From the NCBI GenBank assembly GCA_030523425.1, contig JAUNIP010000005.1, positions 1 through 64,000 of the forward strand: DNA of 64,000 bases, read 5' to 3'. Made by a program: the position numbers and the translations under genes. Below are positions 1-64,000 of the stretch, piece by piece; within the stretch, counting starts at the first letter, position 1, and each line of letters opens with the position of its first letter. Under the pieces are notes generated by a model. It did not search any database and was not told where the DNA came from. It worked only from the letters and a program-made list of their open reading frames with translations. This stretch comes from Coriobacteriia bacterium (lineage in GTDB: Bacteria; Actinomycetota; Coriobacteriia; Coriobacteriales; Eggerthellaceae).

Positions 1-765
1 CTTGGTGCCGATGTACTTACCGATGCCGGTAAGGGTAGCAGTTGCCTTGCCCAACTCCACGTTGTTGGTGTAGGTGACCGTGTAGTCGGTTCCCTCGTAG
101 ATGCGGGTGCTGGTACCGTCAACCTTCACCTTGTTGATGGAGCCGCTATACGGGGTGATGGCGCTTCCGGTGTAGAACTGTGCGCCCTGGTCGGGAATGT
201 CCACACGGCCAGAAGAGATGCCAATCAGGCCCTGCACGGCAACGGGCTGGTCGTCCGTAGAATCAGACGCCTTCGCAACAGCGACAGGAGCGGCGAACGT
301 CGTGTCCGTAAAGGTTGTATCTGCTGCAGCCTTTAACGTGATGGTGGCAACCGACACACCCGCCGTGGCATCACCCGTGAAGTTGTAGAACGACAGGCGA
401 AGATTGCCAGCACTGGGGGTATTCCAATCAGTGCTTGCATTCGCGAACGCGGAGCCAAAGGTAACAGATTCCACCGACAACGCCGTATTATCGTAGTTGA
501 AGTCAATCTGCGCGGCGTTTAGCGCCTTGGCGGAATCGTAGGCGATCATGTTGACGGGCACCTGCACGGTGTCGCCCGCCTTCACCACCAAGTTGGTGGG
601 GTCGCCGTAGGTCAAACCGAAGTTTTCACCGGCCGCTAAGGCGGTGTTTGACGACAGCGGAACAAATCCTATGACCAATGCCAAGGTCAACAGGATGGAG
701 AGCAACTTGTGCGACAAGCCACTCGTCGTTGAGGCGGTCGTTGCGCCCCTAGAAGAAATGTCCAT
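1..765 (-). CDS. Secreted cohesin-like surface protein (partial, C-terminus outside window)
   Basis: The reading frame starts with ATG at 765 and is still open at base 1, giving 255 visible residues. The N-terminus has a signal peptide: a hydrophobic run at about residues 20-38 and a cleavage-like 'TALAAGE' near 43-49. Residues of about 50-165 resemble a cohesin-type beta-sandwich ('VKAGDTVQVPVN', 'AAQIDFNYDNTALSVESV'). The end visible here ('IYEGTDYTVTYTNNVELG') resembles the short beta-rich repeats common in Gram-positive surface proteins. It lies 47 bp downstream of another cohesin-like gene on the same strand, so the two may be co-transcribed. The ligand is unknown, and no dockerin or carbohydrate enzyme is visible nearby. 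Confidence 0.75.
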   Translation of the reverse strand, partial: MDISSRGATTASTTSGLSHKLLSILLTLALVIGFVPLSSNTALAAGENFGLTYGDPTNLVVKAGDTVQVPVNMIAYDSAKALNAAQIDFNYDNTALSVESVTFGSAFANASTDWNTPSAGNLRLSFYNFTGDATAGVSVATITLKAAADTTFTDTTFAAPVAVAKASDSTDDQPVAVQGLIGISSGRVDIPDQGAQFYTGSAITPYSGSINKVKVDGTSTRIYEGTDYTVTYTNNVELGKATATLTGIGKYIGTK

Positions 766-812
766 GCGTCCTTTCCTTTCTCTTACGTGCGACGTCACAC
801 CTACCGACACCG

Positions 813-1919
813 CTAGTTACCCTCGCCTTCCCCATCACTGGTTCCAGATGGGGCCTTCTTGCGCACCAGCACAACAACTGCGCCAATAACCGCAATAAGT
901 ACCATCACGAGAATAATAACAGGAATTACGGGAAATGAATCGGAATTCGCATTATTGTTCGCCATGGGCGCCGGCTCGTTGACAACGGCCGGTTCCGTCG
1001 GAGTGTAAGTGGACTCCGAAGGAGCCACCAATCCCGTGCCGGCGGCTATGTCTGCCAGGTCCTGATCGGTGTAGCCATACGTTTTCAGCTGGGTGGTGGT
1101 ATACCCTGCGGCTTCCATCACGGCAAGGTCGGTTGCAGTCAAGCCCTCCAGCAAGGCCGACCCAATTTCGTCATCGGTGAACCCCGCCTGTTGCAGGTCT
1201 TGCATGGTCATGCCGCTGGTAACTAAGTTGATCAGGTCGTCTTTGCTTAAAGTTGCACCATCGGAATACGCGGTGGTCTTGTCTGCCTTCACGTTTTCAG
1301 CCACCGCTGCCGGCGTGTCTTTGCCAGCATCTTCCTGCGTGGCATCCGCCTTTTGGGGAACCGTTTCTTCCTGGGTAGGCTGAGCAGCGGGGGCGCCCCC
1401 ACACGTCAGCGTAAGGCTTGTTGCAACGACCGGATACGAAGCCATGCCAGAATAGGTGGAAACGGCGGCGCGCGTGACGCTTAACGTGGTGGTTCCTTCG
1501 CCTACCACACGAAATACCAGGTTGCACAGCGTGGTGGGGTTAGTGCAGACCGTGCCCGCCATGGGGGCCAAAGCGTTATACACCACCGCGCCGTTTTGCA
1601 GGCTGACCGTGCCCTGCGTCAGGAAAGCTTCGGAGCTTACGTATTCAATAACGGAAGAATCAAAGGAAACAGCCGTGGAAAGGGCATACATGGTAAAGCC
1701 CGTGTCGTCCACCTTTTCCAGCACTTCGGACAGGGTGAATTCGTTTCCCACCTGCAAAGAAGGCGCATCGGACGCTTCAATGCGGAAGGAATAGTCCGCC
1801 CAGGCATGGGCTGGCGCGAAGCACACCGCCACAAGCGAAATTAGACAGGCCGCTAAAAACGCAGCACCCCACCAACATGCCCGCTGTGGCGCTGTTGCGC
1901 GCTCCGTCTGATTTGCCAT
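813..1919 (-). CDS. Membrane-anchored cohesin-like surface protein with short helical repeats
   Basis: 368 residues. The ATG at 1919 is chosen because AGGAGA lies 4 bases upstream; longer in-frame starts would overlap fdhE. There is a signal peptide ('AAFLAACLISLVAVCFAPAHA'-like, about residues 16-35), then a cohesin-like domain (about 40-165) and an Ala/Thr/Gln-rich linker. Next come repeated leucine-rich turns of the form 'DLQQAGFTDDEI', 'DLAVMEAAGYTTTQL' and 'LKTYGYTDQDL' (about 225-285). A C-terminal transmembrane helix ('VIPVIILVMVLIAVIGA') followed by 'RKK' anchors it in the membrane. It starts 13 bp after the fdhE stop, so it may be transcribed with the formate dehydrogenase genes. Function unknown. 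Confidence 0.8.
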   Translation of the reverse strand: MANQTERATAPQRACWWGAAFLAACLISLVAVCFAPAHAWADYSFRIEASDAPSLQVGNEFTLSEVLEKVDDTGFTMYALSTAVSFDSSVIEYVSSEAFLTQGTVSLQNGAVVYNALAPMAGTVCTNPTTLCNLVFRVVGEGTTTLSVTRAAVSTYSGMASYPVVATSLTLTCGGAPAAQPTQEETVPQKADATQEDAGKDTPAAVAENVKADKTTAYSDGATLSKDDLINLVTSGMTMQDLQQAGFTDDEIGSALLEGLTATDLAVMEAAGYTTTQLKTYGYTDQDLADIAAGTGLVAPSESTYTPTEPAVVNEPAPMANNNANSDSFPVIPVIILVMVLIAVIGAVVVLVRKKAPSGTSDGEGEGN

Positions 1920-1932
1920 GGCGTCTCCTTTG

Positions 1933-2817
1933 CTAGCTTTGTTGCGACACCGCCTGATTATAGGCAACCTGGTCAAGCTTCGCCATCACGACGTCCTCAA
2001 CTTCATAGGAAAACGAAACCGCCTGTTCGCCCTGGAACACGGTACGCAGGTAGTTACCGCATTCGTCGCAGGTTTGCAGGCGGTGGGAATCGTCGCCTTC
2101 CAGGCTGAAATAGTGCAGGTGCCCTTGGTGCTGCGTGCCGCATCGGCCGCAGCGCACGCGCTCGAATTCCCACGCCGTGCCGCATTGGCTGCACCACAAT
2201 TCCTTCGCGCGGCCGTTCTTGGATCGGGTAAGGCCCACGCGCGCCAAAGTGGGAGCGCAACCGCATACGGGGCATTTCAGGGGCCGGGGCATGTCGGCTT
2301 CGGCGACCAGCATGGCGTCGTAGATGGCCTTTGCGGGCGCTTCCAGCTGTGTGCGCAGCGCCAGCGAAGCCACCATGGCCACGTGATAGGCAGCATCGGG
2401 GCTAACGTGGTCAAGCGCCGCTTGCTCCATGGCGTCCAAGAAAGCCGTGGGGTCTTGCCCTGCCAGCGCACTGTCGGCGCTTTCCACCAGGCTTTCCCAA
2501 GGCGCCTGCTGCAGGGCGCCCGTGATGGCTTCCGGCAGCGCACCTTGCCCGGCCAGGCAATTTGCCAGCGCCGCGCAGGCGGCAGCCAATGTGGGCGCAG
2601 AAACAGGAACAGGCTTGTGGGAAAGCACGCTTTCCCCTGCCGCGTTCCACGCCTTCAGCGCCTGCGGGGAAGCCATGGTGTAGTCGGCAGGCACCGGAGC
2701 CATGCAAGAATCTTGCACGCCCCACAAGGCGCGGAAGAACTGCAGGCGAGCCTTGTCAGCAGATGATGCCGTATCGTCATAGCTGGCTATGGCCCTATCA
2801 ATCAGCGGAAGAAACAT
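1933..2817 (-). CDS. fdhE: Formate dehydrogenase accessory protein FdhE
   Basis: 294 residues, matching the usual FdhE size. The C-terminal half carries rubredoxin-like CxxC pairs: 'CPVCGC', 'CSQCG', 'CGRCG' and 'CDECG'. These are the iron-binding signature of FdhE. FdhE is a cytoplasmic factor needed for activity of exported, Tat-dependent formate dehydrogenases and is thought to act on the catalytic subunit before export. GAAGGGG lies upstream of the ATG at 2817. It follows fdnI on the same strand after a 147-bp gap that holds a strong inverted repeat, so its expression may be separately tuned. Confidence 0.9.
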   Translation of the reverse strand: MFLPLIDRAIASYDDTASSADKARLQFFRALWGVQDSCMAPVPADYTMASPQALKAWNAAGESVLSHKPVPVSAPTLAAACAALANCLAGQGALPEAITGALQQAPWESLVESADSALAGQDPTAFLDAMEQAALDHVSPDAAYHVAMVASLALRTQLEAPAKAIYDAMLVAEADMPRPLKCPVCGCAPTLARVGLTRSKNGRAKELWCSQCGTAWEFERVRCGRCGTQHQGHLHYFSLEGDDSHRLQTCDECGNYLRTVFQGEQAVSFSYEVEDVVMAKLDQVAYNQAVSQQS

Positions 2818-2907
2818 ACAACCCCTTCAAACGAACTTTCGAAGCGCACGGCCAACCCGCCCACACTCGCACAGCGCAGGCAAACCGCCGCGGCGCCCTC
2901 AAACACA

Positions 2908-2943
2908 GTCGGTCCCGCAAGGATAACACCCCGCGGGACCGAC
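2908..2943. repeat. Inverted repeat between fdnI and fdhE
   Basis: Eleven-base arms GTCGGTCCCGC (2908-2918) and GCGGGACCGAC (2933-2943) pair perfectly around a 14-base loop. In the transcript of the fdn operon this hairpin falls after the fdnI stop and about 90 bases before the fdhE start. No long U-tract follows it, so it looks more like a stability or attenuation element than a strong terminator. Confidence 0.6.
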
Positions 2944-2964
2944 AGCAAAACTACTGCAGCAGGA

Positions 2965-3738
2965 CTACTTTTCGTCCTTCTTCACCACAACCACGTTTTC
3001 GCCGGATTCCAGTTCGCGGCGAGCCCAGTGGCCCCAGTGGTACAGCGCGTCGGATTCAGAAACCATGCCATTGCCGAACATGAGCTTGTAGCAGCCCCGG
3101 TACGGCTGGAAAATGCCTGCGCCCAGGAAAATATGGGCCATCACGAAAATAACAAGCAGGAAGAAACCCAGATCATGCAGGAACAGCAGCACCGAATGAG
3201 CGGCCACGCCTAGATCTACAACCGTAGATCCCAAAAGCAGCGCCACGCCAGTCACCGCCATCAGAATGCCGCAAATCCACAGCATGCCATCTGCGAATCG
3301 CTGGCCAGACTTCTGGTCGTCTTGGTCGGGCATGTGAATCCACTTGCAGCCGAACAAATACGGGAAGAACAGGCCCATCCACAGCTTGTCGTCTTTGGTC
3401 CACTTGCACAGGTTCACCTTCAGAATGTGCAGCACACCCTTCGGGGCAAGGATGGCGCTAATCACCGGCACCAGCACGTACACCAGACCGATAACGCGGT
3501 GCGACATGCGCATGGCCAACACCACGCCGGCACCTGCCATCTGCGTTAGCGGTGGGATGAACACGAACAGGCCAGAAATCATAAGCCAAATGCAGCAGAT
3601 GATGGTGACACCATGGGTAATACGGGCCTGCAGGGAATGGCGCTTGATAAAACGCTGCGTCCCTTCAGTCTCACGTTGCTCCAAGAATGCAGCATCGGAA
3701 GCAGCGGCTTCAGCAGAAACTTCAACAGCATGACTCAT
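2965..3738 (-). CDS. fdnI: Formate dehydrogenase gamma subunit, cytochrome b556-like membrane protein
   Basis: 257 residues from the ATG at 3738, preceded by AAGGGGG. The frame is open further upstream, but that part lies inside fdnH. Four membrane segments are visible ('ITHGVTIICCIWLMISGLF', 'VIGLVYVLVPVISAIL', 'MLWICGILMAVTGVALLLG', 'LGFFLLVIFVMAHIFLG'), with histidines in helices 1, 2 and 4 suited to bind two haems b. Homologues pass electrons from the Fe-S subunit to quinone. The stop of the upstream Fe-S gene is one base away, which indicates translational coupling. Confidence 0.9.
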   Translation of the reverse strand: MSHAVEVSAEAAASDAAFLEQRETEGTQRFIKRHSLQARITHGVTIICCIWLMISGLFVFIPPLTQMAGAGVVLAMRMSHRVIGLVYVLVPVISAILAPKGVLHILKVNLCKWTKDDKLWMGLFFPYLFGCKWIHMPDQDDQKSGQRFADGMLWICGILMAVTGVALLLGSTVVDLGVAAHSVLLFLHDLGFFLLVIFVMAHIFLGAGIFQPYRGCYKLMFGNGMVSESDALYHWGHWARRELESGENVVVVKKDEK

Positions 3739-3739
3739 G

Positions 3740-4807
3740 TTACTCGCCCCCTTCCTGGGTGTCCTCTTCGGTGGCCGCGGCGGTATCAGCAGCCTGGACC
3801 TGAGCTTCAGAGCCCGCGGCAGCTTCCGCTTCGGCGGCAGCCTTCGCGGCAGCTTCGGCTTCAAGCTGCTTCTTCTTCCGATTGGCTTCCATAAACGGCA
3901 GGTTTTCGGTGAGCGCCTCGGTGAAGGTACGCGAATCTTGCGGGTCGCCGGTCTTCACCACTTCGCCCGTTTCCAGGGCAATGGTGTCTTGCGTTTCGTT
4001 GTTGTACGCCAGCGTGTTACGCTTGTAACCCGTGGCCAAAGCGAACATGGCACCCAAGCCGACCACCACCAGCGGGGCGACAACCCCTGTCAGCGGCTTC
4101 ATCACATTCATGGCACCAACAGTGCCCATGACCTGCGGGTTTTCAACCTGACCATGCTTTTCCACGCCGTATTTCAGCACCTGGATAACATGCAGGCCGC
4201 CCATTTCGTTTTCGCCATACACGCAGGCGTCTTCGTAGCCATGTTCCTTCAGGAAGGCCACTTGGCGATGCGCCTGGGCAATCATGTCAGCGCGGTCGCC
4301 GAACAGCAAGGCTTCGGGCTGGCACGTGGTCACGCAGGCCGGCGCCATGCCGTTAGCCACGCGGTCCACGCAGCCATAGCACTTGTTGATGACCGTGCGC
4401 AGGCCGTCGTCGGTGTAACGCGGCACCTCGAACGGACAGGCCGAAGAGCAGTATTGGCAACCCACGCACTTGCTGGCGTCATGGGTAACCAGGCCCGTGG
4501 CTTCGTCTTTGAACAGGGCACCTGCCGGGCAGATGCTCACGCAGCCGGCGTCGGTGCAATGCTGGCACGAACGCCTTGTTATGGCATTGCCCACGCGCTT
4601 TTGGGAAGCCTTGTTCTCGAATTCGTTGAACGTCATGATCAGACGCGTATCGCCATTCAGGTCTGCAGGGTTTTGATAAGAACCCGTGAACTTGTAGTGG
4701 TTCATCTCCAGCGAGCTGGGCAGGTTGTTCCAGCACTTGCAGGCAATTTGGCAACCCTTGCAACCAGTGCACCTGGAAGCGTCAAACAGGAAAGCTTTAT
4801 CAGACAT
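3740..4807 (-). CDS. fdnH: Formate dehydrogenase Fe-S (beta) subunit
   Basis: 355 residues. Ferredoxin-type cysteine clusters are visible from the N-terminus: C13xxC16xxC19xxxC23 ('CTGCKGCQIAC'), then 'CQHCTDAGCVSICP', 'CVGCQYCSSACPF' and a further set around 'NKCYGCVDR' and 'ACVTTC'. This fits four 4Fe-4S clusters that carry electrons from the molybdenum subunit to the cytochrome. A single membrane helix follows ('GVVAPLVVVGLGAMFALATG'). The tail after it is unusually long and rich in Ala and Glu, ending 'EEDTQEGGE', which the E. coli homologue lacks. It sits 14 bp after the catalytic gene. Confidence 0.92.
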   Translation of the reverse strand: MSDKAFLFDASRCTGCKGCQIACKCWNNLPSSLEMNHYKFTGSYQNPADLNGDTRLIMTFNEFENKASQKRVGNAITRRSCQHCTDAGCVSICPAGALFKDEATGLVTHDASKCVGCQYCSSACPFEVPRYTDDGLRTVINKCYGCVDRVANGMAPACVTTCQPEALLFGDRADMIAQAHRQVAFLKEHGYEDACVYGENEMGGLHVIQVLKYGVEKHGQVENPQVMGTVGAMNVMKPLTGVVAPLVVVGLGAMFALATGYKRNTLAYNNETQDTIALETGEVVKTGDPQDSRTFTEALTENLPFMEANRKKKQLEAEAAAKAAAEAEAAAGSEAQVQAADTAAATEEDTQEGGE

Positions 4808-4821
4808 TGTGGGTCACCTCC

Positions 4822-7800
4822 TTACACCGTGGTCTTTTCGATGTTGACAAGGAACGCCTTGTATTCAGGCGTTTGGCTGTTGGGGTCACCTACGTTAGGC
4901 GTAAGGTCGTTCACCGCGCCTAAGGTGGTGTTGCCAAACAGCTTGCCCCAGCTGAAGTGGTGCGTCATGCCCACCAGGTGCTGGGTTTTGCCCTGCACGG
5001 TAAGCGGACGCACGCGCGGGGTGACCACCGCGGTAACCACCACAGAAGCTCGCCTGTTCCACACGCGTACATGGTCGCCGGTGTGAATGCCCTTTTCCAG
5101 GGCCAGTTCCTGGGAAAGCTCTATCATGTCGCCCGGCCACGCTTCCACCAGCGAAGGACAAGCGCGCGTTTGGCCGCCCGTCTGCCAATGCTCGGTGACC
5201 GAATAGGTGGTGGCCACGTACGGATAGTCTTCCACCCTGCCGCGCCTGGTGGAGTCGTCCACAAACTTGCGGCCCAGGAAGCACGGCGAATTCAGCAAGC
5301 CGTTCAGCGGGTTGGAAGAAAGCGGCGTCTCGAAGGGCTCGAAGTGTTCGGGGAACGGGCCGTCGGTCATGCCATAGGACTCCAAGCGGCCGTTTTGCTC
5401 CCACAGCATGAAGAACGCCTTGTTGTTAGGCTCAATCTGCTGCACGGTGCCATCCGTCAACGTGCGAGTGGCGGCAAAGTCAGGAATATCCATGCCGTTG
5501 GCGTATCCGGTCAGCCACTTTTGGGCGTCCTTGTCCCACTTCACCAGCGCCTTTTCTTCGTTCCACGGCTGGCCTTCCAGGTCGGCCGAGGCGCGGTTGT
5601 AAATGATGCGGCGGTTGTTCGGCCACGCGAAGGCCCACTCGGAGTACAGACCCAAGCCGGAAGAGTCCACGTTGTTGCGGCGGGCGACTGCCTGCTTGGA
5701 CGGGTCGCACGGGGCGTCGTTGTTGGCGAAGAAGCCGGAGTAAATCCACATGCCGCAGGCAGTAGAGCCATTGGCGCCTAGGCCCGCGTAACCCGCCAGC
5801 AAGTCGATGCTGCCGCTGGAAAGCGTGCCGTCGGGGTTGCTGGTAAAGCCGCTCTTCCAGTCAGAGCTTTCCACCTTGTAGCCGTTCAAGGCCCAAGCAA
5901 CCGGGATGGGATCAATCTTGCCATCCAAGTAGTAATCCCACTTCATGTTCAGGATGGGATCGGGGTTAGCCGTCTTCGGATCGTTCTTTTCGGCTTCGTA
6001 CAGGGCGCAGATTTCCTTCCACAAAATGTCGCAGATTTCGTAGTCGGGCTTGGCTTCGTCCCACGGCTCCACGGCCTGGTAGCGCCACTGCACCCAGCGG
6101 CCGGAATTCAAAATGGTGCCCGGCTTTTCGTAGATGAGCGCACACGGCAGGAAGAACACCGTGGTGGGGATGGTGGAAGCGTCCATGTCGGGCGCGTCCC
6201 AGAAGTCCGCCGTTTCGGTGATTACCTGGTCAGCCACAACCAGCCAATCCAGGTTCGCCATAGACCTGCGCACGTTGCCGCTGTTAGGAGCGGAATGGCA
6301 GGGGTTCATGCCCCAGGCGTAATAGCCCTTCATGGTGCCTTCCTTCATCTTTTCGAAGGAAGAAAGCTCGGTCCAGTCAGAGCCGTCGTGGCTGGGAACC
6401 TTCGGCCACCAGTCGTAGCCGTAATCGTTTTCCACAGTGGCGTTTTCGCCGTACCATTCCTTCAGCGCAGAAACCATGAACTTGGGCTTGTTGGTGTAGT
6501 AGCCATCGGAATAGGTTTGGCTTTCCAGCCAATGCGCCAACGTGTCGCGGTCGGTGGTGTTGGCCCACTTCAGATACGCCGGCTGTTCGTTCACCAGCAT
6601 GCCCATGTCGGTGGCACCCTGCACGTTAGGTTCGCCGCGCAGTGCGCACACGCCGCCGCCCGGCACGCCCACGTTGCCGCACAACAGCTGCAGTATCGAC
6701 ATAGCGCGCGTGTTCTGGGCGCCATAGGTGTGCTGCGTTTGGCCCAAGGCGTACAGAATAGTGCCCGCCTTGCCCGGGGCTGCCGAAGAAGCATACGTGG
6801 AATAAACCAGTTCCAGATCTTCTTTGTCCATGCCGCACACGCTGCACACCATGTCCATGGTGTAGCGGCTGTAGTGCTTTTTCATCTGCTGGTACACGCA
6901 GCGCTCATCTGTCAGCGTCATGTCCTTTTTGGGGACGGTCAAGGTGGGGGTGGTAAACTCCGGCACGCCTTCGCCTACCGCCCAGGCATAGGTGCCGCCC
7001 GGGGTGGTGTCCCATTCTTCTTCGTGGTCGGTTTCGTAATGCCACGAATGGGAGTTATAGGTTTCGGAATCCTTGTCCCAGCCGCTGAAGAAGCCCGTTT
7101 GCGGGTCGAACTCGAATTCATGGTCAAGAATGTAGGAAGCGTTCGTGTACTGCGTTAAGTACTCGAAGTTGTATTCGGGAACAAACCGGCCCGCACGGTA
7201 TTTCTCCAGGTTGGGCTCAATCAGGTTCTCGATGATGTAGTGATACAGACCGCCGTAGAAGCAGATGTCCGTGCCGCTGCGGATGGGGCAGTAGATGTCT
7301 GCCATTTCAGCCGTGCGGGTGTAACGGGGGTCTACCACAATCCACTTAGCGCCGCGTTCGTGGGCCTTGTGCAGCCACTTGGAGCTAACAGGATGGTTTT
7401 CAGCGGAATTGGATCCGATGTTTAAGATGACATCGGTGTTTTGCATGTCGCACCAATGAGTTGTCATTGAGCCGCGACCGAATGATGCCGCCAGACCGGC
7501 GACGGTGGGGCCGTGTCAAACACGGGCTTGGTTATCGATTGCCACGATACCAAGCGCTCTCATCATTTTCAGGATGAGGTACTCTTCTTCGGAGTTTTGT
7601 TGCGAGCCGCCCAAGCTGGCAATGCTTTCGCAGCGGTTCACGGTCAGTTCCTTGCCCTTGACCATTTCGGTTTCCACGTAACCGGCGTCACGGGTGTCCT
7701 TCGTGAAGCGAGCAATTTCCTTTGCCGCTTCGTCCCAGGTGATGGGCTCCCACTTCTTGGAGTAGGGACGGCGCACCAAGGGCTTCGTCTGACGCACAGG

Positions 7801-8136
7801 GCTTTTGATGACTTCCTTCGTGTGCGGGTCAACCACGTTGCGCAGCTGGAACATGGAAGCGCCCTTCGGGCACAGGCCGCCCTGGTTGATGGGATGGTCA
7901 GGATCGCCCTCAAGGTTGATCAACTCGCCGTCGCGCACCGAGCACAACGAACCGCAGCCACCAGCGCAGTAGCAACAGATGTTGGTGTACTCTTCGGTGT
8001 TGACCAGCTTCCAGTCCTTTTCGGTTTCCACGGCCAAGGCCGGGGAAGCTGCGGTCATTTCCACAGCCATAGTGGCCGTGATAGCCGCGCCGATAGACTT
8101 AAAGAAGCCTCTACGGGTAAGCTCCACCAATCTCAC
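4822..8136 (-). CDS. fdnG: Selenocysteine-containing formate dehydrogenase, catalytic (alpha) subunit
   Basis: 1104 residues when the TGA at 7518-7516 is read as selenocysteine (residue 207). The context 'ARV-Sec-HGPTVAGLAASFG' is the standard active site of Mo/W-bis-MGD formate dehydrogenases. The N-terminus has a Tat signal with RRGFFK at 8-13, so the enzyme acts outside the membrane. A 4Fe-4S motif follows (C54xxC57xxxC61 and C89). The frame continues cleanly on both sides of the TGA, and homology is uninterrupted. The start is taken as GTG 8136 after GAGGGGA; TTG at 8130 or GTG at 8127 are possible alternatives. It is the first gene of fdnG-fdnH-fdnI-fdhE. Confidence 0.95.
7470..7518 (-). 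promoter_or_regulatory. SECIS element of fdnG
   Basis: Directly after the UGA the message reads CACGGCCC and then folds through CGCC-GGUCU-GGCG (7501-7489), a four-base-pair apical stem closing a GGUCU loop. E. coli fdhF and fdnG carry the same kind of GGUCU apical loop, which SelB binds. The position and sequence support read-through by SelB, encoded at 20138-22045. Confidence 0.85.
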
Positions 8137-8443
8137 TCTCCCCTCTTTTTCTCCTGCGCACGCCCTGGCCTCTTCCTGACCGCAGGCACGCGCATCCTTT
8201 CGCTTTTAGAACCTAAAAGCTATCTCTCCCTCGCATTGTTTGCATGTCAAAAGACACACCAAAACAAGGCGCGCAAACAACTACATTCCAACTTAGCAGA
8301 ACTGCGCGCAAAAAAAAGCTTGGAATGATTATTCAGTTGGCGAATGGTGTTACAAAAATACGAATTTCATCAGGTATTATTCTTGATTGTGAATAATCCA
8401 CCTCGTTTAGGCAATGCCCCTGCGGGCAGACTGCGTGGCCTTC
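8137..8443. other. Upstream region of fdnG (between fdnG and fdhD), AT-rich
   Basis: This 307-bp gap is much richer in A and T than the genes around it. On the minus strand TTGACA (8250-8245) is a possible -35 box, but the -10 at the expected spacing (AGAGAT or GAGATA) is poor. A seven-base hairpin GCTTTTA/TAAAAGC (8202-8220) lies in the presumed leader. Several ATTATTC/GAATAAT motifs occur between 8322 and 8397. The region probably carries control of the fdn operon; nothing coding is seen. Confidence 0.45.
8376..8397. promoter_or_regulatory. Inverted repeat ATTATTC-N8-GAATAAT upstream of fdnG
   Basis: Perfect seven-base arms at 8376-8382 and 8391-8397 flank TTGATTGT. TTGAT at 8383 resembles one half of an FNR-type site (TTGAT-N4-ATCAA), but the second half does not match. 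A related imperfect repeat, GAAT-GATT-ATTC, lies at 8323-8334. The layout suits a dimeric regulator controlling fdnG; which one is unknown. Confidence 0.4.
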
Positions 8444-9310
8444 TTATAGCGGGTTTGCGGGATCGCACATGACCACCATTTTGTCGGGGTGGGCCGAACA
8501 GATAAGGGTGAGGTTGTGCTGCCGCGCCAGGCGAATGGTCCTGTTGGTGGGAACCGCCTTGGTGGCAAGCACGGGAATGCGCGCGCGGATGGCCTTCGTG
8601 ACCATGTCGACCGGCAGCCTGCCACTGGAAAACACCACACACTGGGTTAGGTCTACACCGTCACGCAGCGCGCATCCTATCACCTTGTCGAAGGCGTTGT
8701 GGCGCCCTAAGTCTTCGCAGCAGTACAGCACTTCGCCTTCGTGGGACAAAAAGCAGCTGTGCACGCCAAAGGTGACCTTGTGCATGGGGGTGTCGCGCGT
8801 CAGCAGGGCGGAAAGGTCGAACACCCATTGCGGGTCCCACGGGATGGGCGTTAACTGCGGCAGTTCCTTTTCGCGATGCAGGCTGTTGCGGAAAACGCGC
8901 GAACCCGCCCCGGTGGTGGGAACGTTTTCCACCTGCTGCGGAACAAGGTCGATTTGCTGCGTTTCGCTGAGCGTCACGCGCACCTGCGTGCCGTCTTCGC
9001 ACACGCGCACCTGGTCAACCTCTTGCGCGCCGTCGATGATGCCTTCGGAAAACAGGCGGCCTAGCACCAATTCAGGCAGATGGTCAGGAGAGCAGACCAC
9101 CGTCATGGTGTGCTCTTCGTTCACAAACACCTTGGTCACGTGCTCTAACTGCACCTGGGTAGTGGAATCCAAAACGAAGCAGGCGCCTTGGGGCACGGCG
9201 TCGTCAGGCATGCCCCTGCCGCGGCCGCTTGCAGCATCAGCGGGCCACACGGCCCTTGAAGGCAAGGGGGTAATGGCTTCCCCCGTTTGAAACAAATCTT
9301 CTATCCTCAT
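8444..9310 (-). CDS. fdhD: Formate dehydrogenase sulfurtransferase FdhD
   Basis: 288 residues from the ATG at 9310. The frame stays open to 9910, but the extra part is translated intergenic repeat and lacks protein-like character. Conserved FdhD blocks are visible: 'HKVTFGVHSC', 'EDLGRHNAFDKVIG', 'VVFSSGRLPVDMVTKA' and 'PVLATKAVPTN'. FdhD transfers sulfur from a cysteine desulfurase to the bis-MGD cofactor and is required for formate dehydrogenase activity. The loop that is CxxC in E. coli has one cysteine here ('GVHSC'), a variant seen in other FdhD proteins. No strong ribosome-binding site is visible. Confidence 0.92.
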   Translation of the reverse strand: MRIEDLFQTGEAITPLPSRAVWPADAASGRGRGMPDDAVPQGACFVLDSTTQVQLEHVTKVFVNEEHTMTVVCSPDHLPELVLGRLFSEGIIDGAQEVDQVRVCEDGTQVRVTLSETQQIDLVPQQVENVPTTGAGSRVFRNSLHREKELPQLTPIPWDPQWVFDLSALLTRDTPMHKVTFGVHSCFLSHEGEVLYCCEDLGRHNAFDKVIGCALRDGVDLTQCVVFSSGRLPVDMVTKAIRARIPVLATKAVPTNRTIRLARQHNLTLICSAHPDKMVVMCDPANPL

Positions 9311-9393
9311 GAAAAGCAATATAGCACCGTTACTCTGGTTGCGCCGAGAAACTTTGAAAGAGCGTGCAGCAAGTGTTGCTTGCAGCGGGCGGG

Positions 9394-9545
9394 CACACGA
9401 GGCGGGATGGAAGCGCTGCGCTGGGGGTATAGGGCAAGGAAGGGCGGGCGGCCTTGGGGCCGGGCCCTGGCCTGCGGTGACGTGGGGTCTTGCGGGTTGC
9501 GGGGCCGCACGCACTAGGCGGGATGGAAGCGCTGCGCTGGGGGTT
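9394..9545 (+). repeat. R1 dispersed intergenic repeat, one long and one short copy
   Basis: The core GGATGGAAGCGCTGCGCTGG occurs twice, at 9404 and 9520. The first copy (9394-9486) continues through GGGCAAGGAAGGGCGGGCGG and a GGCC-rich segment. Relatives lie at 24597-24695, 29692-29728, 58434-58530 and, inverted, 59061-59162. Confidence 0.7.
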
Positions 9546-9590
9546 CGTCTCAAGCGTTCGCCCAATGGGAGCGACCTGCACTCCGAACCA

Positions 9591-9640
9591 GATTCCTCCA
9601 CTCCGGCGCGCCAAAAGGCGCACCTGCGGTTGGAATGACA
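9591..9640. repeat. R2 dispersed imperfect-palindrome repeat
   Basis: Begins GATTCCTCCACTCCGGCGCG and ends TGCGGTTGGAATGACA. Read on the minus strand it starts TGTCATTCC and ends GGAGTGGAGGAATC. This is the layout of a widespread class of bacterial intergenic repeats bounded by GTCATTCC and GGAATC. Further copies are at 9694, 24520, 29615 and 59196. Confidence 0.65.
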
Positions 9641-9693
9641 TAGGGCGCGCCCCGTGTGCCCGCCCAATCCGATCGAACCGCACCCCGGACTAG

Positions 9694-9737
9694 ACCTCTC
9701 CACTCCGGCCCCTACGGGGCCTCCGGTCGAGGTGACA
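9694..9737. repeat. R2 repeat, shorter copy
   Basis: Shares CTCCACTCCGG and TCCGGTCGAGGTGACA with the other R2 copies, but has a compact GGCCCCTACGGGGCC hairpin in the middle. It ends 20 bp before the selD stop, so on the minus strand it is in the selD 3' region and could act in transcript ending. Confidence 0.55.
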
Positions 9738-9756
9738 CGGGCGCACAGAATCACGC

Positions 9757-10815
9757 CTAGTAAACGGTGATGATGCCTGGTTCGCCTTCGGTCACTTCGC
9801 CTATGCGGGCGGGGGGGCGGCCTATGCGGCGCTCGAAGGATGTTTCGAAGGCGGCGGCGTTTTCGGGCGGGATGGCCACCAGCAGGCCGCCGCTGGTCTG
9901 CGGGTCGCACAGGATGCTCATGCGGTTGTCCTGCTCATCTTCGTCTGCGCCGCCCACGCGCGTGAACGGCTCGGCGAAGTCCATGATGGAAAACAGCCGG
10001 TTGGGGCGGCAGTACATGCACGTTAAGTCCCACACCAACGGAAACTGCGGCAACGCTTCGAAGCTCACCCGCGCGCTGCAGCCACTGGCAGCCAGCATTT
10101 CGTGCAGGTGCCCCGCCAAGCCGAAACCCGTCACGTCGGTGGCAGCGTGCGCGCCGGCTTCCAGCATGGCTTCGCTGGCGGCACGGTTCAGTTCCTTCAT
10201 GGAATCTATGGCCACTTGCATGTCCACGTCCGTGATTTCGCCAATCTTGTGCGCGGCCGACATGATGCCCGTGCCTAAGGGCTTGGTTAAAAACAGCACG
10301 TCGCCGGGCTGGGCACCGGCATTGCGCACCACGCGCTGCGGATGCACGGTACCGAACACGCACAGGCCGTACTTGGGTTCCGGGTCGTCTATGGTGTGGC
10401 CGCCCACGGTGAAAGCGCCGGCTTCTTGCACCTTCGCCTGGCCGCCGCTAATAATGCGGCCCGCCACTTCGGTGCCCAGGGCGCTATCAAGCGCAAGAAG
10501 ATTCAGGGCCACCAACGGGGTGGCTCCCATGGCATACGCATCCGACAGGGCATTCGCCGCGGCCACGCACCCAAAGTCGTACGGGTCATCCGCCACAGGC
10601 GTAAAGAAATCCACTGTCAGCACGGCGGCCAGATCATCACGCAGCTGGTACACCGCGGCGTCGTCGCTGGTTTCAAAGCCCAGCAACACCGCAGGATCAA
10701 CATCAGGAGGCGTGATTTTCTTCAGTATCTCCTGGAGGTCGCCCGGACTCCACTTGGCGGCTCAACCGCCCTTTGACGTCAGTTTCGTCAGGCGAATACG
10801 CTCGATTTCGCTCAC
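9757..10815 (-). CDS. selD: Selenide, water dikinase SelD containing selenocysteine
   Basis: 352 residues when TGA at 10764-10762 is read as selenocysteine (residue 18). The start is GTG 10815 with AAAGGAGGAG upstream. The N-terminus reads 'LTSKGG-Sec-AAKWSP', matching the position where SelD enzymes carry catalytic Cys or Sec followed by Lys. After it come 'GFETSDDAAVY', 'DFFTPVADDPYDFG', 'GGHTIDDPEP' and 'DVTGFGLAGHL'. SelD makes selenophosphate from selenide and ATP, the donor for selenocysteine synthesis. A shorter version starting near 10689 would lack the catalytic residue. It is divergent from the yedE-like transporter. Confidence 0.93.
10733..10764 (-). promoter_or_regulatory. Candidate SECIS element of selD
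   Basis: Nine bases after the UGA the message can form UGGAG/CUCCA (10752-10748 with 10737-10733). This is extended by UC/GA past one bulged base and closed by a five-base CGGGC loop. Distance and size fit bacterial SECIS elements. The loop sequence differs from the GGUCU loop of fdnG, so the fold is plausible rather than proven. Confidence 0.55.
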
Positions 10816-11137
10816 GGGCTCCTCCTTTCACGCGGCGCGGCACGACACACCCATTTTCGCACGTAGGCACGGCGCGGTTCAAGATGTTCCTTGCACAACC
10901 CATTCAGCGCCCTGAACAGCCGCTGGGCGAAGCCGTGCGCGCCGCAAAGCCTTCCAACATATAATGCGAAACTGTTCAAGCGAATTCTGCACGCTTGGCC
11001 CTTCTGCAAAAGCGGGGATTCCCCGTTGTTTTTTTCATTCTCACACGCGAAAACAGGCTGCCACCAGCCTCACGCTGCCGTCTGCGCGGCGGCATAGGCT
11101 GATTGCTTCCTGTTTTCCGAAAAACGAAAGGATTTTC
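10816..11137. other. Divergent intergenic region selD / yedE-like
   Basis: 322 bp with no supported gene. TATAAT at 10960-10965 on the plus strand is the best -10 candidate for the transporter and would leave a leader of about 170 bases. No good -35 is found at 16-18 bp spacing. No riboswitch of a type I recognise is visible. Confidence 0.35.
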
Positions 11138-12292
11138 ATGGACTTTCTGAACAAAAAGCCTGGTCTGCTGATTGTGGGCCTGGTCATTGGCATTGGCATG
11201 GCTGTGTTGGCCGCACTGGGCAACCCCGCCAACATGGCCATGTGCGCCGCCTGCTTCATCCGCGACATGGCGGGTTCCTTGAAGCTGCACACCGCGCCTG
11301 TGGTGCAGTACTTCCGCCCTGAAATCGTGGGCCTGGTGGTGGGTTCGTTCCTGATTGCCATCGCTACCAGGGAATATCGCTCCACGGCGGGTTCTTCGCC
11401 TATGGTGCGCTTCCTGTTAGGCTTCATTATGATGATTGGCGCCTTGGTGTTTTTGGGCTGCCCGCTGCGCATGGTGCTGCGCATGGCCGCCGGCGACCTG
11501 AACGCCTGGGTGGGCCTGGTCGGCTTCATTTTGGGCACCGGCACCGGCGCGCTTTTCCTGAAGATGGGCTTTTCCTTGGGCGCTGAGCGCGACACCAAGC
11601 CCGCCGCCGGCATGATCTTGCCCGCGCTTCTGGTATTAGGCCTGGTCATTTCCGTGGCCACCACCCTGTTCGCTGTGAGCGAATCCGGTCCCGGATCCAA
11701 GCATGCTCCGTGGATTGTGGCCTTGCTGATTGCCCTGATTGTGGGCGCTTTGGGCCAAAAGACCCGCATCTGCTTCGCTTCGGGCTTCCGCAATGCGTGG
11801 CTGCTGCGCGACTTCACCAACCTGCTGCCCATTGCCGGCATCTTCGTTGCCATGCTGATCTACAACATTGCCGTGGGCAGCTTTAAGGTGTCCTTCGATG
11901 GTCAGCCCATTGCCCACGCCCAGCACCTGTGGAACATTTTGGGCCTGTACGCCGTTGGCTTTGCCGCCGTGTTGGCTGGCGGTTGCCCCCTGCGCCAGAT
12001 GATTATGGCCGGTCAGGGCTCTTCTGATGCCGCCGTTACCTTCCTGGGCCTGTTGGTGGGAGCGGCATTCGCCCACAACTTCGGCTTGGCCGGCGCCGCC
12101 GCTGCCGCCGCCACCGACACCACAGCCGCTGTGGCAGGTGGCCCCGCCTTCGCAGGCCAGGTGGCGCTGGTGGTGTGCATCGCGCTGCTGTTCGTGTTGG
12201 CCATTGCCAACATTCGCAAGAAGAGTAAGCCCACCGTGGTGGCAGACCCGCAAGAAGCCGCCGAAGACACAACTACGGATCAGGCCGCCTAG
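11138..12292 (+). CDS. yedE: YedE-family putative selenium transporter
   Basis: 384 residues from ATG 11138, preceded by GAAAGGA. About ten membrane segments are visible. Two repeated YeeE/YedE blocks carry conserved cysteines: 'MCAACFIRD' and 'GCPLRMVLR' in the first half, 'RICFASGFRN' and 'GGCPLRQMIMAGQGSSDA' in the second. YeeE/YedE proteins import sulfur compounds such as thiosulfate. The subgroup next to selD and yedF is inferred from genome context to import a selenium compound. It is followed 30 bp later by a TusA-like protein, the usual intracellular partner. The C-terminal tail is acidic. Confidence 0.85.
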   Translation: MDFLNKKPGLLIVGLVIGIGMAVLAALGNPANMAMCAACFIRDMAGSLKLHTAPVVQYFRPEIVGLVVGSFLIAIATREYRSTAGSSPMVRFLLGFIMMIGALVFLGCPLRMVLRMAAGDLNAWVGLVGFILGTGTGALFLKMGFSLGAERDTKPAAGMILPALLVLGLVISVATTLFAVSESGPGSKHAPWIVALLIALIVGALGQKTRICFASGFRNAWLLRDFTNLLPIAGIFVAMLIYNIAVGSFKVSFDGQPIAHAQHLWNILGLYAVGFAAVLAGGCPLRQMIMAGQGSSDAAVTFLGLLVGAAFAHNFGLAGAAAAAATDTTAAVAGGPAFAGQVALVVCIALLFVLAIANIRKKSKPTVVADPQEAAEDTTTDQAA

Positions 12293-12322
12293 GGCGCCGT
12301 TCCAACAAGAAAGAAGGTTACT

Positions 12323-12529
12323 ATGCTTGAAGTTGATGCCCGCGGGCTTTCCTGCCCGGAACCCATCCTGCTGACGCTAGACGCCCTTGAGCAGGCCAAC
12401 GGCCAACCGGTGCTGGTGATGGTAAGCGACTCCAACCAGCGCGACAATGTGAAGACCCAGGCCGAGCGCAAGAAGAAGACCGTGACGGTCGAGCAGAAGG
12501 GCCAGGACTATTACCTAACCATCAAGTAA
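12323..12529 (+). CDS. TusA/SirA-like sulfur (selenium) carrier
   Basis: 68 residues from ATG 12323. The 'GLSCPEPIL' motif carries the persulfide-forming cysteine (Cys-Pro-x-Pro) of the TusA family, followed by the two-layer alpha/beta pattern. It sits directly after the YedE-type channel, the typical arrangement in which the carrier receives the imported chalcogen. In this neighbourhood it may carry selenium instead of sulfur; that is inference. The 12530-12615 gap after it is unremarkable. Confidence 0.85.
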   Translation: MLEVDARGLSCPEPILLTLDALEQANGQPVLVMVSDSNQRDNVKTQAERKKKTVTVEQKGQDYYLTIK

Positions 12530-12615
12530 GTCGCCCCTTATTGGGATGTTTTGGGGCGGACGCTGCTGGGGTATACTTCCCGTGCAGCGCCCGCCCTTTT
12601 CGCGAAAGGAAAACC

Positions 12616-12852
12616 GTGGCTTCCACGCAGCTTTACATAGTGGTGACATTTCACACCACCAGCCAGGCCTTGGGGTTTGAATCCTTCGCGAAAAAGCAGG
12701 GGCTTGCTGGGCGCTTGGCGCCGGTGCCCCGGCAGCTTTCCGCTGGCTGCGGCTTTGCGTGGTTGGAGCCTGCCGGCAGCCGGGAAGCGCTTGTGAATGC
12801 CCTACCCCATTACGATTTGGGGCACGAAGGCGTGGCGCAGCTGGATTTATAG
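12616..12852 (+). CDS. DUF3343 small protein, putative Se/S carrier-like
   Basis: 78 residues from GTG 12616, preceded by GAAAGGA. The family hallmark is visible: a beta-strand start ('QLYIVVTFHTTSQAL'), then 'PVPRQLSAGCG' with Cys45-Gly46. Two more DUF3343 genes lie at 12847-13107 and 14941-15204. The family regularly occurs beside yedF and selD, and a role in carrying or delivering selenium has been proposed from context. Its end overlaps the next gene, on the opposite strand, by 6 bp. No activity is established. Confidence 0.75.
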   Translation: MASTQLYIVVTFHTTSQALGFESFAKKQGLAGRLAPVPRQLSAGCGFAWLEPAGSREALVNALPHYDLGHEGVAQLDL

Positions 12853-13107
12853 GTCTAGCAGCTTTTCGTAGGCGGCTTCGCCCGCCGTCAGGTACAGCGC
12901 CCCGCGACCGGAATTGCGGGTGCTGCCGAAGACGCGGCCCACCGCTTCATCAGGCGTTTCGGCCGAAAAGCGCAAAGCAATGCCGCACCCCGCGCTTATT
13001 TCGCGCGGGGTGGGAATGGTCCAGAAATCTATGCCGCCGCTGGCCAGCGTCTTGCTGGCCGCCATGGCGGTGTGGGTGCTTTCGAATGTTATGACGTAAG
13101 TGTTCAT
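12847..13107 (-). CDS. DUF3343 small protein, second paralogue
   Basis: 86 residues from ATG 13107. The same pattern as its neighbour is seen: 'TYVITFESTHTAM', then 'IPTPREISAGCG' with Cys41. It ends tail to tail with the plus-strand paralogue, their coding regions overlapping by six bases. It lies 21 bp downstream of yedF and is likely in that minus-strand operon. Confidence 0.75.
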   Translation of the reverse strand: MNTYVITFESTHTAMAASKTLASGGIDFWTIPTPREISAGCGIALRFSAETPDEAVGRVFGSTRNSGRGALYLTAGEAAYEKLLDL

Positions 13108-13128
13108 GCCCGCAGTGTAGCGCAATGC

Positions 13129-13743
13129 TTACAGGGTGATCACCTTGGAAGATTCGTGCATGCGCTCCAAGATGTCATACATGTTGGACACCTCGCCCAC
13201 CTTCAGCTGGTCGGCAATTTCGTAGAAGTTCAGGCAGGTGCCGCATACCAGCACGTCGGTGCCCTTTTCCTGCAGTTCCTTCACCGAATCGATAATCTGG
13301 GCTTCATCGCCGCATACCAATTTCACGCCGGAATTCATGAACAGCAGGTTCATGGGGGCCACGTCGGCCTGGTTCAAGGTGTAGATGGCCATCTTCATAA
13401 GGTTGTAGCCTAGCTGCGGGTCGCCTTCGCCCACGTGGTCCTTGCCAATGAACACCGAATAGCCGCTGCAACCGCCGCCCGGGGTGCACATGGCTGCCGC
13501 TGCTTCGGGTGCACCTTCGGCCGCGTCAGCCGGCAGGTCGCCGCCGATGGCGATGGCGAAGCCGCCTTCGATGGTGGTCACCTTGTAGCCGAAGCCCTTC
13601 TTGGAAGCCATGCGGGTGATGTTCTTCACGGCGGTTTCGTTATCCACGTTCACCACCAGGTCGGTCTCACCCGCGTCAAGTTCCTTCTTGGCCATGACCA
13701 AGGGCATAGGGCACGGCTTTCCAAATCCATCAAGCGTTTTCAT
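13129..13743 (-). CDS. yedF: Selenium metabolism protein YedF (TusA domain plus DsrE-like domain)
   Basis: 204 residues. The N-terminal TusA-like domain carries 'GKPCPMPLVMAKKEL' (Cys11 region). The C-terminal half is DsrE-like, with 'YSVFIGKDHVGEGDPQLGYNLM' and cysteines in 'LVCGDEA' and 'VLVCGTCLNFY'. This two-domain architecture is the YedF form tied to selenium use rather than plain TusA. A linker with 'MCTPGGGCSG' adds two cysteines. The start overlaps the stop of the desulfurase gene (ATGA at 13743), so translation is coupled. Confidence 0.88.
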   Translation of the reverse strand: MKTLDGFGKPCPMPLVMAKKELDAGETDLVVNVDNETAVKNITRMASKKGFGYKVTTIEGGFAIAIGGDLPADAAEGAPEAAAAMCTPGGGCSGYSVFIGKDHVGEGDPQLGYNLMKMAIYTLNQADVAPMNLLFMNSGVKLVCGDEAQIIDSVKELQEKGTDVLVCGTCLNFYEIADQLKVGEVSNMYDILERMHESSKVITL

Positions 13744-14912
13744 GTTCGTTCCTTTCTTTTATGCGGGCGTGGCGCGCCCGCACATCTTGCTATATCCTGC
13801 AGTGCTTGTACCGCTTGGCGCACTTCTTCTTCGGTGTTGAAGTAGCTAAACGAAAAGCGGACGGCGCCTTGGGTGGCGGTGCCTAGCGCTTCGTGCATCA
13901 GCGGGGCGCAGTGCGCCCCGGCGCGGGTGCAGATGCCGTATTCGACGTTCAGCGCGTCGCTGATGCGGCCGGCGTCTTCGTCGCCCACGTTCAGGGCCAC
14001 AATGCCCGTGCGGCCGCAACCGCCACCGCCTAGCACACGCACGCCGGGAATGCCCTGCACGCCCGCTTCGAAGGCTTCCACCAGGCGCTGTTCGTGCGCG
14101 GCTATTACGTCCACGCCCGTTTCCAGAATGAAATTCACGCCGGCGCCTAAGCCGCTGATGCCGTGGCCGTTCAGCGTGCCGGCTTCCAGGCTTTCAGGCA
14201 TGGCGCAGGGGTGTTCGTGGTCGAAGCTGTGCGTGCCGGAACCGCCCACTTTCAGCGGCGGGATTTCCACGTGGGGTACCACCGCCAAGCCGCCCGTGCC
14301 CTGGGGGCCGTACAGCGCCTTGTGGCCGGTGAAGCACACCACGTCCAAGCGTTGTTCCGCCATGTTGATGGGCACCACACCCGCCGTCTGCGCGGCGTCA
14401 ACCACCACCAGTGCGCCGTGTTCGTGAGCCAGCGCCGCCATGCGCTGCACGTCGTACACGTCGCCCGTCAGGTTGGACGCATGCGTGGCGGCCACCAGCT
14501 TCGTGTTGGAGCGAAAGGCCTGCGCGTAGGCTTCCCAGTCCAGCGCGCCATTGGGCCCCACAGGCACAATGGTCAGTTCCACGCCGCGCTGTTCCAGCAG
14601 ATACAGCGGGCGCAGCACCGAATTGTGCGAGGCGGCCGTGGTGATAACGTGGTCGCCGGGGCCTAGCAGGCCCTGCAGCGCGATGTTGAGCGATTCCGTA
14701 ACATTGCTGGTAAACGAAACCCGGTCGGGGCCCGCAGCGCCCAGCAGCTGGCACAGCGCTTCGCGCGCTTCGAACACTGCCATGCCGGCCGCCAACGAAG
14801 CGCCGTGCACTCCCCTGCCCACGCCGCCGAACGCGGTCATGGCCTGCACAACCGCCTGCATCACGCAGTCGGGCTTGTGTAAGGTGGTGGCAGCGTTGTC
14901 GAAGTAGATCAT
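13740..14912 (-). CDS. Cysteine desulfurase / selenocysteine lyase family enzyme
   Basis: 390 residues from ATG 14912 ('MIYFDNAATTLHKP'). It is a fold-type I PLP enzyme with 'DAAQTAG' and the PLP lysine in 'FTGHKALYGPQGTGG'. The active-site cysteine is in 'RAGAHCAPLMHEALG'. This is the group of desulfurases that sit beside yedF and DUF3343 genes. It probably releases sulfur from cysteine or selenium from selenocysteine and passes it to YedF or SelD; the true substrate cannot be read from sequence. Translation of yedF is coupled to it. Confidence 0.88.
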   Translation of the reverse strand: MIYFDNAATTLHKPDCVMQAVVQAMTAFGGVGRGVHGASLAAGMAVFEAREALCQLLGAAGPDRVSFTSNVTESLNIALQGLLGPGDHVITTAASHNSVLRPLYLLEQRGVELTIVPVGPNGALDWEAYAQAFRSNTKLVAATHASNLTGDVYDVQRMAALAHEHGALVVVDAAQTAGVVPINMAEQRLDVVCFTGHKALYGPQGTGGLAVVPHVEIPPLKVGGSGTHSFDHEHPCAMPESLEAGTLNGHGISGLGAGVNFILETGVDVIAAHEQRLVEAFEAGVQGIPGVRVLGGGGCGRTGIVALNVGDEDAGRISDALNVEYGICTRAGAHCAPLMHEALGTATQGAVRFSFSYFNTEEEVRQAVQALQDIARCAGAPRPHKRKERT

Positions 14913-14940
14913 GGCCTTCCTTTGCTTGCGCCGTGCGCCC

Positions 14941-15204
14941 TTAGCAATATACATCCCGCTTGGGATTGTACTGGTTTTCCATCTGGACTATGTCCACGTA
15001 TCCTGGCATTTCGGGCGCCGCCAGCGCCGCGCGCACGCCTTCTATGGCGTCGGATTCCACCAGCACCGCCATGCCGCAACACGCCTGCAGGCCCCGCGGC
15101 ACGGGCGCTATACGACACGCGCAATCCGCCGCGCGCAGCGCGTTGTACAGCGCCCAGCCTTGGGTGGTGCTTTCAACCAGTATGTAGTAGACGGTGGCGG
15201 TCAT
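14941..15204 (-). CDS. DUF3343 small protein, third paralogue
   Basis: 87 residues from ATG 15204, 3 bp after the activase stop. It shows the shared plan ('VYYILVESTTQGWALYNAL', then 'PVPRGLQACCG' with Cys42-Cys43) and also has 'ADCAC' at 27-30. It therefore has more cysteines than its two paralogues. Location between an ATP-dependent activase and a desulfurase suggests it serves as small chalcogen carrier in this operon; inference only. Confidence 0.75.
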   Translation of the reverse strand: MTATVYYILVESTTQGWALYNALRAADCACRIAPVPRGLQACCGMAVLVESDAIEGVRAALAAPEMPGYVDIVQMENQYNPKRDVYC

Positions 15205-15207
15205 GGG

Positions 15208-15957
15208 CTATTCCAAGCTTAGGGCTGCGCCCAACGCGCCGGCGAAGCGGGCTTGGGCGCAGGTTTGAACACTGGTGCCCAGCTGGGCGCTCAGGCGTTC
15301 TATCAGGTATTCGTTTTCGCACAGGCCGCCGGTCAGGAAATACGCGGCCCCGGCAACTTGGGGCACCAGGGGCGACACCTTGGAAGCCACCGATTCCACC
15401 ACGCCCCAGGAAATGTCCTCGCGAGGCGTGCCCTGCCCTATCAGGCTGATGACTTCGCTTTCCGCGAACACCGTGCACATGCTGGAAATGGTGGTGGGCT
15501 TGCCGGTGCGCGCCAGGGCCGACATTTCGTCTTGCGTCAGGCCCATGCGGTTGGCCATGATCTCCAAGAACTTGCCGGTGCCGGCGCTGCACTTGTCGTT
15601 CATGCGGAAGTCCACCACCTTGCCGCCGCGCAGCACGATGGCCTTGGTGTCCTGCCCGCCTATATCCACCACCACGCCGTCGGGTCCGAACAGGCGCGCG
15701 GCGCCCTTGCCGTGGCAGGTGATTTCGGTCACCGTCTTTTCCGCGAAGGGCACCGCCACCCGACCATAGCCCGTGGCGCAAAAGCGGCATTCTTCTTGGG
15801 GAAACCCGGCGTCCGCTAGCGCTGCCAGCACTTGCCGGCCGGCTTCCACGCTGCTGAACCCCGTGGGGATGACCAACGTGAAGGCCGCGTTTTCGCCGTC
15901 AAGCACGCACGCTTTGGTGGCCGTAGAGCCAATGTCTATACCAACCTTATAGGTCAT
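15208..15957 (-). CDS. yjiL: BadF/HgdC-type ATP-dependent activase (YjiL-like)
   Basis: 249 residues. It has the ASKHA-fold phosphate-binding signature 'GIDIGSTATKACV' and 'VDIGGQDTKAIVLR'. The 4Fe-4S cysteines of archerases are in 'DKCSAGTGKFLE' and 'SSMCTVFAESEV', one cluster bridging the dimer. Such activases use ATP to push a low-potential electron into a 2-hydroxyacyl-CoA dehydratase-type or double-cubane partner. That partner is encoded immediately upstream. 'RMNDKCSAG' and 'GLCENEYL' are intact, so it should be functional. Confidence 0.88.
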   Translation of the reverse strand: MTYKVGIDIGSTATKACVLDGENAAFTLVIPTGFSSVEAGRQVLAALADAGFPQEECRFCATGYGRVAVPFAEKTVTEITCHGKGAARLFGPDGVVVDIGGQDTKAIVLRGGKVVDFRMNDKCSAGTGKFLEIMANRMGLTQDEMSALARTGKPTTISSMCTVFAESEVISLIGQGTPREDISWGVVESVASKVSPLVPQVAGAAYFLTGGLCENEYLIERLSAQLGTSVQTCAQARFAGALGAALSLE

Positions 15958-15982
15958 GTGTCAGTCCGTTCAAAAGGTGTGA

Positions 15983-16005
15983 GTGGCCGCCCTGCGGACG
16001 GCCAC
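15983..16005 (+). terminator. Hairpin between the reductase and activase genes
   Basis: GTGGCCG (15983-15989) pairs with CGGCCAC (15999-16005) and on the plus strand is followed by CTTTTTA. That is a terminator layout only for plus-strand transcription. On the minus strand, the strand of both genes, no U-tract follows, so there it may only slow or partly end transcripts. Confidence 0.35.
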
Positions 16006-16009
16006 CTTT

Positions 16010-17290
16010 TTATCCCAACATCTCGATGAATGCTTCTATGCGGGTGCGCAGCTGGCCGGAATCGGAGTCGTCGTAGTCGGTTTCCAGGCCCAAGTACGGG
16101 ATGCCCGCTTCGGCGCATGCAGCGCTTATAGTGCGCTTTTCGGTGTTGTACAGATTGCAGAACTTCAGGTTCACGTCGATGACGCCGTCCACATTGTATT
16201 CCTTGGCCAGGCGCAGCACGTCTTCGGTGCGACCTTCGTTCGGCGTGAAGCAGGCGCAGTTGATGCCCATGTAGCGTTCCGCTATAGCGTGCAGCTGGCC
16301 TTCCAGCGTGGTCTGGGTTTCGTCCACCAGGTTCTCAAAGTAGCGCGTGCCCGTGCAGGCTTCTTCGCACACCACGGCGCCGCCGCAGGTTTCGATCAGA
16401 TGATGCATCTTCCAGTTGGGGATGGCCATGGGCGTGCCGGCAATCATGATGCGCTTGGTGCCTGCAGGGAACACAGAAACGCCGTCGGCGTTGCGCTGCT
16501 CCAGCTCGTCAGCCAACTTGTTGCACATGGCCGCGCAGCGCACCGGGTCGTCAAAGAAGGCGATCTGCATCATCAGCAGGGCATCCTTGCCGGAAATGGG
16601 GATGTTGGTGGCGTTTTTGCGCGCGTCGTACACGCGGGCTATGGCCTTGCGCTTGTCATTGATGATCTTGATGGATTCGGCCAGCTTCTCAGCGGTGATT
16701 TCGTTGCCGGTGAGCTCTTCCATCTTCGCCTTGAACAGAGCAATTTCGGCGGCCCACTTGTCAACGTCTTGCGGGCGCTTCATCTGCGGCATGTCCATCA
16801 CGTACACCGGCGCGTCTTCGGCCAGAATCTCGTAGGCCTTCTTCTTGGCGTCGCACGTGGTTTCGCCCACAAACAAGTCGGCAATGCGGAAGAAGGGGCA
16901 GGTCTTGCCGAAGCGCGCGCCAATGGAAGCCTTCACCAGGGGGCACGTGTCTTTGGGCAGGTACTTTTCGCCGTCCGGCACCCAAAACTGGCTGCCGCCG
17001 CACAGGCCCGTGACAATGCCGTCGGCTGCAATGACCACTTCGTCGGGCACGTACACGCAGAACGTGCCCACCACTTTTTTGCCCTCTTCTTTTTGGGCCT
17101 TGATAAGCTCTTCGGGGCGGATGCCATGCACATCGGCAACCACCATGTCCCAGAAAGCCATGCCTTCAGGACGGTTTTCCTGCGTCAGATAGGTGTCGCC
17201 GAACGCAGTGGGCAGCACCGCGCACAAGTTGTCGTGGTTTTCCAGGTCCATGCCCAGTTCAGCCCACATAGGATGACGATCAACAGCCAT
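16010..17290 (-). CDS. yjiM: Double-cubane-type anaerobic reductase, 2-hydroxyacyl-CoA dehydratase family (YjiM-like)
   Basis: 426 residues from ATG 17290 with AGGGGG upstream; the longer open frame to 17560 has no supporting start. The sequence fits the HgdB/BcrC-like fold: 'GLCGGSQFWVPDGEKYLPKDTCPLVKASIG', 'TTCDAKKKAYEIL', 'VCEEACTGTRYFENLV' and 'KFCNLYNTEK'. The cysteines bind Fe-S clusters. A single-gene reductase of about 420 residues beside one activase matches double-cubane cluster proteins better than two-subunit dehydratases. The physiological substrate is unknown. Its repeated association with yedF, selD and DUF3343 genes suggests a link to selenium or sulfur chemistry. Confidence 0.8.
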   Translation of the reverse strand: MAVDRHPMWAELGMDLENHDNLCAVLPTAFGDTYLTQENRPEGMAFWDMVVADVHGIRPEELIKAQKEEGKKVVGTFCVYVPDEVVIAADGIVTGLCGGSQFWVPDGEKYLPKDTCPLVKASIGARFGKTCPFFRIADLFVGETTCDAKKKAYEILAEDAPVYVMDMPQMKRPQDVDKWAAEIALFKAKMEELTGNEITAEKLAESIKIINDKRKAIARVYDARKNATNIPISGKDALLMMQIAFFDDPVRCAAMCNKLADELEQRNADGVSVFPAGTKRIMIAGTPMAIPNWKMHHLIETCGGAVVCEEACTGTRYFENLVDETQTTLEGQLHAIAERYMGINCACFTPNEGRTEDVLRLAKEYNVDGVIDVNLKFCNLYNTEKRTISAACAEAGIPYLGLETDYDDSDSGQLRTRIEAFIEMLG

Positions 17291-17726
17291 AATATTCCCC
17301 CTAGGTAGTCGGCCACAGCAAAACAAGCGCAGGCATGCAGCCAATGCTTGACCGCCGTGGCACAGTTGTATGCAATGATGGGGCGCGCCGCAGAATGGCC
17401 CTTGCAGAAAAGGCCCACGCGCAAGTCTCGTCTGTCCGGAATCCCTGTTCACGGCCGCCGCGCAGAAAAGCCAGCCGCCAGGAAATTCCGCTGGCAGCAT
17501 AATAACACGCAGCAGCTTTGCAAACACTTGAATATTGGAGGACGGCGTTTCCTTGCTCACTTTCTGACGATTACGCCCAAGAACAGCGAATCGTTCATTT
17601 TGGGCGTAAACCGCCCCGCACTACACGCTTTACCCGCTAAACACTGCCTATCGCACATCCGATGCACCCACCAAGGGGTGGTTGTGAGAAGGTAAGCGCA
17701 GCACAAACCAAACGCAAGGAGCGCCC
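17291..17726. other. Divergent intergenic region yjiM / formate channel
   Basis: 436 bp with no supported gene. It contains one R3-type inverted-repeat module at 17570-17610 and the AGGGGG ribosome site of yjiM at its left edge. No convincing promoter pair was found. Confidence 0.45.
17570..17610. repeat. R3 inverted-repeat module, single copy
   Basis: ATTACGCCCAA (from 17570) and TTTGGGCGTAAA (17599-17610) form arms around a variable centre, giving 41 bp. It is the same module that builds the seven-unit array at 24730-25156, here as a lone copy upstream of the formate channel gene. Confidence 0.7.
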
Positions 17727-18572
17727 ATGACAGAAGAGCAACCGAACATCCCCGACCCCACCTGCTTGTCTGGCACCGCACTAGAGCAGAAGGCGGAAGC
17801 CATTGCCGCAGGCAAGGCCAGCAACGAAACTGCCCGCGTGGTGGCGCTTTCCGTGCTGGCAGGCATGTTCATAGCGTCTGGCGCCCTGCTTATGACCGTG
17901 GTGAAGTCCGACGCGACGCTGTCCTTTGCAGCGGCTTCCGTGCTAGGTGGCGTGTGCTTTGCGCTGGGGCTGATCACAGTCATCGTGGCAGGCGCGGAAC
18001 TGTTCACTGGCAACAACCTGATGGTAATGGCCGCCTTATCAGGCACCATCGGCTGGAAGGCCGTGGCGAAGAACTGGGTGGTGGTGTGGCTGGGCAACCT
18101 GGCGGGGTCGCTGCTGGTGGTGGCGCTGGCGTTCTTTGCCAACACCGGGGCCTTGAACAGCGGCGCGGTGTGGACCACCATGATGAGCGTGGCCGTGAGC
18201 AAAATCAACCTTGACTGGTGGGTCATTCTGCTGCGCGGCATAGGGTGCAACTTCTTGGTATGCTTGGCCGTGTGGATGGGCTTTGCCGGGAAAAGCGTCG
18301 TCGACAAGATATTCACCACCATCTTCCCCGTTATGGCATTCGTGGCGCTAGGCTTTGAGCACTGTGTGGCAAACATGTTTTTCCTGCCCATGGGCTTGGC
18401 CGCAAAGGCCTTCAGCGGCGTTGACGCCAGCGGCATAGCCAACATAGACGTGCTGAACCTGGGCGGCATTGCCTACAACATCTGCTTTGCCACCTTGGGC
18501 AACATCGTGGGCGGCGCGGTGCTGGTGGGGCTGCTGTACTGGATTGCGTATCGCAAGAAGAAAAGCGCGTAG
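17727..18572 (+). CDS. Formate/nitrite transporter (FNT) family channel
   Basis: 281 residues with six membrane segments after a 45-residue cytoplasmic N-terminus. The FNT motifs 'GAELFTGNN' and 'GIGCNFLVCLAVW'-type stretch ('RGIGCNFLVC') are present, as is 'EHCVANMFFLP'. FNT pentamers conduct formate, nitrite or hydrosulfide. With a formate dehydrogenase operon 10 kb away, formate is the likely substrate. The TGA/selA gap of 84 bp allows read-through into selA. Confidence 0.88.
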   Translation: MTEEQPNIPDPTCLSGTALEQKAEAIAAGKASNETARVVALSVLAGMFIASGALLMTVVKSDATLSFAAASVLGGVCFALGLITVIVAGAELFTGNNLMVMAALSGTIGWKAVAKNWVVVWLGNLAGSLLVVALAFFANTGALNSGAVWTTMMSVAVSKINLDWWVILLRGIGCNFLVCLAVWMGFAGKSVVDKIFTTIFPVMAFVALGFEHCVANMFFLPMGLAAKAFSGVDASGIANIDVLNLGGIAYNICFATLGNIVGGAVLVGLLYWIAYRKKKSA

Positions 18573-18656
18573 GAGGATATTTCCACCGCAAGTCGCAGCC
18601 TTTTGGGCCGCGCGGCAGGGTACACTAGCAGCATCATTGCTGAGGGAAGGAACATT

Positions 18657-20141
18657 ATGACCAATTCGGCCGTTCAGGATATTTTGCGCACGCTTCCCCA
18701 GGTGGACGAACTTTTGAACCATCCGCTGGTGCAGCCGCTTGCGCAGCTTGCGCCGCACGACGTAGTGGCGGACACCGTGCGCGCCTGCATAGACGAAACG
18801 CGCCAGGCGGTGCTGGCAGGCGAACAGACCGCTGTCGATGCCAACGAAGTGGCCATGCAGGTGGCCCTGCGCTGCCTGCAGCTGCGCAAGCCTTCCTTGC
18901 GCCGCGTCATCAATGCCAGCGGCGTGATCATCCACACCAACCTGGGCCGCAGCGTGCTGGCCGCCAGCGCCGTGGAAGCCGTGAACCAGGTGATTCGCGG
19001 ATACTCCACGCTGGAATACGACACGCAGGCCATGGCCCGCGGCAGCCGACACACGCACTGCGAGCAGCTTATCTGCGCGCTGACCGGCGCAGAAGCAGCC
19101 ATAGCCGTGAACAACAACGCCGCCGCAGTGATGCTGGTGCTCTCTGAATTCGCAGCGGGCCACGAAGCCATCGTTTCGCGTGGCGAACTGGTGGAAATTG
19201 GCGGGTCATTCCGCATTCCGGACATCATGGCGCTTTCCCACGCGCGCATGGTGGAAGTGGGAACCACCAATAAAACCCATGCGGAAGATTACCAGCGCGC
19301 CCTGACGCCCGAAACGTCCATGCTGTTGAAGGTGCACCCCAGCAACTACCGCATGATAGGCTTCACCGAAAGCGTGAGTATGATCGATTTGCGCCGCATG
19401 GCCGACGAAGAGAACCTGTATCGAGAAGAAATCGACCCGGATGATTTCCCCGTGCTGGTGTACGAAGACCAAGGCTCTGGCGCGTTCGCACGGCTGGACT
19501 GCTTCGGCGACTACGCGGAACCCACGGTGGCCGAAAGCCTGGCGAGCGGAGCCGACCTGGTGTCCTTCAGCGGCGACAAGCTGTTGGGCGGCCCGCAGGC
19601 GGGCATTGTGGTGGGCCGCGCGGAACTGATAGACCGCCTGAAGAAGAACCCGCTGGCCCGCGCCCTGCGCCTGGACAAGATGACGCTGGCAGCCCTGGAA
19701 GCCACCCTGCGCCTGTACCTGGACCGCGAACAGGCCCTGCGCGAAATTCCCACGTTGGCCATGCTTGCCACCCCGGCCGAAGAGCTGCTGCCAAACGCCG
19801 AAGCGCTGAAGGCCGCCATCACGGCCGTAGTGCCCGCCGAAGCAGCCACCGTTGCCGTGGTGCCCGAAATTTCCCGCGCGGGCGGCGGCGCCCTGCCCGC
19901 ATGCGACATACCCACCTACGCCGTGGAAGTGCGCTTCCTGCAAGGCAGCGCGCTTGACGCCGACCGCATGCTTGTTTCCCAGCGCGACGTGCCCGTGGTG
20001 GGCCGCCTGAAGAAGGATGCGCTGCTGTTCGACGTGCGCACCCTGCTGAACGCCGACGAATACAAGGAAGTGGCGCTGGCGCTGGCGGACTACTTCGCCG
20101 GCCTGGCGCCAAAAGCGAAAGAGGGGGCGCAAGCGTTATGA
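18657..20141 (+). CDS. selA: L-seryl-tRNA(Sec) selenium transferase SelA
   Basis: 494 residues from ATG 18657 with GGGAAGGA upstream. The PLP-binding lysine sits in 'SFSGDKLLGGPQAGI'. Other SelA blocks: 'SLRRVINASGVIIHTNLGRS', 'EYDTQAMARGSRHTH' and 'GTTNKTHAEDYQ'. It converts Ser-tRNA(Sec) to Sec-tRNA(Sec) using selenophosphate from SelD. The length is slightly above the E. coli enzyme (463). Its stop overlaps the selB start by four bases (ATGA at 20138), giving coupled translation. Confidence 0.96.
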   Translation: MTNSAVQDILRTLPQVDELLNHPLVQPLAQLAPHDVVADTVRACIDETRQAVLAGEQTAVDANEVAMQVALRCLQLRKPSLRRVINASGVIIHTNLGRSVLAASAVEAVNQVIRGYSTLEYDTQAMARGSRHTHCEQLICALTGAEAAIAVNNNAAAVMLVLSEFAAGHEAIVSRGELVEIGGSFRIPDIMALSHARMVEVGTTNKTHAEDYQRALTPETSMLLKVHPSNYRMIGFTESVSMIDLRRMADEENLYREEIDPDDFPVLVYEDQGSGAFARLDCFGDYAEPTVAESLASGADLVSFSGDKLLGGPQAGIVVGRAELIDRLKKNPLARALRLDKMTLAALEATLRLYLDREQALREIPTLAMLATPAEELLPNAEALKAAITAVVPAEAATVAVVPEISRAGGGALPACDIPTYAVEVRFLQGSALDADRMLVSQRDVPVVGRLKKDALLFDVRTLLNADEYKEVALALADYFAGLAPKAKEGAQAL

Positions 20142-22045
20142 GCACCGAAGCATCGCTGATACTGGGGACCGCGGGACACATCGACCACGGCAAGTCGTCT
20201 CTCATCCAGGCGCTTACCGGCACCGATCCCGACCGGCTGGCCGAAGAAAAGCGCCGCGGCATCACCATTGAACTGGGGTTTGCCCAGCTGGAACTGCCCA
20301 GCGGGCGCAAGCTGGGCGTGGTAGACGTGCCCGGGCATGAAAAGTTCGTGCGCCAGATGGTGGCAGGCGCTACCGGCGTGGACCTTGCGCTGCTAGTAAT
20401 TGCCGCCGACGACGGCATAATGCCCCAGACCGTGGAACACCTGGCGGTACTACAGGTTTTAGGCGTGAAAAGCTGCGTGGTGGCGCTGACCAAAACCGAC
20501 CTGGTAGACGAAGAATGGGTGGGCTTCATCACCACAGAGATTGCCGCCCGCCTGCAGCAAACACCCTTCGCGGGCAGCCTTATAGTGCCGGTTTCCAGCC
20601 GCACCGGAGCTGGCCTTGACCAGCTGCTAGACGCCTTAGACGCCGCTGCCACAACCGCCCAGCGCACCAAAGGCGAAGGAGCCACGCGCCTGCCGGTGGA
20701 CCGCGTGTTCACCATCAAAGGCCACGGCACCGTGATAACCGGCACACTGTGGAGCGGCACGGTGGCCCCCGGAGACACGCTGGAAGTGCTGCCTGCCGGC
20801 CTTACCACCCGCGTGCGTAGCGTGCAGATTCACAACCAAGACTGCGAACGCGCCTTCCCAGGCAACCGCGTGGCGCTAAACCTGAATGGCCTGACCACCG
20901 AAGACGTGCGCCCGGGTGACTTCCTGGCAGCCCCGGGCACGGTCACGGCGTCTGACCGCTTCGACGCACGCCTGAACTACCTGGATCCCTTCGGCCGGGG
21001 CGTGCCCTTTGAAACCGGCAGCCGCGTGCACGTGGCGCATGGCACCAAGGAAGTGTTGGGCCGCGTGCTGCTGACCAACGGCGCGCAAACCCTGCGTGCG
21101 GGCGAAAGTGCCCTGGTGCAGGTGCGCCTGGAAGAGCCGCTGCCCCTAAGCTACCAAGACCGCTTCATCATTCGCAGCTATTCGCCGGTGCGCGTGTTAG
21201 GCGGCGGCACCGTGCTGAATGCGCACCCCCGTCGCCGCACCACGCTTTCGGCCGACGAACTGACGCTGCTTGACGCGCTGGAAAATGCGAACCCCCAAGC
21301 CACGGTTGATGCCTACCTGGCGCTCTTAGCCACGCCGTGTTCGGCAGAAAGCGTTGCCGCGGCCACGGGGCTTACGCCTGTGCAGGTTGCCCCCTGCGTG
21401 CAACAGGCAGTGGCCAGCAAGGTGGTAAGCGCTTTGGGCGAAAGCGGCGTGGTGGTGCGTCGCAGCGTGCTGCAAAAGGCGCTAAGCGCGGCCGAACACG
21501 CGCTGATGGACTTCCATTCCGCCAACCCCGGCGCACTGGGCATGCCCAAGGAAGCCCTGCGAGCGGCCGCATGCCCCGCCTGGGACCAGGCAAGCTTCGA
21601 CGCCGCCTTGGCGCAAGCCCCCAACATTGTGGTGTCCGACGGCATGGCCAGCCACGCCATTGCCGGCGCGGGCGCGAAGTTAGCCGAACAGGAGGCCATC
21701 AAGCAGGTGGGCGCCCTGTATGCCGCTGCGGGCGCCAACCCGCCCACGCTGGCAGACGCCGCTGCGCAAACCGGCCTTTCCGCGGGCCTGGCGAAGAAGG
21801 CCCTTGGCGCCTTGGAGCGCGAAGGGGCCGTGGTCAGGTACGCACCCGATGCCTTCATGAGCGCCGCTACCGTGGCGGCGCACCGCGAAGCCGTTAGCGC
21901 CTTTCTTGCCGCCAATGGCAGCGCCACAGCCGCGCAGCTGAAGGAAGCCATGGGCACCAGCCGCAAGTTCGCCATGCCGCTGCTGGAGTATTTCGACGAA
22001 GAGGGCCTTACGCGGCGCGAAGGAGATGTGCGAGTGTTAGAATAA
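20138..22045 (+). CDS. selB: Selenocysteine-specific elongation factor SelB
   Basis: 635 residues. The GTPase domain has 'GTAGHIDHGKSSL' (G1), 'GITIELGF' (G2), 'DVPGHEKF' (G3) and 'TKTD' (G4). EF-Tu-like beta domains follow, with 'VDRVFTIKGHGTVITGT'. The C-terminal third is made of winged-helix units that bind the SECIS hairpin. SelB brings Sec-tRNA to UGA codons in fdnG and selD. tRNA-Sec follows 56 bp downstream, so the whole insertion apparatus is together. Confidence 0.96.
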   Translation: MSTEASLILGTAGHIDHGKSSLIQALTGTDPDRLAEEKRRGITIELGFAQLELPSGRKLGVVDVPGHEKFVRQMVAGATGVDLALLVIAADDGIMPQTVEHLAVLQVLGVKSCVVALTKTDLVDEEWVGFITTEIAARLQQTPFAGSLIVPVSSRTGAGLDQLLDALDAAATTAQRTKGEGATRLPVDRVFTIKGHGTVITGTLWSGTVAPGDTLEVLPAGLTTRVRSVQIHNQDCERAFPGNRVALNLNGLTTEDVRPGDFLAAPGTVTASDRFDARLNYLDPFGRGVPFETGSRVHVAHGTKEVLGRVLLTNGAQTLRAGESALVQVRLEEPLPLSYQDRFIIRSYSPVRVLGGGTVLNAHPRRRTTLSADELTLLDALENANPQATVDAYLALLATPCSAESVAAATGLTPVQVAPCVQQAVASKVVSALGESGVVVRRSVLQKALSAAEHALMDFHSANPGALGMPKEALRAAACPAWDQASFDAALAQAPNIVVSDGMASHAIAGAGAKLAEQEAIKQVGALYAAAGANPPTLADAAAQTGLSAGLAKKALGALEREGAVVRYAPDAFMSAATVAAHREAVSAFLAANGSATAAQLKEAMGTSRKFAMPLLEYFDEEGLTRREGDVRVLE

Positions 22046-22068
22046 CTGTACCAACAGCTCTTTCGCAC

Positions 22069-22095
22069 GCGGTGCCCTACAATGGAAGGCACCGC
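22069..22095. promoter_or_regulatory. Inverted repeat enclosing a -10 box before tRNA-Sec
   Basis: Perfect eight-base arms GCGGTGCC (22069-22076) and GGCACCGC (22088-22095) flank an 11-base loop that holds TACAAT (22078-22083). TACAAT is a good -10 hexamer placed 18 bp before the tRNA 5' end; no clear -35 is present. It could be an operator over the tRNA promoter, or a hairpin in a selB read-through transcript. Confidence 0.4.
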
Positions 22096-22101
22096 TGACA
22101 G

Positions 22102-22198
22102 GGAGATGGATGGGGCCTGGTGGTCCCCGCGGCCTTCAAAGCCGTTGTGAGGCGCGCAGAACGTCTTGGATGTGTTCGATTCGCATGCATCTCCGCCA
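22102..22198 (+). tRNA. selC: tRNA-Sec, anticodon TCA, CCA encoded
   Basis: 97 bases. The acceptor GGAGATG pairs with CATCTCC, followed by discriminator G and CCA. The anticodon loop CTTCAAA (22134-22140) gives TCA at 22136-22138, and TTCGATT is the T-loop. The long variable arm AGGCG/CGTCT and long D-stem (GGGG/CCCC) are typical of tRNA-Sec. The eighth acceptor pair expected in bacterial tRNA-Sec is G-G here, a mismatch. Confidence 0.95.
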
Positions 22199-22205
22199 CA
22201 ACTGC

Positions 22206-22234
22206 AAAGCGACCCGCGTGCGGGTCGCTTTTTT
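22206..22234 (+). terminator. Intrinsic terminator after tRNA-Sec
   Basis: AGCGACCCGC pairs with GCGGGTCGCT around a GT loop and is followed by a run of T. It is a textbook Rho-independent terminator 8 bp after the tRNA. Confidence 0.92.
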
Positions 22235-22282
22235 GCGAAGAATGCGAAGCGAAAAGCGGGCGGCCCGCTGCGGGCGGCCCGG

Positions 22283-22852
22283 CTATTCGTAGGTTTGCAG
22301 CACCGCCCAGCAGGCAGCCACGAAGCGGTCCATGGACTTTTCGCTGATGCTGTATTCCTGCCATTCGCTGCCCAAGAAGATGGTGGCTAGCACCGACCTC
22401 ACAGCGCGCGCATACACCCGCGAATCCACAGCCGCGTTGGCCAAGCCCTGCTGTTGCGCGGCGATGATAACCTTGTTCAGCAACACCGCACACGGGATGG
22501 TGCGGTGAGTTTCGCGCTTGGGCATAACGTGGGCGAAGTATATGGCGTACAGAAATTCCATTTCCTGGGGTCGTTCGCGGTGGATTTCAAACAACCGCCT
22601 GACCACCTGCGAAAACCATTCTTCCACGCTGAAGCCGCCCTGGTCCTGCACGTCTTGCAGGCCTTCTTCTACCACCTGGTGGCAATAAGCGAACACGCCT
22701 TCCACCAGCGCCGCGCGATTTTCGAAGTAATGATAAAACGTGCCCGCGCCTGTGTGCGCGTGGGCGAAAAGCGCTGGCAACGTGAGGGCGCTGATGCCCT
22801 GTTCGCTGATGATGGCCAATGCCGAAGCTATGATGTCGTCGCGTTTGCTCAT
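22283..22852 (-). CDS. TetR/AcrR-family transcriptional regulator
   Basis: 189 residues. The N-terminal helix-turn-helix is clear: 'IIASALAIISEQGISALTLPALFAHAHTGAGTFYHYFENRAALVE' spans residues 6-50. The C-terminal ligand domain shows no recognisable signature. It faces away from the tRNA-Sec terminator and has no obvious partner gene; the nearest divergent target would be across the 184-bp gap to the YacP gene, which is on the same strand. Ligand unknown. Confidence 0.85.
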   Translation of the reverse strand: MSKRDDIIASALAIISEQGISALTLPALFAHAHTGAGTFYHYFENRAALVEGVFAYCHQVVEEGLQDVQDQGGFSVEEWFSQVVRRLFEIHRERPQEMEFLYAIYFAHVMPKRETHRTIPCAVLLNKVIIAAQQQGLANAAVDSRVYARAVRSVLATIFLGSEWQEYSISEKSMDRFVAACWAVLQTYE

Positions 22853-23036
22853 AATTCCCTAAATCCGAAAGCTGGTTGGTGACGCAAAAGATGCGCTCCC
22901 GTGTCTTAACATTCAACCACTCAAACGGTCGAATGCTTACTAGAAATATCTTTCTACCTGGTGTTTTTTCGCGGTCGGCGCGAAAATGACCGCAAGTGAG
23001 CAAGGTGGCGAACAGCCCAGCGGGCCGCCGGAAGCT

Positions 23037-23582
23037 TCAGCGTCCCCGTGCGTCCCGCAGGGTTTTCAGGCGGTCGACCGTTTCATGGTCCACCCGGTCG
23101 GCCACTATGAACTTTTCGCTCACCTTCGGGGTTTCGTCCAGGCGCGCGTCATCGTAGTAGAACTCCACTTCCTGGCAAAAGCCTTCTGCGCTCATGCGGT
23201 CTACGCCGAAGCCGAACACGGTGTCTTGGATGGTGGCGTCGCTGGTGACCACCAGGGTTTCCACATGGCGCGCGCGGGCGTCGTGGGCCAGCTTCTCTAT
23301 CACTTTGTCAGCCGAAGAACCAGCCGGGCTGAACAGTATGCGCACCCCGCCCACGGTTTCCTGCGAACCAGTGGAGTATTCGTTTTCGCCGGCGTCGAAC
23401 ACGATGATGGCCTTCACGTTGTGGCCGGCGAAGTTCACCACATCGTTGATGAGGGCTTCGCGGGCCTGGTTGAAGGCGTCGTCGGTGTAGTCGGGCTGGT
23501 TGGTTATGGCTTGGTAGCGGCTGCCAGAGCGCAGCACGTTGTACCCGTCCACAATCAGCAATCTGTTTCGCGTTTTCGCCAT
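23037..23582 (-). CDS. YacP-like NYN-domain ribonuclease
   Basis: 181 residues from ATG 23582. 'RLLIVDGYNVLRSG' provides the first conserved acidic residue and 'AIIVFDAGENEYSTGS' and 'TLVVTSDATIQDTVFG' the others of a PIN/NYN-type nuclease. The fold matches the YacP family, whose B. subtilis member Rae1 cuts mRNA on the ribosome. It is divergent from rlmB with a 116-bp gap. In many Gram-positives yacP and rlmB (yacO) are neighbours, which supports both calls. Confidence 0.82.
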   Translation of the reverse strand: MAKTRNRLLIVDGYNVLRSGSRYQAITNQPDYTDDAFNQAREALINDVVNFAGHNVKAIIVFDAGENEYSTGSQETVGGVRILFSPAGSSADKVIEKLAHDARARHVETLVVTSDATIQDTVFGFGVDRMSAEGFCQEVEFYYDDARLDETPKVSEKFIVADRVDHETVDRLKTLRDARGR

Positions 23583-23698
23583 GGGCCCATGGTACCCCAT
23601 GCGCACGCGCCCGCGCCCCTGAATGCGCAAGCGCGCCGTTTCGCCCGCCGCAAGCGTGCTACACTGGCAGGACGAATTCCGCAGAAGAAGGAAGCCCC

Positions 23699-24445
23699 AT
23701 GACCAACTACATAGAAGGCAAGCGCCCCGTCATAGAAGCCCTGCGCACCAACATGCCCCTGAAATGCGTGCTGATGGCCGACAACCTGAAGAAGGACGGC
23801 CTGGTGGAAGACATAGAGCGCAAGGCGCACAAGTACAACGTGCCCGTGAAGCAGGTGCCCCGCAAGAAGCTAGACGGCCTTTCTGAGCGCGGCAGCCACC
23901 AAGGCGTGATGGCGGAGGCGCGCCCCTTCCAGTACGCAAACGTAAGCGACGTGGTGCGGGCGGCCAACGACTACGCCGACCAGCACGAAGGCCGCGCGCT
24001 GGTGGTCATTCTGGACCATATCACCGACGCCGGCAACTTAGGCGCCATTGCCCGCAGCGCGAACGCCGTGGGCGCCAGCGGCCTGATTGTCCCCAACAAG
24101 CGCGCCGCAGGCGTGACGGCGGCCACGTACAAAAGCAGCGCCGGAGCCATAAGCCATGTGCCCTGCGCTCAGGTATCCAACCTGGTCAGCGTGATAGAGC
24201 GCTGCAAGAAGGAAGGCTTTTGGGTGGCCGGCGCGTCCGAGCAAACGGACGGGTGCCTGTGGGATGCCAACCTGAAAGGCAAGATTGCGCTGGTCATGGG
24301 CAACGAACAGGAAGGCCTAAGCCAGCTGGTAAAGGAAAACTGCGACTTCTTCATTGCCCTGCCCCAGCTAGGCCAGGTGGAAAGCCTGAACGTGGCGCAA
24401 GCATCCACCGCCTGCATGTACGAATGGCTGCGCCAGAACTGGTAA
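23699..24445 (+). CDS. rlmB: 23S rRNA (guanosine-2'-O)-methyltransferase RlmB
   Basis: 248 residues. It starts with the substrate-binding domain ('IEGKRPVIEALRTNMPLKCVLM'). The SPOUT/TrmH catalytic domain follows, with 'ILDHITDAGNLGAIARSANAVGA', 'VMGNEQEGLS' and 'LPQLGQVESLNVAQAS'. These three motifs form the knotted AdoMet site. The enzyme methylates G2251 in 23S rRNA in E. coli. Confidence 0.92.
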   Translation: MTNYIEGKRPVIEALRTNMPLKCVLMADNLKKDGLVEDIERKAHKYNVPVKQVPRKKLDGLSERGSHQGVMAEARPFQYANVSDVVRAANDYADQHEGRALVVILDHITDAGNLGAIARSANAVGASGLIVPNKRAAGVTAATYKSSAGAISHVPCAQVSNLVSVIERCKKEGFWVAGASEQTDGCLWDANLKGKIALVMGNEQEGLSQLVKENCDFFIALPQLGQVESLNVAQASTACMYEWLRQNW

Positions 24446-24519
24446 GCGCATGCGCGGCGGCCAGCGAGCGAGGCGCGCACACATCGTTCCGAACAAGCGG
24501 CACACGTCAGGCGCTCGCG

Positions 24520-24564
24520 TCATTTCGACTGGAGGCGACGTAACCGCCGGAGTGCAGAGAATCT
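24520..24564. repeat. R2 dispersed repeat
   Basis: Starts TCATTTCGACTGGAGGCGAC and ends CGGAGTGCAGAGAATCT, the opposite orientation to the copies at 9591 and 59196. The TAACCG centre separates imperfect arms. Confidence 0.6.
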
Positions 24565-24596
24565 AGCCCGAAATAAGGCCTGCTCTTATCGGACGA

Positions 24597-24695
24597 GCGC
24601 ATGAGACGAGATGGGGACGCTGCGCCGGGAGCTTAGAGCAAAGAAAAGAAGGGCGGACAGCTTGTGGCCGGGACCCTCGCCTTCGGCGACGCGCG
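24597..24695 (+). repeat. R1 dispersed repeat
   Basis: Shares GACGCTGCGCCGGGAGCTTA, GAGCAAAGAAAAGAAGGGCG and CCTCGCCTTCGGCGACGCG with the copy at 58434-58530. It is followed 34 bp later by the first R3 module, the same order as at 58.5 kb. Confidence 0.7.
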
Positions 24696-24729
24696 GCTTT
24701 GCCAACCGGACGCGGCGCGCAAACGCCCC

Positions 24730-25156
24730 ATTACGCCCAAACTGCGTCCGTCATGCCGGTTTGGGCGTAACGACAAAGGGGACTTGTCCGCGGATTACGC
24801 CCAAACAGGCATCAGGCGCCCACTTTGGGCGTAATGTTTCCCCGCCTTCGTTCCGGAATTACGCCCAAACCGCTGCGCCATGCTCATTTTGGGCGTAATT
24901 TCGAAAGGTGTCTAGCTGCCCATTACGCCCAAACCAGCCTGCAGCAGGCGGTTTGGGCGTAATCTGGAACCCACCCTGCCGAGCCCATTACGCCCATACT
25001 GCGCATCGCACCACCGTTTGGGCGTAATCTTTCGCAGAAGCACTTGAATCATTACGCCCAAATGCCAACTGGGAGGGCTGTTTGGGCGTAATCTTCCCCG
25101 CTTGCCCCCAGCCCATTACGCCCAAACCAGCCTGCAGCAGGCGGTTTGGGCGTAAT
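24730..25156. repeat. R3 array: seven 42-bp inverted-repeat modules at 64-65 bp period
   Basis: Modules start at 24730, 24794, 24858, 24922, 24987, 25051 and 25115, and each is exactly 42 bp. Every module is ATTACGCCCAAA, 18 variable bases, TTTGGGCGTAAT, with at most one or two changes in an arm. Between modules lie unrelated 22-bp spacers (one of 23). Centres 4 and 7 are identical and extend the stem through GCCTGC/GCAGGC with one bulged base; the other centres differ from each other. The 12-bp sites therefore alternate in orientation every 30 and 34 bp. No long direct repeat and no cas gene is present, so it is not a usual CRISPR array. Confidence 0.92.
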
Positions 25157-25352
25157 GGGCTCAGCCAAAGAAGATCCTCTCGAAAATATCACCAACAAAT
25201 GGTAGACAAACCTACTCTGGCGGGGGTAAACTTCCCTCACTCGGAATTAGGGACCCGGGCTGGCAAGAAGCGCCATTGGCTAACGGAAAGAAGAGGCCGG
25301 TAAACCGAAAAGACTTCACCGTATTGGCAGCCTGAACACAGGAGGTCCCGTC

Positions 25353-26213
25353 ATGTTCCAAGAACTGACGCGCAAACGCGCATTGCTGGAATCCATCATT
25401 GCCCAAACCAAGAAAAGGCTAGCCAACGCCCCAGCGGGTTCGCTTCATGTGGCCTTTAGCCACGGGTATCCCCAATACCGGCTGCGCCTGGGAAGTGGGC
25501 AAGGCGAAGTCCGTCTGGAGGATCATCAAGAACGCCTTAAGCGGCAATTAGCCCAAAAAGCCTACGACCGCAAAATCCTGAAAGCGGCAGAAAAGGAATT
25601 GCGGCTTGTGAACGCTGCTTTGGACAACGGAGCGATTGCGGCTTCCGCCGTAGGTGCGCCTTGTAGCGAAACAAGCGAGCATCCTGCGTTGCAAACCAAC
25701 CCTCTCCCAAGAGCAGAATCGCTAGAGCAGGTGTACCAGAACACGCTAGATTGCGTAAAACACCTAATCACACCGTGCGTTTTGCCTGACAAGGAATTCA
25801 TAGAAGCTTGGGAGGCGGCGCGCCCAGAAGGGCCCGCGCTATCCACGGAAGGATGCGTGTTCCAAACGGAAAAAGGCAATCGCGTGCGGTCGAAGTCTGA
25901 GTGCATCATTGCTGACAAGCTGTTCCGAGCTGGCGTGCCCTATCGATATGAGCAACCACTGGTGCTGCAAGGCGCTGGCACGGTCCACCCCGACTTTGTG
26001 GTGCTGAACCCTCGCACTCGACAGGAATTTGCGTGGGAGCACTTCGGCATGATGGAAGACTCCGAATACGCAAACCGTGCCCTGCGTAAGCTGGGGTCCT
26101 ACGCTGGTTGTGGGCTGTTCCCCGGCCATGGAATGATCGCAACGTTTGAGTCTGTTGCAATGCCTCTTGACGTAAGCATAGTGGAGCAAAACATCCAGGA
26201 ATTTCTGACGTAG
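25353..26213 (+). CDS. Hypothetical protein with PD-(D/E)XK nuclease-like motifs
   Basis: 286 residues; AGGAGG lies 7 bases before ATG 25353. The N-terminal half is charged and helical (about 1-90), probably coiled coil. The C-terminal half has 'RSKSECIIADKL' (Glu183), 'HPDFVVLN' (Asp214) and 'FAWEHFGMM' (Glu229). This order resembles the PD-(D/E)XK fold, though the usual Lys is replaced by His230. 'LIATFES'-like strand ('GMIATFES') and 'PLD' follow. Its codon use appears less GC-extreme than that of neighbouring genes, which may point to transfer. It stands alone between the R3 array and leuS. Function unknown. Confidence 0.65.
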   Translation: MFQELTRKRALLESIIAQTKKRLANAPAGSLHVAFSHGYPQYRLRLGSGQGEVRLEDHQERLKRQLAQKAYDRKILKAAEKELRLVNAALDNGAIAASAVGAPCSETSEHPALQTNPLPRAESLEQVYQNTLDCVKHLITPCVLPDKEFIEAWEAARPEGPALSTEGCVFQTEKGNRVRSKSECIIADKLFRAGVPYRYEQPLVLQGAGTVHPDFVVLNPRTRQEFAWEHFGMMEDSEYANRALRKLGSYAGCGLFPGHGMIATFESVAMPLDVSIVEQNIQEFLT

Positions 26214-26293
26214 CGCACGATGATCACAGCGCTTGGGACGCGCAAGCGGCAGCCCTTTGCCAGGTTCCCTTGTGAAACCTTGGTACATCCGCG

Positions 26294-26322
26294 TTCCCCT
26301 GCTGCCTGTTTGCGCCTATAAT
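26294..26322 (+). promoter_or_regulatory. Candidate promoter of leuS
   Basis: TATAAT at 26317-26322 is a perfect -10 box. At 17 bp upstream only TTCCCC (26294-26299) is available as -35. Transcription would start near 26330, giving a leader of about 35 bases before ATG 26364. Confidence 0.45.
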
Positions 26323-26363
26323 GGAACGGATTCATGTTTACCCGCAGGCAGGAAAGAGTGCCC

Positions 26364-28940
26364 ATGAAAGCTTACAACCCGCATGAACTGGAACCCCGCT
26401 GGCAGAAGCAGTGGGAAGAAAGCGGCATCAATAACGTCAACGAAAGCGAAGGCAAGCCCAAAAAGTACGTGCTTGAGATGTTCCCGTACCCCAGCGGAGA
26501 CATCCACATGGGGCATGTGCGCAACTATACCATCGGCGACGTGATGGCCCGCCAGGCGAAGATGCAGGGCTTTGACGTGCTGCATCCCATGGGCTGGGAC
26601 GCCTTCGGCCTGCCTGCCGAAAACGCCGCCATCAAGCACAACAGCCACCCCGCGAAGTGGACGTATGCCAACATAGACACGCAAAAGGCCAGCTTCAAGC
26701 GCATGGGCTTTTCGTATGACTGGGACCGCACCGTGGTGGCGTGCGACCCGGAATATTACCGCTGGGGCCAATACATGTTCCTGAAGTTTTGGGAGCGGGG
26801 CCTGGTGGAGCGTCGCAACAACCCGGTGAACTGGTGTCCGGGCTGCGGCACGGTGCTGGCCAACGAGCAGGTGATAGAAGGCAAGTGCTGGCGATGCGAC
26901 TCCGAAGTGGAAAAGCGCCCGTTAACGCAGTGGTACCTGAAGATTACCGACTACGCACAGGAGCTGTTGGACGACCTTGACCAGCTTGAAGGCTGGCCCG
27001 ACCGCGTGAAGCAGCAGCAGGCCAACTGGATTGGCCGCTCCGAAGGCGCTGAAGTGACCTTCACCCTGTGCGACGCGGAAGGCAACGTGCCGGAAAACCC
27101 CACGGAAGACGAGCTGATCACCGTGTTCACCACGCGCGCGGACACGCTGTTCGGCTGCAGCTTCTTCCTGCTGGCGCCGGAAAGCACTATCCTTCGCGGC
27201 CTGGTGGAAGGCACCGAATACGAAGCCGCGGTCATGCAGGTGGTGGAAGACGCCAAGAAGATCACCGCTGTTGAGCGCGCCCAGGGCAACAAGGAAAAGC
27301 ATGGTGCCTTCACTGGCCGTTACGTGGTGAACCCCGTGAACGGCGAAAAGGTGCCCGTGTGGGTGGCCGACTACATCATCGCCGACTACGGCACCGGCGC
27401 GGTGATGGCCGTTCCCTGCGGCGACCAGCGCGACTTCGAGTTCGCCAAGAAATACGATCTGCCCATCATCCCCATCATCGTCACGAAGGACGACCCGCTG
27501 TATGAGCAGCTGAAGGACGAACAGGGCCGCGTGGTGACCAGCGTGGACTGGGACGAAGCCATGGCCGCCGAAGGATATTTGGTGCAGTCCGGCCAGTTCA
27601 CGGGTCTGCTGGGCGGCAAACATTCCGAAGCCGAAGAAGCGGTGGTGGGCATGCTGGAAGGCATGGACCGTGGCCGGCGCAAGGTGGAATTCCGCCTGCG
27701 CGATTGGCTGATTTCCCGCCAGCGTTACTGGGGCAACCCCATACCGGCCATCCACTGCCCAAGCTGCGGCGTGGTGCCTGTGCCCGAAGAGGACCTGCCC
27801 GTTCGCCTGCCCGAAGACATCAACTTGGCCGCGGGCGAAACGTTGGCCACGCACGCCGGCTTCGTGGAGTGCACCTGCCCGAAGTGCGGCAAGCCCGCCA
27901 AGCGTGAAACCGACACCATGGACACGTTCACCTGCTCAAGCTGGTACTACATGCGCTACACCGACCCGCACAACGCGCAAGCGCCCTTCGCGCGCGAAGC
28001 CGTGAACACGTGGATGCCGGTGGACCAATACATCGGCGGTATCGAGCACGCCATTTTGCACCTGCTGTACAGCCGCTTCTTCACGAAGGTGCTGCGCGAT
28101 TTGGGCATGCTGGATTTCGACGAACCCTTCACCAACCTGCTGTGCCAAGGCATGGTGCTAGACGGCAACGGCGAAGTGATGTCGAAGTCGAAGGGCAACG
28201 TTGTTTCGCCTGAAGCCATGATTGAAAACTACGGCGCCGACGCGTGCCGCGCCTACATACTGTTCATGGCGCCGCCCGACAAGGAACTACTGTGGAACGA
28301 AGACGGCCTGGCCGGCATGTACAAGTTCTTGAACCGCCTGTGGCGCGTGGTGTGCGACCTGGTGGGCGAAGGCGGCGAAGAGACTCTGTTCGCTGGCACC
28401 GAAGAGCCCGTTGAGGCCGTGGTGCCCCTGCGCGACACGCTGGTACGCGAACGCCATCGCGTGGTGGGCAAGGTGACCGACGACTTCGCCCGCAACAACT
28501 TCAACACGGCCATCGCTGCCATCATGGAGCTGACTAACGCCGCCGCGCCGCTGTGCCGTGCCGCTTCGGGCGAACGCCGCATGGCGTGCGACACCTGCGG
28601 CCCTATCAGCCGCGACGTTGCTGAAGTGTTGGTGAAGCTGATGGCACCCATTGCCCCGCACTGGGCCGAAGAGCTGTGGCACACCGCGCTAGGCCACACC
28701 GAAAGCGTGCACCTGCAACCGTGGCCGGATTTCGACCCCGAACTGGCGAAGGCCAACGAAGTGGAGCTGGCCGTGCAGATCTGCGGCAAGGTGAAAGCCA
28801 AGATCATGGTTGCCGCCGACGCACCGCAGGACGCCATAGAAGCCGCCGCCAAGGAAGCCGTGGCCGCCTTGCTGGAAGGCAAGAACGTGGTGAAGGTGAT
28901 AGTGGTGGCCGGCCGCCTGGTGAATATCGTGGCCAAGTAG
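26364..28940 (+). CDS. leuS: Leucyl-tRNA synthetase
   Basis: 858 residues from ATG 26364 (AGGAAAGAG upstream); an in-frame ATG at 26334 lacks a ribosome site. The class I signature HIGH appears as '[12 protein letters not shown]' and KMSKS as '[12 protein letters not shown]'. The editing domain has '[11 protein letters not shown]' and '[15 protein letters not shown]'. Zinc-type cysteine pairs are visible in '[14 protein letters not shown]' and '[16 protein letters not shown]'. The length is normal for bacterial LeuRS. Confidence 0.97.
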
Positions 28941-28992
28941 GCCTGCGGCCGCGTAATGCTTCGAAGCGGATGAAGAGGACGGCAAGGCAGCT

Positions 28993-29580
28993 ATGAACTT
29001 CCACAACGCATCATTCACTGCGGCTTATGGCACGTCTTCGCAGCTGCCGGCGTCCACGGGGCCTGAAGTAAGCTTTTGCGGGCGGTCGAACGTGGGCAAG
29101 TCCAGCCTGCTGAACAAGTTGATGTTCCGCAAGGGTTTGGCGAAGGTTTCCAGCACGCCGGGCAAGACCGCCACCATCAACTTCTACGACGTGGACGGCG
29201 CGGACTTCGTGGACCTTCCCGGCTACGGATATGCCCAGGTGAGCAAGGCCGAAAAAGGCCGCTGGTCGGAGCTGATTGAAGGCTATTTCAACCAGACGCG
29301 CGCCTTCGCCTTGGCCGTGGCGCTGGTGGACATTCGCCATGAAGCCACCAAGCTAGATATCAACATGATTTCGTTTCTGCAGGCCGCCGAACTGCCCTAC
29401 GCCGTGGTGCTGACCAAGGCCGACAAGCTTTCCAAGCAGCAGGTTCAAAAGCAGACCGCCGCCCTGCGCAAGCAGTTGGCCCTGCCCAAGGAAGTGCCCT
29501 TCATGGCCGTAAGCAGCCAAAGCGGCTTCCACATCGAAGAACTGCGCGCCCTGATTGCCCAAGCGGTTGACGGGGAATAG
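28993..29580 (+). CDS. engB: Ribosome biogenesis GTPase EngB (YsxC/YihA)
   Basis: 195 residues. G1 is 'GRSNVGKSSLLN', G3 'DLPGYGYAQVSKAEKG' and G4 'VLTKADK'. This small TRAFAC GTPase helps assemble the large ribosomal subunit. It follows leuS by 52 bp on the same strand and is probably co-transcribed. Confidence 0.95.
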   Translation: MNFHNASFTAAYGTSSQLPASTGPEVSFCGRSNVGKSSLLNKLMFRKGLAKVSSTPGKTATINFYDVDGADFVDLPGYGYAQVSKAEKGRWSELIEGYFNQTRAFALAVALVDIRHEATKLDINMISFLQAAELPYAVVLTKADKLSKQQVQKQTAALRKQLALPKEVPFMAVSSQSGFHIEELRALIAQAVDGE

Positions 29581-29614
29581 CGCGCGTACGGGGCGGAGCA
29601 GGGACACGCGCCTA

Positions 29615-29658
29615 GTGCCATCTTCACCGGAGCCGCGCAGCGGCGGAGTGGAGAGGTC
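29615..29658. repeat. R2 dispersed repeat
   Basis: GTGCCATCTTCACCGGAGCC to CGGCGGAGTGGAGAGGTC, with a GCCGCGCAGCGGC hairpin at the centre. It lies between the convergent engB and EamA genes, where a bidirectional transcription stop would be useful. Confidence 0.55.
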
Positions 29659-29691
29659 TAGCCCGGGGCGTAGACCGCTCGCATTGGGCAA

Positions 29692-29728
29692 GCGCATGAG
29701 GCGCAATGGGCACGCTGCCCGCAGGCTA
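29692..29728 (+). repeat. R1 repeat, partial copy reaching into the EamA gene end
   Basis: GCGCATGAGGCGCAATGGGC and ACGCTGCCCGCAGGC match the R1 core with several changes. The copy ends at the EamA stop codon (29726), so the last codons of that gene may derive from the repeat. Confidence 0.45.
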
Positions 29729-30640
29729 GGCCTTGCCGCGCAACGCCGGCAACTGGGACACCACCACGCCTGCCAGAATGAGCACTATGCCCACTACCTG
29801 CAGCGCACTTAGGCCCTCGCCTACCATCAGCCACGTTAGCACCAGGCTGCAGGGAAGCTCGGCGGATGCCAACACCGAAGAAAGCCCTGCTGGCAGCGCC
29901 GGCGTGCCCAGCCCGAACAACCACACGGGCACGAACATGGCAAACAGGCCCAGCAGCAGGCCGTAGGGCGCAATTCCTTGCACCAGCACGCCCGAAGGCA
30001 GGTAGTCCGGGCACACGAACAGCGCCAACACCACGCCGCCCAGGCAAACAACCAGCCCACGCTGCATGGGCTCCATGGCCGTTTCCACGCGCGAGGACAG
30101 AAACATGAACGCCGCGCAAGTGACGGCCGAACCCAGGCCACACACCAGGCCTACCGGGTCTAGCGCCACGTCATGCAAGCCCACCAAGCCGCTCCCTAAC
30201 ACGGTGCCCACAATCACCACCGCGGCGGCAAACACCTGCGAAGCGGCCGGGGGTTTGCGCGTGGCCACCACTTGGAACACTGTGCCAATCCATGTGAACT
30301 GAAACAGCATGGTTATGGCCGCAGCCACGGGCAAGAGCGAAAGCGAAAACGTGTACAGAATGCAGGTGGCGCACGTGCACATGCCGGTGCCCATCAGCTT
30401 CAGCACCTGCTTGGCGCTCATGCGCTGGGGCGCCGCGCGCTTCCACAGGCAGCGCACCAGCAGCGCCACGGCAAACACCACCACCCCGAAGAATTCTTGG
30501 CTGAACGTTGTCTGCTGCCAGGTGAAACCCTGCGCGTAGGCAAGCTTGGTCACAGGCGCCATCATGCCATAGCTGGCGCCGCCGAAAAGCACCAGCACGG
30601 CGCTGGCCAACGCACTGCGCGCGCGGCCGCTGCCCGTCAC
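29726..30640 (-). CDS. EamA-family (DMT) transporter
   Basis: 304 residues from GTG 30640. Ten membrane helices are visible in two EamA repeats, ending 'VVGIVLILAGVVVSQLPAL', the usual end of the second repeat. The family exports or exchanges small metabolites; the substrate cannot be predicted here. The start overlaps the stop of the phosphatase gene (GTGA). Confidence 0.85.
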   Translation of the reverse strand: MTGSGRARSALASAVLVLFGGASYGMMAPVTKLAYAQGFTWQQTTFSQEFFGVVVFAVALLVRCLWKRAAPQRMSAKQVLKLMGTGMCTCATCILYTFSLSLLPVAAAITMLFQFTWIGTVFQVVATRKPPAASQVFAAAVVIVGTVLGSGLVGLHDVALDPVGLVCGLGSAVTCAAFMFLSSRVETAMEPMQRGLVVCLGGVVLALFVCPDYLPSGVLVQGIAPYGLLLGLFAMFVPVWLFGLGTPALPAGLSSVLASAELPCSLVLTWLMVGEGLSALQVVGIVLILAGVVVSQLPALRGKA

Positions 30641-31434
30641 GCCTTCGCCCCCTGCCGTCTTCCCAGCAGCGCAGCGCGGAAGGCAGCTACGTCTGCTTCG
30701 GGGATGCCCAAGGTATCGTGCACATAAGGCTCCACGCCGCCATATTCTTCGTCCACCACGGTGAAGAACGACTGCAGGTATTCTTCCTTGGCCAGCAGGG
30801 CATCACGCACGGCTTGGGTAAACCCTTCCCCTTTGTTCGCTGCGTGCATCAGCAGCTTCAGGGGGCGGGGGACATGCACGCCGTTTTGGTTGCTGCGCAG
30901 GTAGTCTGCGAAGATAAGCTGGCGAGGAACGCCCAGCAGCGAAAGCAGCAGCGCGCATGTTATGCCAGCACGATCCTTGCCGGCGGTGCAGTGCACCAGC
31001 ACGCCGCCGCTGACATAATCGTGCTGCATGATGGCTTGCAGGATGGCTGTCATGCGGCCGTCTTCCGCCACGGCGGCGGGCATGGTGGCATACAGTTCCA
31101 CCAGGTTGGGGGGATTCGCATCTAGCAGCTTATAAACGCCCGATTCGCGCGTGATGCCTACGGTCTTTTCGCTTAGGGCAGGCAGGTGCAGGTTGACAGC
31201 CCCGGGAATGTCCTGGTCGGGCTGCTGTTGGCGCTCTAGCGCCGTGCGCACATCCACCACCTTCGAAACGCCCCATGCGCGCAGCGTGGCAACGTCGCGG
31301 GAGGTGGCCCGATGCAAGCATCCTGAACGCATCAGCAGGCGCGAACGCACCACCGCGCCGTCGGCAGCTTCAAGTCCGCCCAGGTCACGCGCGTTTTTCA
31401 CGCCTTTTAGCGCTATGGTTCGCCGGTCTTCCAC
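30637..31434 (-). CDS. Tyrosine/serine protein phosphatase (Y_phosphatase3-like)
   Basis: 265 residues. The catalytic P-loop is 'VHCTAGKDRAGITCALLL' (CxxxxxR with KDR). The N-terminus has the family's 'GVKNARDLGGL' and 'RSGCLHRAT', and an Asp-containing 'VDVRTALERQ'. Members act on phosphotyrosine or phosphoinositides and some are secreted effectors in pathogens, but this one has no signal peptide. It is translationally coupled to the EamA transporter downstream. Confidence 0.88.
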   Translation of the reverse strand: MEDRRTIALKGVKNARDLGGLEAADGAVVRSRLLMRSGCLHRATSRDVATLRAWGVSKVVDVRTALERQQQPDQDIPGAVNLHLPALSEKTVGITRESGVYKLLDANPPNLVELYATMPAAVAEDGRMTAILQAIMQHDYVSGGVLVHCTAGKDRAGITCALLLSLLGVPRQLIFADYLRSNQNGVHVPRPLKLLMHAANKGEGFTQAVRDALLAKEEYLQSFFTVVDEEYGGVEPYVHDTLGIPEADVAAFRAALLGRRQGAKA

Positions 31435-31457
31435 GCCGCGCCTTCCGCCTTCCGCGC

Positions 31458-32099
31458 CTACAGATGCAGAATCTGGGGGAACGCGTCTACCACGTGGTCG
31501 GCCCCGACTGCGCGCATCTCTTCAGGGGTGTGGTAGCCATAGGTTATGGCCACCGCGGCGCAACCCGCATTGCGCGCCGTCAGCACGTCGCCGGGCGAAT
31601 CGCCCACGTACACCGCCTGGTGCGGCTGCGCGCCCAACTCGGAAATGGTGCGCAGCAGGCCTGTGGGATCGGGCTTGCGAGGAATGCCTTCGCATTCGCC
31701 GTGCACCACTTCGAACAGGCCTGGCAAACGCTGCTGGATTATTTCTTGCGTGCCGCGGTCGAACTTGTTGGACAGCACCGCCATACGCGCGCCTTGGGCT
31801 TGCAGGGCCTCAAGCGTTTCCACCACGCCGGGAAACGGCGTCGTCAGTTCGTTCCCAAAATCTTCGAACAGCGCCTTCCAGCGGTCCAAAGCCGCCAGCG
31901 CCGCCTTCTCAGGCGTACCAAGTGGCACAGCCTGCAGCATTAACGCCTTGATGCCGTTGCCCACGTAGCTTAGGATTTCTTCTCGGCTGCGCTGCGGAAA
32001 CCCGCAGTCTTTCAGCGCCTGGTTGGTATGCACCACCAAGTCGGGCAGGGTATCCAGCAAGGTACCGTCCAAATCGAAAATGTAAGCAGCGTACTTCAC
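31458..32099 (-). CDS. HAD-family phosphoglycolate phosphatase-like hydrolase
   Basis: 213 residues. Motif I is 'YIFDLDGTLLDTLPDL' (nucleophile Asp10). 'VLSNKFDRG' is motif II, 'RKPDPTGLL' motif III and 'YVGDSPGDVLTARNAG' motif IV. The cap follows motif I, as in Gph/PGP enzymes. Substrate specificity within this group cannot be fixed by sequence. The preceding phosphatase gene is 23 bp downstream on the same strand. Confidence 0.88.
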   Translation of the reverse strand: MKYAAYIFDLDGTLLDTLPDLVVHTNQALKDCGFPQRSREEILSYVGNGIKALMLQAVPLGTPEKAALAALDRWKALFEDFGNELTTPFPGVVETLEALQAQGARMAVLSNKFDRGTQEIIQQRLPGLFEVVHGECEGIPRKPDPTGLLRTISELGAQPHQAVYVGDSPGDVLTARNAGCAAVAITYGYHTPEEMRAVGADHVVDAFPQILHL

Positions 32100-32203
32100 G
32101 CCAAGCCTCCCGCGCCGTGTTCGCGTGTTGTTCCTGCGGAAGGCATGCGCCTTGCCGCGCTACCCATTATACTGGTAGCACCCCACTTGCTGAAAGGACA
32201 CCC

Positions 32204-32497
32204 ATGGGCAGCCGAAAACCATCCGCCAAAGCCAAGCGCGTGGCCGAATTCAAGGCCGGCCTGGGCGACATGGATGGCATTTTCGCTCGTGAGCAGGCAC
32301 ATCAGGAAAAGATAGCGAAGAACAAAGACGTCGTGCTGGAAAAGAAAGCCTGCACGTCTAAGAACCGCTACGCCAGCCGTTGGGAAGCCGAAGCGGCCAT
32401 TGAGTCGTGCGCCGAACATGGCACGGGCGGCCTGCACTGCTACCAGTGCCCTTACTGCAACGGCTGGCATTTAACTTCGAAGCCCCAAAGGACCTAA
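32204..32497 (+). CDS. Small hypothetical protein with C-terminal zinc-ribbon-like motif
   Basis: 97 residues from ATG 32204, preceded by GAAAGGA. The N-terminus is basic ('GSRKPSAKAKRV'). The C-terminal part ('CTSKNRYASRWEAEAAIESC' then 'CYQCPYCNGWHLTSK') contains a CxxC pair and a His in a zinc-ribbon-like setting. Short proteins of this type are seen in phages and bacteria without known role. It is 3 bp from the Nudix gene, so the two are likely co-expressed. Confidence 0.7.
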   Translation: MGSRKPSAKAKRVAEFKAGLGDMDGIFAREQAHQEKIAKNKDVVLEKKACTSKNRYASRWEAEAAIESCAEHGTGGLHCYQCPYCNGWHLTSKPQRT

Positions 32498-32500
32498 CCC

Positions 32501-33049
32501 ATGAACCTGGAAGAAACCAAGATCAGCGAACAGCCCATCTTCGACGGCCGCGTGCTGCACGTAAGCGTGCACACCGTTTCGCTGCCCAACGGTAACCAGA
32601 CCATCCGCGAACTGGTCGACCACCCCGGCGCCGTGGCGGTTATGGTCTTAGACGACCAAAACAACGCCTTCATGGTGCGGCAGTTCCGCTACGCCTTGGG
32701 AGAGGAGCTGCTGGAAGTGCCGGCGGGCAAGATGGACCCTGGCGAAAGCGCGCTAGACGCCGTGCGCCGCGAACAGGCAGAAGAGACGGGCACCGCTGCG
32801 GAAACCTACGTTGACCTGGGGGTAATGTATCCCACGGTGGCTTACACCAACGAACGCATCTACTTGTTCGCCTGCCGCGCCACCGGGCAGCTCCACCAGC
32901 TTGACCTGGATGAAGACGAGTTCCTGGAAGTGACCCGCGTGCCGCTTGACCAGCTGGAACGCATGGTGTTGACCAACGAACTGCCCGACGCGAAGACCCA
33001 AATTTGCGTGTTGAAGACCGCCCAGTTGGTGCGCGAAGGTAAGCTGTAA
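32501..33049 (+). CDS. Nudix hydrolase, ADP-ribose pyrophosphatase-like
   Basis: 182 residues. A complete Nudix box is present, 'GKMDPGESALDAVRREQAEETGT'-type: Gly, Glu, then 'REQAEETG'. The N-terminal 'ISEQPIFDGRVLHVSVHTV' and 'HPGAVAVMVLDD' match the ADP-ribose pyrophosphatase subgroup, which hydrolyses ADP-ribose to AMP and ribose 5-phosphate. Confidence 0.88.
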   Translation: MNLEETKISEQPIFDGRVLHVSVHTVSLPNGNQTIRELVDHPGAVAVMVLDDQNNAFMVRQFRYALGEELLEVPAGKMDPGESALDAVRREQAEETGTAAETYVDLGVMYPTVAYTNERIYLFACRATGQLHQLDLDEDEFLEVTRVPLDQLERMVLTNELPDAKTQICVLKTAQLVREGKL

Positions 33050-33090
33050 GGCGCGCGCCGCAAGGCACACCCGGCAAGGCGCGCCCTGCC

Positions 33091-34032
33091 CTACCCCGCT
33101 GTCTTTTCGGTGGTGAACGTCACGGTCGTGCCGTCGGATTGTGCCCTTATGGTGCCGCTTTCGTCGGTGCGCAGCACGCGCGCGCCTATCCAGTCCAAGC
33201 GTTCTAGCACCGAAGGCTTCGGGTGGCCGAAGTCGTTTTGGCCCACCGAAATGACCGCGTAGTCGGGCAGCACTTCCTGCAAGAACGCCCGCGTGGTGGC
33301 ACCGGCGCTGCCGTGGTGCGACACCTTCAGCACGGTGGCCCGCACGTTCGCCCCGGCGTCTATCAGCGCCATTTCGGCGGCATATTCGGCGTCGGCCATG
33401 AACAGGAAGCTGGTGGCGCCGTAGTCTATACGCAGCACCAGCGAATTGTTGTTTTCTTCTTCGAAGGCTCCCACCGGGCCCACGAACGTGACTGTGGCCT
33501 GGCCTAACGTCAGCGTGTCCCCCACCTGCGGCACGTTAATCCCTAAGCCGCGGTCCGCCAAGCGGCGCTTCAGGTTGTCGAAGGTGTACCGGCCGCCTTC
33601 CGTGGTGGAACTGAAGAACGCGCCCACCTGCACCACGCCGATTTCGGCCGCAACGCCGCCGGAATGGTCGGCGTCAGGATGCGTGACCACCACGTAATCC
33701 AGCGTGTCTATGCCTTCGGATTGCAGCAGCTGGCACACCGTGCCCGAAGCATCCGCCGGGCCGCCGTCTATCAGCATGTTCTGCCCGCCGCAGCTTATCA
33801 GCGCGCAATCGCCTTGGCCCACGTCCACGAAGCGCACCGCCAGGCCTTCGCCGGCCGCCGGCTGGGGCGCGGGGGCCGGGGTGGCTGGGTTGGCCGGATT
33901 TGCGGTGTTCGCCGCGTTGTCCGGCCCCTTGAACCCGCCTACGGCCACGTTCGCCAGCACCAACACCAGCAGTGCCGCAATCAGCAGGCCTATCCAGGTT
34001 TTCGCTTGCCTCACGCGCCGTCCTTCACGCAT
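33091..34032 (-). CDS. Membrane-anchored ComEC-like metallo-beta-lactamase-fold hydrolase
   Basis: 313 residues. One N-terminal membrane helix ('WIGLLIAALLVLVLANVAVGG') is followed by a Pro/Ala/Asn-rich linker. The hydrolase domain begins at about residue 63 ('VRFVDVGQGDCALI') and has the metal motif 'THPDADHSGG' plus 'LKVSHHGSAG'. It matches the isolated C-terminal domain of ComEC/Rec2, without the DNA channel. The active site would face outside the cell. Possible substrates are nucleic acids or nucleotides. Confidence 0.85.
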   Translation of the reverse strand: MREGRRVRQAKTWIGLLIAALLVLVLANVAVGGFKGPDNAANTANPANPATPAPAPQPAAGEGLAVRFVDVGQGDCALISCGGQNMLIDGGPADASGTVCQLLQSEGIDTLDYVVVTHPDADHSGGVAAEIGVVQVGAFFSSTTEGGRYTFDNLKRRLADRGLGINVPQVGDTLTLGQATVTFVGPVGAFEEENNNSLVLRIDYGATSFLFMADAEYAAEMALIDAGANVRATVLKVSHHGSAGATTRAFLQEVLPDYAVISVGQNDFGHPKPSVLERLDWIGARVLRTDESGTIRAQSDGTTVTFTTEKTAG

Positions 34033-34059
34033 GCGGGCACCGCGGCGCCCGCGCCGCCG

Positions 34060-34722
34060 CTAATAGATGTTGTAGATGTTGCCCACGCCCATGTAGCCGT
34101 ATTCGTAGATGCAAAGGGCCACGAACAGCACTATGACCACGATTGCGCGGATGTTGGCGCCCCGGGGCGTGCAGCGCGACATGAAGAAACGCTCGCTTGC
34201 GGGGTAGGCCATCCACGTGAACAGCGTGACCAGCATGCCTAGCAGCAGGTCATTCACAATCCATGCCTGACCCAAAATGTTGCCCGGCAGCTGCGAATTG
34301 TCCCACAAGGGGTACACGCCGGCGGCGTTGGGCTGGTTCATCACCAGACCCATGCCCAGCTCCATTGCCATGGCCAACACCACGGCCACCAGGAAGAACA
34401 GCACGAACGGCCGCCAATTGCCCGGGAATTTCCGCTGGAAGAAATCCTTCAGCGGCACCATAAACACGGCGCAGATGACCACGCCGAAGCCGTATATCAT
34501 GAAGGGGTTGAGCGGGTCGTCGTACACGCCGGTTTCGGGGTCCACAATGCCGAACATCACGTCGTTGAACAGGCAATACGGAATTTCTATCCAGTGGCCT
34601 ATCAGGCTGTACAAGCAAAAGTACACCGCCACGTTGCGCCAGAATTCCCACTGGCGGATAGACGTCATGCCAAAGCGGCCACGATCTAATATTTCAAGCA
34701 GATAATACATACGCTCCGACAA
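34060..34722 (-). CDS. Multi-pass membrane protein, putative ABC-transporter type IV (CmpB-like)
   Basis: 220 residues with about six membrane segments. 'IEIPYCLFND', 'GVYDDPLNPFMIYGFGVVI' and 'MAMELGMGLVM' correspond to the pattern of the putative ABC-transporter type IV family. No ATPase gene is next to it, so transport is only suggested. It follows the IMPDH gene by 3 bp and is probably in the same transcript. Confidence 0.6.
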   Translation of the reverse strand: MSERMYYLLEILDRGRFGMTSIRQWEFWRNVAVYFCLYSLIGHWIEIPYCLFNDVMFGIVDPETGVYDDPLNPFMIYGFGVVICAVFMVPLKDFFQRKFPGNWRPFVLFFLVAVVLAMAMELGMGLVMNQPNAAGVYPLWDNSQLPGNILGQAWIVNDLLLGMLVTLFTWMAYPASERFFMSRCTPRGANIRAIVVIVLFVALCIYEYGYMGVGNIYNIY

Positions 34723-34725
34723 GCG

Positions 34726-36246
34726 CTACTGCACGTTGGTCACATAAGGGGTTTTGTCTTTCAGCAGCACGTCGTGGGCGCCACCTTCCACTATGCTGGT
34801 GGAGCTGATGACCGTCAGCTTGGCCTTCTGCTGGAACTCCGGGATGGTCAGGGCACCGCAATTGCACATGGTGCTCTTGATCTTCAGCAGCGTCACGGCT
34901 ATGTTGTCCTTCAGTTTGCCAGCATAAGGCACGTAAGAGTCCACGCCTTCTTCGAAGGACAGGCTCTTCTTGCCGCCCAGGTCATAGCGGCCCCAGTTGC
35001 GGGCGCGGGCGGACCCTTCGCCCCAGTATTCCTTCATGTAGGTGCCGTTCACCATCACCTTGTTGGACGGGCTTTCGTCGAAGCGGGCGAAGTAGCGCCC
35101 CAGCATCACGAAGTCGGCCCCCATGGCCAGCGCCAAGGAAATGTGGTGGTCATACACAATGCCGCCGTCGGAGCAGATGGGCACGTAAATGCCCGTTTCT
35201 TTGAAGTACTTGTCGCGCGCCTTGGCCACTTCTATGGTGGCGGTTGCCTGGCCGCGGCCGATGCCCTTCGTTTCGCGGGTAATGCAGATAGAGCCGCCGC
35301 CGATGCCAATCTTCACGAAGTCAGCCCCGGCTTCGGCCAAGAAGCGGAAGCCCTCTTCGTCCACCACGTTGCCCGCGCCAATCTTCACTTCGTTGCCGTA
35401 ATGTTCGCGCACCCATTCGATGGTCAGCCTCTGCCAGTCGGAAAAGCCTTCGGAGCTGTCAATGCACAGCACATCGGCACCGGCTTCCACCAGCGCAGGC
35501 ACGCGCTGCGCGAAGTCGCGGGAATTGATGCCCGCGCCCACCATGTAGCGCTTGTGGTCGTCTAACAGTTCGTCGGGGTTGCTTTTGTGCGAGTCGTAGT
35601 CCTTGCGGAATACCAGGCACACCAGGTTGTCGTTGGCGTCCACCAGCGGCAGGGAATTCAGCTTGTGGTCCCAAATGATGTCGTTGGCTTCCTTCAAGCT
35701 GGTAGTTTCGAACGGCGCCACCACCAACTTTTCGCGCGGAGTCATGAAATCCACCACGCGCTCGGTGCCGTCCATGCGCGTGACGCGGTAGTCGCGGCTG
35801 GTCACAATGCCCAACAGCTTGCCGCGCGATGCGCCATCGGACGTGACCGGCATGGTGGAAAACCCGTGGCGCTCCTTCAGCTCCAACACGTCAGCCAGCG
35901 TGCTTTCCGGCGAAAGGTTGGCCACGCTTTCCACGAAGCCCGCCTTGTAGGCCTTCACGCGCGCCACCATGGCGGCTTCCTGTTCGATGGTCTGGTTGCC
36001 ATAGATGAACGAAAGACCGCCTTCCGTGGCCAAGGCCACGGCCATCTTGTCATCCGAAACCGCAGCCATGATTGCCGAAACCATGGGAATGCTCAAGGTG
36101 AGCGGGCACTCTTCTTCGCCCTTGCGATACTTCACCAACGGGGTCTTCAGGCTGACCGAAGACGGGATGCAAGCAGAGGGGGTATGCCCCGGTACCAGCA
36201 AATACTCATTAAACGTACGGGACGGTTCCTCGTAGTAAAAAGCCAT
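34726..36246 (-). CDS. guaB: IMP dehydrogenase-family protein with CBS domains
   Basis: 506 residues from ATG 36246 (AGGAGAG upstream). CBS domains lie at about 115-235 ('[10 protein letters not shown]', '[10 protein letters not shown]'). The catalytic loop is '[17 protein letters not shown]' with the Cys that attacks IMP, and the phosphate site is '[26 protein letters not shown]'. The loop is '[10 protein letters not shown]' where most IMPDHs have 'GPGSICTTR', and the flap differs as well. It oxidises IMP to XMP in guanine synthesis if it is a true GuaB. Confidence 0.85.
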
Positions 36247-36397
36247 CGGACTCTCCTGTTCTGTGCCGAAGTGCGGGCTTTTCATTCAAAATGTGCACGC
36301 ATTCCATTATAGACAGCCAAACGCCTGCGCTTCCAAGAAAAAAGCGCAGATGGCGAAAACGTTTGCGAAGGCGCGTTGTTCCAACCGGAGCCGCGCG

Positions 36398-37822
36398 CTA
36401 TGCGTTGCGCAGGAAGGCTTCGTAGCCTTTGCAGGCTTCGTAGATGTCAGCTTTGCTGGTTACTTCCCAGGGGGCGTGCATGGAAAGCACGGCCACGCCA
36501 CTGTCTATGACATCCATGTCGTAGCGGGCGGGGATGAACGCTATGGTGCCGCCGCCGCCTGCGTCCACTTTGCCCAGTTCGGCGGTTTGGAAGGCCACGC
36601 CGGCATTGTCCATCACTTTGCGCACGTGCGCCATGAATTCGGCAGACGCATCGTTGCTGCCAGATTTGCCGCGGGCGCCGGTGTACTTGTTGAACACCAG
36701 GCCACGGCCCAAAAACGCGGCGTTCTTTTCCTCAAACACGCTGGCATACAGCGGGTCAACACCGGCCGACACATCGCTGGAAAGCATGCGCGATGCCGCC
36801 AGCGCGCGGCGTAGGTTCAGCATGCCGCCGCAGTCGGCCAGCTCCATGACTTCGGCCATGGTGTTTTCGAAGAACAGCGATTCCATGCCCGAAGCACCCA
36901 CGCTGCCGATCTCTTCCTTGTCCACCAGCACGCACACCACCGTCTTCGTGGGGTTTTCCACGGCCAGCTGCGCCACCAGGCTGGTGTAGGCGCACACGCG
37001 GTCGTCTTGCCCGTAGCCAATAACCATGCTGCGGTCGAAGCCCAGTTCACGCGCGGGGCCGGCGGGCACAATCTCCAATTCGGCCGAAAGGAAGTCCTCT
37101 TCGGTAATGCCGTATTTTTCTTCCAGCAGCTGCAGGCACAGCGCCTTCACGGGGGCCTTCTTGGCCTCCTTTTGCTCGTCGGTCAAATCGTCGCCACCGT
37201 CGTCTTCGCCAAACACCAGCGGACGGCCGCCCACCAGCAGGTCAAGGTCTTCGCCTTCCACAATCTTGTCGGTCTTTTTGGCCATCTGCGCAGCTCCCAG
37301 GTGAGGCAGAATGTCGGTCACGCAAAACACCGGGTCAGACGGGTCTTCGCCCACCACCACCGGCACCACGGTGCCGTCAGTTTTCGCCACCACGCCATGC
37401 AGCGCCAGCGGCAACGTGACCCATTGGTACTTCTTGATGCCGCCGTAGTAGTGCGTGTCCAACAGTGCCAAGTCCTTGGATTCGTACAGCGGGTTTTGCT
37501 TTAGGTCCAAGCGCGGGGAATCGATGTGCGCGCCCAAAATGTTGAAGCCTTCGGTCAGCGGAGCGCAACCCAGATGCACCAGCACCAGCGCCTTGCCGTG
37601 CGTGTGCGCCCACACCTTGCTGCCCGCCGCCAACGGCGCACCTTCGCGCACGGCGTCTTCCAGCGAAACATACCCTGCCGCTTCGGCAAGGCGAATGGCC
37701 GCTTGCGCGCATTCGCGTTCGGTCTTGTTTTCGCTGATGAAAGCTATGTAGTCTTGAGACAGCTGCTCCAGTTCGCCAAGCTGCTCGGGCGTGTAGGTGG
37801 TCCAGGCGTTCTTGCGTTCCAT
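36398..37822 (-). CDS. M18-family aspartyl aminopeptidase-like zinc peptidase
   Basis: 474 residues. 'GAHIDSPRLDLKQNPLYE' carries the first metal His and Asp, 'VDKEEIGSVGASGMES' the catalytic Glu pair and 'SDVSAGVDPLYASVFEEKNAAFLGRG' further metal ligands. Members form large dodecamers that trim N-terminal acidic or neutral residues. It lacks a signal peptide and acts in the cytoplasm. A 21-bp gap separates it from the YerC gene upstream. Confidence 0.9.
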   Translation of the reverse strand: MERKNAWTTYTPEQLGELEQLSQDYIAFISENKTERECAQAAIRLAEAAGYVSLEDAVREGAPLAAGSKVWAHTHGKALVLVHLGCAPLTEGFNILGAHIDSPRLDLKQNPLYESKDLALLDTHYYGGIKKYQWVTLPLALHGVVAKTDGTVVPVVVGEDPSDPVFCVTDILPHLGAAQMAKKTDKIVEGEDLDLLVGGRPLVFGEDDGGDDLTDEQKEAKKAPVKALCLQLLEEKYGITEEDFLSAELEIVPAGPARELGFDRSMVIGYGQDDRVCAYTSLVAQLAVENPTKTVVCVLVDKEEIGSVGASGMESLFFENTMAEVMELADCGGMLNLRRALAASRMLSSDVSAGVDPLYASVFEEKNAAFLGRGLVFNKYTGARGKSGSNDASAEFMAHVRKVMDNAGVAFQTAELGKVDAGGGGTIAFIPARYDMDVIDSGVAVLSMHAPWEVTSKADIYEACKGYEAFLRNA

Positions 37823-37843
37823 GCGTTTCTCCTTCTGCGGCAG

Positions 37844-38134
37844 CTAAGCCCGCTTTGCCAGAATATCTAATGCCGCCCGGTAGCCGCCCGCCCCATAGCC
37901 CAGGCACTTCGAAACCCGTGCGATGGTGGTGGCAGAAGCGCCCGTGGCGGCTTCAATGGCGCTGTAAGAACAGCCCTGGTCAAGCAGCTGGGCCACTTCC
38001 AGGCGCTGGGACGTGTCCTTGATTTCGCGAATGGTGAACAGGTCTTCCAACAGGGCATACAGCTCTTCTTTGTCCTGCATAGCGCACAGAACGTCCAGCA
38101 AATTCTCAACTTCGGGCGTTCTTAGGTTATCCAC
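37844..38134 (-). CDS. YerC/YecD family TrpR-like regulator
   Basis: 96 residues. The TrpR-type helix-turn-helix is in the C-terminal half ('CSYSAIEAATGASATTIARVSKCLGYGAGGY'), and 'LFTIREIKDTSQRLEVAQLLDQG' precedes it. This is the YerC/YecD family of short regulators of unknown ligand, found in Gram-positives. It is 11 bp downstream of the LCP gene. Confidence 0.88.
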   Translation of the reverse strand: MDNLRTPEVENLLDVLCAMQDKEELYALLEDLFTIREIKDTSQRLEVAQLLDQGCSYSAIEAATGASATTIARVSKCLGYGAGGYRAALDILAKRA

Positions 38135-38145
38135 GGCGCAATGCC

Positions 38146-39702
38146 TTACATGTAGTCGGAACCCACAACCACCAAGAAGTCGTAACCGGTGGGTATGGTG
38201 TAGGTGCCGTCGTTGAGCATGGTTTTGCCCGTGCCTAACGCTGCGGAAAGCTTGGCAGCTTCTTGCTGTTGCGAACTGCTGGAATACACCACCAGCGAAT
38301 ACGTGTAGGACATGGATTCGGCGTTGGCTGAATCGGTGGTATAGCCCATGTTTTGGAACACCGCGGCTGCCTTCGCCGCCGCGCCTTCTATGCCGCCACC
38401 GTTGCGCACGGCTATGGCGCCCTTCGTGCCCGACGCCGCAGCCGTAGGAACCTCTTCGCCATACGACGCGGCGGTGCTCCCGTCGCCGTTGCTGGAAATG
38501 ATCACGCCCGTGGCTTCGTCGATCACGGTTTCAGACGCAGGCGGAAGCCCGGCGTCCATGCGCTGCATCATGGTGGTCCACGCAGGCACGTTCAGAATTT
38601 CGTACCACGTATCGTTCAGGTAGGCCGAATCGGTGGGCATCTGGGCCGAATAGATGTCGGTGGCCGGGTCTATGCCGCGCATGGTGTTTGCGATGCTTAG
38701 GATGTCCGGCACCGAAAGGTCGGTGGCCACGTTTTCAGAAATGGCGTTGACCGCGCTGATGATGGTGGGCAAGTCGGAATCCAAGATCTTTTTGGCAATG
38801 GCGCCTAACACCATGCGCTGGTTGGCGGCGCGCATTTCGTCGCCCTTGCCATATTCGTCGTAGGTGTGGCGCGAACGGCACAATATGAGCACGCCGTCAC
38901 CGTCAAGCGTTTGCCAGCCGGCGTCTAAATGCCCGCCCGCCTCTTCGTCGTTGATTTCCATGGGAACTTCAACTTCCACGCCGCCGATGGCTTCCACCAC
39001 GTTGTACAAGCCGTCAATGTTCACTTCGCCGTAGTGCGAAATATCCACGCCGGAAAGCTGCTCCACCACGGTGATGGCATAGGCCGCACCCCCTAAGGTG
39101 TAGGCCGCGTTCAGCTTGTTTTCGCCGTAGGTGCCCATGTCAACTAAGGTGTCACGCTGCAGGCTGATCATGGAAACCTGCACGTTTTGCGGGTCCACAC
39201 GCACCAGCATCATGGAGTCGGTGCGGTATATGCCGTCGAATTCGGGGTCTTCATCTCGCCACGAAGCGCCGTCGGTGCCCAGAAGCAGCATGTAGAAGGG
39301 GTCGCCCGTATAGGTGGTGTCGCCTAAGGCCTGCAGGGTTTCATCCGTGACGCCCTTGCTCAGGTTGTCCGAAATGGTTTTGTAGTACGCGAAGGCCGCA
39401 CCTGCGCCTACCACCACAACCAGCAGCAGCACCACGCCCACCACCGTAAAGATGGTGCGGTTGCGGCGCTTGCGGCGCGCCTTCTTCTGCTGGAGGGCCA
39501 CGTTTTCGCGGGAATACCTGCTGGCATCAACCGGCTGGCTGTAATCGGTGGCATTGGCCGCCTGCCCCATGGAACTGCGCGAATAACGGGCGTAATCCTG
39601 CTGCTGCGCACCGCCGCTGCGGCTGTAGCGACTGTAGTCGCTGGCGCTTTGTTCCCCGTATATTTGCGCGTCCCTGCGCGGGGTTCTGGAATTTCTGGCC
39701 AT
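38146..39702 (-). CDS. LytR-CpsA-Psr (LCP) family cell-wall glycopolymer ligase
   Basis: 518 residues from ATG 39702. The cytoplasmic N-terminus contains repeated 'YSRYSRS'-like motifs (six Tyr-Ser-Arg units between 20 and 65). A membrane helix follows (about 83-107). The LCP domain has 'MLLLGTDGASWRDEDPEFDG', 'RTDSMMLVRVD', 'ISLQRDTLVDM' and 'RSRHTYDEYGKGDEMRAANQR'. A LytR_C domain ends the protein. LCP enzymes attach anionic polymers to peptidoglycan outside the cell. The Tyr/Ser/Arg repeats may be phosphorylated; that is inference. Confidence 0.92.
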   Translation of the reverse strand: MARNSRTPRRDAQIYGEQSASDYSRYSRSGGAQQQDYARYSRSSMGQAANATDYSQPVDASRYSRENVALQQKKARRKRRNRTIFTVVGVVLLLVVVVGAGAAFAYYKTISDNLSKGVTDETLQALGDTTYTGDPFYMLLLGTDGASWRDEDPEFDGIYRTDSMMLVRVDPQNVQVSMISLQRDTLVDMGTYGENKLNAAYTLGGAAYAITVVEQLSGVDISHYGEVNIDGLYNVVEAIGGVEVEVPMEINDEEAGGHLDAGWQTLDGDGVLILCRSRHTYDEYGKGDEMRAANQRMVLGAIAKKILDSDLPTIISAVNAISENVATDLSVPDILSIANTMRGIDPATDIYSAQMPTDSAYLNDTWYEILNVPAWTTMMQRMDAGLPPASETVIDEATGVIISSNGDGSTAASYGEEVPTAAASGTKGAIAVRNGGGIEGAAAKAAAVFQNMGYTTDSANAESMSYTYSLVVYSSSSQQQEAAKLSAALGTGKTMLNDGTYTIPTGYDFLVVVGSDYM

Positions 39703-39974
39703 GGACTTAAAGCACCTCCAGGAAAAGCCCTTGCGTGCCGAAAGGGGCACCTCCAAGGGGCAAACGCAAACCTGTCAGGCCTTCACAAGACCCCAGGGCA
39801 CACGAAACTATGCGGTAACTGTCGCTCATAGCAGGTTATTTTCTAATTCCCCCGCACGCATAGCAAGCCGCACGGCGCATTTTTCAGAAAACAATAAGAA
39901 ATCGCCACAGGTTTGCAACATGCGTGCGGAACCCCCTGCGCGCATGCCCGCCCGCGAAGCGCCCAGCCCGCGAG

Positions 39975-42146
39975 CTATTCCACATGCAGACGCGTACACA
40001 TCACCCGGTTGGCCGCCAATTCCACGGAATCGTCCAACGCGGGCAGCTGCGTTGCCTGCGTGCCCAGCCGTGCCGCTTGACGCGTCAGCGCCAGGCGCAG
40101 CAAGGCATCCGCCACTTCGGGATTCTTGCCCAGCAACGGCCCGTGCAAATACGTGCCCACCACGTTTTTGTAACGGGCGCCGTCGGCTTTGTCGGTGTCG
40201 TTGTTGCCGTGGCCCACCGAAGACACCACGCTCCCGAACGGCTTCACGCCCGCACCCAAGTAGGTGCGCCCCGCATGGTTTTCGTATCCCACCACGGGGG
40301 TTTTCGCCAAGTCAGAATGCAGAACTATGTTTTCGATCAGACGATTGCCGGAACCGCCTTCCGCGCGGCCCGTGCGCAGGTCTATGATCCCCAAGCCGGG
40401 AACGTCTTCTTCGCCTAACAGCCACGTGGAGCCCAGAATTTGGTAGCCGCCGCAGATGGCCAACAACACGCCGTCGCTTTCCACGAAGGCTTTCAGTTGG
40501 TCTGCCATGGCCACCAAGTCTTGGGACGCCAAGCGCTGTTCGCGGTCGGGTCCGCCGCCTAAGAACACCAGGTCAACCTGGGACAAGTCCACGCTTTCGC
40601 CGTGCTGGACCCGCCGCACTTCCACCGGCAGGCCGCGCCACTGCATGCGGCGCTGCAGCACGGTCACGTTGCCGCCGTCGCCATACAGGTTCAGCAGGTC
40701 GGGGAACAAGTGCGCTATCACCAGCGGCTGCAATTCGCTGTCCGGCTGCGGCATGTCAATCTTGGCCTGCACGCATTCTGCTTGGTCAACCAAATGCAGG
40801 GCATAGCGCTCCCCTTGCGCGGCCAAATCTTCCGTTTCGCGCTTGACCGCCGGCAGCGCCGTGTAGTTGGCAATCAAGTACGCCTTCACTTCCACGGGCA
40901 AGTTGGAAATGCGCACGAACATATCCCGCGCGCCGGTCACCACCTGGGCGTTGATGCCGGCATACTTCAGGCGCACCTGCATGTCGTTAGCGCGCTGACC
41001 GCCGGCAAACACCACCAGGTCGTCCCGGGCGGCCAACTCTTCGAAGTCTATGTCCCACAGCCACGAAATGTCGTGCCCGTCGGCTTCTTGGTCGTTGATG
41101 AAAAACGCCACCGCGCGCGGACCTTCGCCTTGCGTGACCAGCTTCAGGTTCTGGTTGAAGCCCGTGGGGTTTTTCGCCAGGTTCAGCAGCACCTGCCTGC
41201 CGCCCACCGTAAGGGATTGCAGCCTGCCGTTTGCAGGGCTGAACCGATTGACGGTGCTTTGCACCACCGGCAGCGAACAGCCCGCCAGCTGAGCCGCTAT
41301 GGCCACCGCCGCCACGTTATACACCATGTAGGCCCCGCCGAAGGGCGTGGACAGCGCCCAGGGCTCCCCCGCTTCGGGCGTGATGGTGAACGTGGTGCCC
41401 TCTTCGCCAATGGTAACGTTTGAAAGGGCGAAATCCAGCGGCGGGCGCTTGAAGTCGCACTGCGTGCAGCGGAAGTTGCCCAGCTGGCCGTACTGGCGGT
41501 ACTCGTAGGCCAGCATGCCTTCGCATTCTTGGCACATCTGCGCGTCGCTTACGGTGTTTTGCGGCAGATGCAAATCTTCGTTGATGCCGAAGGCCAGCGT
41601 TTCGTTTTGCACCTTGTTGGCCACCACGCAACACTGCGGGTCATCGGCGTTGTATATCAGCATGGTTTCGGGGGAATTCTTCAGCGCCCCCACAATGGCG
41701 TCCTGCACGCGATCTATTTCGCCGCAGCGGTCAAGTTGGTCGCGGAACAGGTTCAACAGCACCACGTACGACGCCTTCAACTGCGGCAGCGAATGCGCCA
41801 ACCACAGTTCATCGCTTTCGATGACACCCCAATCCACCACGTCGGAATGCAGCAACGCCGTGGCCACGCCGGAATCCAGGTTGGCCCCTTCGCGATTGCA
41901 CACCACGCTGCCGTCGGCGTTTTCAATGCAGTCGGCAATCATGTTGTTCACGGTGGTCTTCCCGTTGGTGCCCACCACCACAATGCAGCCTTTGCGGATA
42001 CGAGAACGCAGGTGCCTGATAAGCTGAGGGTCGATCATCAAGCCCACCTTGCCGGGGAAATTGCCCGCCGTGCGGTGGAACACATTTTTCAACCCCCAGG
42101 TAGCCACCGCGCCTACCGCGCATGCGCAGGAGTAGCGAAAACCCAC
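39975..42146 (-). CDS. murT-gatD: Fused lipid II isoglutaminyl synthase MurT-GatD
   Basis: 723 residues. The MurT part has the ATP loop 'VVGTNGKTT' (57-65), a four-cysteine zinc ribbon (C205xxC208, C227xxC230) and the DUF1727 end with 'DIDFEELAARDDLVVFAGGQRANDMQVRLKY'-type sequence (to about 440). After a linker, the GatD glutaminase starts near 473 ('LVIAHLFPDLLNLYGDGGN') with nucleophile Cys565 in 'AICGGYQ' and His668 in 'YLHGP'. MurT and GatD are normally two proteins that together amidate glutamate of lipid II. Here no stop or start lies between them. Confidence 0.9.
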   Translation of the reverse strand: MGFRYSCACAVGAVATWGLKNVFHRTAGNFPGKVGLMIDPQLIRHLRSRIRKGCIVVVGTNGKTTVNNMIADCIENADGSVVCNREGANLDSGVATALLHSDVVDWGVIESDELWLAHSLPQLKASYVVLLNLFRDQLDRCGEIDRVQDAIVGALKNSPETMLIYNADDPQCCVVANKVQNETLAFGINEDLHLPQNTVSDAQMCQECEGMLAYEYRQYGQLGNFRCTQCDFKRPPLDFALSNVTIGEEGTTFTITPEAGEPWALSTPFGGAYMVYNVAAVAIAAQLAGCSLPVVQSTVNRFSPANGRLQSLTVGGRQVLLNLAKNPTGFNQNLKLVTQGEGPRAVAFFINDQEADGHDISWLWDIDFEELAARDDLVVFAGGQRANDMQVRLKYAGINAQVVTGARDMFVRISNLPVEVKAYLIANYTALPAVKRETEDLAAQGERYALHLVDQAECVQAKIDMPQPDSELQPLVIAHLFPDLLNLYGDGGNVTVLQRRMQWRGLPVEVRRVQHGESVDLSQVDLVFLGGGPDREQRLASQDLVAMADQLKAFVESDGVLLAICGGYQILGSTWLLGEEDVPGLGIIDLRTGRAEGGSGNRLIENIVLHSDLAKTPVVGYENHAGRTYLGAGVKPFGSVVSSVGHGNNDTDKADGARYKNVVGTYLHGPLLGKNPEVADALLRLALTRQAARLGTQATQLPALDDSVELAANRVMCTRLHVE

Positions 42147-42210
42147 TATCGCTTCCCTTCTTCAGTCCAAAACGGGCAGCGCACAAGGCCCTGCCAACAA
42201 GAGAATCTTA

Positions 42211-42240
42211 AGTATGGCACACTCCTGGGGGTTTTTTCAA
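42211..42240 (-). promoter_or_regulatory. Candidate promoter of murT-gatD
   Basis: On the minus strand TTGAAA (42240-42235) and CATACT (42216-42211) are 18 bp apart. They lie 65-95 bp before the ATG at 42146, back to back with the tRNA-Leu promoter. Confidence 0.5.
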
Positions 42241-42248
42241 AATATGTC

Positions 42249-42277
42249 TTGCAAACCACCATTTGAGCGCGTAATAT
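42249..42277 (+). promoter_or_regulatory. Promoter of tRNA-Leu
   Basis: TTGCAA (42249-42254) and TAATAT (42272-42277) are 17 bp apart, 39 bp before the mature tRNA 5' end. Both hexamers are close to the vegetative consensus. Confidence 0.6.
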
Positions 42278-42316
42278 ACAACCTTGCCTGTTACGAAGGC
42301 GCTTCGTAACGCAGCT

Positions 42317-42403
42317 GCGGGTGTGGCGGAATTGGCAGACGCGTACGGTTCAGGTCCGTATGGGGGTAACCCCATGAAGGTTCAAGTCCTTTCACCCGCA
42401 CCA
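42317..42403 (+). tRNA. tRNA-Leu, anticodon CAG, CCA encoded
   Basis: 87 bases. GCGGGTG pairs with CACCCGC, followed by A and CCA. The anticodon loop TTCAGGT gives CAG at 42351-42353. The long variable arm TGGGGGTAACCCCA marks a type II tRNA, and TTCAAGT is the T-loop. Confidence 0.96.
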
Positions 42404-42412
42404 TTTGAAAGC

Positions 42413-42438
42413 AAGCCGGACTTCGGTCCGGCTTTTTT
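42413..42438 (+). terminator. Intrinsic terminator after tRNA-Leu
   Basis: AAGCCGGAC-TTCG-GTCCGGCTT followed by TTTT: a stable UUCG tetraloop hairpin with a T-run, 10 bp after the tRNA. Confidence 0.93.
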
Positions 42439-42465
42439 GTTGCCGCGTGCGGCCCGAAGCGCAAG

Positions 42466-42502
42466 AAGGCCCCCGCCGCAGTTCACACGCGGCGGGGGCC
42501 TT
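42466..42502. terminator. Strong hairpin between tRNA-Leu and ilvE
   Basis: Fourteen-base perfect arms AAGGCCCCCGCCGC and GCGGCGGGGGCCTT surround a nine-base loop. It lies 24 bp after the ilvE stop on the minus strand. T-tracts are short (CTT) on both sides, but stem strength suggests it ends ilvE transcripts. Confidence 0.65.
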
Positions 42503-42526
42503 CGCTGTCACCTGATGCAGCGCGCG

Positions 42527-43564
42527 TTATGCAATCTTCACAATCCAGCCTTCGGGGGCTTCCACGGTGCCCGCCTGGATGCCGGTCAGCGTTTCGCGCA
42601 GCTTCTTCATCACCGGGCCGGACGTTTCTGCGCCATCTGGGAAGGTCACGTCTACGCCTTCCGCCTTTATATGGCCTACCGGGCTGATAACAGCAGCGGT
42701 GCCGCACAGGCCGCATTCCACGAAATCGCCGTTGGTGATTTCTTCGAACTTCACGGGGCGCTCAATCACGTTCATGCCCAATATGTCGGTGGCCACAGTC
42801 ACCAGCGAACGGCGCGTGATGGAAGGCAGAATGGAATCGGTGAACGACTTCGGCACCACCAAATTGCCCTGCTTGTCCACCAGCAGCACGTTAGCCCCGC
42901 CGGTTTCTTCCACGTAGGTGCGGCTCTGGGAATCCAAATACAGGTTTTCCGCGAAGCCCGCAGCATGGGCCTTCTCACCCGGATACAGGCTCATGGCGTA
43001 ATTCAGGCCAGCCTTGATGTTGCCGGTGCCATGGGGCGCCGCACGGTCGTAATCGGCCACGGTGATGGTGACGGCGGTGTCTCCCCCTTTGAAATAGGGG
43101 CCCACCGGCGTGACCAAGATGCGGAACTGGTATTCGGTTGCCGGGCTTACGCCAATAACCACGCCCGTGGCGAACATGTAAGGGCGCACATACAGCGTGG
43201 CACCGCAGCCATACGGCGGCACCCAGCTGGCATTTGCGGCCACAACCTGCTTCACCGCTTCGATGAACTTGTCTTCCGGGAACGCCGGCATGCACAGACG
43301 CTTCGCGGAATCAGCCATGCGCTGGGCGTTAAGATCAGGGCGGAAGCACACTATTTCGCCGCTTTCGGTGGTGTAGGCCTTCAAGCCTTCGAACACTTCC
43401 TGGCAGTAATGCAGAATGCCTGCGCATTCGCTCATGGTCACGGTATGGTCGGAGGTCAGCTCGCCTTCGCCCCATGCGCCGTCTTTGTAGTTGCACACGT
43501 AGCTGTAGCTGGTTTCCCTGTAGCTGAAGGGCAGGCTGCTCCAGTCCAGATTTTGCTTCTCCAT
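42527..43564 (-). CDS. ilvE: Branched-chain amino acid aminotransferase
   Basis: 345 residues, the length of the IlvE type II group. The PLP lysine is in 'NIKAGLNYAMSLYP'. 'YVRPYMFATGVVIGVSPA' and 'LYLDSQSRTYVEETGGANV' are family blocks, and 'LPSITRRSLVTVATDILGM' follows. It interconverts Leu, Ile and Val with their keto acids. Short spacing or operon partners are lacking. Confidence 0.94.
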   Translation of the reverse strand: MEKQNLDWSSLPFSYRETSYSYVCNYKDGAWGEGELTSDHTVTMSECAGILHYCQEVFEGLKAYTTESGEIVCFRPDLNAQRMADSAKRLCMPAFPEDKFIEAVKQVVAANASWVPPYGCGATLYVRPYMFATGVVIGVSPATEYQFRILVTPVGPYFKGGDTAVTITVADYDRAAPHGTGNIKAGLNYAMSLYPGEKAHAAGFAENLYLDSQSRTYVEETGGANVLLVDKQGNLVVPKSFTDSILPSITRRSLVTVATDILGMNVIERPVKFEEITNGDFVECGLCGTAAVISPVGHIKAEGVDVTFPDGAETSGPVMKKLRETLTGIQAGTVEAPEGWIVKIA

Positions 43565-43680
43565 CGGAATCGTCTCCTTGAATCCTTGTGCGTACAGATA
43601 GTGGCTATCTTACGCCTTTTTGAGGGGTTCGTATTTCAAGTTGGTTACAGAATGCGGCGAATTACGTCGCGCGCCGGCAC

Positions 43681-46104
43681 CTACTTGCGGAAAATCACCT
43701 TGCGCCAGCCGGTTAGATAGTGGCCGTTGGCTATGTCTAGCAGGCCGTCTATGACGGTGGTGTCAAACGAGCAGAACATCTTCATGCAGCTGAGCGAACA
43801 GTCCACGGAAGCCGAAAGCATCATGGCGAATTCCGGATTGCTTTCGTCTACGTTGCCAGGAAAGCCCTTTTTGGTGTAGCGGTGCACTATGCGATACACA
43901 ATGCGCATCACCCACGACGTTTGCATCATTTCCAGCACGGTTTCGTTGTGCGTGTACGTGCCGCGGCGGAAGATTTCCACGGGGATTTCGCGGCCGTACA
44001 GCGCGCGAAAGTCCTGCTGGGTGGGCTTGCCGGAGGGAGCGCCGTACCAGACGGCTGGCGGGGCGGGCATAGGCGCACCTTCCAGCGTGACGCTTTCGCG
44101 CAGGCGGATGTCTTCGCAGCTGGCGCCCACTTCCAAGGCGTACGCGCCGCCGGGCACCACCCAGACGTCCTGCCACACGGCGAATGCTTGGCGGTCTAGT
44201 GTGAACTCCACAGTGGTGCTTTCGCCCGGCTGCAGGCGCACCTTCGCGAAGGCTTGCAGTTCGCGCGCGGGGCGATAGACGGGCGCCGGGGCCGGGGCGC
44301 CAGCCGGGGCCGGGTCCACGCCTTGCCCCTGGTAGGCAACGTATAACTGCACGGCTTCGGCGCCCGCCACGGCGCCGGTGTTGGTGATGCGCGCCGTTAC
44401 GCGGTAGCCTTCCCCATCCGGCTGCACCTGCAGCGCGTCGTAAGCGAAGGTGGTGTAGCTAAGGCCGTGTCCGAAGGGAAAGCGCACCGGCACGCCGGCT
44501 TTTTGGAAGTAACGATACCCCACGTAGACGCCTTCACGGTATTCGGGGCTGCGCACCGGGGCGCTGAAGCATTCGGTGTTGGGGCAGTCTTCGTAGCGCA
44601 GCGGCCACGTTTCCGCCAGCTTGCCGCTGGGGTTAGCGCGCCCGAACAAGATGTCCGCTATGGCTTGGCCGCCCGCTTCGCCGGAAAGTCCGGCGTACAG
44701 GATGGATTTCACGCGCGGCGCCCAAGGGGTTTCCACCGCGCTGCCGCACATAAGCACCACTGCTACCTGCGGGTTTACGGCCGCTGCGGCCTCTATCATG
44801 TCCAGATGGCCCTGAGGCATGCGCATGTGCGTGCGGTCAAGGCCTTCCGATTCGAAGTTCTGCGTCAGCCCGGCGAACACCACCACCGCGCGCGCCTGAG
44901 CCGCCGCTGCGCGCACTTCTTCCAGCTGGGCGGCCGTTGCGTTGCCGAATTCATTGCAGCCCTGCACGTAAGCCACGCCCGGGCAGGCATCAAACGCGCT
45001 GGTCAGCTTCCAAGGATTGATGTGGCTGCTGCCCACGCCCTGGTAGCGCGGGTTGCGGGCCATGTCGCCCACGAACAGCACGCCTTCCGGAGCTTCGGGC
45101 GCCAAGGGCAGCAGCGCGTCGTCGTTTTTCAGCAGCACCACGCTTTCGCGCGCCACTTCGCAAGCCAGTTCGTAGTTTGCCTGCATAAGGGGCTGATTTT
45201 CGGCCGCCGTGCGTCGCTTGCTTTCGTCGGTGTACACCAGCCGCAGAATGCGCCGCAAGCTGGTGTTGATGTCTTCTTCGCTCAGCGTGCTTTCGTGCAC
45301 CGCCTGGATGCATTCACGTTCCATGTAGTTAGCACCGCCCGGCATGGCCAAGTCGCAGCCCGCAGGGTAAGACTTGCGCCGGTCGTACATGCCGCCCCAG
45401 TCGCACATCACCGTGCCGTCAAAGCCCCATTCGTTGCGCAAAACGTCTGTCAGCAGCCACTTGTTGTCAGAAGCATGCACGCCGTTCACTTTGTTGTAGG
45501 AGCTCATCACGCACTGGGGGTGGCCTTCGCACACGGCAATCTCAAACGTGCGCAAGTACAGTTCGCGCAGCGTGCGGTCGTCCGCCATGCTGTTGCCGCT
45601 GTAGCGCTTGTATTCTTGGTTGTTCAGGGCAAAGTGCTTCAGCGTAGCCGCCGTGCCCGTGCTTTCCACGCCGCGGATGTGCGCCGCGGCCATCTTCCCC
45701 GAAAGCAGGGGGTCTTCGGAAAAGTATTCAAAGTTGCGCCCGCACAGGGGGTTGCGCTTGATGTTGGCGCCCGGCCCTAACACGATGCGGATGCCGTTGT
45801 CCTTCGCTTCTGCGCCCAGCGCACGCCCCATGCGCTCTAGCAGTTGATCGTCAAAGCTGCAGGCGGAAAGGGCCGCTGTGGGGAAGCACGTGGCAACTGC
45901 CGAGTCATTGATACCCAAGTTGTCATACTCTTCGTTTTGAATGCGCAGGCCATGGGGGCCGTCGCTCATCATCATGGCGGGAATGCCCAGTTCCGTGAAG
46001 GTGTTTGTGCGCCAAAAGTCCTTCCCGCTGCTCAGCCAGATCTTTTTATCCAACGAAAGGTTGTCTATCAGGTAATCAATGTGCTCTTCCAGCTTTTCGT
46101 CCAT
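43681..46104 (-). CDS. Glycoside hydrolase family 3 beta-glucosidase-like enzyme
   Basis: 807 residues from ATG 46104 with AGGAGGGGAG upstream. The (beta/alpha)8 domain has 'DGPHGLRIQ', 'LGPGANIKRNPLCGRNFEYFSEDP' and 'KHFALNNQEYKRYSGNS', and the nucleophile Asp235 is in 'GTVMCDWGGMYDRR'. The alpha/beta sandwich domain follows ('VLLKNDDALLPL', 'EGLDRTHMRMPQGH'). An FN3-like domain comes next ('YGLSYTTFAYDALQV'-like 'GHGLSYTTFAYDAL'). About 80 further residues after it are not part of the core family and end 'LTGWRKVIFRK'. There is no signal peptide, so the substrate is taken up before cleavage. Confidence 0.9.
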   Translation of the reverse strand: MDEKLEEHIDYLIDNLSLDKKIWLSSGKDFWRTNTFTELGIPAMMMSDGPHGLRIQNEEYDNLGINDSAVATCFPTAALSACSFDDQLLERMGRALGAEAKDNGIRIVLGPGANIKRNPLCGRNFEYFSEDPLLSGKMAAAHIRGVESTGTAATLKHFALNNQEYKRYSGNSMADDRTLRELYLRTFEIAVCEGHPQCVMSSYNKVNGVHASDNKWLLTDVLRNEWGFDGTVMCDWGGMYDRRKSYPAGCDLAMPGGANYMERECIQAVHESTLSEEDINTSLRRILRLVYTDESKRRTAAENQPLMQANYELACEVARESVVLLKNDDALLPLAPEAPEGVLFVGDMARNPRYQGVGSSHINPWKLTSAFDACPGVAYVQGCNEFGNATAAQLEEVRAAAAQARAVVVFAGLTQNFESEGLDRTHMRMPQGHLDMIEAAAAVNPQVAVVLMCGSAVETPWAPRVKSILYAGLSGEAGGQAIADILFGRANPSGKLAETWPLRYEDCPNTECFSAPVRSPEYREGVYVGYRYFQKAGVPVRFPFGHGLSYTTFAYDALQVQPDGEGYRVTARITNTGAVAGAEAVQLYVAYQGQGVDPAPAGAPAPAPVYRPARELQAFAKVRLQPGESTTVEFTLDRQAFAVWQDVWVVPGGAYALEVGASCEDIRLRESVTLEGAPMPAPPAVWYGAPSGKPTQQDFRALYGREIPVEIFRRGTYTHNETVLEMMQTSWVMRIVYRIVHRYTKKGFPGNVDESNPEFAMMLSASVDCSLSCMKMFCSFDTTVIDGLLDIANGHYLTGWRKVIFRK

Positions 46105-46236
46105 GCGCTCCCCTCCTGCAAGTGTTTTGCCCCGCATTGTAACGCAGGCGCCTGGCAATGAGCGGCAGAAGGAATAAGGAGGATCCCAACCCCTTTGCGC
46201 AACCCGCAAGCCCTGCCAACTGATGCCCGGGTATGC

Positions 46237-46524
46237 AAAAAGCCAGCTGTGAACGAATTGGTGGTGCACAAAAAACGCAAAAAGCTAGTCGTGAACGAAT
46301 TGCCACCCAGAGGGCAGGACGCGGGGACGAAAAATGCTGGCTATGCACGAACAAACGCCCTTTTGCCGCTCTTGGAGGAGCAACCCACCAGACTAATTCG
46401 TTCATAATTAGCTTTTTACGTTTTTCGAATCGGCCAATTCGTTCACAGCTGGCTTTTTACAGCCTGGATTACACCCGCAATACCATGCTCCGCGCGTTTG
46501 TTCGTTCATAGCCAGCGTTTTGCG
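46237..46524. repeat. Cluster of six related elements forming three nested inverted-repeat pairs
   Basis: Elements A (46237-46261), B (46279-46304) and C (46330-46358) are in plus orientation; B' (46392-46420), A' (46434-46458) and C' (46494-46524) are inverted. All share AAAA, GC, six variable bases, TG, one base, ACGAA. A and A' are perfect 25-bp inverses. C and C' share GCTGGCTATG and ACGAACAAACGC. B and B' are looser. No protein-coding pattern is present. Confidence 0.8.
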
Positions 46525-46586
46525 TTGCCCCCTTTATGTGCATGCCGTGGAAACAGGCTGTGCGCTCCCCCATTATTGACAGATTG

Positions 46587-46620
46587 TTTAAAATTAGTCT
46601 TGAAAGATACCTATTTTGAA
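46587..46620. promoter_or_regulatory. Imperfect palindrome before the MarR operon
   Basis: TTTAAAATTAG and CTATTTTGAA form arms around about 13 bases, within 15-45 bp of the first start codon. AT-rich palindromes of this size are common MarR operators, and a MarR gene is second in the operon, so autoregulation is possible. Confidence 0.3.
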
Positions 46621-46633
46621 TACGGAGCACGCC

Positions 46634-47050
46634 ATGAGGAACTTCTTCGAACGCCTTGGCTGGAAGGTGTCGCAGGCCATGCAGGGCTGCAACGGCAGCG
46701 ACCAGTTGTGCATGACCTGCATAATCGCATGCATCGTCTTAATCGTTATCAACTTCTTTGTGGGCAGTTTTATTATCACCCTGCTCACCTTTGCGCTGCT
46801 TATCTACGCCACGTTCAGACAGTTCTCCAAAAACATCTACAAGCGCCAAGCTGAAAACGCCCGCTTCATGGAGCTTACCGAAAAGCCGCGGCGCTTTTTC
46901 CAGCTAACCTACAAGCGCATCAAAAACCGCAAGACCACAGCGTATTTCACCTGCGAAGACTGCGGTGCCGTGTACAGTTTGCCGAAAGGCAAGGGCAAGC
47001 TGAAGGCATCGTGCCCGAAGTGCCACAAGCAAACCATCCGCAACACCTAA
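46634..47050 (+). CDS. Hypothetical membrane protein with C-terminal zinc ribbon
   Basis: 138 residues from ATG 46634 (GGAG upstream). Two membrane helices fall close together ('MTCIIACIVLIVINFFVGSF', 'IITLLTFALLIYATF'), followed by a basic stretch. The tail has 'TCEDCGAVYSLPKGKGKLKASCPKCHKQTI', two CxxC pairs that should bind zinc. Family not recognised. It ends 8 bp before the MarR gene and likely heads this run of genes. Confidence 0.75.
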   Translation: MRNFFERLGWKVSQAMQGCNGSDQLCMTCIIACIVLIVINFFVGSFIITLLTFALLIYATFRQFSKNIYKRQAENARFMELTEKPRRFFQLTYKRIKNRKTTAYFTCEDCGAVYSLPKGKGKLKASCPKCHKQTIRNT

Positions 47051-47058
47051 GGGTGACC

Positions 47059-47583
47059 ATGAGCACAGAACTGTCCTCCTTCCTGCAAAAAGATTCGCTG
47101 CTGCTGTATCGGCAGTTGGCCGCCATCGTCCATGGCACGGCGGCTCCTTCGTGCAAGCAACATGCCCTTACTGCCCACCAGTTGTTCATTTTGATCGAAC
47201 TGAAAGTCAACCCCGGGCAAACGGTCATGCAGCTGTGCGAAAACACGGGGGTACAGCACACCAACTTTGCCCTGACCTGCAAAAAAATGGAAGCTCGCAA
47301 CTTGATTGTGAAGGAGCGCAGCACCCAAGACAGGCGCTCGTTCACGCTGCGCCTAACCGATGAAGGGTCGGCGCTGGTGGATTGCATCAACCAGGAAATC
47401 AAAGACCGGATAGAACCCATTTTGCAGCAGGTGCCCCAGCAGCTTGTGGACGAAACGCACACCGGCGTTGCGGCCTTAGCGCAGTTGCTGGAATATTTTC
47501 CGGACGCCGCCAAGAAGCCCCGCGCCGGCAGCGGCATCCCTTCGCGCCGCGCTCGCGCGCGCCAACTGGAGCAGGGGGCCTGA
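47059..47583 (+). CDS. MarR-family transcriptional regulator
   Basis: 174 residues from ATG 47059. The winged helix spans about residues 35-105 ('LTAHQLFILIELKVNPGQTVMQLCENTGVQHTNFALTCKKMEARNLI' region, then the wing 'STQDRRSFTLRLTDEG'). It may control its own operon with the DUF5685, J-protein and Hsp70 genes. Its ligand is unknown. Confidence 0.85.
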   Translation: MSTELSSFLQKDSLLLYRQLAAIVHGTAAPSCKQHALTAHQLFILIELKVNPGQTVMQLCENTGVQHTNFALTCKKMEARNLIVKERSTQDRRSFTLRLTDEGSALVDCINQEIKDRIEPILQQVPQQLVDETHTGVAALAQLLEYFPDAAKKPRAGSGIPSRRARARQLEQGA

Positions 47584-47584
47584 C

Positions 47585-48409
47585 GTGTTTGGCTACTTAA
47601 CTGCCGACATGGGCGCCCTGCCCGCTGAAGAACAAGACCGCTACAAGCAGGTATATTGCGGGCTGTGCCACACCATGGGGCAGCAGCTTGGCCAACGCAC
47701 GCGCTTAACGCTCAGCCACGACCTGACCTTCATTGCCCTGCTGCTGATGTCTTTGTACGAACCGCAAGAAACACTGAGCACCAGCGGCTGCCCGGTGCAT
47801 CCGCTGGAAAGGCGCACGTGGACCACCAATGCTTACGTGGAATATGCCGCGGACATGAACGTGGCGCTTATGTACCACAAATGCCTGGACGACTGGAATG
47901 ATGACCACAGCCACACCAAGCATACCGTCGCCAAGCTGCTAGAAAAGGCCTACCTGCAGGCGCAAACCCGCTGGCCACGTCAATGCTCCGCGCTAGAACA
48001 AGGGCTGGCGCGCATCAGCGAAATAGAGTGCACGCCCCAGGCCAGCCCCGACGAAGCCGGCAACGTCTTCGGCCTGATCATGGGCGAACTGGTGGTGGTA
48101 CACGAAGACCAGTGGGCCGAAACCTTGCGTGCCTTCGGGCGGCACCTGGGGCGCTTCGTGTACCAGATGGACGCCGCGTGCGACTTGGAAGACGACCTGA
48201 AAAGCGGCTCGTACAACCCCTTCGCGCACCGCAACTTAGAGCCCGAAGACATCCATTCGCTGCTGTTGGGCTACATGGGCGCCGCCGTCAACCACTTCGA
48301 ACGGCTGCCTTTGGTGCAAGACATCCACCTGTTGAGAAGCGTGTTGTACGCGGGCTGCTGGCACCGGTACAACAAGCTCAACGAAACGAAATCTGGAGAA
48401 GCTGCATGA
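47585..48409 (+). CDS. DUF5685 family protein
   Basis: 274 residues from GTG 47585, one base after the MarR stop. It begins 'MFGYLTADMGALPAEEQDRYKQVYCGLCHTMG', the hallmark start of this family, with 'YCGLCH' offering metal ligands. It is otherwise helical with 'YHKCLDDWNDD' and 'DAACDLEDDLKSGSYNPF', where paired acidic residues resemble those of isoprenoid-type helical enzymes. The function is not known. Its stop overlaps the J-protein start (ATGA), so it is tied to a chaperone pair. Confidence 0.75.
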   Translation: MFGYLTADMGALPAEEQDRYKQVYCGLCHTMGQQLGQRTRLTLSHDLTFIALLLMSLYEPQETLSTSGCPVHPLERRTWTTNAYVEYAADMNVALMYHKCLDDWNDDHSHTKHTVAKLLEKAYLQAQTRWPRQCSALEQGLARISEIECTPQASPDEAGNVFGLIMGELVVVHEDQWAETLRAFGRHLGRFVYQMDAACDLEDDLKSGSYNPFAHRNLEPEDIHSLLLGYMGAAVNHFERLPLVQDIHLLRSVLYAGCWHRYNKLNETKSGEAA

Positions 48410-49218
48410 GCATGAACCCCTACAGCGTGTTAGGCGTGCCCGATGGGGCCAGCATGGACGAGGTGAAGAAGGCCTATCGCAAGAAGGCCCGCGAAAACCA
48501 CCCCGACCTGAACCCCAACGACCCGCAGGCCGCCGAACGCATGAACCAGATAAACGAAGCGTACGACCGCATAACCAACCCGGCAAAGTACGCCCGCGAA
48601 GCGGCGCGCAGCGGCAGCAGCCAAGGCAGCCCCTATGGCGGCTCCGAGTCCTACGGCGGCTCCACGGGCGGCTCCTACGGCAGCGGCGGCAGCAGCTCCG
48701 GCCAAGGCGGCTACACCCACACCGGCGGCAGCAGCCAATACGGTTGGACCACCACCACGTTCACCTGGGAAGACCTGTTCGGCGACTGGGCCAACATGGG
48801 CGCCACCGACCCGCGCAGCATCCATCCGGAAGCCAACGCGGCCGACAGCGCCGAAGTGCGCGCCGCCATCGACCACATCAACAGCGGCAACTACACCCAG
48901 GCCGCGCGCATCATGGCCAACATCCCCAGCACCGGACGCAACGCCCGCTGGTATTACTTGGCGGCCTTGGCCAACTACGGCGCAGGCAACACCAGCTTGG
49001 GCTACGAGCAAATCCGCAAAGCGGTGCAGATGGACCCCGACAATTCCAGCTACAAGCGGGCCATGAATTCCTTCCAGCAGCCCGGGCGCACCTACACCCA
49101 GCAGGCCGAAACGCGCGGCTTCAACACCGGCAGCCAAGTATGTTTGGACAGCTGCTGTTGCTGCATGGCGCTAAGCCTGTGCTGTCCGTACTCGCTGCCG
49201 CTGGTCTGCTGTCTCTAA
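48406..49218 (+). CDS. J-domain protein with cysteine-rich tail
   Basis: 270 residues. A J-domain at 4-60 contains the essential HPD at 32-34 ('ENHPDLN'). A Gly/Ser/Tyr/Gln-rich low-complexity region follows (about 68-120). A TPR-like helical repeat then comes ('INSGNYTQAARIMANIP', 'LAALANYGAGNTSLGYEQIRKAVQMDP'). The end is a cysteine cluster, 'CLDSCCCCMALSLCCPYS' and 'VCCL'. There is no DnaJ zinc finger. The HPD motif should stimulate the Hsp70 encoded next. The Cys tail could bind metal, be lipidated or touch the membrane. Confidence 0.88.
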   Translation: MSMNPYSVLGVPDGASMDEVKKAYRKKARENHPDLNPNDPQAAERMNQINEAYDRITNPAKYAREAARSGSSQGSPYGGSESYGGSTGGSYGSGGSSSGQGGYTHTGGSSQYGWTTTTFTWEDLFGDWANMGATDPRSIHPEANAADSAEVRAAIDHINSGNYTQAARIMANIPSTGRNARWYYLAALANYGAGNTSLGYEQIRKAVQMDPDNSSYKRAMNSFQQPGRTYTQQAETRGFNTGSQVCLDSCCCCMALSLCCPYSLPLVCCL

Positions 49219-49254
49219 CTACAGGTATCACCCCCCAACGCGAAAGGCAAGAAC

Positions 49255-51045
49255 ATGGGAGCAACCATAGGAATCGACTTAGGAACCACCAACAGCTGCG
49301 CGGCCGTGGTAGAAGGCGACCGCCCCGGCATCATTACGTCGGCGGAAGGCGAACGCACCACCCCCAGTGTGGTGGCTTTCACCAAAGACGGGCAGCGCCT
49401 GGTGGGCACCCCCGCCGTGCGCCAGACGGCCATGAACCCCAACCGCACCTTCACTTCCGTGAAGCGCCACATGGGAAGCAAGTGGCGCGCCAGCGTGGAC
49501 GGGAAAGACTTCACCCCACAACAAATCAGCGCCATGATTCTGCGCAAGCTGCGCACCGACGCGGAAAGCTACCTGGGGCAGCCCGTAACCGACGCCGTGA
49601 TCACCGTGCCGGCGTACTTCAACGACATGCAGCGCCAGGCAACCAAAGACGCGGGCAAGATTGCGGGCTTAAACGTGCTGCGCATCATCAACGAACCCAC
49701 CAGCGCCGCTTTGGCGTATGGCTTAGACAACGGTGACCCGCAAAAGGTTATGGTGTATGACCTGGGCGGCGGCACCTTTGACGTGTCCATCATCGAAATC
49801 GGTTTCGGCGTCATAGAAGTGCTGGCCACCGCCGGCGACAACCACTTAGGCGGCGACGACTTCGACGATCGCCTGACCGACCACCTGATAGGCGAATTCA
49901 AACGCACCACGGGCACCGACATATCCCGCGACCCCATGGCCACCCAACGCGTGCGCGAAGCCGCCGTTGCAGCGAAGAAAGACCTCTCCGCCATGACGTC
50001 CACGCAGGTGAACCTGCCCTTCCTGGCGCAAGGCACGTCCGGCCCGCAGCATCTGGAATGCACCGTCACCCGCGCGCAGTTCGACCAAATGACGAAAGAT
50101 CTGGTAGAGCGCACCACGGGCCCGGTCATGCAAGCGCTCAATGACGCCGGCATTGCCGCAAGCGAACTGGGGCAGGTGCTGCTGGTGGGTGGATCCACCC
50201 GCATCCCGGCGGTGCAGCAGCACGTGCGGGAACTTACCGGCAAGCAGCCTTCCAGCTCCATCAACCCCGACGAATGCGTGGCCCAAGGCGCCGCCATCCA
50301 GGGCAACACGCTTTCCAATGCCGCGAAAGGCGGCGCCTTGGCCACCCGCGGGCAGGAAATTCTGCTGCTAGACGTCACGCCCCTTTCGCTGTCCATCGAA
50401 ACCGTGGGCGGTGTGGCCACACGCATCGTGGAGCGCAACACCACCTTGCCGGCAAACTATTCGCAGGTGTTCACCACCGCCGCGGCGTTCCAAAGCAGCG
50501 TGGAAATCCACGTGCTGCAGGGCGAACGCCCCATGGCGGCGGACAACAAGACCATCGGCAAGTTCCGCCTGAAGGGCATCAAGCGTGCCGCAGCGGGCGT
50601 CCCGAAGATCGAAGTCACGTTCGACATAGACACCAACGGCATCCTGACCGTTTCCGCGAAAGACCTTGACACCGGCAAGGAACAGTCCATCACCATCACC
50701 GACGACGACCGCATGACCGACGCCGAGATACAGGCCGCCATTCGCGATGCGGAACAATACGCCGCCGAAGACGCCGCGCGCGTGGGCACCATGGAGCTGC
50801 AACACGAAGCGCAGCGCCTTATCAACGTGGCCAACGAAGCGTTGGCCAAGGCGGGCAAGCAGCTGGAAAAGGACGAAAAGAGGCAGATCAAGGCCGACAT
50901 TTCCGACCTAAGCCGCACGCTTTCCCGCAAGCCCAAGAAGGGCGAGTCGGTTGACGCGAACGCCATTCGCACGCAGATGGACCGCCTGGAACAGTCAAGC
51001 GCCCGTGCCCGCAGCCTGATGGACGGCCCCCAAGAAGGAGAATAG
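49255..51045 (+). CDS. Hsp70-family chaperone (DnaK-like)
   Basis: 596 residues. The ATPase domain starts '[20 protein letters not shown]' and has '[13 protein letters not shown]' and '[13 protein letters not shown]'. The substrate domain has '[14 protein letters not shown]' and '[19 protein letters not shown]'. The C-terminus is a short lid. It is shorter than housekeeping DnaK (about 620-640) and comes with its own J-protein, without grpE or hrcA, so it is probably a specialised second Hsp70. Confidence 0.92.
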
Positions 51046-51047
51046 CC

Positions 51048-51662
51048 ATGGCGAGGCCCCGCAGCAACGCACTAGATGCCCCGTTGGAAGACCGCATAGA
51101 AGAAGCGTTCTGGGAGCTGGTGCAAGAAAACGCCCCGGAACGCATTTCCATTGTGGCGCTGTCCAAGCAGGCCCACTGCAACCGCGGTACGTTCTACTAC
51201 TACTTCACCGACATCTACGATTTGTTGGACCGGCTGATTGAAAAGAACCTGCCCCGCACCATCTCCCGCCACGTGTTGTCGTACATGGCCGGCAAGGAAA
51301 GCGCCGACGACTTGGAAGTGGCCGTGCGCGAAGAAAACGACCACATAGAAAAGCTGGGCATCCTGCTGACGCGCAGCGAATCGAACTACTGCGCCGAAAA
51401 GCTGAAGGCCACGCTGATAGACGTGTGGTGCCTGGGCACCGGCACCCGCCTTGAAGACATGAACCAAAACGATTACCTGCTGTTTGAGTTCATGGCCAGC
51501 GGCGTGTTGGGCATGTTGGCCTACACCACCAAAAACGGCAGCTACCTAAACGCGAAGGACATCATTATGGCCTTGGCACCCGAAATCCCACAGGCCATCA
51601 TAGCCCGCGTCAAGCGCCGCCAACAGGAAAAACAGGCGGCGAAGAAAGCAACCGCATGCTAA
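51048..51662 (+). CDS. TetR-family transcriptional regulator
   Basis: 204 residues, starting 2 bp after the Hsp70 stop. The DNA-binding region is '[45 protein letters not shown]'-like (about 20-62), typical of TetR proteins. The C-terminus is basic. Coupled to the chaperone operon, it may respond to the same stress; inference. It overlaps the nfo start. Confidence 0.85.
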
Positions 51663-52495
51663 CCATAGGATGCCATCTTTCCTGCGCCAAAGGGTATGCT
51701 CACATGGCGCAGGAAGCGCTTTCGCTGGGCGCAAACACGTTCCAGTTCTTCACGCGCAACCCGCGCGGGTGCAAAGCGAAGCCGCTTGACCCCGCAGACG
51801 TGGCGGCTTTCCACGCGCTGTGCGCCGAAAGCGGCATCACACGCGTTTTGGCCCACGCGCCCTACACGCTAAACGCCGCCGCGGCCGACGCCCACGTGCA
51901 GGAATTCGCCCTGCAGGTGTTCGCCGACGACCTGGTGCGCATGGAAAACACCCCCAACCAGCTGTACAACTTCCACCCCGGCAGCCACGTGAAGCAAGGC
52001 GTTGACGTTGGGGTTGAAAAGGTGGCCGCGGTGCTGAACCAAGTGCTGCAGCCCCAGCAGACCACCATGGTGCTGCTGGAAACCATGGCCGGCAAGGGCA
52101 CCGAACTAGGCCGCACGTTCCAGGAACTGCAGGAAATCCTGCGCCGTGTGAACCTGCCCGAAAAGGTGGGCGTGTGCCTGGACACCTGCCACGTGTGGGA
52201 CGCCGGATATGACATTGTCGGGAACCTGGAAGGCGTGCTGGAAGAGTTTGACCAAGTCATAGGCCTGGAAAAGCTGCGGGCCATCCATCTGAATGACAGC
52301 AAGAACCCCTGCGGTGCCCACAAGGACCGCCACGAGCGCATAGGCGAAGGCCACATAGGCTTTGAAGCCTTCGCGCGCATAGTCACACACCCGCAGCTTG
52401 CGCATCTGCCCTTCTACCTGGAAACCCCGCAGGATTCCCTGGAAGGCTACGCGGCCGAAATAGCCCGCCTGCGGGCGGCGGCTGGACGCAAGTAG
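51656..52495 (+). CDS. nfo: Deoxyribonuclease IV (AP endonuclease Nfo)
   Basis: 279 residues. Zinc ligands are visible in 'LYNFHPGSH', '[14 protein letters not shown]', '[16 protein letters not shown]', '[10 protein letters not shown]', '[16 protein letters not shown]' and 'YLETPQDS'. It cuts DNA 5' to abasic sites in base-excision repair. The ATG overlaps the end of the TetR gene by seven bases, so it is coupled to that run. Confidence 0.95.
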
Positions 52496-52522
52496 CCTGC
52501 GGGCCCAGTCGGGCTGCGGGTC

Positions 52523-53413
52523 CTAAAACTTCGCGTGATGGATGAATTCCCGCATTCTGCGGGCGGCGGCGGGACGCAGCTTGGGGATAACGTGGTCCAT
52601 CAGCTGCAGTGCGTTTTCCTTGTCCTTGGGAAGCTTCGCATCAAAGCGCACCACGTCGGTGTCGTGCGAGCAGTTCACGTAGGTTTCGCAGTCCAGATTG
52701 GCCACGAAGGTGCGAATCTCGTTGGCCATTTCCAGCTCTTCGGGCGGCGTCCACAGGCCGTCTTCAATGTCTTGCCGCAAGGGCCACGTGGCCGTGGGGG
52801 TTATGGTCACAATCAAAATGTAGTCCGGCGCCGCTTCGCTGAACACCTTGCCGCTGGCGATGGCGTTCTCTTCGCAGTTGCCCGCGCCCGCCATGCCTGT
52901 TAGATAGAAGAAGCAGAACTTGATGCCGTGGGCGTGCATGCGTTTTCCCTGCTCAATAATGTCTGCCGCCGTGTGGCCCTTCTCCATGAAGGCCAGCGCG
53001 GGGTCATAGCCGCTTTCGGCACCGATGGTTATCATGTTCACGCCGTAGTCAGCCAGCTGCTGCAGCTCTTCATTGGTGCGGCGCGCAATATCGGCAATGC
53101 GGCAAAAGCCGCCGAATTCCTTCACTTCGGGAATGCGGCGCTTCACTTCGTCTAGCAGGGGCAACAGCTTGCTATTGGGCAGCGCATAGGGGTTTCCGCC
53201 CGTCAGATAGATGCGGCGCCTTTCGGTGGCAATGCTGGTAGCGGCAATTTCGTCCACGTCTTCCATGATTTCGTCCCACGGGGACATGTGGAAGGTGACA
53301 TCCCGGAAGATGTCGCAGAAATGACACTTGTTGTGCGTACAGCCTTCCACAATTTGCAGCATGGGGCTGTACACATCGAACGGCGGGCGATGCTGTGGCT
53401 TGGAAATGTGCAT
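52523..53413 (-). CDS. Radical SAM protein
   Basis: 296 residues from ATG 53413. The 4Fe-4S/AdoMet motif is 'EGCTHNKCHFCDIF' with Cys25, Cys30 and Cys33. This is C-x4-C-x2-C spacing rather than the common C-x3-C-x2-C. 'YLTGGNPYAL' and 'ITIGAESGYDPALAFM' are the AdoMet-binding strands. No extra C-terminal Fe-S domain is seen. The reaction is unknown; relatives are annotated only as radical SAM. A Nudix-like gene precedes it on the same strand. Confidence 0.85.
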   Translation of the reverse strand: MHISKPQHRPPFDVYSPMLQIVEGCTHNKCHFCDIFRDVTFHMSPWDEIMEDVDEIAATSIATERRRIYLTGGNPYALPNSKLLPLLDEVKRRIPEVKEFGGFCRIADIARRTNEELQQLADYGVNMITIGAESGYDPALAFMEKGHTAADIIEQGKRMHAHGIKFCFFYLTGMAGAGNCEENAIASGKVFSEAAPDYILIVTITPTATWPLRQDIEDGLWTPPEELEMANEIRTFVANLDCETYVNCSHDTDVVRFDAKLPKDKENALQLMDHVIPKLRPAAARRMREFIHHAKF

Positions 53414-53482
53414 GTCAGCTCTCCCTTCGGGCTTATGCTGGCCGCCCCGCAGCACGTGCAGCTGCAGGGCGGCCGGGTAACA

Positions 53483-53917
53483 CTAGTTGCGCTCGATGGG
53501 CGTTATCTCGTCGGGCGCGGTGGCCATCTTGGTGCCTAAGGCATCGAAGATCTGCGCGTTTTCGGGGACCACGTCGGCTTCGGTCAGGCCGCCGATGTAG
53601 ACCATTTCCCATTCCGGATCCAGATGGCTTAGGTCGGCGTTTTTGGAAACAATGCCCGCGTAGAAGGTCAAGTCCAGGTGACCGCCGTACTCTTCAAATT
53701 CGTTGGAGAGCACCGCTAATGTTTCCACCTTGTCTAACGGCACCTTCATTTCGCCGGAAATCATGCGGGCTGCCGCATTGCGGAAGCTTTCGCAGGAAAC
53801 ATCGACTTCAGTCATGGGGAGCTCCCATTTGCCGGCATTGGGGCCTTCCTTGCGCTTGCGCATGATCACTTTGTCTTCATCCATCAAAACGCCCGCGCTG
53901 TAGAAGCTGTTCGCCAT
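53483..53917 (-). CDS. Nudix-fold protein with degenerate Nudix box
   Basis: 144 residues from ATG 53917, AGGAGG upstream. The N-terminus 'SFYSAGVLMDEDKVIMRKRKEGPNAGKWELPMTEVD' follows the Nudix fold. In place of REUxEExGU it has 'NAAARMISGEM', without the catalytic glutamates. It may therefore bind a nucleotide or act as a regulator instead of cutting. It is 69 bp upstream of the radical SAM gene and could be its partner. Confidence 0.7.
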   Translation of the reverse strand: MANSFYSAGVLMDEDKVIMRKRKEGPNAGKWELPMTEVDVSCESFRNAAARMISGEMKVPLDKVETLAVLSNEFEEYGGHLDLTFYAGIVSKNADLSHLDPEWEMVYIGGLTEADVVPENAQIFDALGTKMATAPDEITPIERN

Positions 53918-53983
53918 TACCTGCCTCCTTGATACGTTGTTTTCCCCTGCGCGCGGCGGGCTTATTTGCCGCACGCCATAATC

Positions 53984-55693
53984 TTAGCGCATGTCTGCCA
54001 GCATCTGGCGCGCGTGGGCCAAAGCAACTTCGGTGCTTTCGCCCGAAAGCATGCGCGCCACTTCCGCCACGCGGCTTTCTCCTTCCACCAGGTCTAGGGT
54101 GGTTTCGGGCACGTTTTCGCCGGCTTTGCGCACCACGTAATGGGTTTGCGCGCGCACGGCCACCTGCGCCAGGTGCGTTACCACCAGCACTTGGTGGGTT
54201 GTTGCCAAATCCGCCAGCACCGCCGCCAGCGAAACGGCCGTCGCGCCGCCCACGCCAGCGTCCACTTCGTCAAACACCAGCGTGTCCACGTTGTCCTGCG
54301 CGCCTAGCACCACCTTGATGGCCAACAGCACGCGGCTCAATTCGCCGCCGGAAGCTATGCGCGTAAGCGGGCGAGCCTGCATGCCCTTGCCCGGCCTGAA
54401 AGCGAACTCCACCGCCTGCGGGCCAGCCGTGTTCCATTCGGCGCGCGGCAGGTCTGCCACCTGGCATTCCAGTGCCGATTCGGCCATTTCCAGGCGCGCC
54501 ATCTGGGCCGTCACTTCCTGGGCGAAGCGCGGCGCTGCTTGGTGTCGCAGGGCAGACAGTTCTTCGGCGGCTGCGGCAAGCTGCTGTTCGGCCTGGTCAA
54601 CTGCCCGTTGGGCCGCCGCTATGCGCGCGCCGGCGTCGTCTACCAGCGAAACCAAGTCCTGCGCGGCGTCGCGCGCCGCAAACACGTCTTCCATGCGCGG
54701 GCCCCATTGGCGCAAAAGCCCCAAGAAGGCGCTCAGGCGCTCTTGCTGGAAAGCCAGCTGTGCGGGGTCGAAGTCCACCGAGTCGCGGTAATCGCGCGCA
54801 TCGCGAGACACGTCTTCCAGCACGTAGGCGGCTTCGTGCAGGGCCTTGGCGTGTTCGCCCAGGGCAGCATCATAGGCAGCCACGCTTTCCAGCGCCTGGG
54901 CCGCGGTATACAGAGCGTCAAGCGCGCCTTCTTCGCCCGAAAGGCAGGAATACGCCGTGTTTGCCGCCGTGGCCAACGCTTCGGCGTGCTCGGCCTTGGC
55001 AAGGGATTGCTCTAGCTGCTCGTATTCGCCCGATTGGGGGTTCACTTCGCCTATGCGCGCCAACGTGAAGCGCGCGTTGTCCAGCTGGGCCGACGAAGCC
55101 GCGGACGCTTCCTGCACCCGCTGCAATTCCGCCGCTGCTTCGCGCGCCGCCTGCAAGGCTTGCTGATAACGCTGCTTGCATGTGTGTGCTTCGGTTCCTT
55201 CGCTTTCCGCGCCCATCCAGGCGTCTAACAGCTGCACGTGCGAAGACGGTTTCATCAGGCGCTGCTGTTCGTGTTGGCCGCATAAGTCCACCGTGGGGGC
55301 TATGCGGGCTGCAAGCTGCTTGGCATTGGCCATGCGCCCGTCAAGGGCAGCGCGGCTTTTCCCGTCGGCGGTAACGGTGCGCGAAACCACCACTTCTTCG
55401 TCGCGCTGGTCGGTGGCGGGCGCTTCGGAAGCATCCAGGGACTCGGGAGCGTCTTCGGAGTCGGCAGCGGCAGCAACAGGCACGTTTAAAAACCGGCCTT
55501 CGCACACCAAGCTGGAACACCCTTCGCGCACGGCATCTTTGTCGGCACGCGCGCCTAACAGCAGCTTGACAGCTGTAAGCAGGGCCGTTTTGCCCGCGCC
55601 CGTTTCGCCCGTGAGCACGGTTAGGCCCGTCCCCGGCACCAACGTTGCGTCGCGAATGAGCGCAAGATTTTGGACATGTATTTCGTCAATCAT
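53984..55693 (-). CDS. recN: DNA repair protein RecN
   Basis: 569 residues from ATG 55693; the longer open frame up to 55810 has no ribosome site. Walker A is 'VLTGETGAGKTALLTA', the ABC signature 'RIASGGELSRVLLAIK' and Walker B 'TLVFDEVDAGVGG'. A coiled-coil middle links the two halves of the SMC-like ATPase. RecN works in recombinational repair of double-strand breaks. Confidence 0.95.
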   Translation of the reverse strand: MIDEIHVQNLALIRDATLVPGTGLTVLTGETGAGKTALLTAVKLLLGARADKDAVREGCSSLVCEGRFLNVPVAAAADSEDAPESLDASEAPATDQRDEEVVVSRTVTADGKSRAALDGRMANAKQLAARIAPTVDLCGQHEQQRLMKPSSHVQLLDAWMGAESEGTEAHTCKQRYQQALQAAREAAAELQRVQEASAASSAQLDNARFTLARIGEVNPQSGEYEQLEQSLAKAEHAEALATAANTAYSCLSGEEGALDALYTAAQALESVAAYDAALGEHAKALHEAAYVLEDVSRDARDYRDSVDFDPAQLAFQQERLSAFLGLLRQWGPRMEDVFAARDAAQDLVSLVDDAGARIAAAQRAVDQAEQQLAAAAEELSALRHQAAPRFAQEVTAQMARLEMAESALECQVADLPRAEWNTAGPQAVEFAFRPGKGMQARPLTRIASGGELSRVLLAIKVVLGAQDNVDTLVFDEVDAGVGGATAVSLAAVLADLATTHQVLVVTHLAQVAVRAQTHYVVRKAGENVPETTLDLVEGESRVAEVARMLSGESTEVALAHARQMLADMR

Positions 55694-56079
55694 GGGAAGC
55701 CTTTCTTGATCGGAGGTGCGATCCCAGGCAGAAAAAAGTATAGCGTCATTGTGGCGCGCCCGTGCCCGCACGGGCCCAGTTTTCTTTGTGACATCCAAAA
55801 AATTTTTCACGGTAAGTACGGTGCAAAATTATACCTTTGACCTGGTGTTTTTGACTTTCTTTCAAATCGGTTTCAAATGCGTGCAAGACCTGTATGAACC
55901 TCCTGCAAGACCCATGGTTTAGGGTGGGTGCCGCAAAGCAAAAATTCGCATTCCCCGCGGGCGCTCGACGAAATTCGATTCACGTTGGAACTTCGCAATC
56001 CAGGCAAACGCGAAATTGATTTGGTGGTATGCTATCCCCCGCTTTTTAACTAAACACCTTGTTCAGAAATTAGGCAACC
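55694..56079. other. Divergent intergenic region recN / degV
   Basis: 386 bp, AT-rich in its left half, with no supported gene. On the minus strand TATAAT (55833-55828) is a candidate -10 for recN, without a clear -35. TTTCAAAT occurs twice at 55860-55867 and 55871-55878, an 11-bp direct repeat on one helix face, and TTTGAC occurs twice just before it. These could be regulator sites. Confidence 0.4.
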
Positions 56080-56934
56080 ATGGGAAACATCGTATTGAGC
56101 GCCGACAGCACGTGCGATTTGGGAGACGAACTTAAACAACGCAACAACGTGCATTTCTTCCCGTATCACATCATTTTCCGCGGCAAAGATTACCTGGACA
56201 ACGTGACTATCTTCCCCGAAAGGCTGTATGCGGGCTATTACGAAGACAAGTCCCTGCCTTCTACTTCGGCCATCAATGTGCAGGAATACGTTTCTTACTT
56301 CCAGCCGTTTGTGGACGCGGGCCAAGAAGTCATTCACCTGAACCTAGGCGGCGCGCTTTCCGCTTCTCACGAAAACGCGAAAGCGGCGGCCAAGCAGCTG
56401 CATGGCGTGCACGTTATCGACAGCTATAACCTGTCCACCGGCATTGCGCTGCAGGTCATCCGCGCTGGCAAGCTGATTGAGCAGGGGCTTTCCGCCGAAG
56501 AGATAGTAGCCGACATAGAAGCCATGCGACCCCGGGTGCATTCGTCGTTCATTTTGGACACGCTAGATTTCATGGCCGCAGGCGGCAGGTGCCCGCAGGT
56601 GCTGGCCTATGTGGCCGCCCCGCTGAAGCTGAAGCCGCAGATCATGGTGAACAACGCCGACGGTTCCATGAGCGTAGGGAAAATCCGCCGCGGCAAGTTG
56701 GAACACGTGCTGAAGAAATACGTCACCGAAACGCTGCAGGGCTACCCCGACGTTATCTGCGACGACATTTTCATCACCCATTCAGGCATCAGCCAAGAAT
56801 GCATCGACATTGCGAAGCAGGCCGTGCGGGACGCCGTGCCAGTGGAAAACCTGCATATCACGCAGGCCAGCTGCACCATTTCCAGCCACTGCGGGCCGAA
56901 CACCTTAGGCGTGCTGTTCGTAACCGAAAGCTAA
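56080..56934 (+). CDS. DegV family fatty-acid-binding protein
   Basis: 284 residues. It begins 'GNIVLSADSTCDLGDEL' and has 'TSAINVQEYVSYFQPF', 'LGGALSASHENA', 'VIDSYNLSTGIALQVI' and 'FILDTLDFMAAGGR'. DegV proteins bind a fatty acid in the cleft between two domains, and some act as the FakB partner of fatty-acid kinase. No fakA is in the window. Confidence 0.92.
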   Translation: MGNIVLSADSTCDLGDELKQRNNVHFFPYHIIFRGKDYLDNVTIFPERLYAGYYEDKSLPSTSAINVQEYVSYFQPFVDAGQEVIHLNLGGALSASHENAKAAAKQLHGVHVIDSYNLSTGIALQVIRAGKLIEQGLSAEEIVADIEAMRPRVHSSFILDTLDFMAAGGRCPQVLAYVAAPLKLKPQIMVNNADGSMSVGKIRRGKLEHVLKKYVTETLQGYPDVICDDIFITHSGISQECIDIAKQAVRDAVPVENLHITQASCTISSHCGPNTLGVLFVTES

Positions 56935-56970
56935 CAGGCGGCCGCAGCGCGGCAGCGCGGCGGCCGGCGC

Positions 56971-58299
56971 CTACAGCGCGAAATCAACAGCCCCTTGCGC
57001 TGCCAGCAAGCCGCTGGCCCACGCCCAATGCAGGTTGTACCCCCCGCAGGGCGCATCCACATCTAGCGCTTCGCCCACCACAAACAGGCCCGGCGTGGTG
57101 CGCAGTTGGCACGTTGGCGTGAACGCATCCACGCCAAACCCGCCACGCTGCACCTGACATTGGTATTCCTTGTTGTACACGCCGTCCACCTGCAGCGGAA
57201 TGCTCTTCAGGGCCTGCGCCAACGCCGCAGCGTCGTCGGCAGCGAACTTCGTTTCAGGCCGCGCACCCGCAGCGGCACACACCACGGCCGTCACCGCAGG
57301 AACCGTCAGCCCCTGCAGTATGTGCTCCCACGTCAGCGCTTCGCCATAGCGTTCATGCAGCAGCTGATGGCGGCGGCTTGCCCACAAGGGCGCCTGCTGC
57401 GAAGGGATATCTGGCAGCAGGTCAATGCTCAACATGTCTCCTGCCTGCGCAAACCGCGAAAGATTGAACACCGCAATACCCGAAACACCGTACTTGCGGA
57501 ACAACACTTCTCCGCGCTGACGCGCAACTTCCGCGCCTTCGCGCAGCAGGGAAACAGCACATGAAATGCGAATGTTATTCAGCCCCGCCAACCAATCAAT
57601 GGGCTTTTTCTTGCGACTCCCCCGTTCACCGGCGGCGCCAACAAACGCCATGTGTGCACGCAGCGGGCCTAGCACCGGCTGCGGATTCACGAATGGCACA
57701 TCTGCGCCTTGCAGCAAGTCCCGCGCCACCGTGCCGCCACACGCCACAATAACGGCTTGCGCGCGGAAGAAACTGCCATCCGCCAGCCGCAACGTGAACA
57801 CACCGCCTTCGTGTGCGGGCGCTTCCACGCTTTCTACCCGGCAGTTCACGCGCTCTTCCACGCCCAGCTGCGCCGCGGCGCTGCGCAGCACGTTCAGCAC
57901 CGTGGTGGCTTTGTTGGTAACAGGATACAAGCGCCCTTCGGCTTCTTCGTGCAGCACCAGTCCCCAACCGGAAAGAAAGTCCAGCACCGCATTGCGGGCC
58001 GGCAAGCCTGGAAGTTGCTCTTCATCTGCCACTGCGGGATCGCGCACGTAATACGTTTCCTCAAGCTGCCGCAAAGCCTGCTCAACAAAGTCTGCATTGC
58101 AATACACACCGGGTTCAACGTGCGCGTTCGAAACGTTGCAGCGCCCGTTGCCCGTGCGCAAAATGGAGCGGCCCACCCGCTCGTCGGCCTCAAGCACACT
58201 CACGCGAACAGAAGCGCCCGCTGTCCGCACCATTTGGCCCGCACGCACCGCAGCCGCCAACCCAGCGGCCCCGCCCCCTATGACAGCAATCTGTTTCAT
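56971..58299 (-). CDS. HI0933/YhiN-like NAD(P)/FAD-dependent oxidoreductase
   Basis: 442 residues from ATG 58299. The open frame continues to 59184, but that part is translated intergenic repeat. The dinucleotide fold is at the start ('IAVIGGGAAGLAAAVRA'), followed by 'GRSILRTGNGRCNVSN'. 'AVIVACGGTVARDLLQGAD' and the C-terminal 'PGLFVVGEALDVDAPCGGYNLHWAWASG' complete the FAD site. The family is a flavoprotein without assigned substrate. Confidence 0.9.
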   Translation of the reverse strand: MKQIAVIGGGAAGLAAAVRAGQMVRTAGASVRVSVLEADERVGRSILRTGNGRCNVSNAHVEPGVYCNADFVEQALRQLEETYYVRDPAVADEEQLPGLPARNAVLDFLSGWGLVLHEEAEGRLYPVTNKATTVLNVLRSAAAQLGVEERVNCRVESVEAPAHEGGVFTLRLADGSFFRAQAVIVACGGTVARDLLQGADVPFVNPQPVLGPLRAHMAFVGAAGERGSRKKKPIDWLAGLNNIRISCAVSLLREGAEVARQRGEVLFRKYGVSGIAVFNLSRFAQAGDMLSIDLLPDIPSQQAPLWASRRHQLLHERYGEALTWEHILQGLTVPAVTAVVCAAAGARPETKFAADDAAALAQALKSIPLQVDGVYNKEYQCQVQRGGFGVDAFTPTCQLRTTPGLFVVGEALDVDAPCGGYNLHWAWASGLLAAQGAVDFAL

Positions 58300-58433
58300 G
58301 CCCCCATTATAAGGGCAAACGCTCAACATAGGCGGCAGGGAGCCATCCGAAAGGGGTATCGCCCAAAGAGGGCAGTCCCGCTTCCAGGCAGGATTCCTCC
58401 ACTCCGAAGCAAAGATAACCCCCTTCCAGCGAA

Positions 58434-58530
58434 CGCACGAGGCGAGCTGGGAGCGCTGCGCTGGGGGTTTAGAGCAAAGAAAAGGAGGGCGGGCAGCTCG
58501 GGGCCTGGATCCTCGCCTTCGGCGACGCGG
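58434..58530 (+). repeat. R1 dispersed repeat
   Basis: GGGAGCGCTGCGCTGGGGGT, then TTTAGAGCAAAGAAAAGGAG and CCTCGCCTTCGGCGACGCGG. It is the closest relative of the 24597 copy and is likewise followed by an R3 module about 40 bp on. Confidence 0.75.
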
Positions 58531-58573
58531 GCGGCGGCGGCAAAAGCGAACCGGATGCAGGGCACGGGGGCCC

Positions 58574-58640
58574 ATTACGCCCAAAATGCCTGCAGCAGGC
58601 TGGTTTGGGCGTAACATGGCGGGCGCGGTTTGGGCGTAAT
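58574..58640. repeat. R3 inverted-repeat module plus an extra half-site
   Basis: A 42-bp module (58574-58615) with arms ATTACGCCCAAA and TTTGGGCGTAAC and centre ATGCCTGCAGCAGGCTGG. This centre, read in reverse complement, resembles centres 4 and 7 of the main array. A lone TTTGGGCGTAAT follows at 58629-58640. Confidence 0.8.
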
Positions 58641-58697
58641 GGGGGCGCTTGCCCGACCAGCCCCGACGCCCGCCCGGGGGCCTGCACGGGATTGCAC

Positions 58698-59001
58698 GCT
58701 CGGGGACGACGAAGGGCGCGGAAACCGGCCGTTTCGGCTGCCTTCTGCACGCTTCCTTACGTTCGGGGCCGACGAAGGCCCTCCGGGGCTGCCAGAAACG
58801 GCCCGTTCCCGATGCCCGTCCGTGCGCCGCCGTTCGCCGCCCGGAAGAAACCGCAGGCCAGGGCGGTGCAGCGTTCCGGGCGCAGGCCGACGGTCCGCGC
58901 TCCTCGCGCCACCTCAGGCCCTTCGTCGGCCCCGAGCGCGCATCTCGGTGCAGGAAGGCCCCGAAAACGCCGGAATCAGCCCCTTTCGTCGGCCCCGAGC
59001 G
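58698..59001. repeat. Inverted-repeat block with four copies of a 19-bp motif
   Basis: GCTCGGGGACGACGAAGGG (58698-58716) and GTTCGGGGCCGACGAAGG (from 58761) lie in one orientation; CCTTCGTCGGCCCCGAGCG (58919-58937) and TTTCGTCGGCCCCGAGCG (to 59001) lie in the other. The arrangement brackets about 300 bp of very GC-rich sequence. It may be a decayed mobile element end pair or a large foldback. Confidence 0.6.
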
Positions 59002-59060
59002 AAAGAGGCGGTACGGGCCCGCCGGGAAGCGCCGGCGCCCCGGCACCGCAACCGCGAACC

Positions 59061-59162
59061 CGCCCGCGTCGCCGAAAGGCGAGGGTCCACGCCCCCAGCC
59101 TCCTGCCCTTCCTTTCCTTGCCCTAAACACCCAGCGCAGCGCCCCCATCGCGCCTCGTGCGT
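59061..59162 (-). repeat. R1 dispersed repeat, inverted copy
   Basis: On the minus strand it reads GCACGAGGCGCGATGGGGGC, GCTGCGCTGGGTGTTTAGGG and CCTCGCCTTTCGGCGACGCG. It faces the 58434 copy, so the gap is bounded by R1 elements pointing at each other. Confidence 0.7.
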
Positions 59163-59195
59163 TCGCCCAAAGGGATCGCACCATTCCCTGGAGCA

Positions 59196-59246
59196 GATTC
59201 CCCCACTCCGGTGCGCCTTAACGGCGCGCCTTCGGTCGGAATGGCA
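59196..59246. repeat. R2 dispersed repeat
   Basis: GATTCCCCCACTCCGGTGCG to CTTCGGTCGGAATGGCA with GCGCCTTAACGGCGC as inner hairpin. It ends 11 bp before the stop of the ABC ATPase gene. Confidence 0.6.
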
Positions 59247-59256
59247 TCGGGCGCGT

Positions 59257-60975
59257 TTATTGCGCTAGCACGTCTGCTAGCGCTTCTGCGGTGGAAAAGT
59301 ACCCTGGCAAGCCTATTGCTTGCGCGGCACGGCAGGCGAAGGGGGGCTCCAGGCCCAAACGTTGCAGCACGCTGGCCTGCGCGAACACGTCCGCGGGTGC
59401 GCCACACGCAGCCACACGGCCTTGGTCTAGCAGCAGCACGGTGTCGCACAACACCGCCAAGTCGTCCATGTTGTGCGAGGCCAGCACTACCGTCAGGCCG
59501 TCTGCGCGCAACGTTCCAATCAAAGTCACGAACGCATCGTGGGCCGCAGGGTCCATGCCGGCCGTGGGCTCGTCAAGCACCAGCACTTCAGGTTGCAAGG
59601 CCAACACGCCCGCCAACGCCACGCGCCGCTGCTGACCACCGGAAAGCGCAAAGGGGCTGCAGTCTTCCACTCGCGCTGGGTCTAGCCCCGCCTGCTGCAA
59701 CGCGGCACGCGCCCGCGCGAACGCTTCCTGTTTCGAAAGCCCCCGGTTGCGCGGACCAAAGGCCACATCGGCAAGCACCGAAGAGGCGAACAGCTGCCGC
59801 TCGGGATACTGAAAGGCCAAGCCCACGTGGTCTACCAGGCGCAACACAGCCTCAGCACCAGAAGCCTGTTCGCCGCGGTAGAGCACCGTGCCCTGCGTGG
59901 GCGCCAGCAAGCCGTTCAGGTGCCCCAGCAGCGTGGATTTCCCACTGCCCGTGGGGCCCGCCACGCCAAGCACCTGGCCGGCGCGCAGATGGAAGCTAAC
60001 GCCTTGCAGCGCAAGCGGTTGGTCGGGACCGTAACAGAAACTAACGTCGCGCAGTTCCAGCAGCGGTTCTTCGGCGAAAGGCGCGCTGCCGGAAGGCGTT
60101 TCCCAGGCGCGCTCATCGGCCGCCAAATAAGGCACTCCTCCGTCCCCTGTCTCATTAGCGGCCCCCACGCGCCCCTGCAGCTGGCGCACCACATCTTCCA
60201 GGCGCAGGCAATCCCGCACGTCAAGCCCTCGCTCACGCAAGGCTTCGCACAGCAGCACCGCCGGCGGCGGCTTCAAGCCCCAAGCGTGCAGCTGGTCCCG
60301 CCGCTCCAGCACCTGCTCCGGCGCGCCTTCGCACGCCACAGCCCCGGCATCCAGAATCACCACCCGGTCGGCCTCAACGGCTTCCTCCATGAAGTGCGTA
60401 ATCCACACCACCGTCATGCCTTGGCCGTGCAAAGCCCGCACCACGCGCATGATGGCCTGCCTGCCCGCAGGATCCAGCAACGCCGTGGCTTCGTCAAGCA
60501 CCAGCACTTCCGGGGCCATGGCCAACGCGCCCGCCAAAGCCACCCGCTGCTGCTGACCACCGGAAAGCGTGTTCACATCGCGCTGCTCGAAGCCTTCCAG
60601 ACCCACGGCCCGCAAGCTCTGCGCAACCCGCTTAGCCAGTTCCGCAGCCGGTACGCCCACCTGCGCAGGGCCAAAGGCCACGTCTTCGGCAACCGTGGTG
60701 GCAACCAACGCGTCTTCGGGATTCTGAAACACCATGGCCACGCGTGAACGCACGTCGTACACCGCGCCCGCATCCCGCGTGTCATACCCCGCCACCGTCA
60801 CGCAGCCTTCGCCAGGAATCAGCAGCGCGTTCACATGCTTGGCAAGCGTAGACTTCCCGCTGCCGTTGGCACCTAGCACGCACACAAATTCCCCGGGGGC
60901 CACCCGCAGGTTCACCTCTTCCAGGGCAAACCGCGTGCCGTCGTAGGAAAACCGCGTGTGCGCGAAGTGAATCAT
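59257..60975 (-). CDS. Fused double ATPase of an energy-coupling factor (ECF) transporter
   Basis: 572 residues from ATG 60975. Two complete ABC units are joined: Walker A 'LGANGSGKSTLAKHVN' and 'AGPTGSGKSTLLGHLN', signatures 'LSGGQQQRVALAG' and 'LSGGQQRRVALAG', Walker B 'VLVLDEATALLDPAG' and 'VLVLDEPTAGMDPAA'. The first resembles EcfA and the second EcfA', normally two proteins. The membrane EcfT and substrate S units are not in the window, so the vitamin or metal carried is unknown. Confidence 0.9.
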   Translation of the reverse strand: MIHFAHTRFSYDGTRFALEEVNLRVAPGEFVCVLGANGSGKSTLAKHVNALLIPGEGCVTVAGYDTRDAGAVYDVRSRVAMVFQNPEDALVATTVAEDVAFGPAQVGVPAAELAKRVAQSLRAVGLEGFEQRDVNTLSGGQQQRVALAGALAMAPEVLVLDEATALLDPAGRQAIMRVVRALHGQGMTVVWITHFMEEAVEADRVVILDAGAVACEGAPEQVLERRDQLHAWGLKPPPAVLLCEALRERGLDVRDCLRLEDVVRQLQGRVGAANETGDGGVPYLAADERAWETPSGSAPFAEEPLLELRDVSFCYGPDQPLALQGVSFHLRAGQVLGVAGPTGSGKSTLLGHLNGLLAPTQGTVLYRGEQASGAEAVLRLVDHVGLAFQYPERQLFASSVLADVAFGPRNRGLSKQEAFARARAALQQAGLDPARVEDCSPFALSGGQQRRVALAGVLALQPEVLVLDEPTAGMDPAAHDAFVTLIGTLRADGLTVVLASHNMDDLAVLCDTVLLLDQGRVAACGAPADVFAQASVLQRLGLEPPFACRAAQAIGLPGYFSTAEALADVLAQ

Positions 60976-61041
60976 GGACGCCTTCCCAAAGCAAAGGCCG
61001 CCCGCAGCCACAACGGCAACAGGCGGCCTGAACGCAATCGG

Positions 61042-61362
61042 CTATGCAAAATCGTACAAGTCCTTGGTGGCCTGCTTGAAGTCTTCGTACACTTCCGCGG
61101 CAATGCCTTCGTCGGTCACCAGCTCAAAGCCTTCGGGTTGCCCGTCTTTGTCTAGCGCCGTGACCTCCAACAGCACCACTTCGCCGGAACTGCACGCCGG
61201 ATTGTCTTCAGTCACCGGGAAGAAGAACCCGTATCGGCGGTCTTCGTGCAAAATCAAGCCCAGAAACTCCAGGTCAAGGCGGTCACCGTTTTCATCTTGG
61301 AACGTGAACACCACGCCTTCTTCCACGGGCGGGCAAAAATTGGGGGCACTGCCTTCACGCAT
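61042..61362 (-). CDS. DUF1292 family protein
   Basis: 106 residues. 'VVFTFQDENGDRLDLEFLGLILHEDRRYGFFFPV' and 'VVLLEVTALDKDGQPEGFELVTDEGIAAEVYEDF' match the short, acidic DUF1292 proteins of Gram-positives. It has no known activity. It lies 10 bp downstream of gatB and is probably co-transcribed with it. Confidence 0.8.
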   Translation of the reverse strand: MREGSAPNFCPPVEEGVVFTFQDENGDRLDLEFLGLILHEDRRYGFFFPVTEDNPACSSGEVVLLEVTALDKDGQPEGFELVTDEGIAAEVYEDFKQATKDLYDFA

Positions 61363-61372
61363 CGCACACTCC

Positions 61373-62953
61373 TTACGCTTGCGAAAGTTTTTCTGCCAAC
61401 AGCTGGTTGATAACCTTGGGGTTGCCTTGGCCGCGCATCTGCTTCATGCACTGGCCCACGAAGAAACCAATCAGCTTTTCGTTGCCTTCCTTGTAGCGGG
61501 CAACTTCATCGGGGTTCGCGGCAATCACCTGGTCAACCACCGCTTCGATGGCGCCGGTATCGGAAACCTGCTTCATGCCGCGTTCGTCCACAATAACACC
61601 GGGATCTTTATCTTCTTCCAGCACGGCAGCGAACACTTCCTTGGCCTGCTTGGAACTGATGGCATCAGCAGCCGTCAGCTTCGTCAGCTCCACCGCACGG
61701 GCAGGCGTAAGCGCCAGGTTGCCCAAAGATTCATCCACATGGGCGTTCAGGTACGCCGAAACGTCATTAATCATCAGGTTGGCAATGGGCTTCGCCAGCG
61801 TAAGCGCATCGGCCCCAGCGGCGGCCATAGCTTCCTCGAAAAATGCGGCCACGTCCAGATTTTCCACCAAGTGGCGAGCGTCATAGGCCGAAAGCCCGAA
61901 GTCAGCCGCGAAGCGCTTGGCTTTTTGGTCGGGCAGTTCAGGCAGCTTGGCACGCACGCCTTCAATGAAGGCATCCGACAGGTCGTACGGCGCTAAGTCG
62001 GGTTCGGGGAACAAGCGGTAGTCGTCAGCCGTTTCCTTCACGCGCATGACGATGGTGCGCTTGACGGAAGGGTCCCAATGGCGCGTTTCCTGATAGATGA
62101 TGCCGCCTTCTTCTAGCACTTCGGCCTGGCGGCAAATCTCGTAGGTCAGGCCGTCGTGCAGATTCTTGAAAGAATTCATGTTCTTCAGTTCGGTCTTGGT
62201 GCCAAGGCCTTTGGCCCCGCGCTTGCGCAGCGAAACGTTGCCGTCGCAGCGCAGCGACCCTTCTTCCATGCTGCAATCCGAAATGCCAATGGCCAGATAA
62301 ATCTGGCGCAGCTTCTGCATGAACAGGCGCGCCTCTTCGGGCGTGCGCAGGTCGGGCTCGGTCACCAGTTCAATCAGCGGCGTGCCCGCGCGGTTGTAAT
62401 CCACCATGGAATGGGTGGCACCGGCAATGCGGCCTTCGCCACCGCCTACGTGCACCATCTTGCCGGCGTCTTCTTCCATGTGGATGCGCGTGATGCCCAC
62501 GTGCGCCACATAGCCGTCTTCGGTACGCGTAATGTTGTCTTCGGTTTCGCCTACGGCCAGGTCATCCAAGCGGTAGCGTTCCTTGGCGGCCGCGCCGTCA
62601 ACGTCTAAGTCCAGGTGCCCGCGCATGCAAAACGCAATGGGGCCTTGGGTGGTCTGGAAGTTTTTGGCCATGTCCGGATACATGTAGTTTTTGCGGTAGA
62701 ACATGGAATGCTTTTCGATGTCGCAGTTGGTGGCCAAGCCCGCCAGCACGATGCTTTCGATGGCGGCCTTGTTAGGCACCGGCAACGCACCGGGCAGGCC
62801 CAAACACACCGGGCAGGTGTGGGTGTTAGGCGGTGCGCCGAATTCCAGCTTGCAGCCGCAAAACATCTTGGTCTCAAGCGTGGTCAGCTCCGCGTGGATT
62901 TCCAAGCCGATAACGGCTTCCCAGTCTTCCAGCACCTCTTCAAGCTTCTTCAT
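61373..62953 (-). CDS. gatB: Asp/Glu-tRNA amidotransferase subunit B
   Basis: 526 residues. 'VIGLEIHAELTT' and 'TKMFCGCKLEFGAPPNTHTCPVCLGLPGALP' hold the zinc-type cysteines and the GatB signature. 'DYNRAGTPLIELVTEPD' and 'EEGSLRCDGNVSLR' form the kinase cradle, and the YqeY-like tail ends 'NQLLAEKLSQA'. GatB phosphorylates Glu-tRNA(Gln) or Asp-tRNA(Asn) before amidation. It is 2 bp from gatA. Confidence 0.96.
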   Translation of the reverse strand: MKKLEEVLEDWEAVIGLEIHAELTTLETKMFCGCKLEFGAPPNTHTCPVCLGLPGALPVPNKAAIESIVLAGLATNCDIEKHSMFYRKNYMYPDMAKNFQTTQGPIAFCMRGHLDLDVDGAAAKERYRLDDLAVGETEDNITRTEDGYVAHVGITRIHMEEDAGKMVHVGGGEGRIAGATHSMVDYNRAGTPLIELVTEPDLRTPEEARLFMQKLRQIYLAIGISDCSMEEGSLRCDGNVSLRKRGAKGLGTKTELKNMNSFKNLHDGLTYEICRQAEVLEEGGIIYQETRHWDPSVKRTIVMRVKETADDYRLFPEPDLAPYDLSDAFIEGVRAKLPELPDQKAKRFAADFGLSAYDARHLVENLDVAAFFEEAMAAAGADALTLAKPIANLMINDVSAYLNAHVDESLGNLALTPARAVELTKLTAADAISSKQAKEVFAAVLEEDKDPGVIVDERGMKQVSDTGAIEAVVDQVIAANPDEVARYKEGNEKLIGFFVGQCMKQMRGQGNPKVINQLLAEKLSQA

Positions 62954-62955
62954 GG

Positions 62956-64000
62956 CTACTCACCTGCCTTTGCGGGGGCGAAATCAGGCGCCACGGGGGC
63001 CGCTCCGTATACGGTTTCCAACGCCGCGGCCACGCGCAGCATGTTTTCGTCCTTGAACGCGGGCCCTATCAGCTGCGCGCCCACCGGCAAGCCCGATTGC
63101 GCTCCCAACCCCACCGGCATGTTCATGCCGCCGTTGCCCGCAATGTTGATGGAGATGGTGTACATGTCCGAAAGGTACATTTCGGCCGGTTCGGAAATTT
63201 CGCCGAACTTGAAGGCCGTGCGGGGCGCCGCCGGGGCCAAAATGCAATCAACCTTTTCGTAGGCTTGCGCGTAATCCCTGGTAATAAGCGTGCGCACCTG
63301 CTGCGCAGGGTAATAGTACTTGTCGTACACACCGCTGGAAAGCAGGTAACTTCCCAACATGATGCGCCGGCGCGCTTCGGGCCCAAAGCCCCGCGAACGG
63401 CTGGCTTCATATTGGCCGCCCAGGTCTTTGTGGCCGGGGTCGCAGTACCCATAGCGCACGGAGTCGAAGCGGGCTAAGTTGCTGAAAGCTTCGCAGGGGC
63501 CCAACACGTAATACGCGCTGATGGCGGCATGCACGTTGGGCAGCGCCACTTCTTCAATACGGGCACCCATGCCTTCCAGCTTGGCAACAACCTCTTCAAT
63601 CTTGGCCTTCACTTCGGGCTGCAGGCCACGAGCGTTCATGAATTCCGGCACCACACCAATACGCATGCCATCCACGCCTTTGTCCAAGTTGGCGGTGAAG
63701 TCGCAGGTCACGTGTTGGCTGGTGCAATCCAGCGGATCGCGCCCTGCCAGGGCATTCATGGTAAGCGCGGCGTCCCGCACGGTGCGGGCGAAAGGCCCCA
63801 CTTGGTCAAGCGAACTGCCGAAAGCCACCACGCCGTAGCGCGAAACCACACCGTAGGTGGGTTTCACAGCCACCACGCCGCAGAAGCAACCCGGTTGGCG
63901 GATGGAACCGCCGGTGTCCGACCCCAGCGTGACGGTGCACATGCCCGCAGCAACCGCTGCCGCGCTGCCGCCGGACGAACCACCCGGCACGCGGGACAAA
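62956..64000 (-). CDS. gatA: Asp/Glu-tRNA amidotransferase subunit A (partial, N-terminus outside window)
   Basis: The last 347 codons are present and the frame is open at the window edge. The amidase signature 'PGGSSGGSAAAVAAG' includes the cis-Ser, and 'GSDTGGSIRQPGCFCG' the nucleophile Ser; the catalytic Lys should lie beyond base 64000. GatA frees ammonia from glutamine for GatB. Confidence 0.95.
   Translation of the reverse strand, partial: LSRVPGGSSGGSAAAVAAGMCTVTLGSDTGGSIRQPGCFCGVVAVKPTYGVVSRYGVVAFGSSLDQVGPFARTVRDAALTMNALAGRDPLDCTSQHVTCDFTANLDKGVDGMRIGVVPEFMNARGLQPEVKAKIEEVVAKLEGMGARIEEVALPNVHAAISAYYVLGPCEAFSNLARFDSVRYGYCDPGHKDLGGQYEASRSRGFGPEARRRIMLGSYLLSSGVYDKYYYPAQQVRTLITRDYAQAYEKVDCILAPAAPRTAFKFGEISEPAEMYLSDMYTISINIAGNGGMNMPVGLGAQSGLPVGAQLIGPAFKDENMLRVAAALETVYGAAPVAPDFAPAKAGE

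Follow-up and report, generated by a model that had tools for sequence, protein, structure and literature searches.

Upstream of a solitary gene encoding a nuclease-like protein in the genome of a Coriobacteriia bacterium we found a tightly ordered array of seven inverted-repeat modules. By computation, such arrays proved to be phased with the DNA helix, to have arms under selection, to occur also as orphan arrays elsewhere in the genome, and to be linked to homologous genes, which are spread over four phyla of gut bacteria (in Lachnospiraceae, Treponema, Fibrobacter and Coriobacteriia). The reading that we favour, with some confidence, is that the array represents cooperative binding sites for the PD-(D/E)XK nuclease-like protein of the downstream gene, which would act in trans as well as on its own gene.

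In the window, that is the whole stretch of 64,000 nucleotides analysed, each module has the form ATTACGCCCAAA-N18-TTTGGGCGTAAT with arms of 12 bp (Table 1). All but two of the 14 arms are perfect, the exceptions being the right arm of module 1, which ends in AAC, and the left arm of module 5, which reads CCCATA. With up to two mismatches allowed, 24 matches to the 12-mer were counted in the window; shuffled sequences had 4.55 on average (sd 2.13) and never reached 24. The initial annotation had described seven modules of exactly 42 bp with 18-bp centres, five spacers of 22 bp and one of 23 bp, and identical centres in modules 4 and 7 only, all of which agrees with the coordinates obtained here. 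Apart from two points corrected below, it described the array itself correctly. It overlooked the linked gene 196 bp downstream of the array, which is the key to the system. The first orphan module of the window lies just upstream of a gene resembling formate/nitrite transporters, which together with a selenocysteine cluster (selA-like, selB-like and tRNA-Sec) occupies positions 17570-22194.

Table 1. Modules of the array, linked gene and orphan modules in the window.
Feature	Position	Strand	Remarks
Whole array, seven modules	24730..25156	.	arms ATTACGCCCAAA-N18-TTTGGGCGTAAT; linkers 22/22/22/23/22/22 bp in order
Module 1	24730..24771	.	one mismatch, right arm
Module 2	24794..24835	.	
Module 3	24858..24899	.	
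Module 4	24922..24963	.	centre same as that of module 7
Module 5	24987..25028	.	one mismatch, left arm; preceded by the 23-bp linker
Module 6	25051..25092	.	
Module 7	25115..25156	.	centre same as that of module 4
Solitary gene, 286 aa	25353..26213	+	PD-(D/E)XK-like domain at the C-terminus, alpha/beta domain (variable) at the N-terminus; proposed module binder
Orphan single module	17570..17610	.	one mismatch per arm, N17 centre
Orphan module with one extra arm	58574..58640	.	inverted copies of another dispersed repeat on both flanks

No Pfam or NCBIfam model fits the window protein and PHROGs likewise returned nothing useful; a Pfam search of 72 family members gave no meaningful match in any of them. 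The C-terminal half matched the C-terminus of PADLOC PDC-S68 proteins (E 1e-24) as well as that of plasmid helicase-like proteins, and in phage, plasmid and viral collections the protein was matched through its C-terminal part only, with the array remaining unmatched. PDC-S68 and other helicase-nuclease proteins thus share a homologous C-terminal domain with this family, but those proteins are about 1200 aa long, whereas here the domain is joined to a small domain at the N-terminus and accompanied by a site array. Invariant among the 72 sequences were R179-S-K-x-E183, D214-F215 and E229, followed by P213 (96%) and K246 (88%), a conserved lysine outside the classical (D/E)xK position. Judged by its sequence, the C-terminal half looks like a PD-(D/E)XK nuclease, with the residue pattern expected of one. 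An AlphaFold2 model of the window protein was confident (pLDDT 92.8) and showed two domains. Foldseek matches of the nuclease domain included Bax1, DrdV, MunI and FAN1, but these were weak (E 0.1-2, all above 0.05). The N-terminal domain was modelled as a helix, three strands and a long helix, for which a fold search against the PDB gave no clear match. No DNA-binding domain was recognised. From the order of strands and helix we also considered an AP2/integrase-like domain at the N-terminus, which the fold search did not support.

A genome scan with a seven-member alignment as query returned 80 loci, chiefly from Lachnospiraceae, Treponema and Fibrobacter. Arrays were scored by repeated 9-mers present on both strands, with a cut-off of at least 3. 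This score was reached upstream of the gene in 49/74 cases and downstream in 7/74, compared to about 2/222 shuffled sequences. As a control within the same loci, an array was found upstream of 44/70 nuclease-like genes and of 10/212 other genes, and among the best-scoring of these 10 are orphan arrays and another member of the family. Around 37% of the homologues had no array at the threshold used. A set of 47 Treponema loci, mostly independent of the first although at least one locus overlaps (L161 = L110), showed arrays upstream in 38/47 and downstream in 11/47 cases, the latter background being lifted by the AT-rich Treponema sequence, and in 1/94 shuffles. In seven loci the nuclease-like gene is preceded, at a distance of about 2.4 kb, by a guaA-like gene, which perhaps marks a shared insertion site or hotspot. 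A search of 60 relatives, most of them the single representative of their genus, found no exact arms of the window array, the arms of relatives being different. Absence of the array from relatives, which had been named as an observation that would refute the initial reading, therefore holds for the exact arms, yet equivalent arrays with other arm sequences are present in relatives.

Distances between arms of the same orientation clustered at about 52, 63, 74, 84, 95 and 105 bp. The best period was 10.45-10.5 bp in the discovery set (R 0.85 for all distances and 0.77 for unique distances per array; R 0.67 with similar arms merged, against a maximum of 0.44 in 5000 uniform nulls) and 10.50 bp in the Treponema set (R 0.76, n=89), statistics in which related arrays are not fully independent. 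This phasing was not built into the selection, since arrays were picked by alternation of orientation and not by distance. Arm spacing inside modules was fixed (median range 0), and linkers within one array differ by 10-11, 20-21, 31 or 42 bp. For the window array, single steps of 30 and 34 bp had been proposed as the phase; this has to be corrected, as the step that is in phase is the whole module period of 64 bp, corresponding to 6.1 helical turns. All 22 orphan-array distances examined deviated by no more than 2 bp from a multiple of 10.5 bp, with 86, 84 and 179 bp in T. bryantii, 114/63, 157, 61/126/62 and 63/115/62 bp in a relative from the window's family (G092), and 74, 64, 63, 74, 84, 74, 64, 65, 64 and 64 bp for the other ten. 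An orphan array on contig C25 of the source genome, with distances of 64/126/63 bp, is likewise in phase with the helical repeat of 10.5 bp.

The modules could instead be RNA or single-stranded DNA hairpins that are processed or recognised as stem-loops, and a 12-bp stem with an 18-nt loop is possible for each of them. We consider this very improbable, given that arm complementarity over 73 arrays was 0.851 within modules and 0.849 between modules (p 0.29), that the spacing tracks the helical repeat of B-DNA, and that an Rfam search of the window returned only tRNAs, with no family matching the array. Each arm follows the common consensus independently, which is the behaviour of protein sites and not of stem-loops. 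Rigid modules, linkers of whole turns and the lack of excess complementarity therefore point to sites on double-stranded DNA rather than hairpins, and that the array is a phased set of such sites can be stated with high confidence.

The source genome, a 92-contig assembly whose gene content and nearest named protein relative (L046) suggest a coriobacterium close to Eggerthellaceae, contains further arrays: two of seven modules in opposite orientation on contig C23, one of six modules on C51, the one of four modules on C25, one of seven modules with variant arms on C4 and another on C60. The C23 arrays correspond to the window array module for module and linker for linker, including the lone 23-bp linker between modules 4 and 5, and in the C51 array the 23-bp linker occupies the corresponding position, which indicates that arrays were copied as whole units and that spacers diverged later. 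Spacers and centres thus have the lengths given in the initial annotation but are not unique, the same module series with an equally placed 23-bp spacer being present in two other arrays of the genome. Nor does the array agree with the CRISPR or guide-RNA type: such arrays combine identical repeats with unrelated acquired spacers, and the spacers here are homologous by position between arrays of the source genome.

Between arrays of the source genome, arms differed at 4/168 positions and non-arm sequence at 72/258 (p 2e-13); in comparison with the C51 array the figures were 8/144 for arms and 141/216 for the remainder (p 2e-33). The arms are therefore under selection, even in arrays without an adjoining gene. 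In four other loci with near-identical linkers (L048, L049, L099 and L112) the units plainly arose by tandem duplication. That the array is a decayed tandem duplication without function is nevertheless barely credible and already contradicted by the contrast in divergence, since arms resist divergence while linkers are almost saturated; in addition, linker lengths keep the helical phase across phyla, and the arrays are linked to a gene. The earlier proposal of selection on the 12-bp sites and their phasing gains support from the conserved arms and diverging spacers and from the helical quantisation in two data sets. Together with the lack of hairpin covariation these results support the option of a cooperative protein-binding array and disfavour that of processed RNA hairpins, both of which had been offered initially.

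Further observations concern the surroundings of the arrays. The C23 arrays (locus L011, 3940-4365 and 10235-10660) are near-homologous, lie about 6 kb apart and flank two genes of membrane or cell-surface type; their opposed orientation could allow inversion. A different inverted-repeat family, TGTGTGAACGACGAAATCG...CGATTTCGTCGTTCACACA, immediately adjoins the C51 array (L012, 1920-2300). A dispersed repeat of about 110 bp with a CTCGCCTTCGGCGACG hairpin, distinct from the arrays, occurs in the window at 24591-24703, 58430-58534, 59065-59168, approximately 9368-9745 and 29605-29705. Some 80 or more matches to it occur genome-wide, often at contig ends and in tandem (at 116-125 bp), and it flanks several site arrays.

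The three paralogues in the source genome (C29, C4 and C60) all have an upstream array. Paralogues within one genome mostly have different arms, although those on C29 and C60 share theirs. Arm similarity followed protein identity modestly (Mantel r 0.31, p 0.0005), a correlation that does not assign specificity to the N- or the C-terminal domain. Phyla are interleaved on supported branches of the protein tree, and the sister proteins L030, from the relative G092 of the window's family, and L123, from a spirochaete, have the arm TTTGGGAGAAA in common. G092 also contains four orphan arrays with TTTGGGAGAAA and no adjoining family gene. Orphan arrays that keep the phasing and the arms of gene-linked arrays in their own genome were found in the source genome, in T. 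bryantii and in G092, and one Butyrivibrio genome had none. In the Treponema genome G180 three phased arrays (L197, L198 and L199) with the arm CCTACAAAA have no family gene within about 1 kb, and no paralogue with this arm was found among the copies examined in that genome.

These observations also bear on the possibility that the array is an operator for a different, host-encoded regulator and the nuclease-like gene merely its target. The position upstream of the gene is operator-like, and at some of the loci 5-25 bp separate the end of the last module from the matched coding region. However, the arms differ between most paralogues and are alike where the proteins are alike, even across phyla. 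Because arms track proteins in this way, a separate regulator would have to travel with each paralogue, and no conserved partner gene was found among the neighbours across 80 loci. We therefore regard an operator for another regulator as quite unlikely and the linked protein as the likely binder of the modules.

The arrangement resembles RAYT-REP/BIME systems, in which a solitary nuclease-type gene adjoins cognate repeats of alternating orientation, repeats and enzyme co-vary, and copies occur elsewhere in the genome (PMC2817692). All of these features are shared, including the dispersal of cognate repeats in the source genome, T. bryantii and G092. RAYT enzymes are Y1/HUH transposases, whereas the enzyme here is PD-(D/E)XK-like, with no match to Y1_Tnp (PF01797) in 72/72 family members; its arms are not GTAG stem-loops, show no excess complementarity within modules and are spaced by the helical repeat, and its arrays lie mostly upstream. 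A direct RAYT link was considered and dropped: the three Y1_Tnp (RAYT-like) genes of the source genome (L187, L188 and L189 on C6, C50 and C61) have no arms beside them. The REP-like expansion put forward initially thus agrees with the dispersed orphan copies but not with the linked enzyme, which is no RAYT.

A selfish element of this general kind, whose nuclease multiplies or moves cognate modules and leaves orphan arrays as offspring, would explain why orphan arrays carry the same arms and were copied as whole units, as well as the interleaved phyla and the sporadic, paralogue-rich distribution of the family (23/79 Treponema genomes, with as many as 9 matches in a genome). We nevertheless consider it unlikely. 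Mere spread does not require orphan arms to be near-constant and in helical phase, copy numbers are low, one genome has no orphans, the enzyme has no HUH/Y1 domain, and neither element ends nor target duplications were defined. The second system for comparison is sopC/parS of the F plasmid, with twelve 43-bp repeats of about four helical turns each for ParB/SopB (PMC6238139). Both consist of tandem inverted-repeat units forming a nucleoprotein array for a site-specific binder, here a predicted one. In contrast to ParABS, the system described here is chromosomal, has a PD-(D/E)XK domain, a variable unit length and no Pfam match of the family, and has no ParA-type partner, no ParA/ParM/TubZ-type motor gene recurring as neighbour across the 80 loci. 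By analogy, the array may work like a centromere or operator array while being laid out like RAYT-BIME, but it fails defining features tested for both, as there is no ParA-type partner, no Y1 enzyme and no stem-loop constraint.

For cooperative binding by the linked protein we propose the following mechanism, in which direct binding, dimers, autoregulation and an effect on nuclease activity are what we infer. Each 42-bp inverted repeat would be bound as a rigid unit, probably by a dimer, and placement at whole turns would bring the bound proteins onto one face of the helix, where they could contact each other. Most paralogues would recognise an arm sequence of their own, and orphan arrays elsewhere in the genome would be bound in trans. 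What speaks against this reading is that the search for a DNA-binding domain recognised none, that the nuclease domain has weak fold matches, that around 37% of the homologues had no array at the threshold used, and that arms and proteins correlate modestly. The position of the array upstream of the gene suggests that the assembly autoregulates its expression, to which we give an even chance. The nuclease-like domain suggests that the assembly might control, or be controlled by, DNA cleavage; that the array holds the nuclease in check is possible but rather doubtful.

Searches of the literature, covering open-access PMC articles, turned up no described system of this layout, in agreement with the initial annotation, and form the basis for considering it new. 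We tentatively propose, at slightly less than even confidence, an undescribed multi-phylum system in which a nuclease-family protein assembles on its cognate sites into a helix-phased nucleoprotein array, with satellite arrays and a mostly private DNA code for each paralogue. Such a system might serve chromosome organisation or silencing, or else addiction or defence, with the DNA arrays then restraining the nuclease. An unnamed nuclease-like family that has spread horizontally is thereby connected with an array whose phasing records protein placement on DNA. Nature offers many combinations of protein and arm (as many as nine gene matches in one genome), from which a code of DNA recognition could be derived, and the orphan arrays raise the testable question which role a nuclease-like protein has at several fixed sites of the chromosome.
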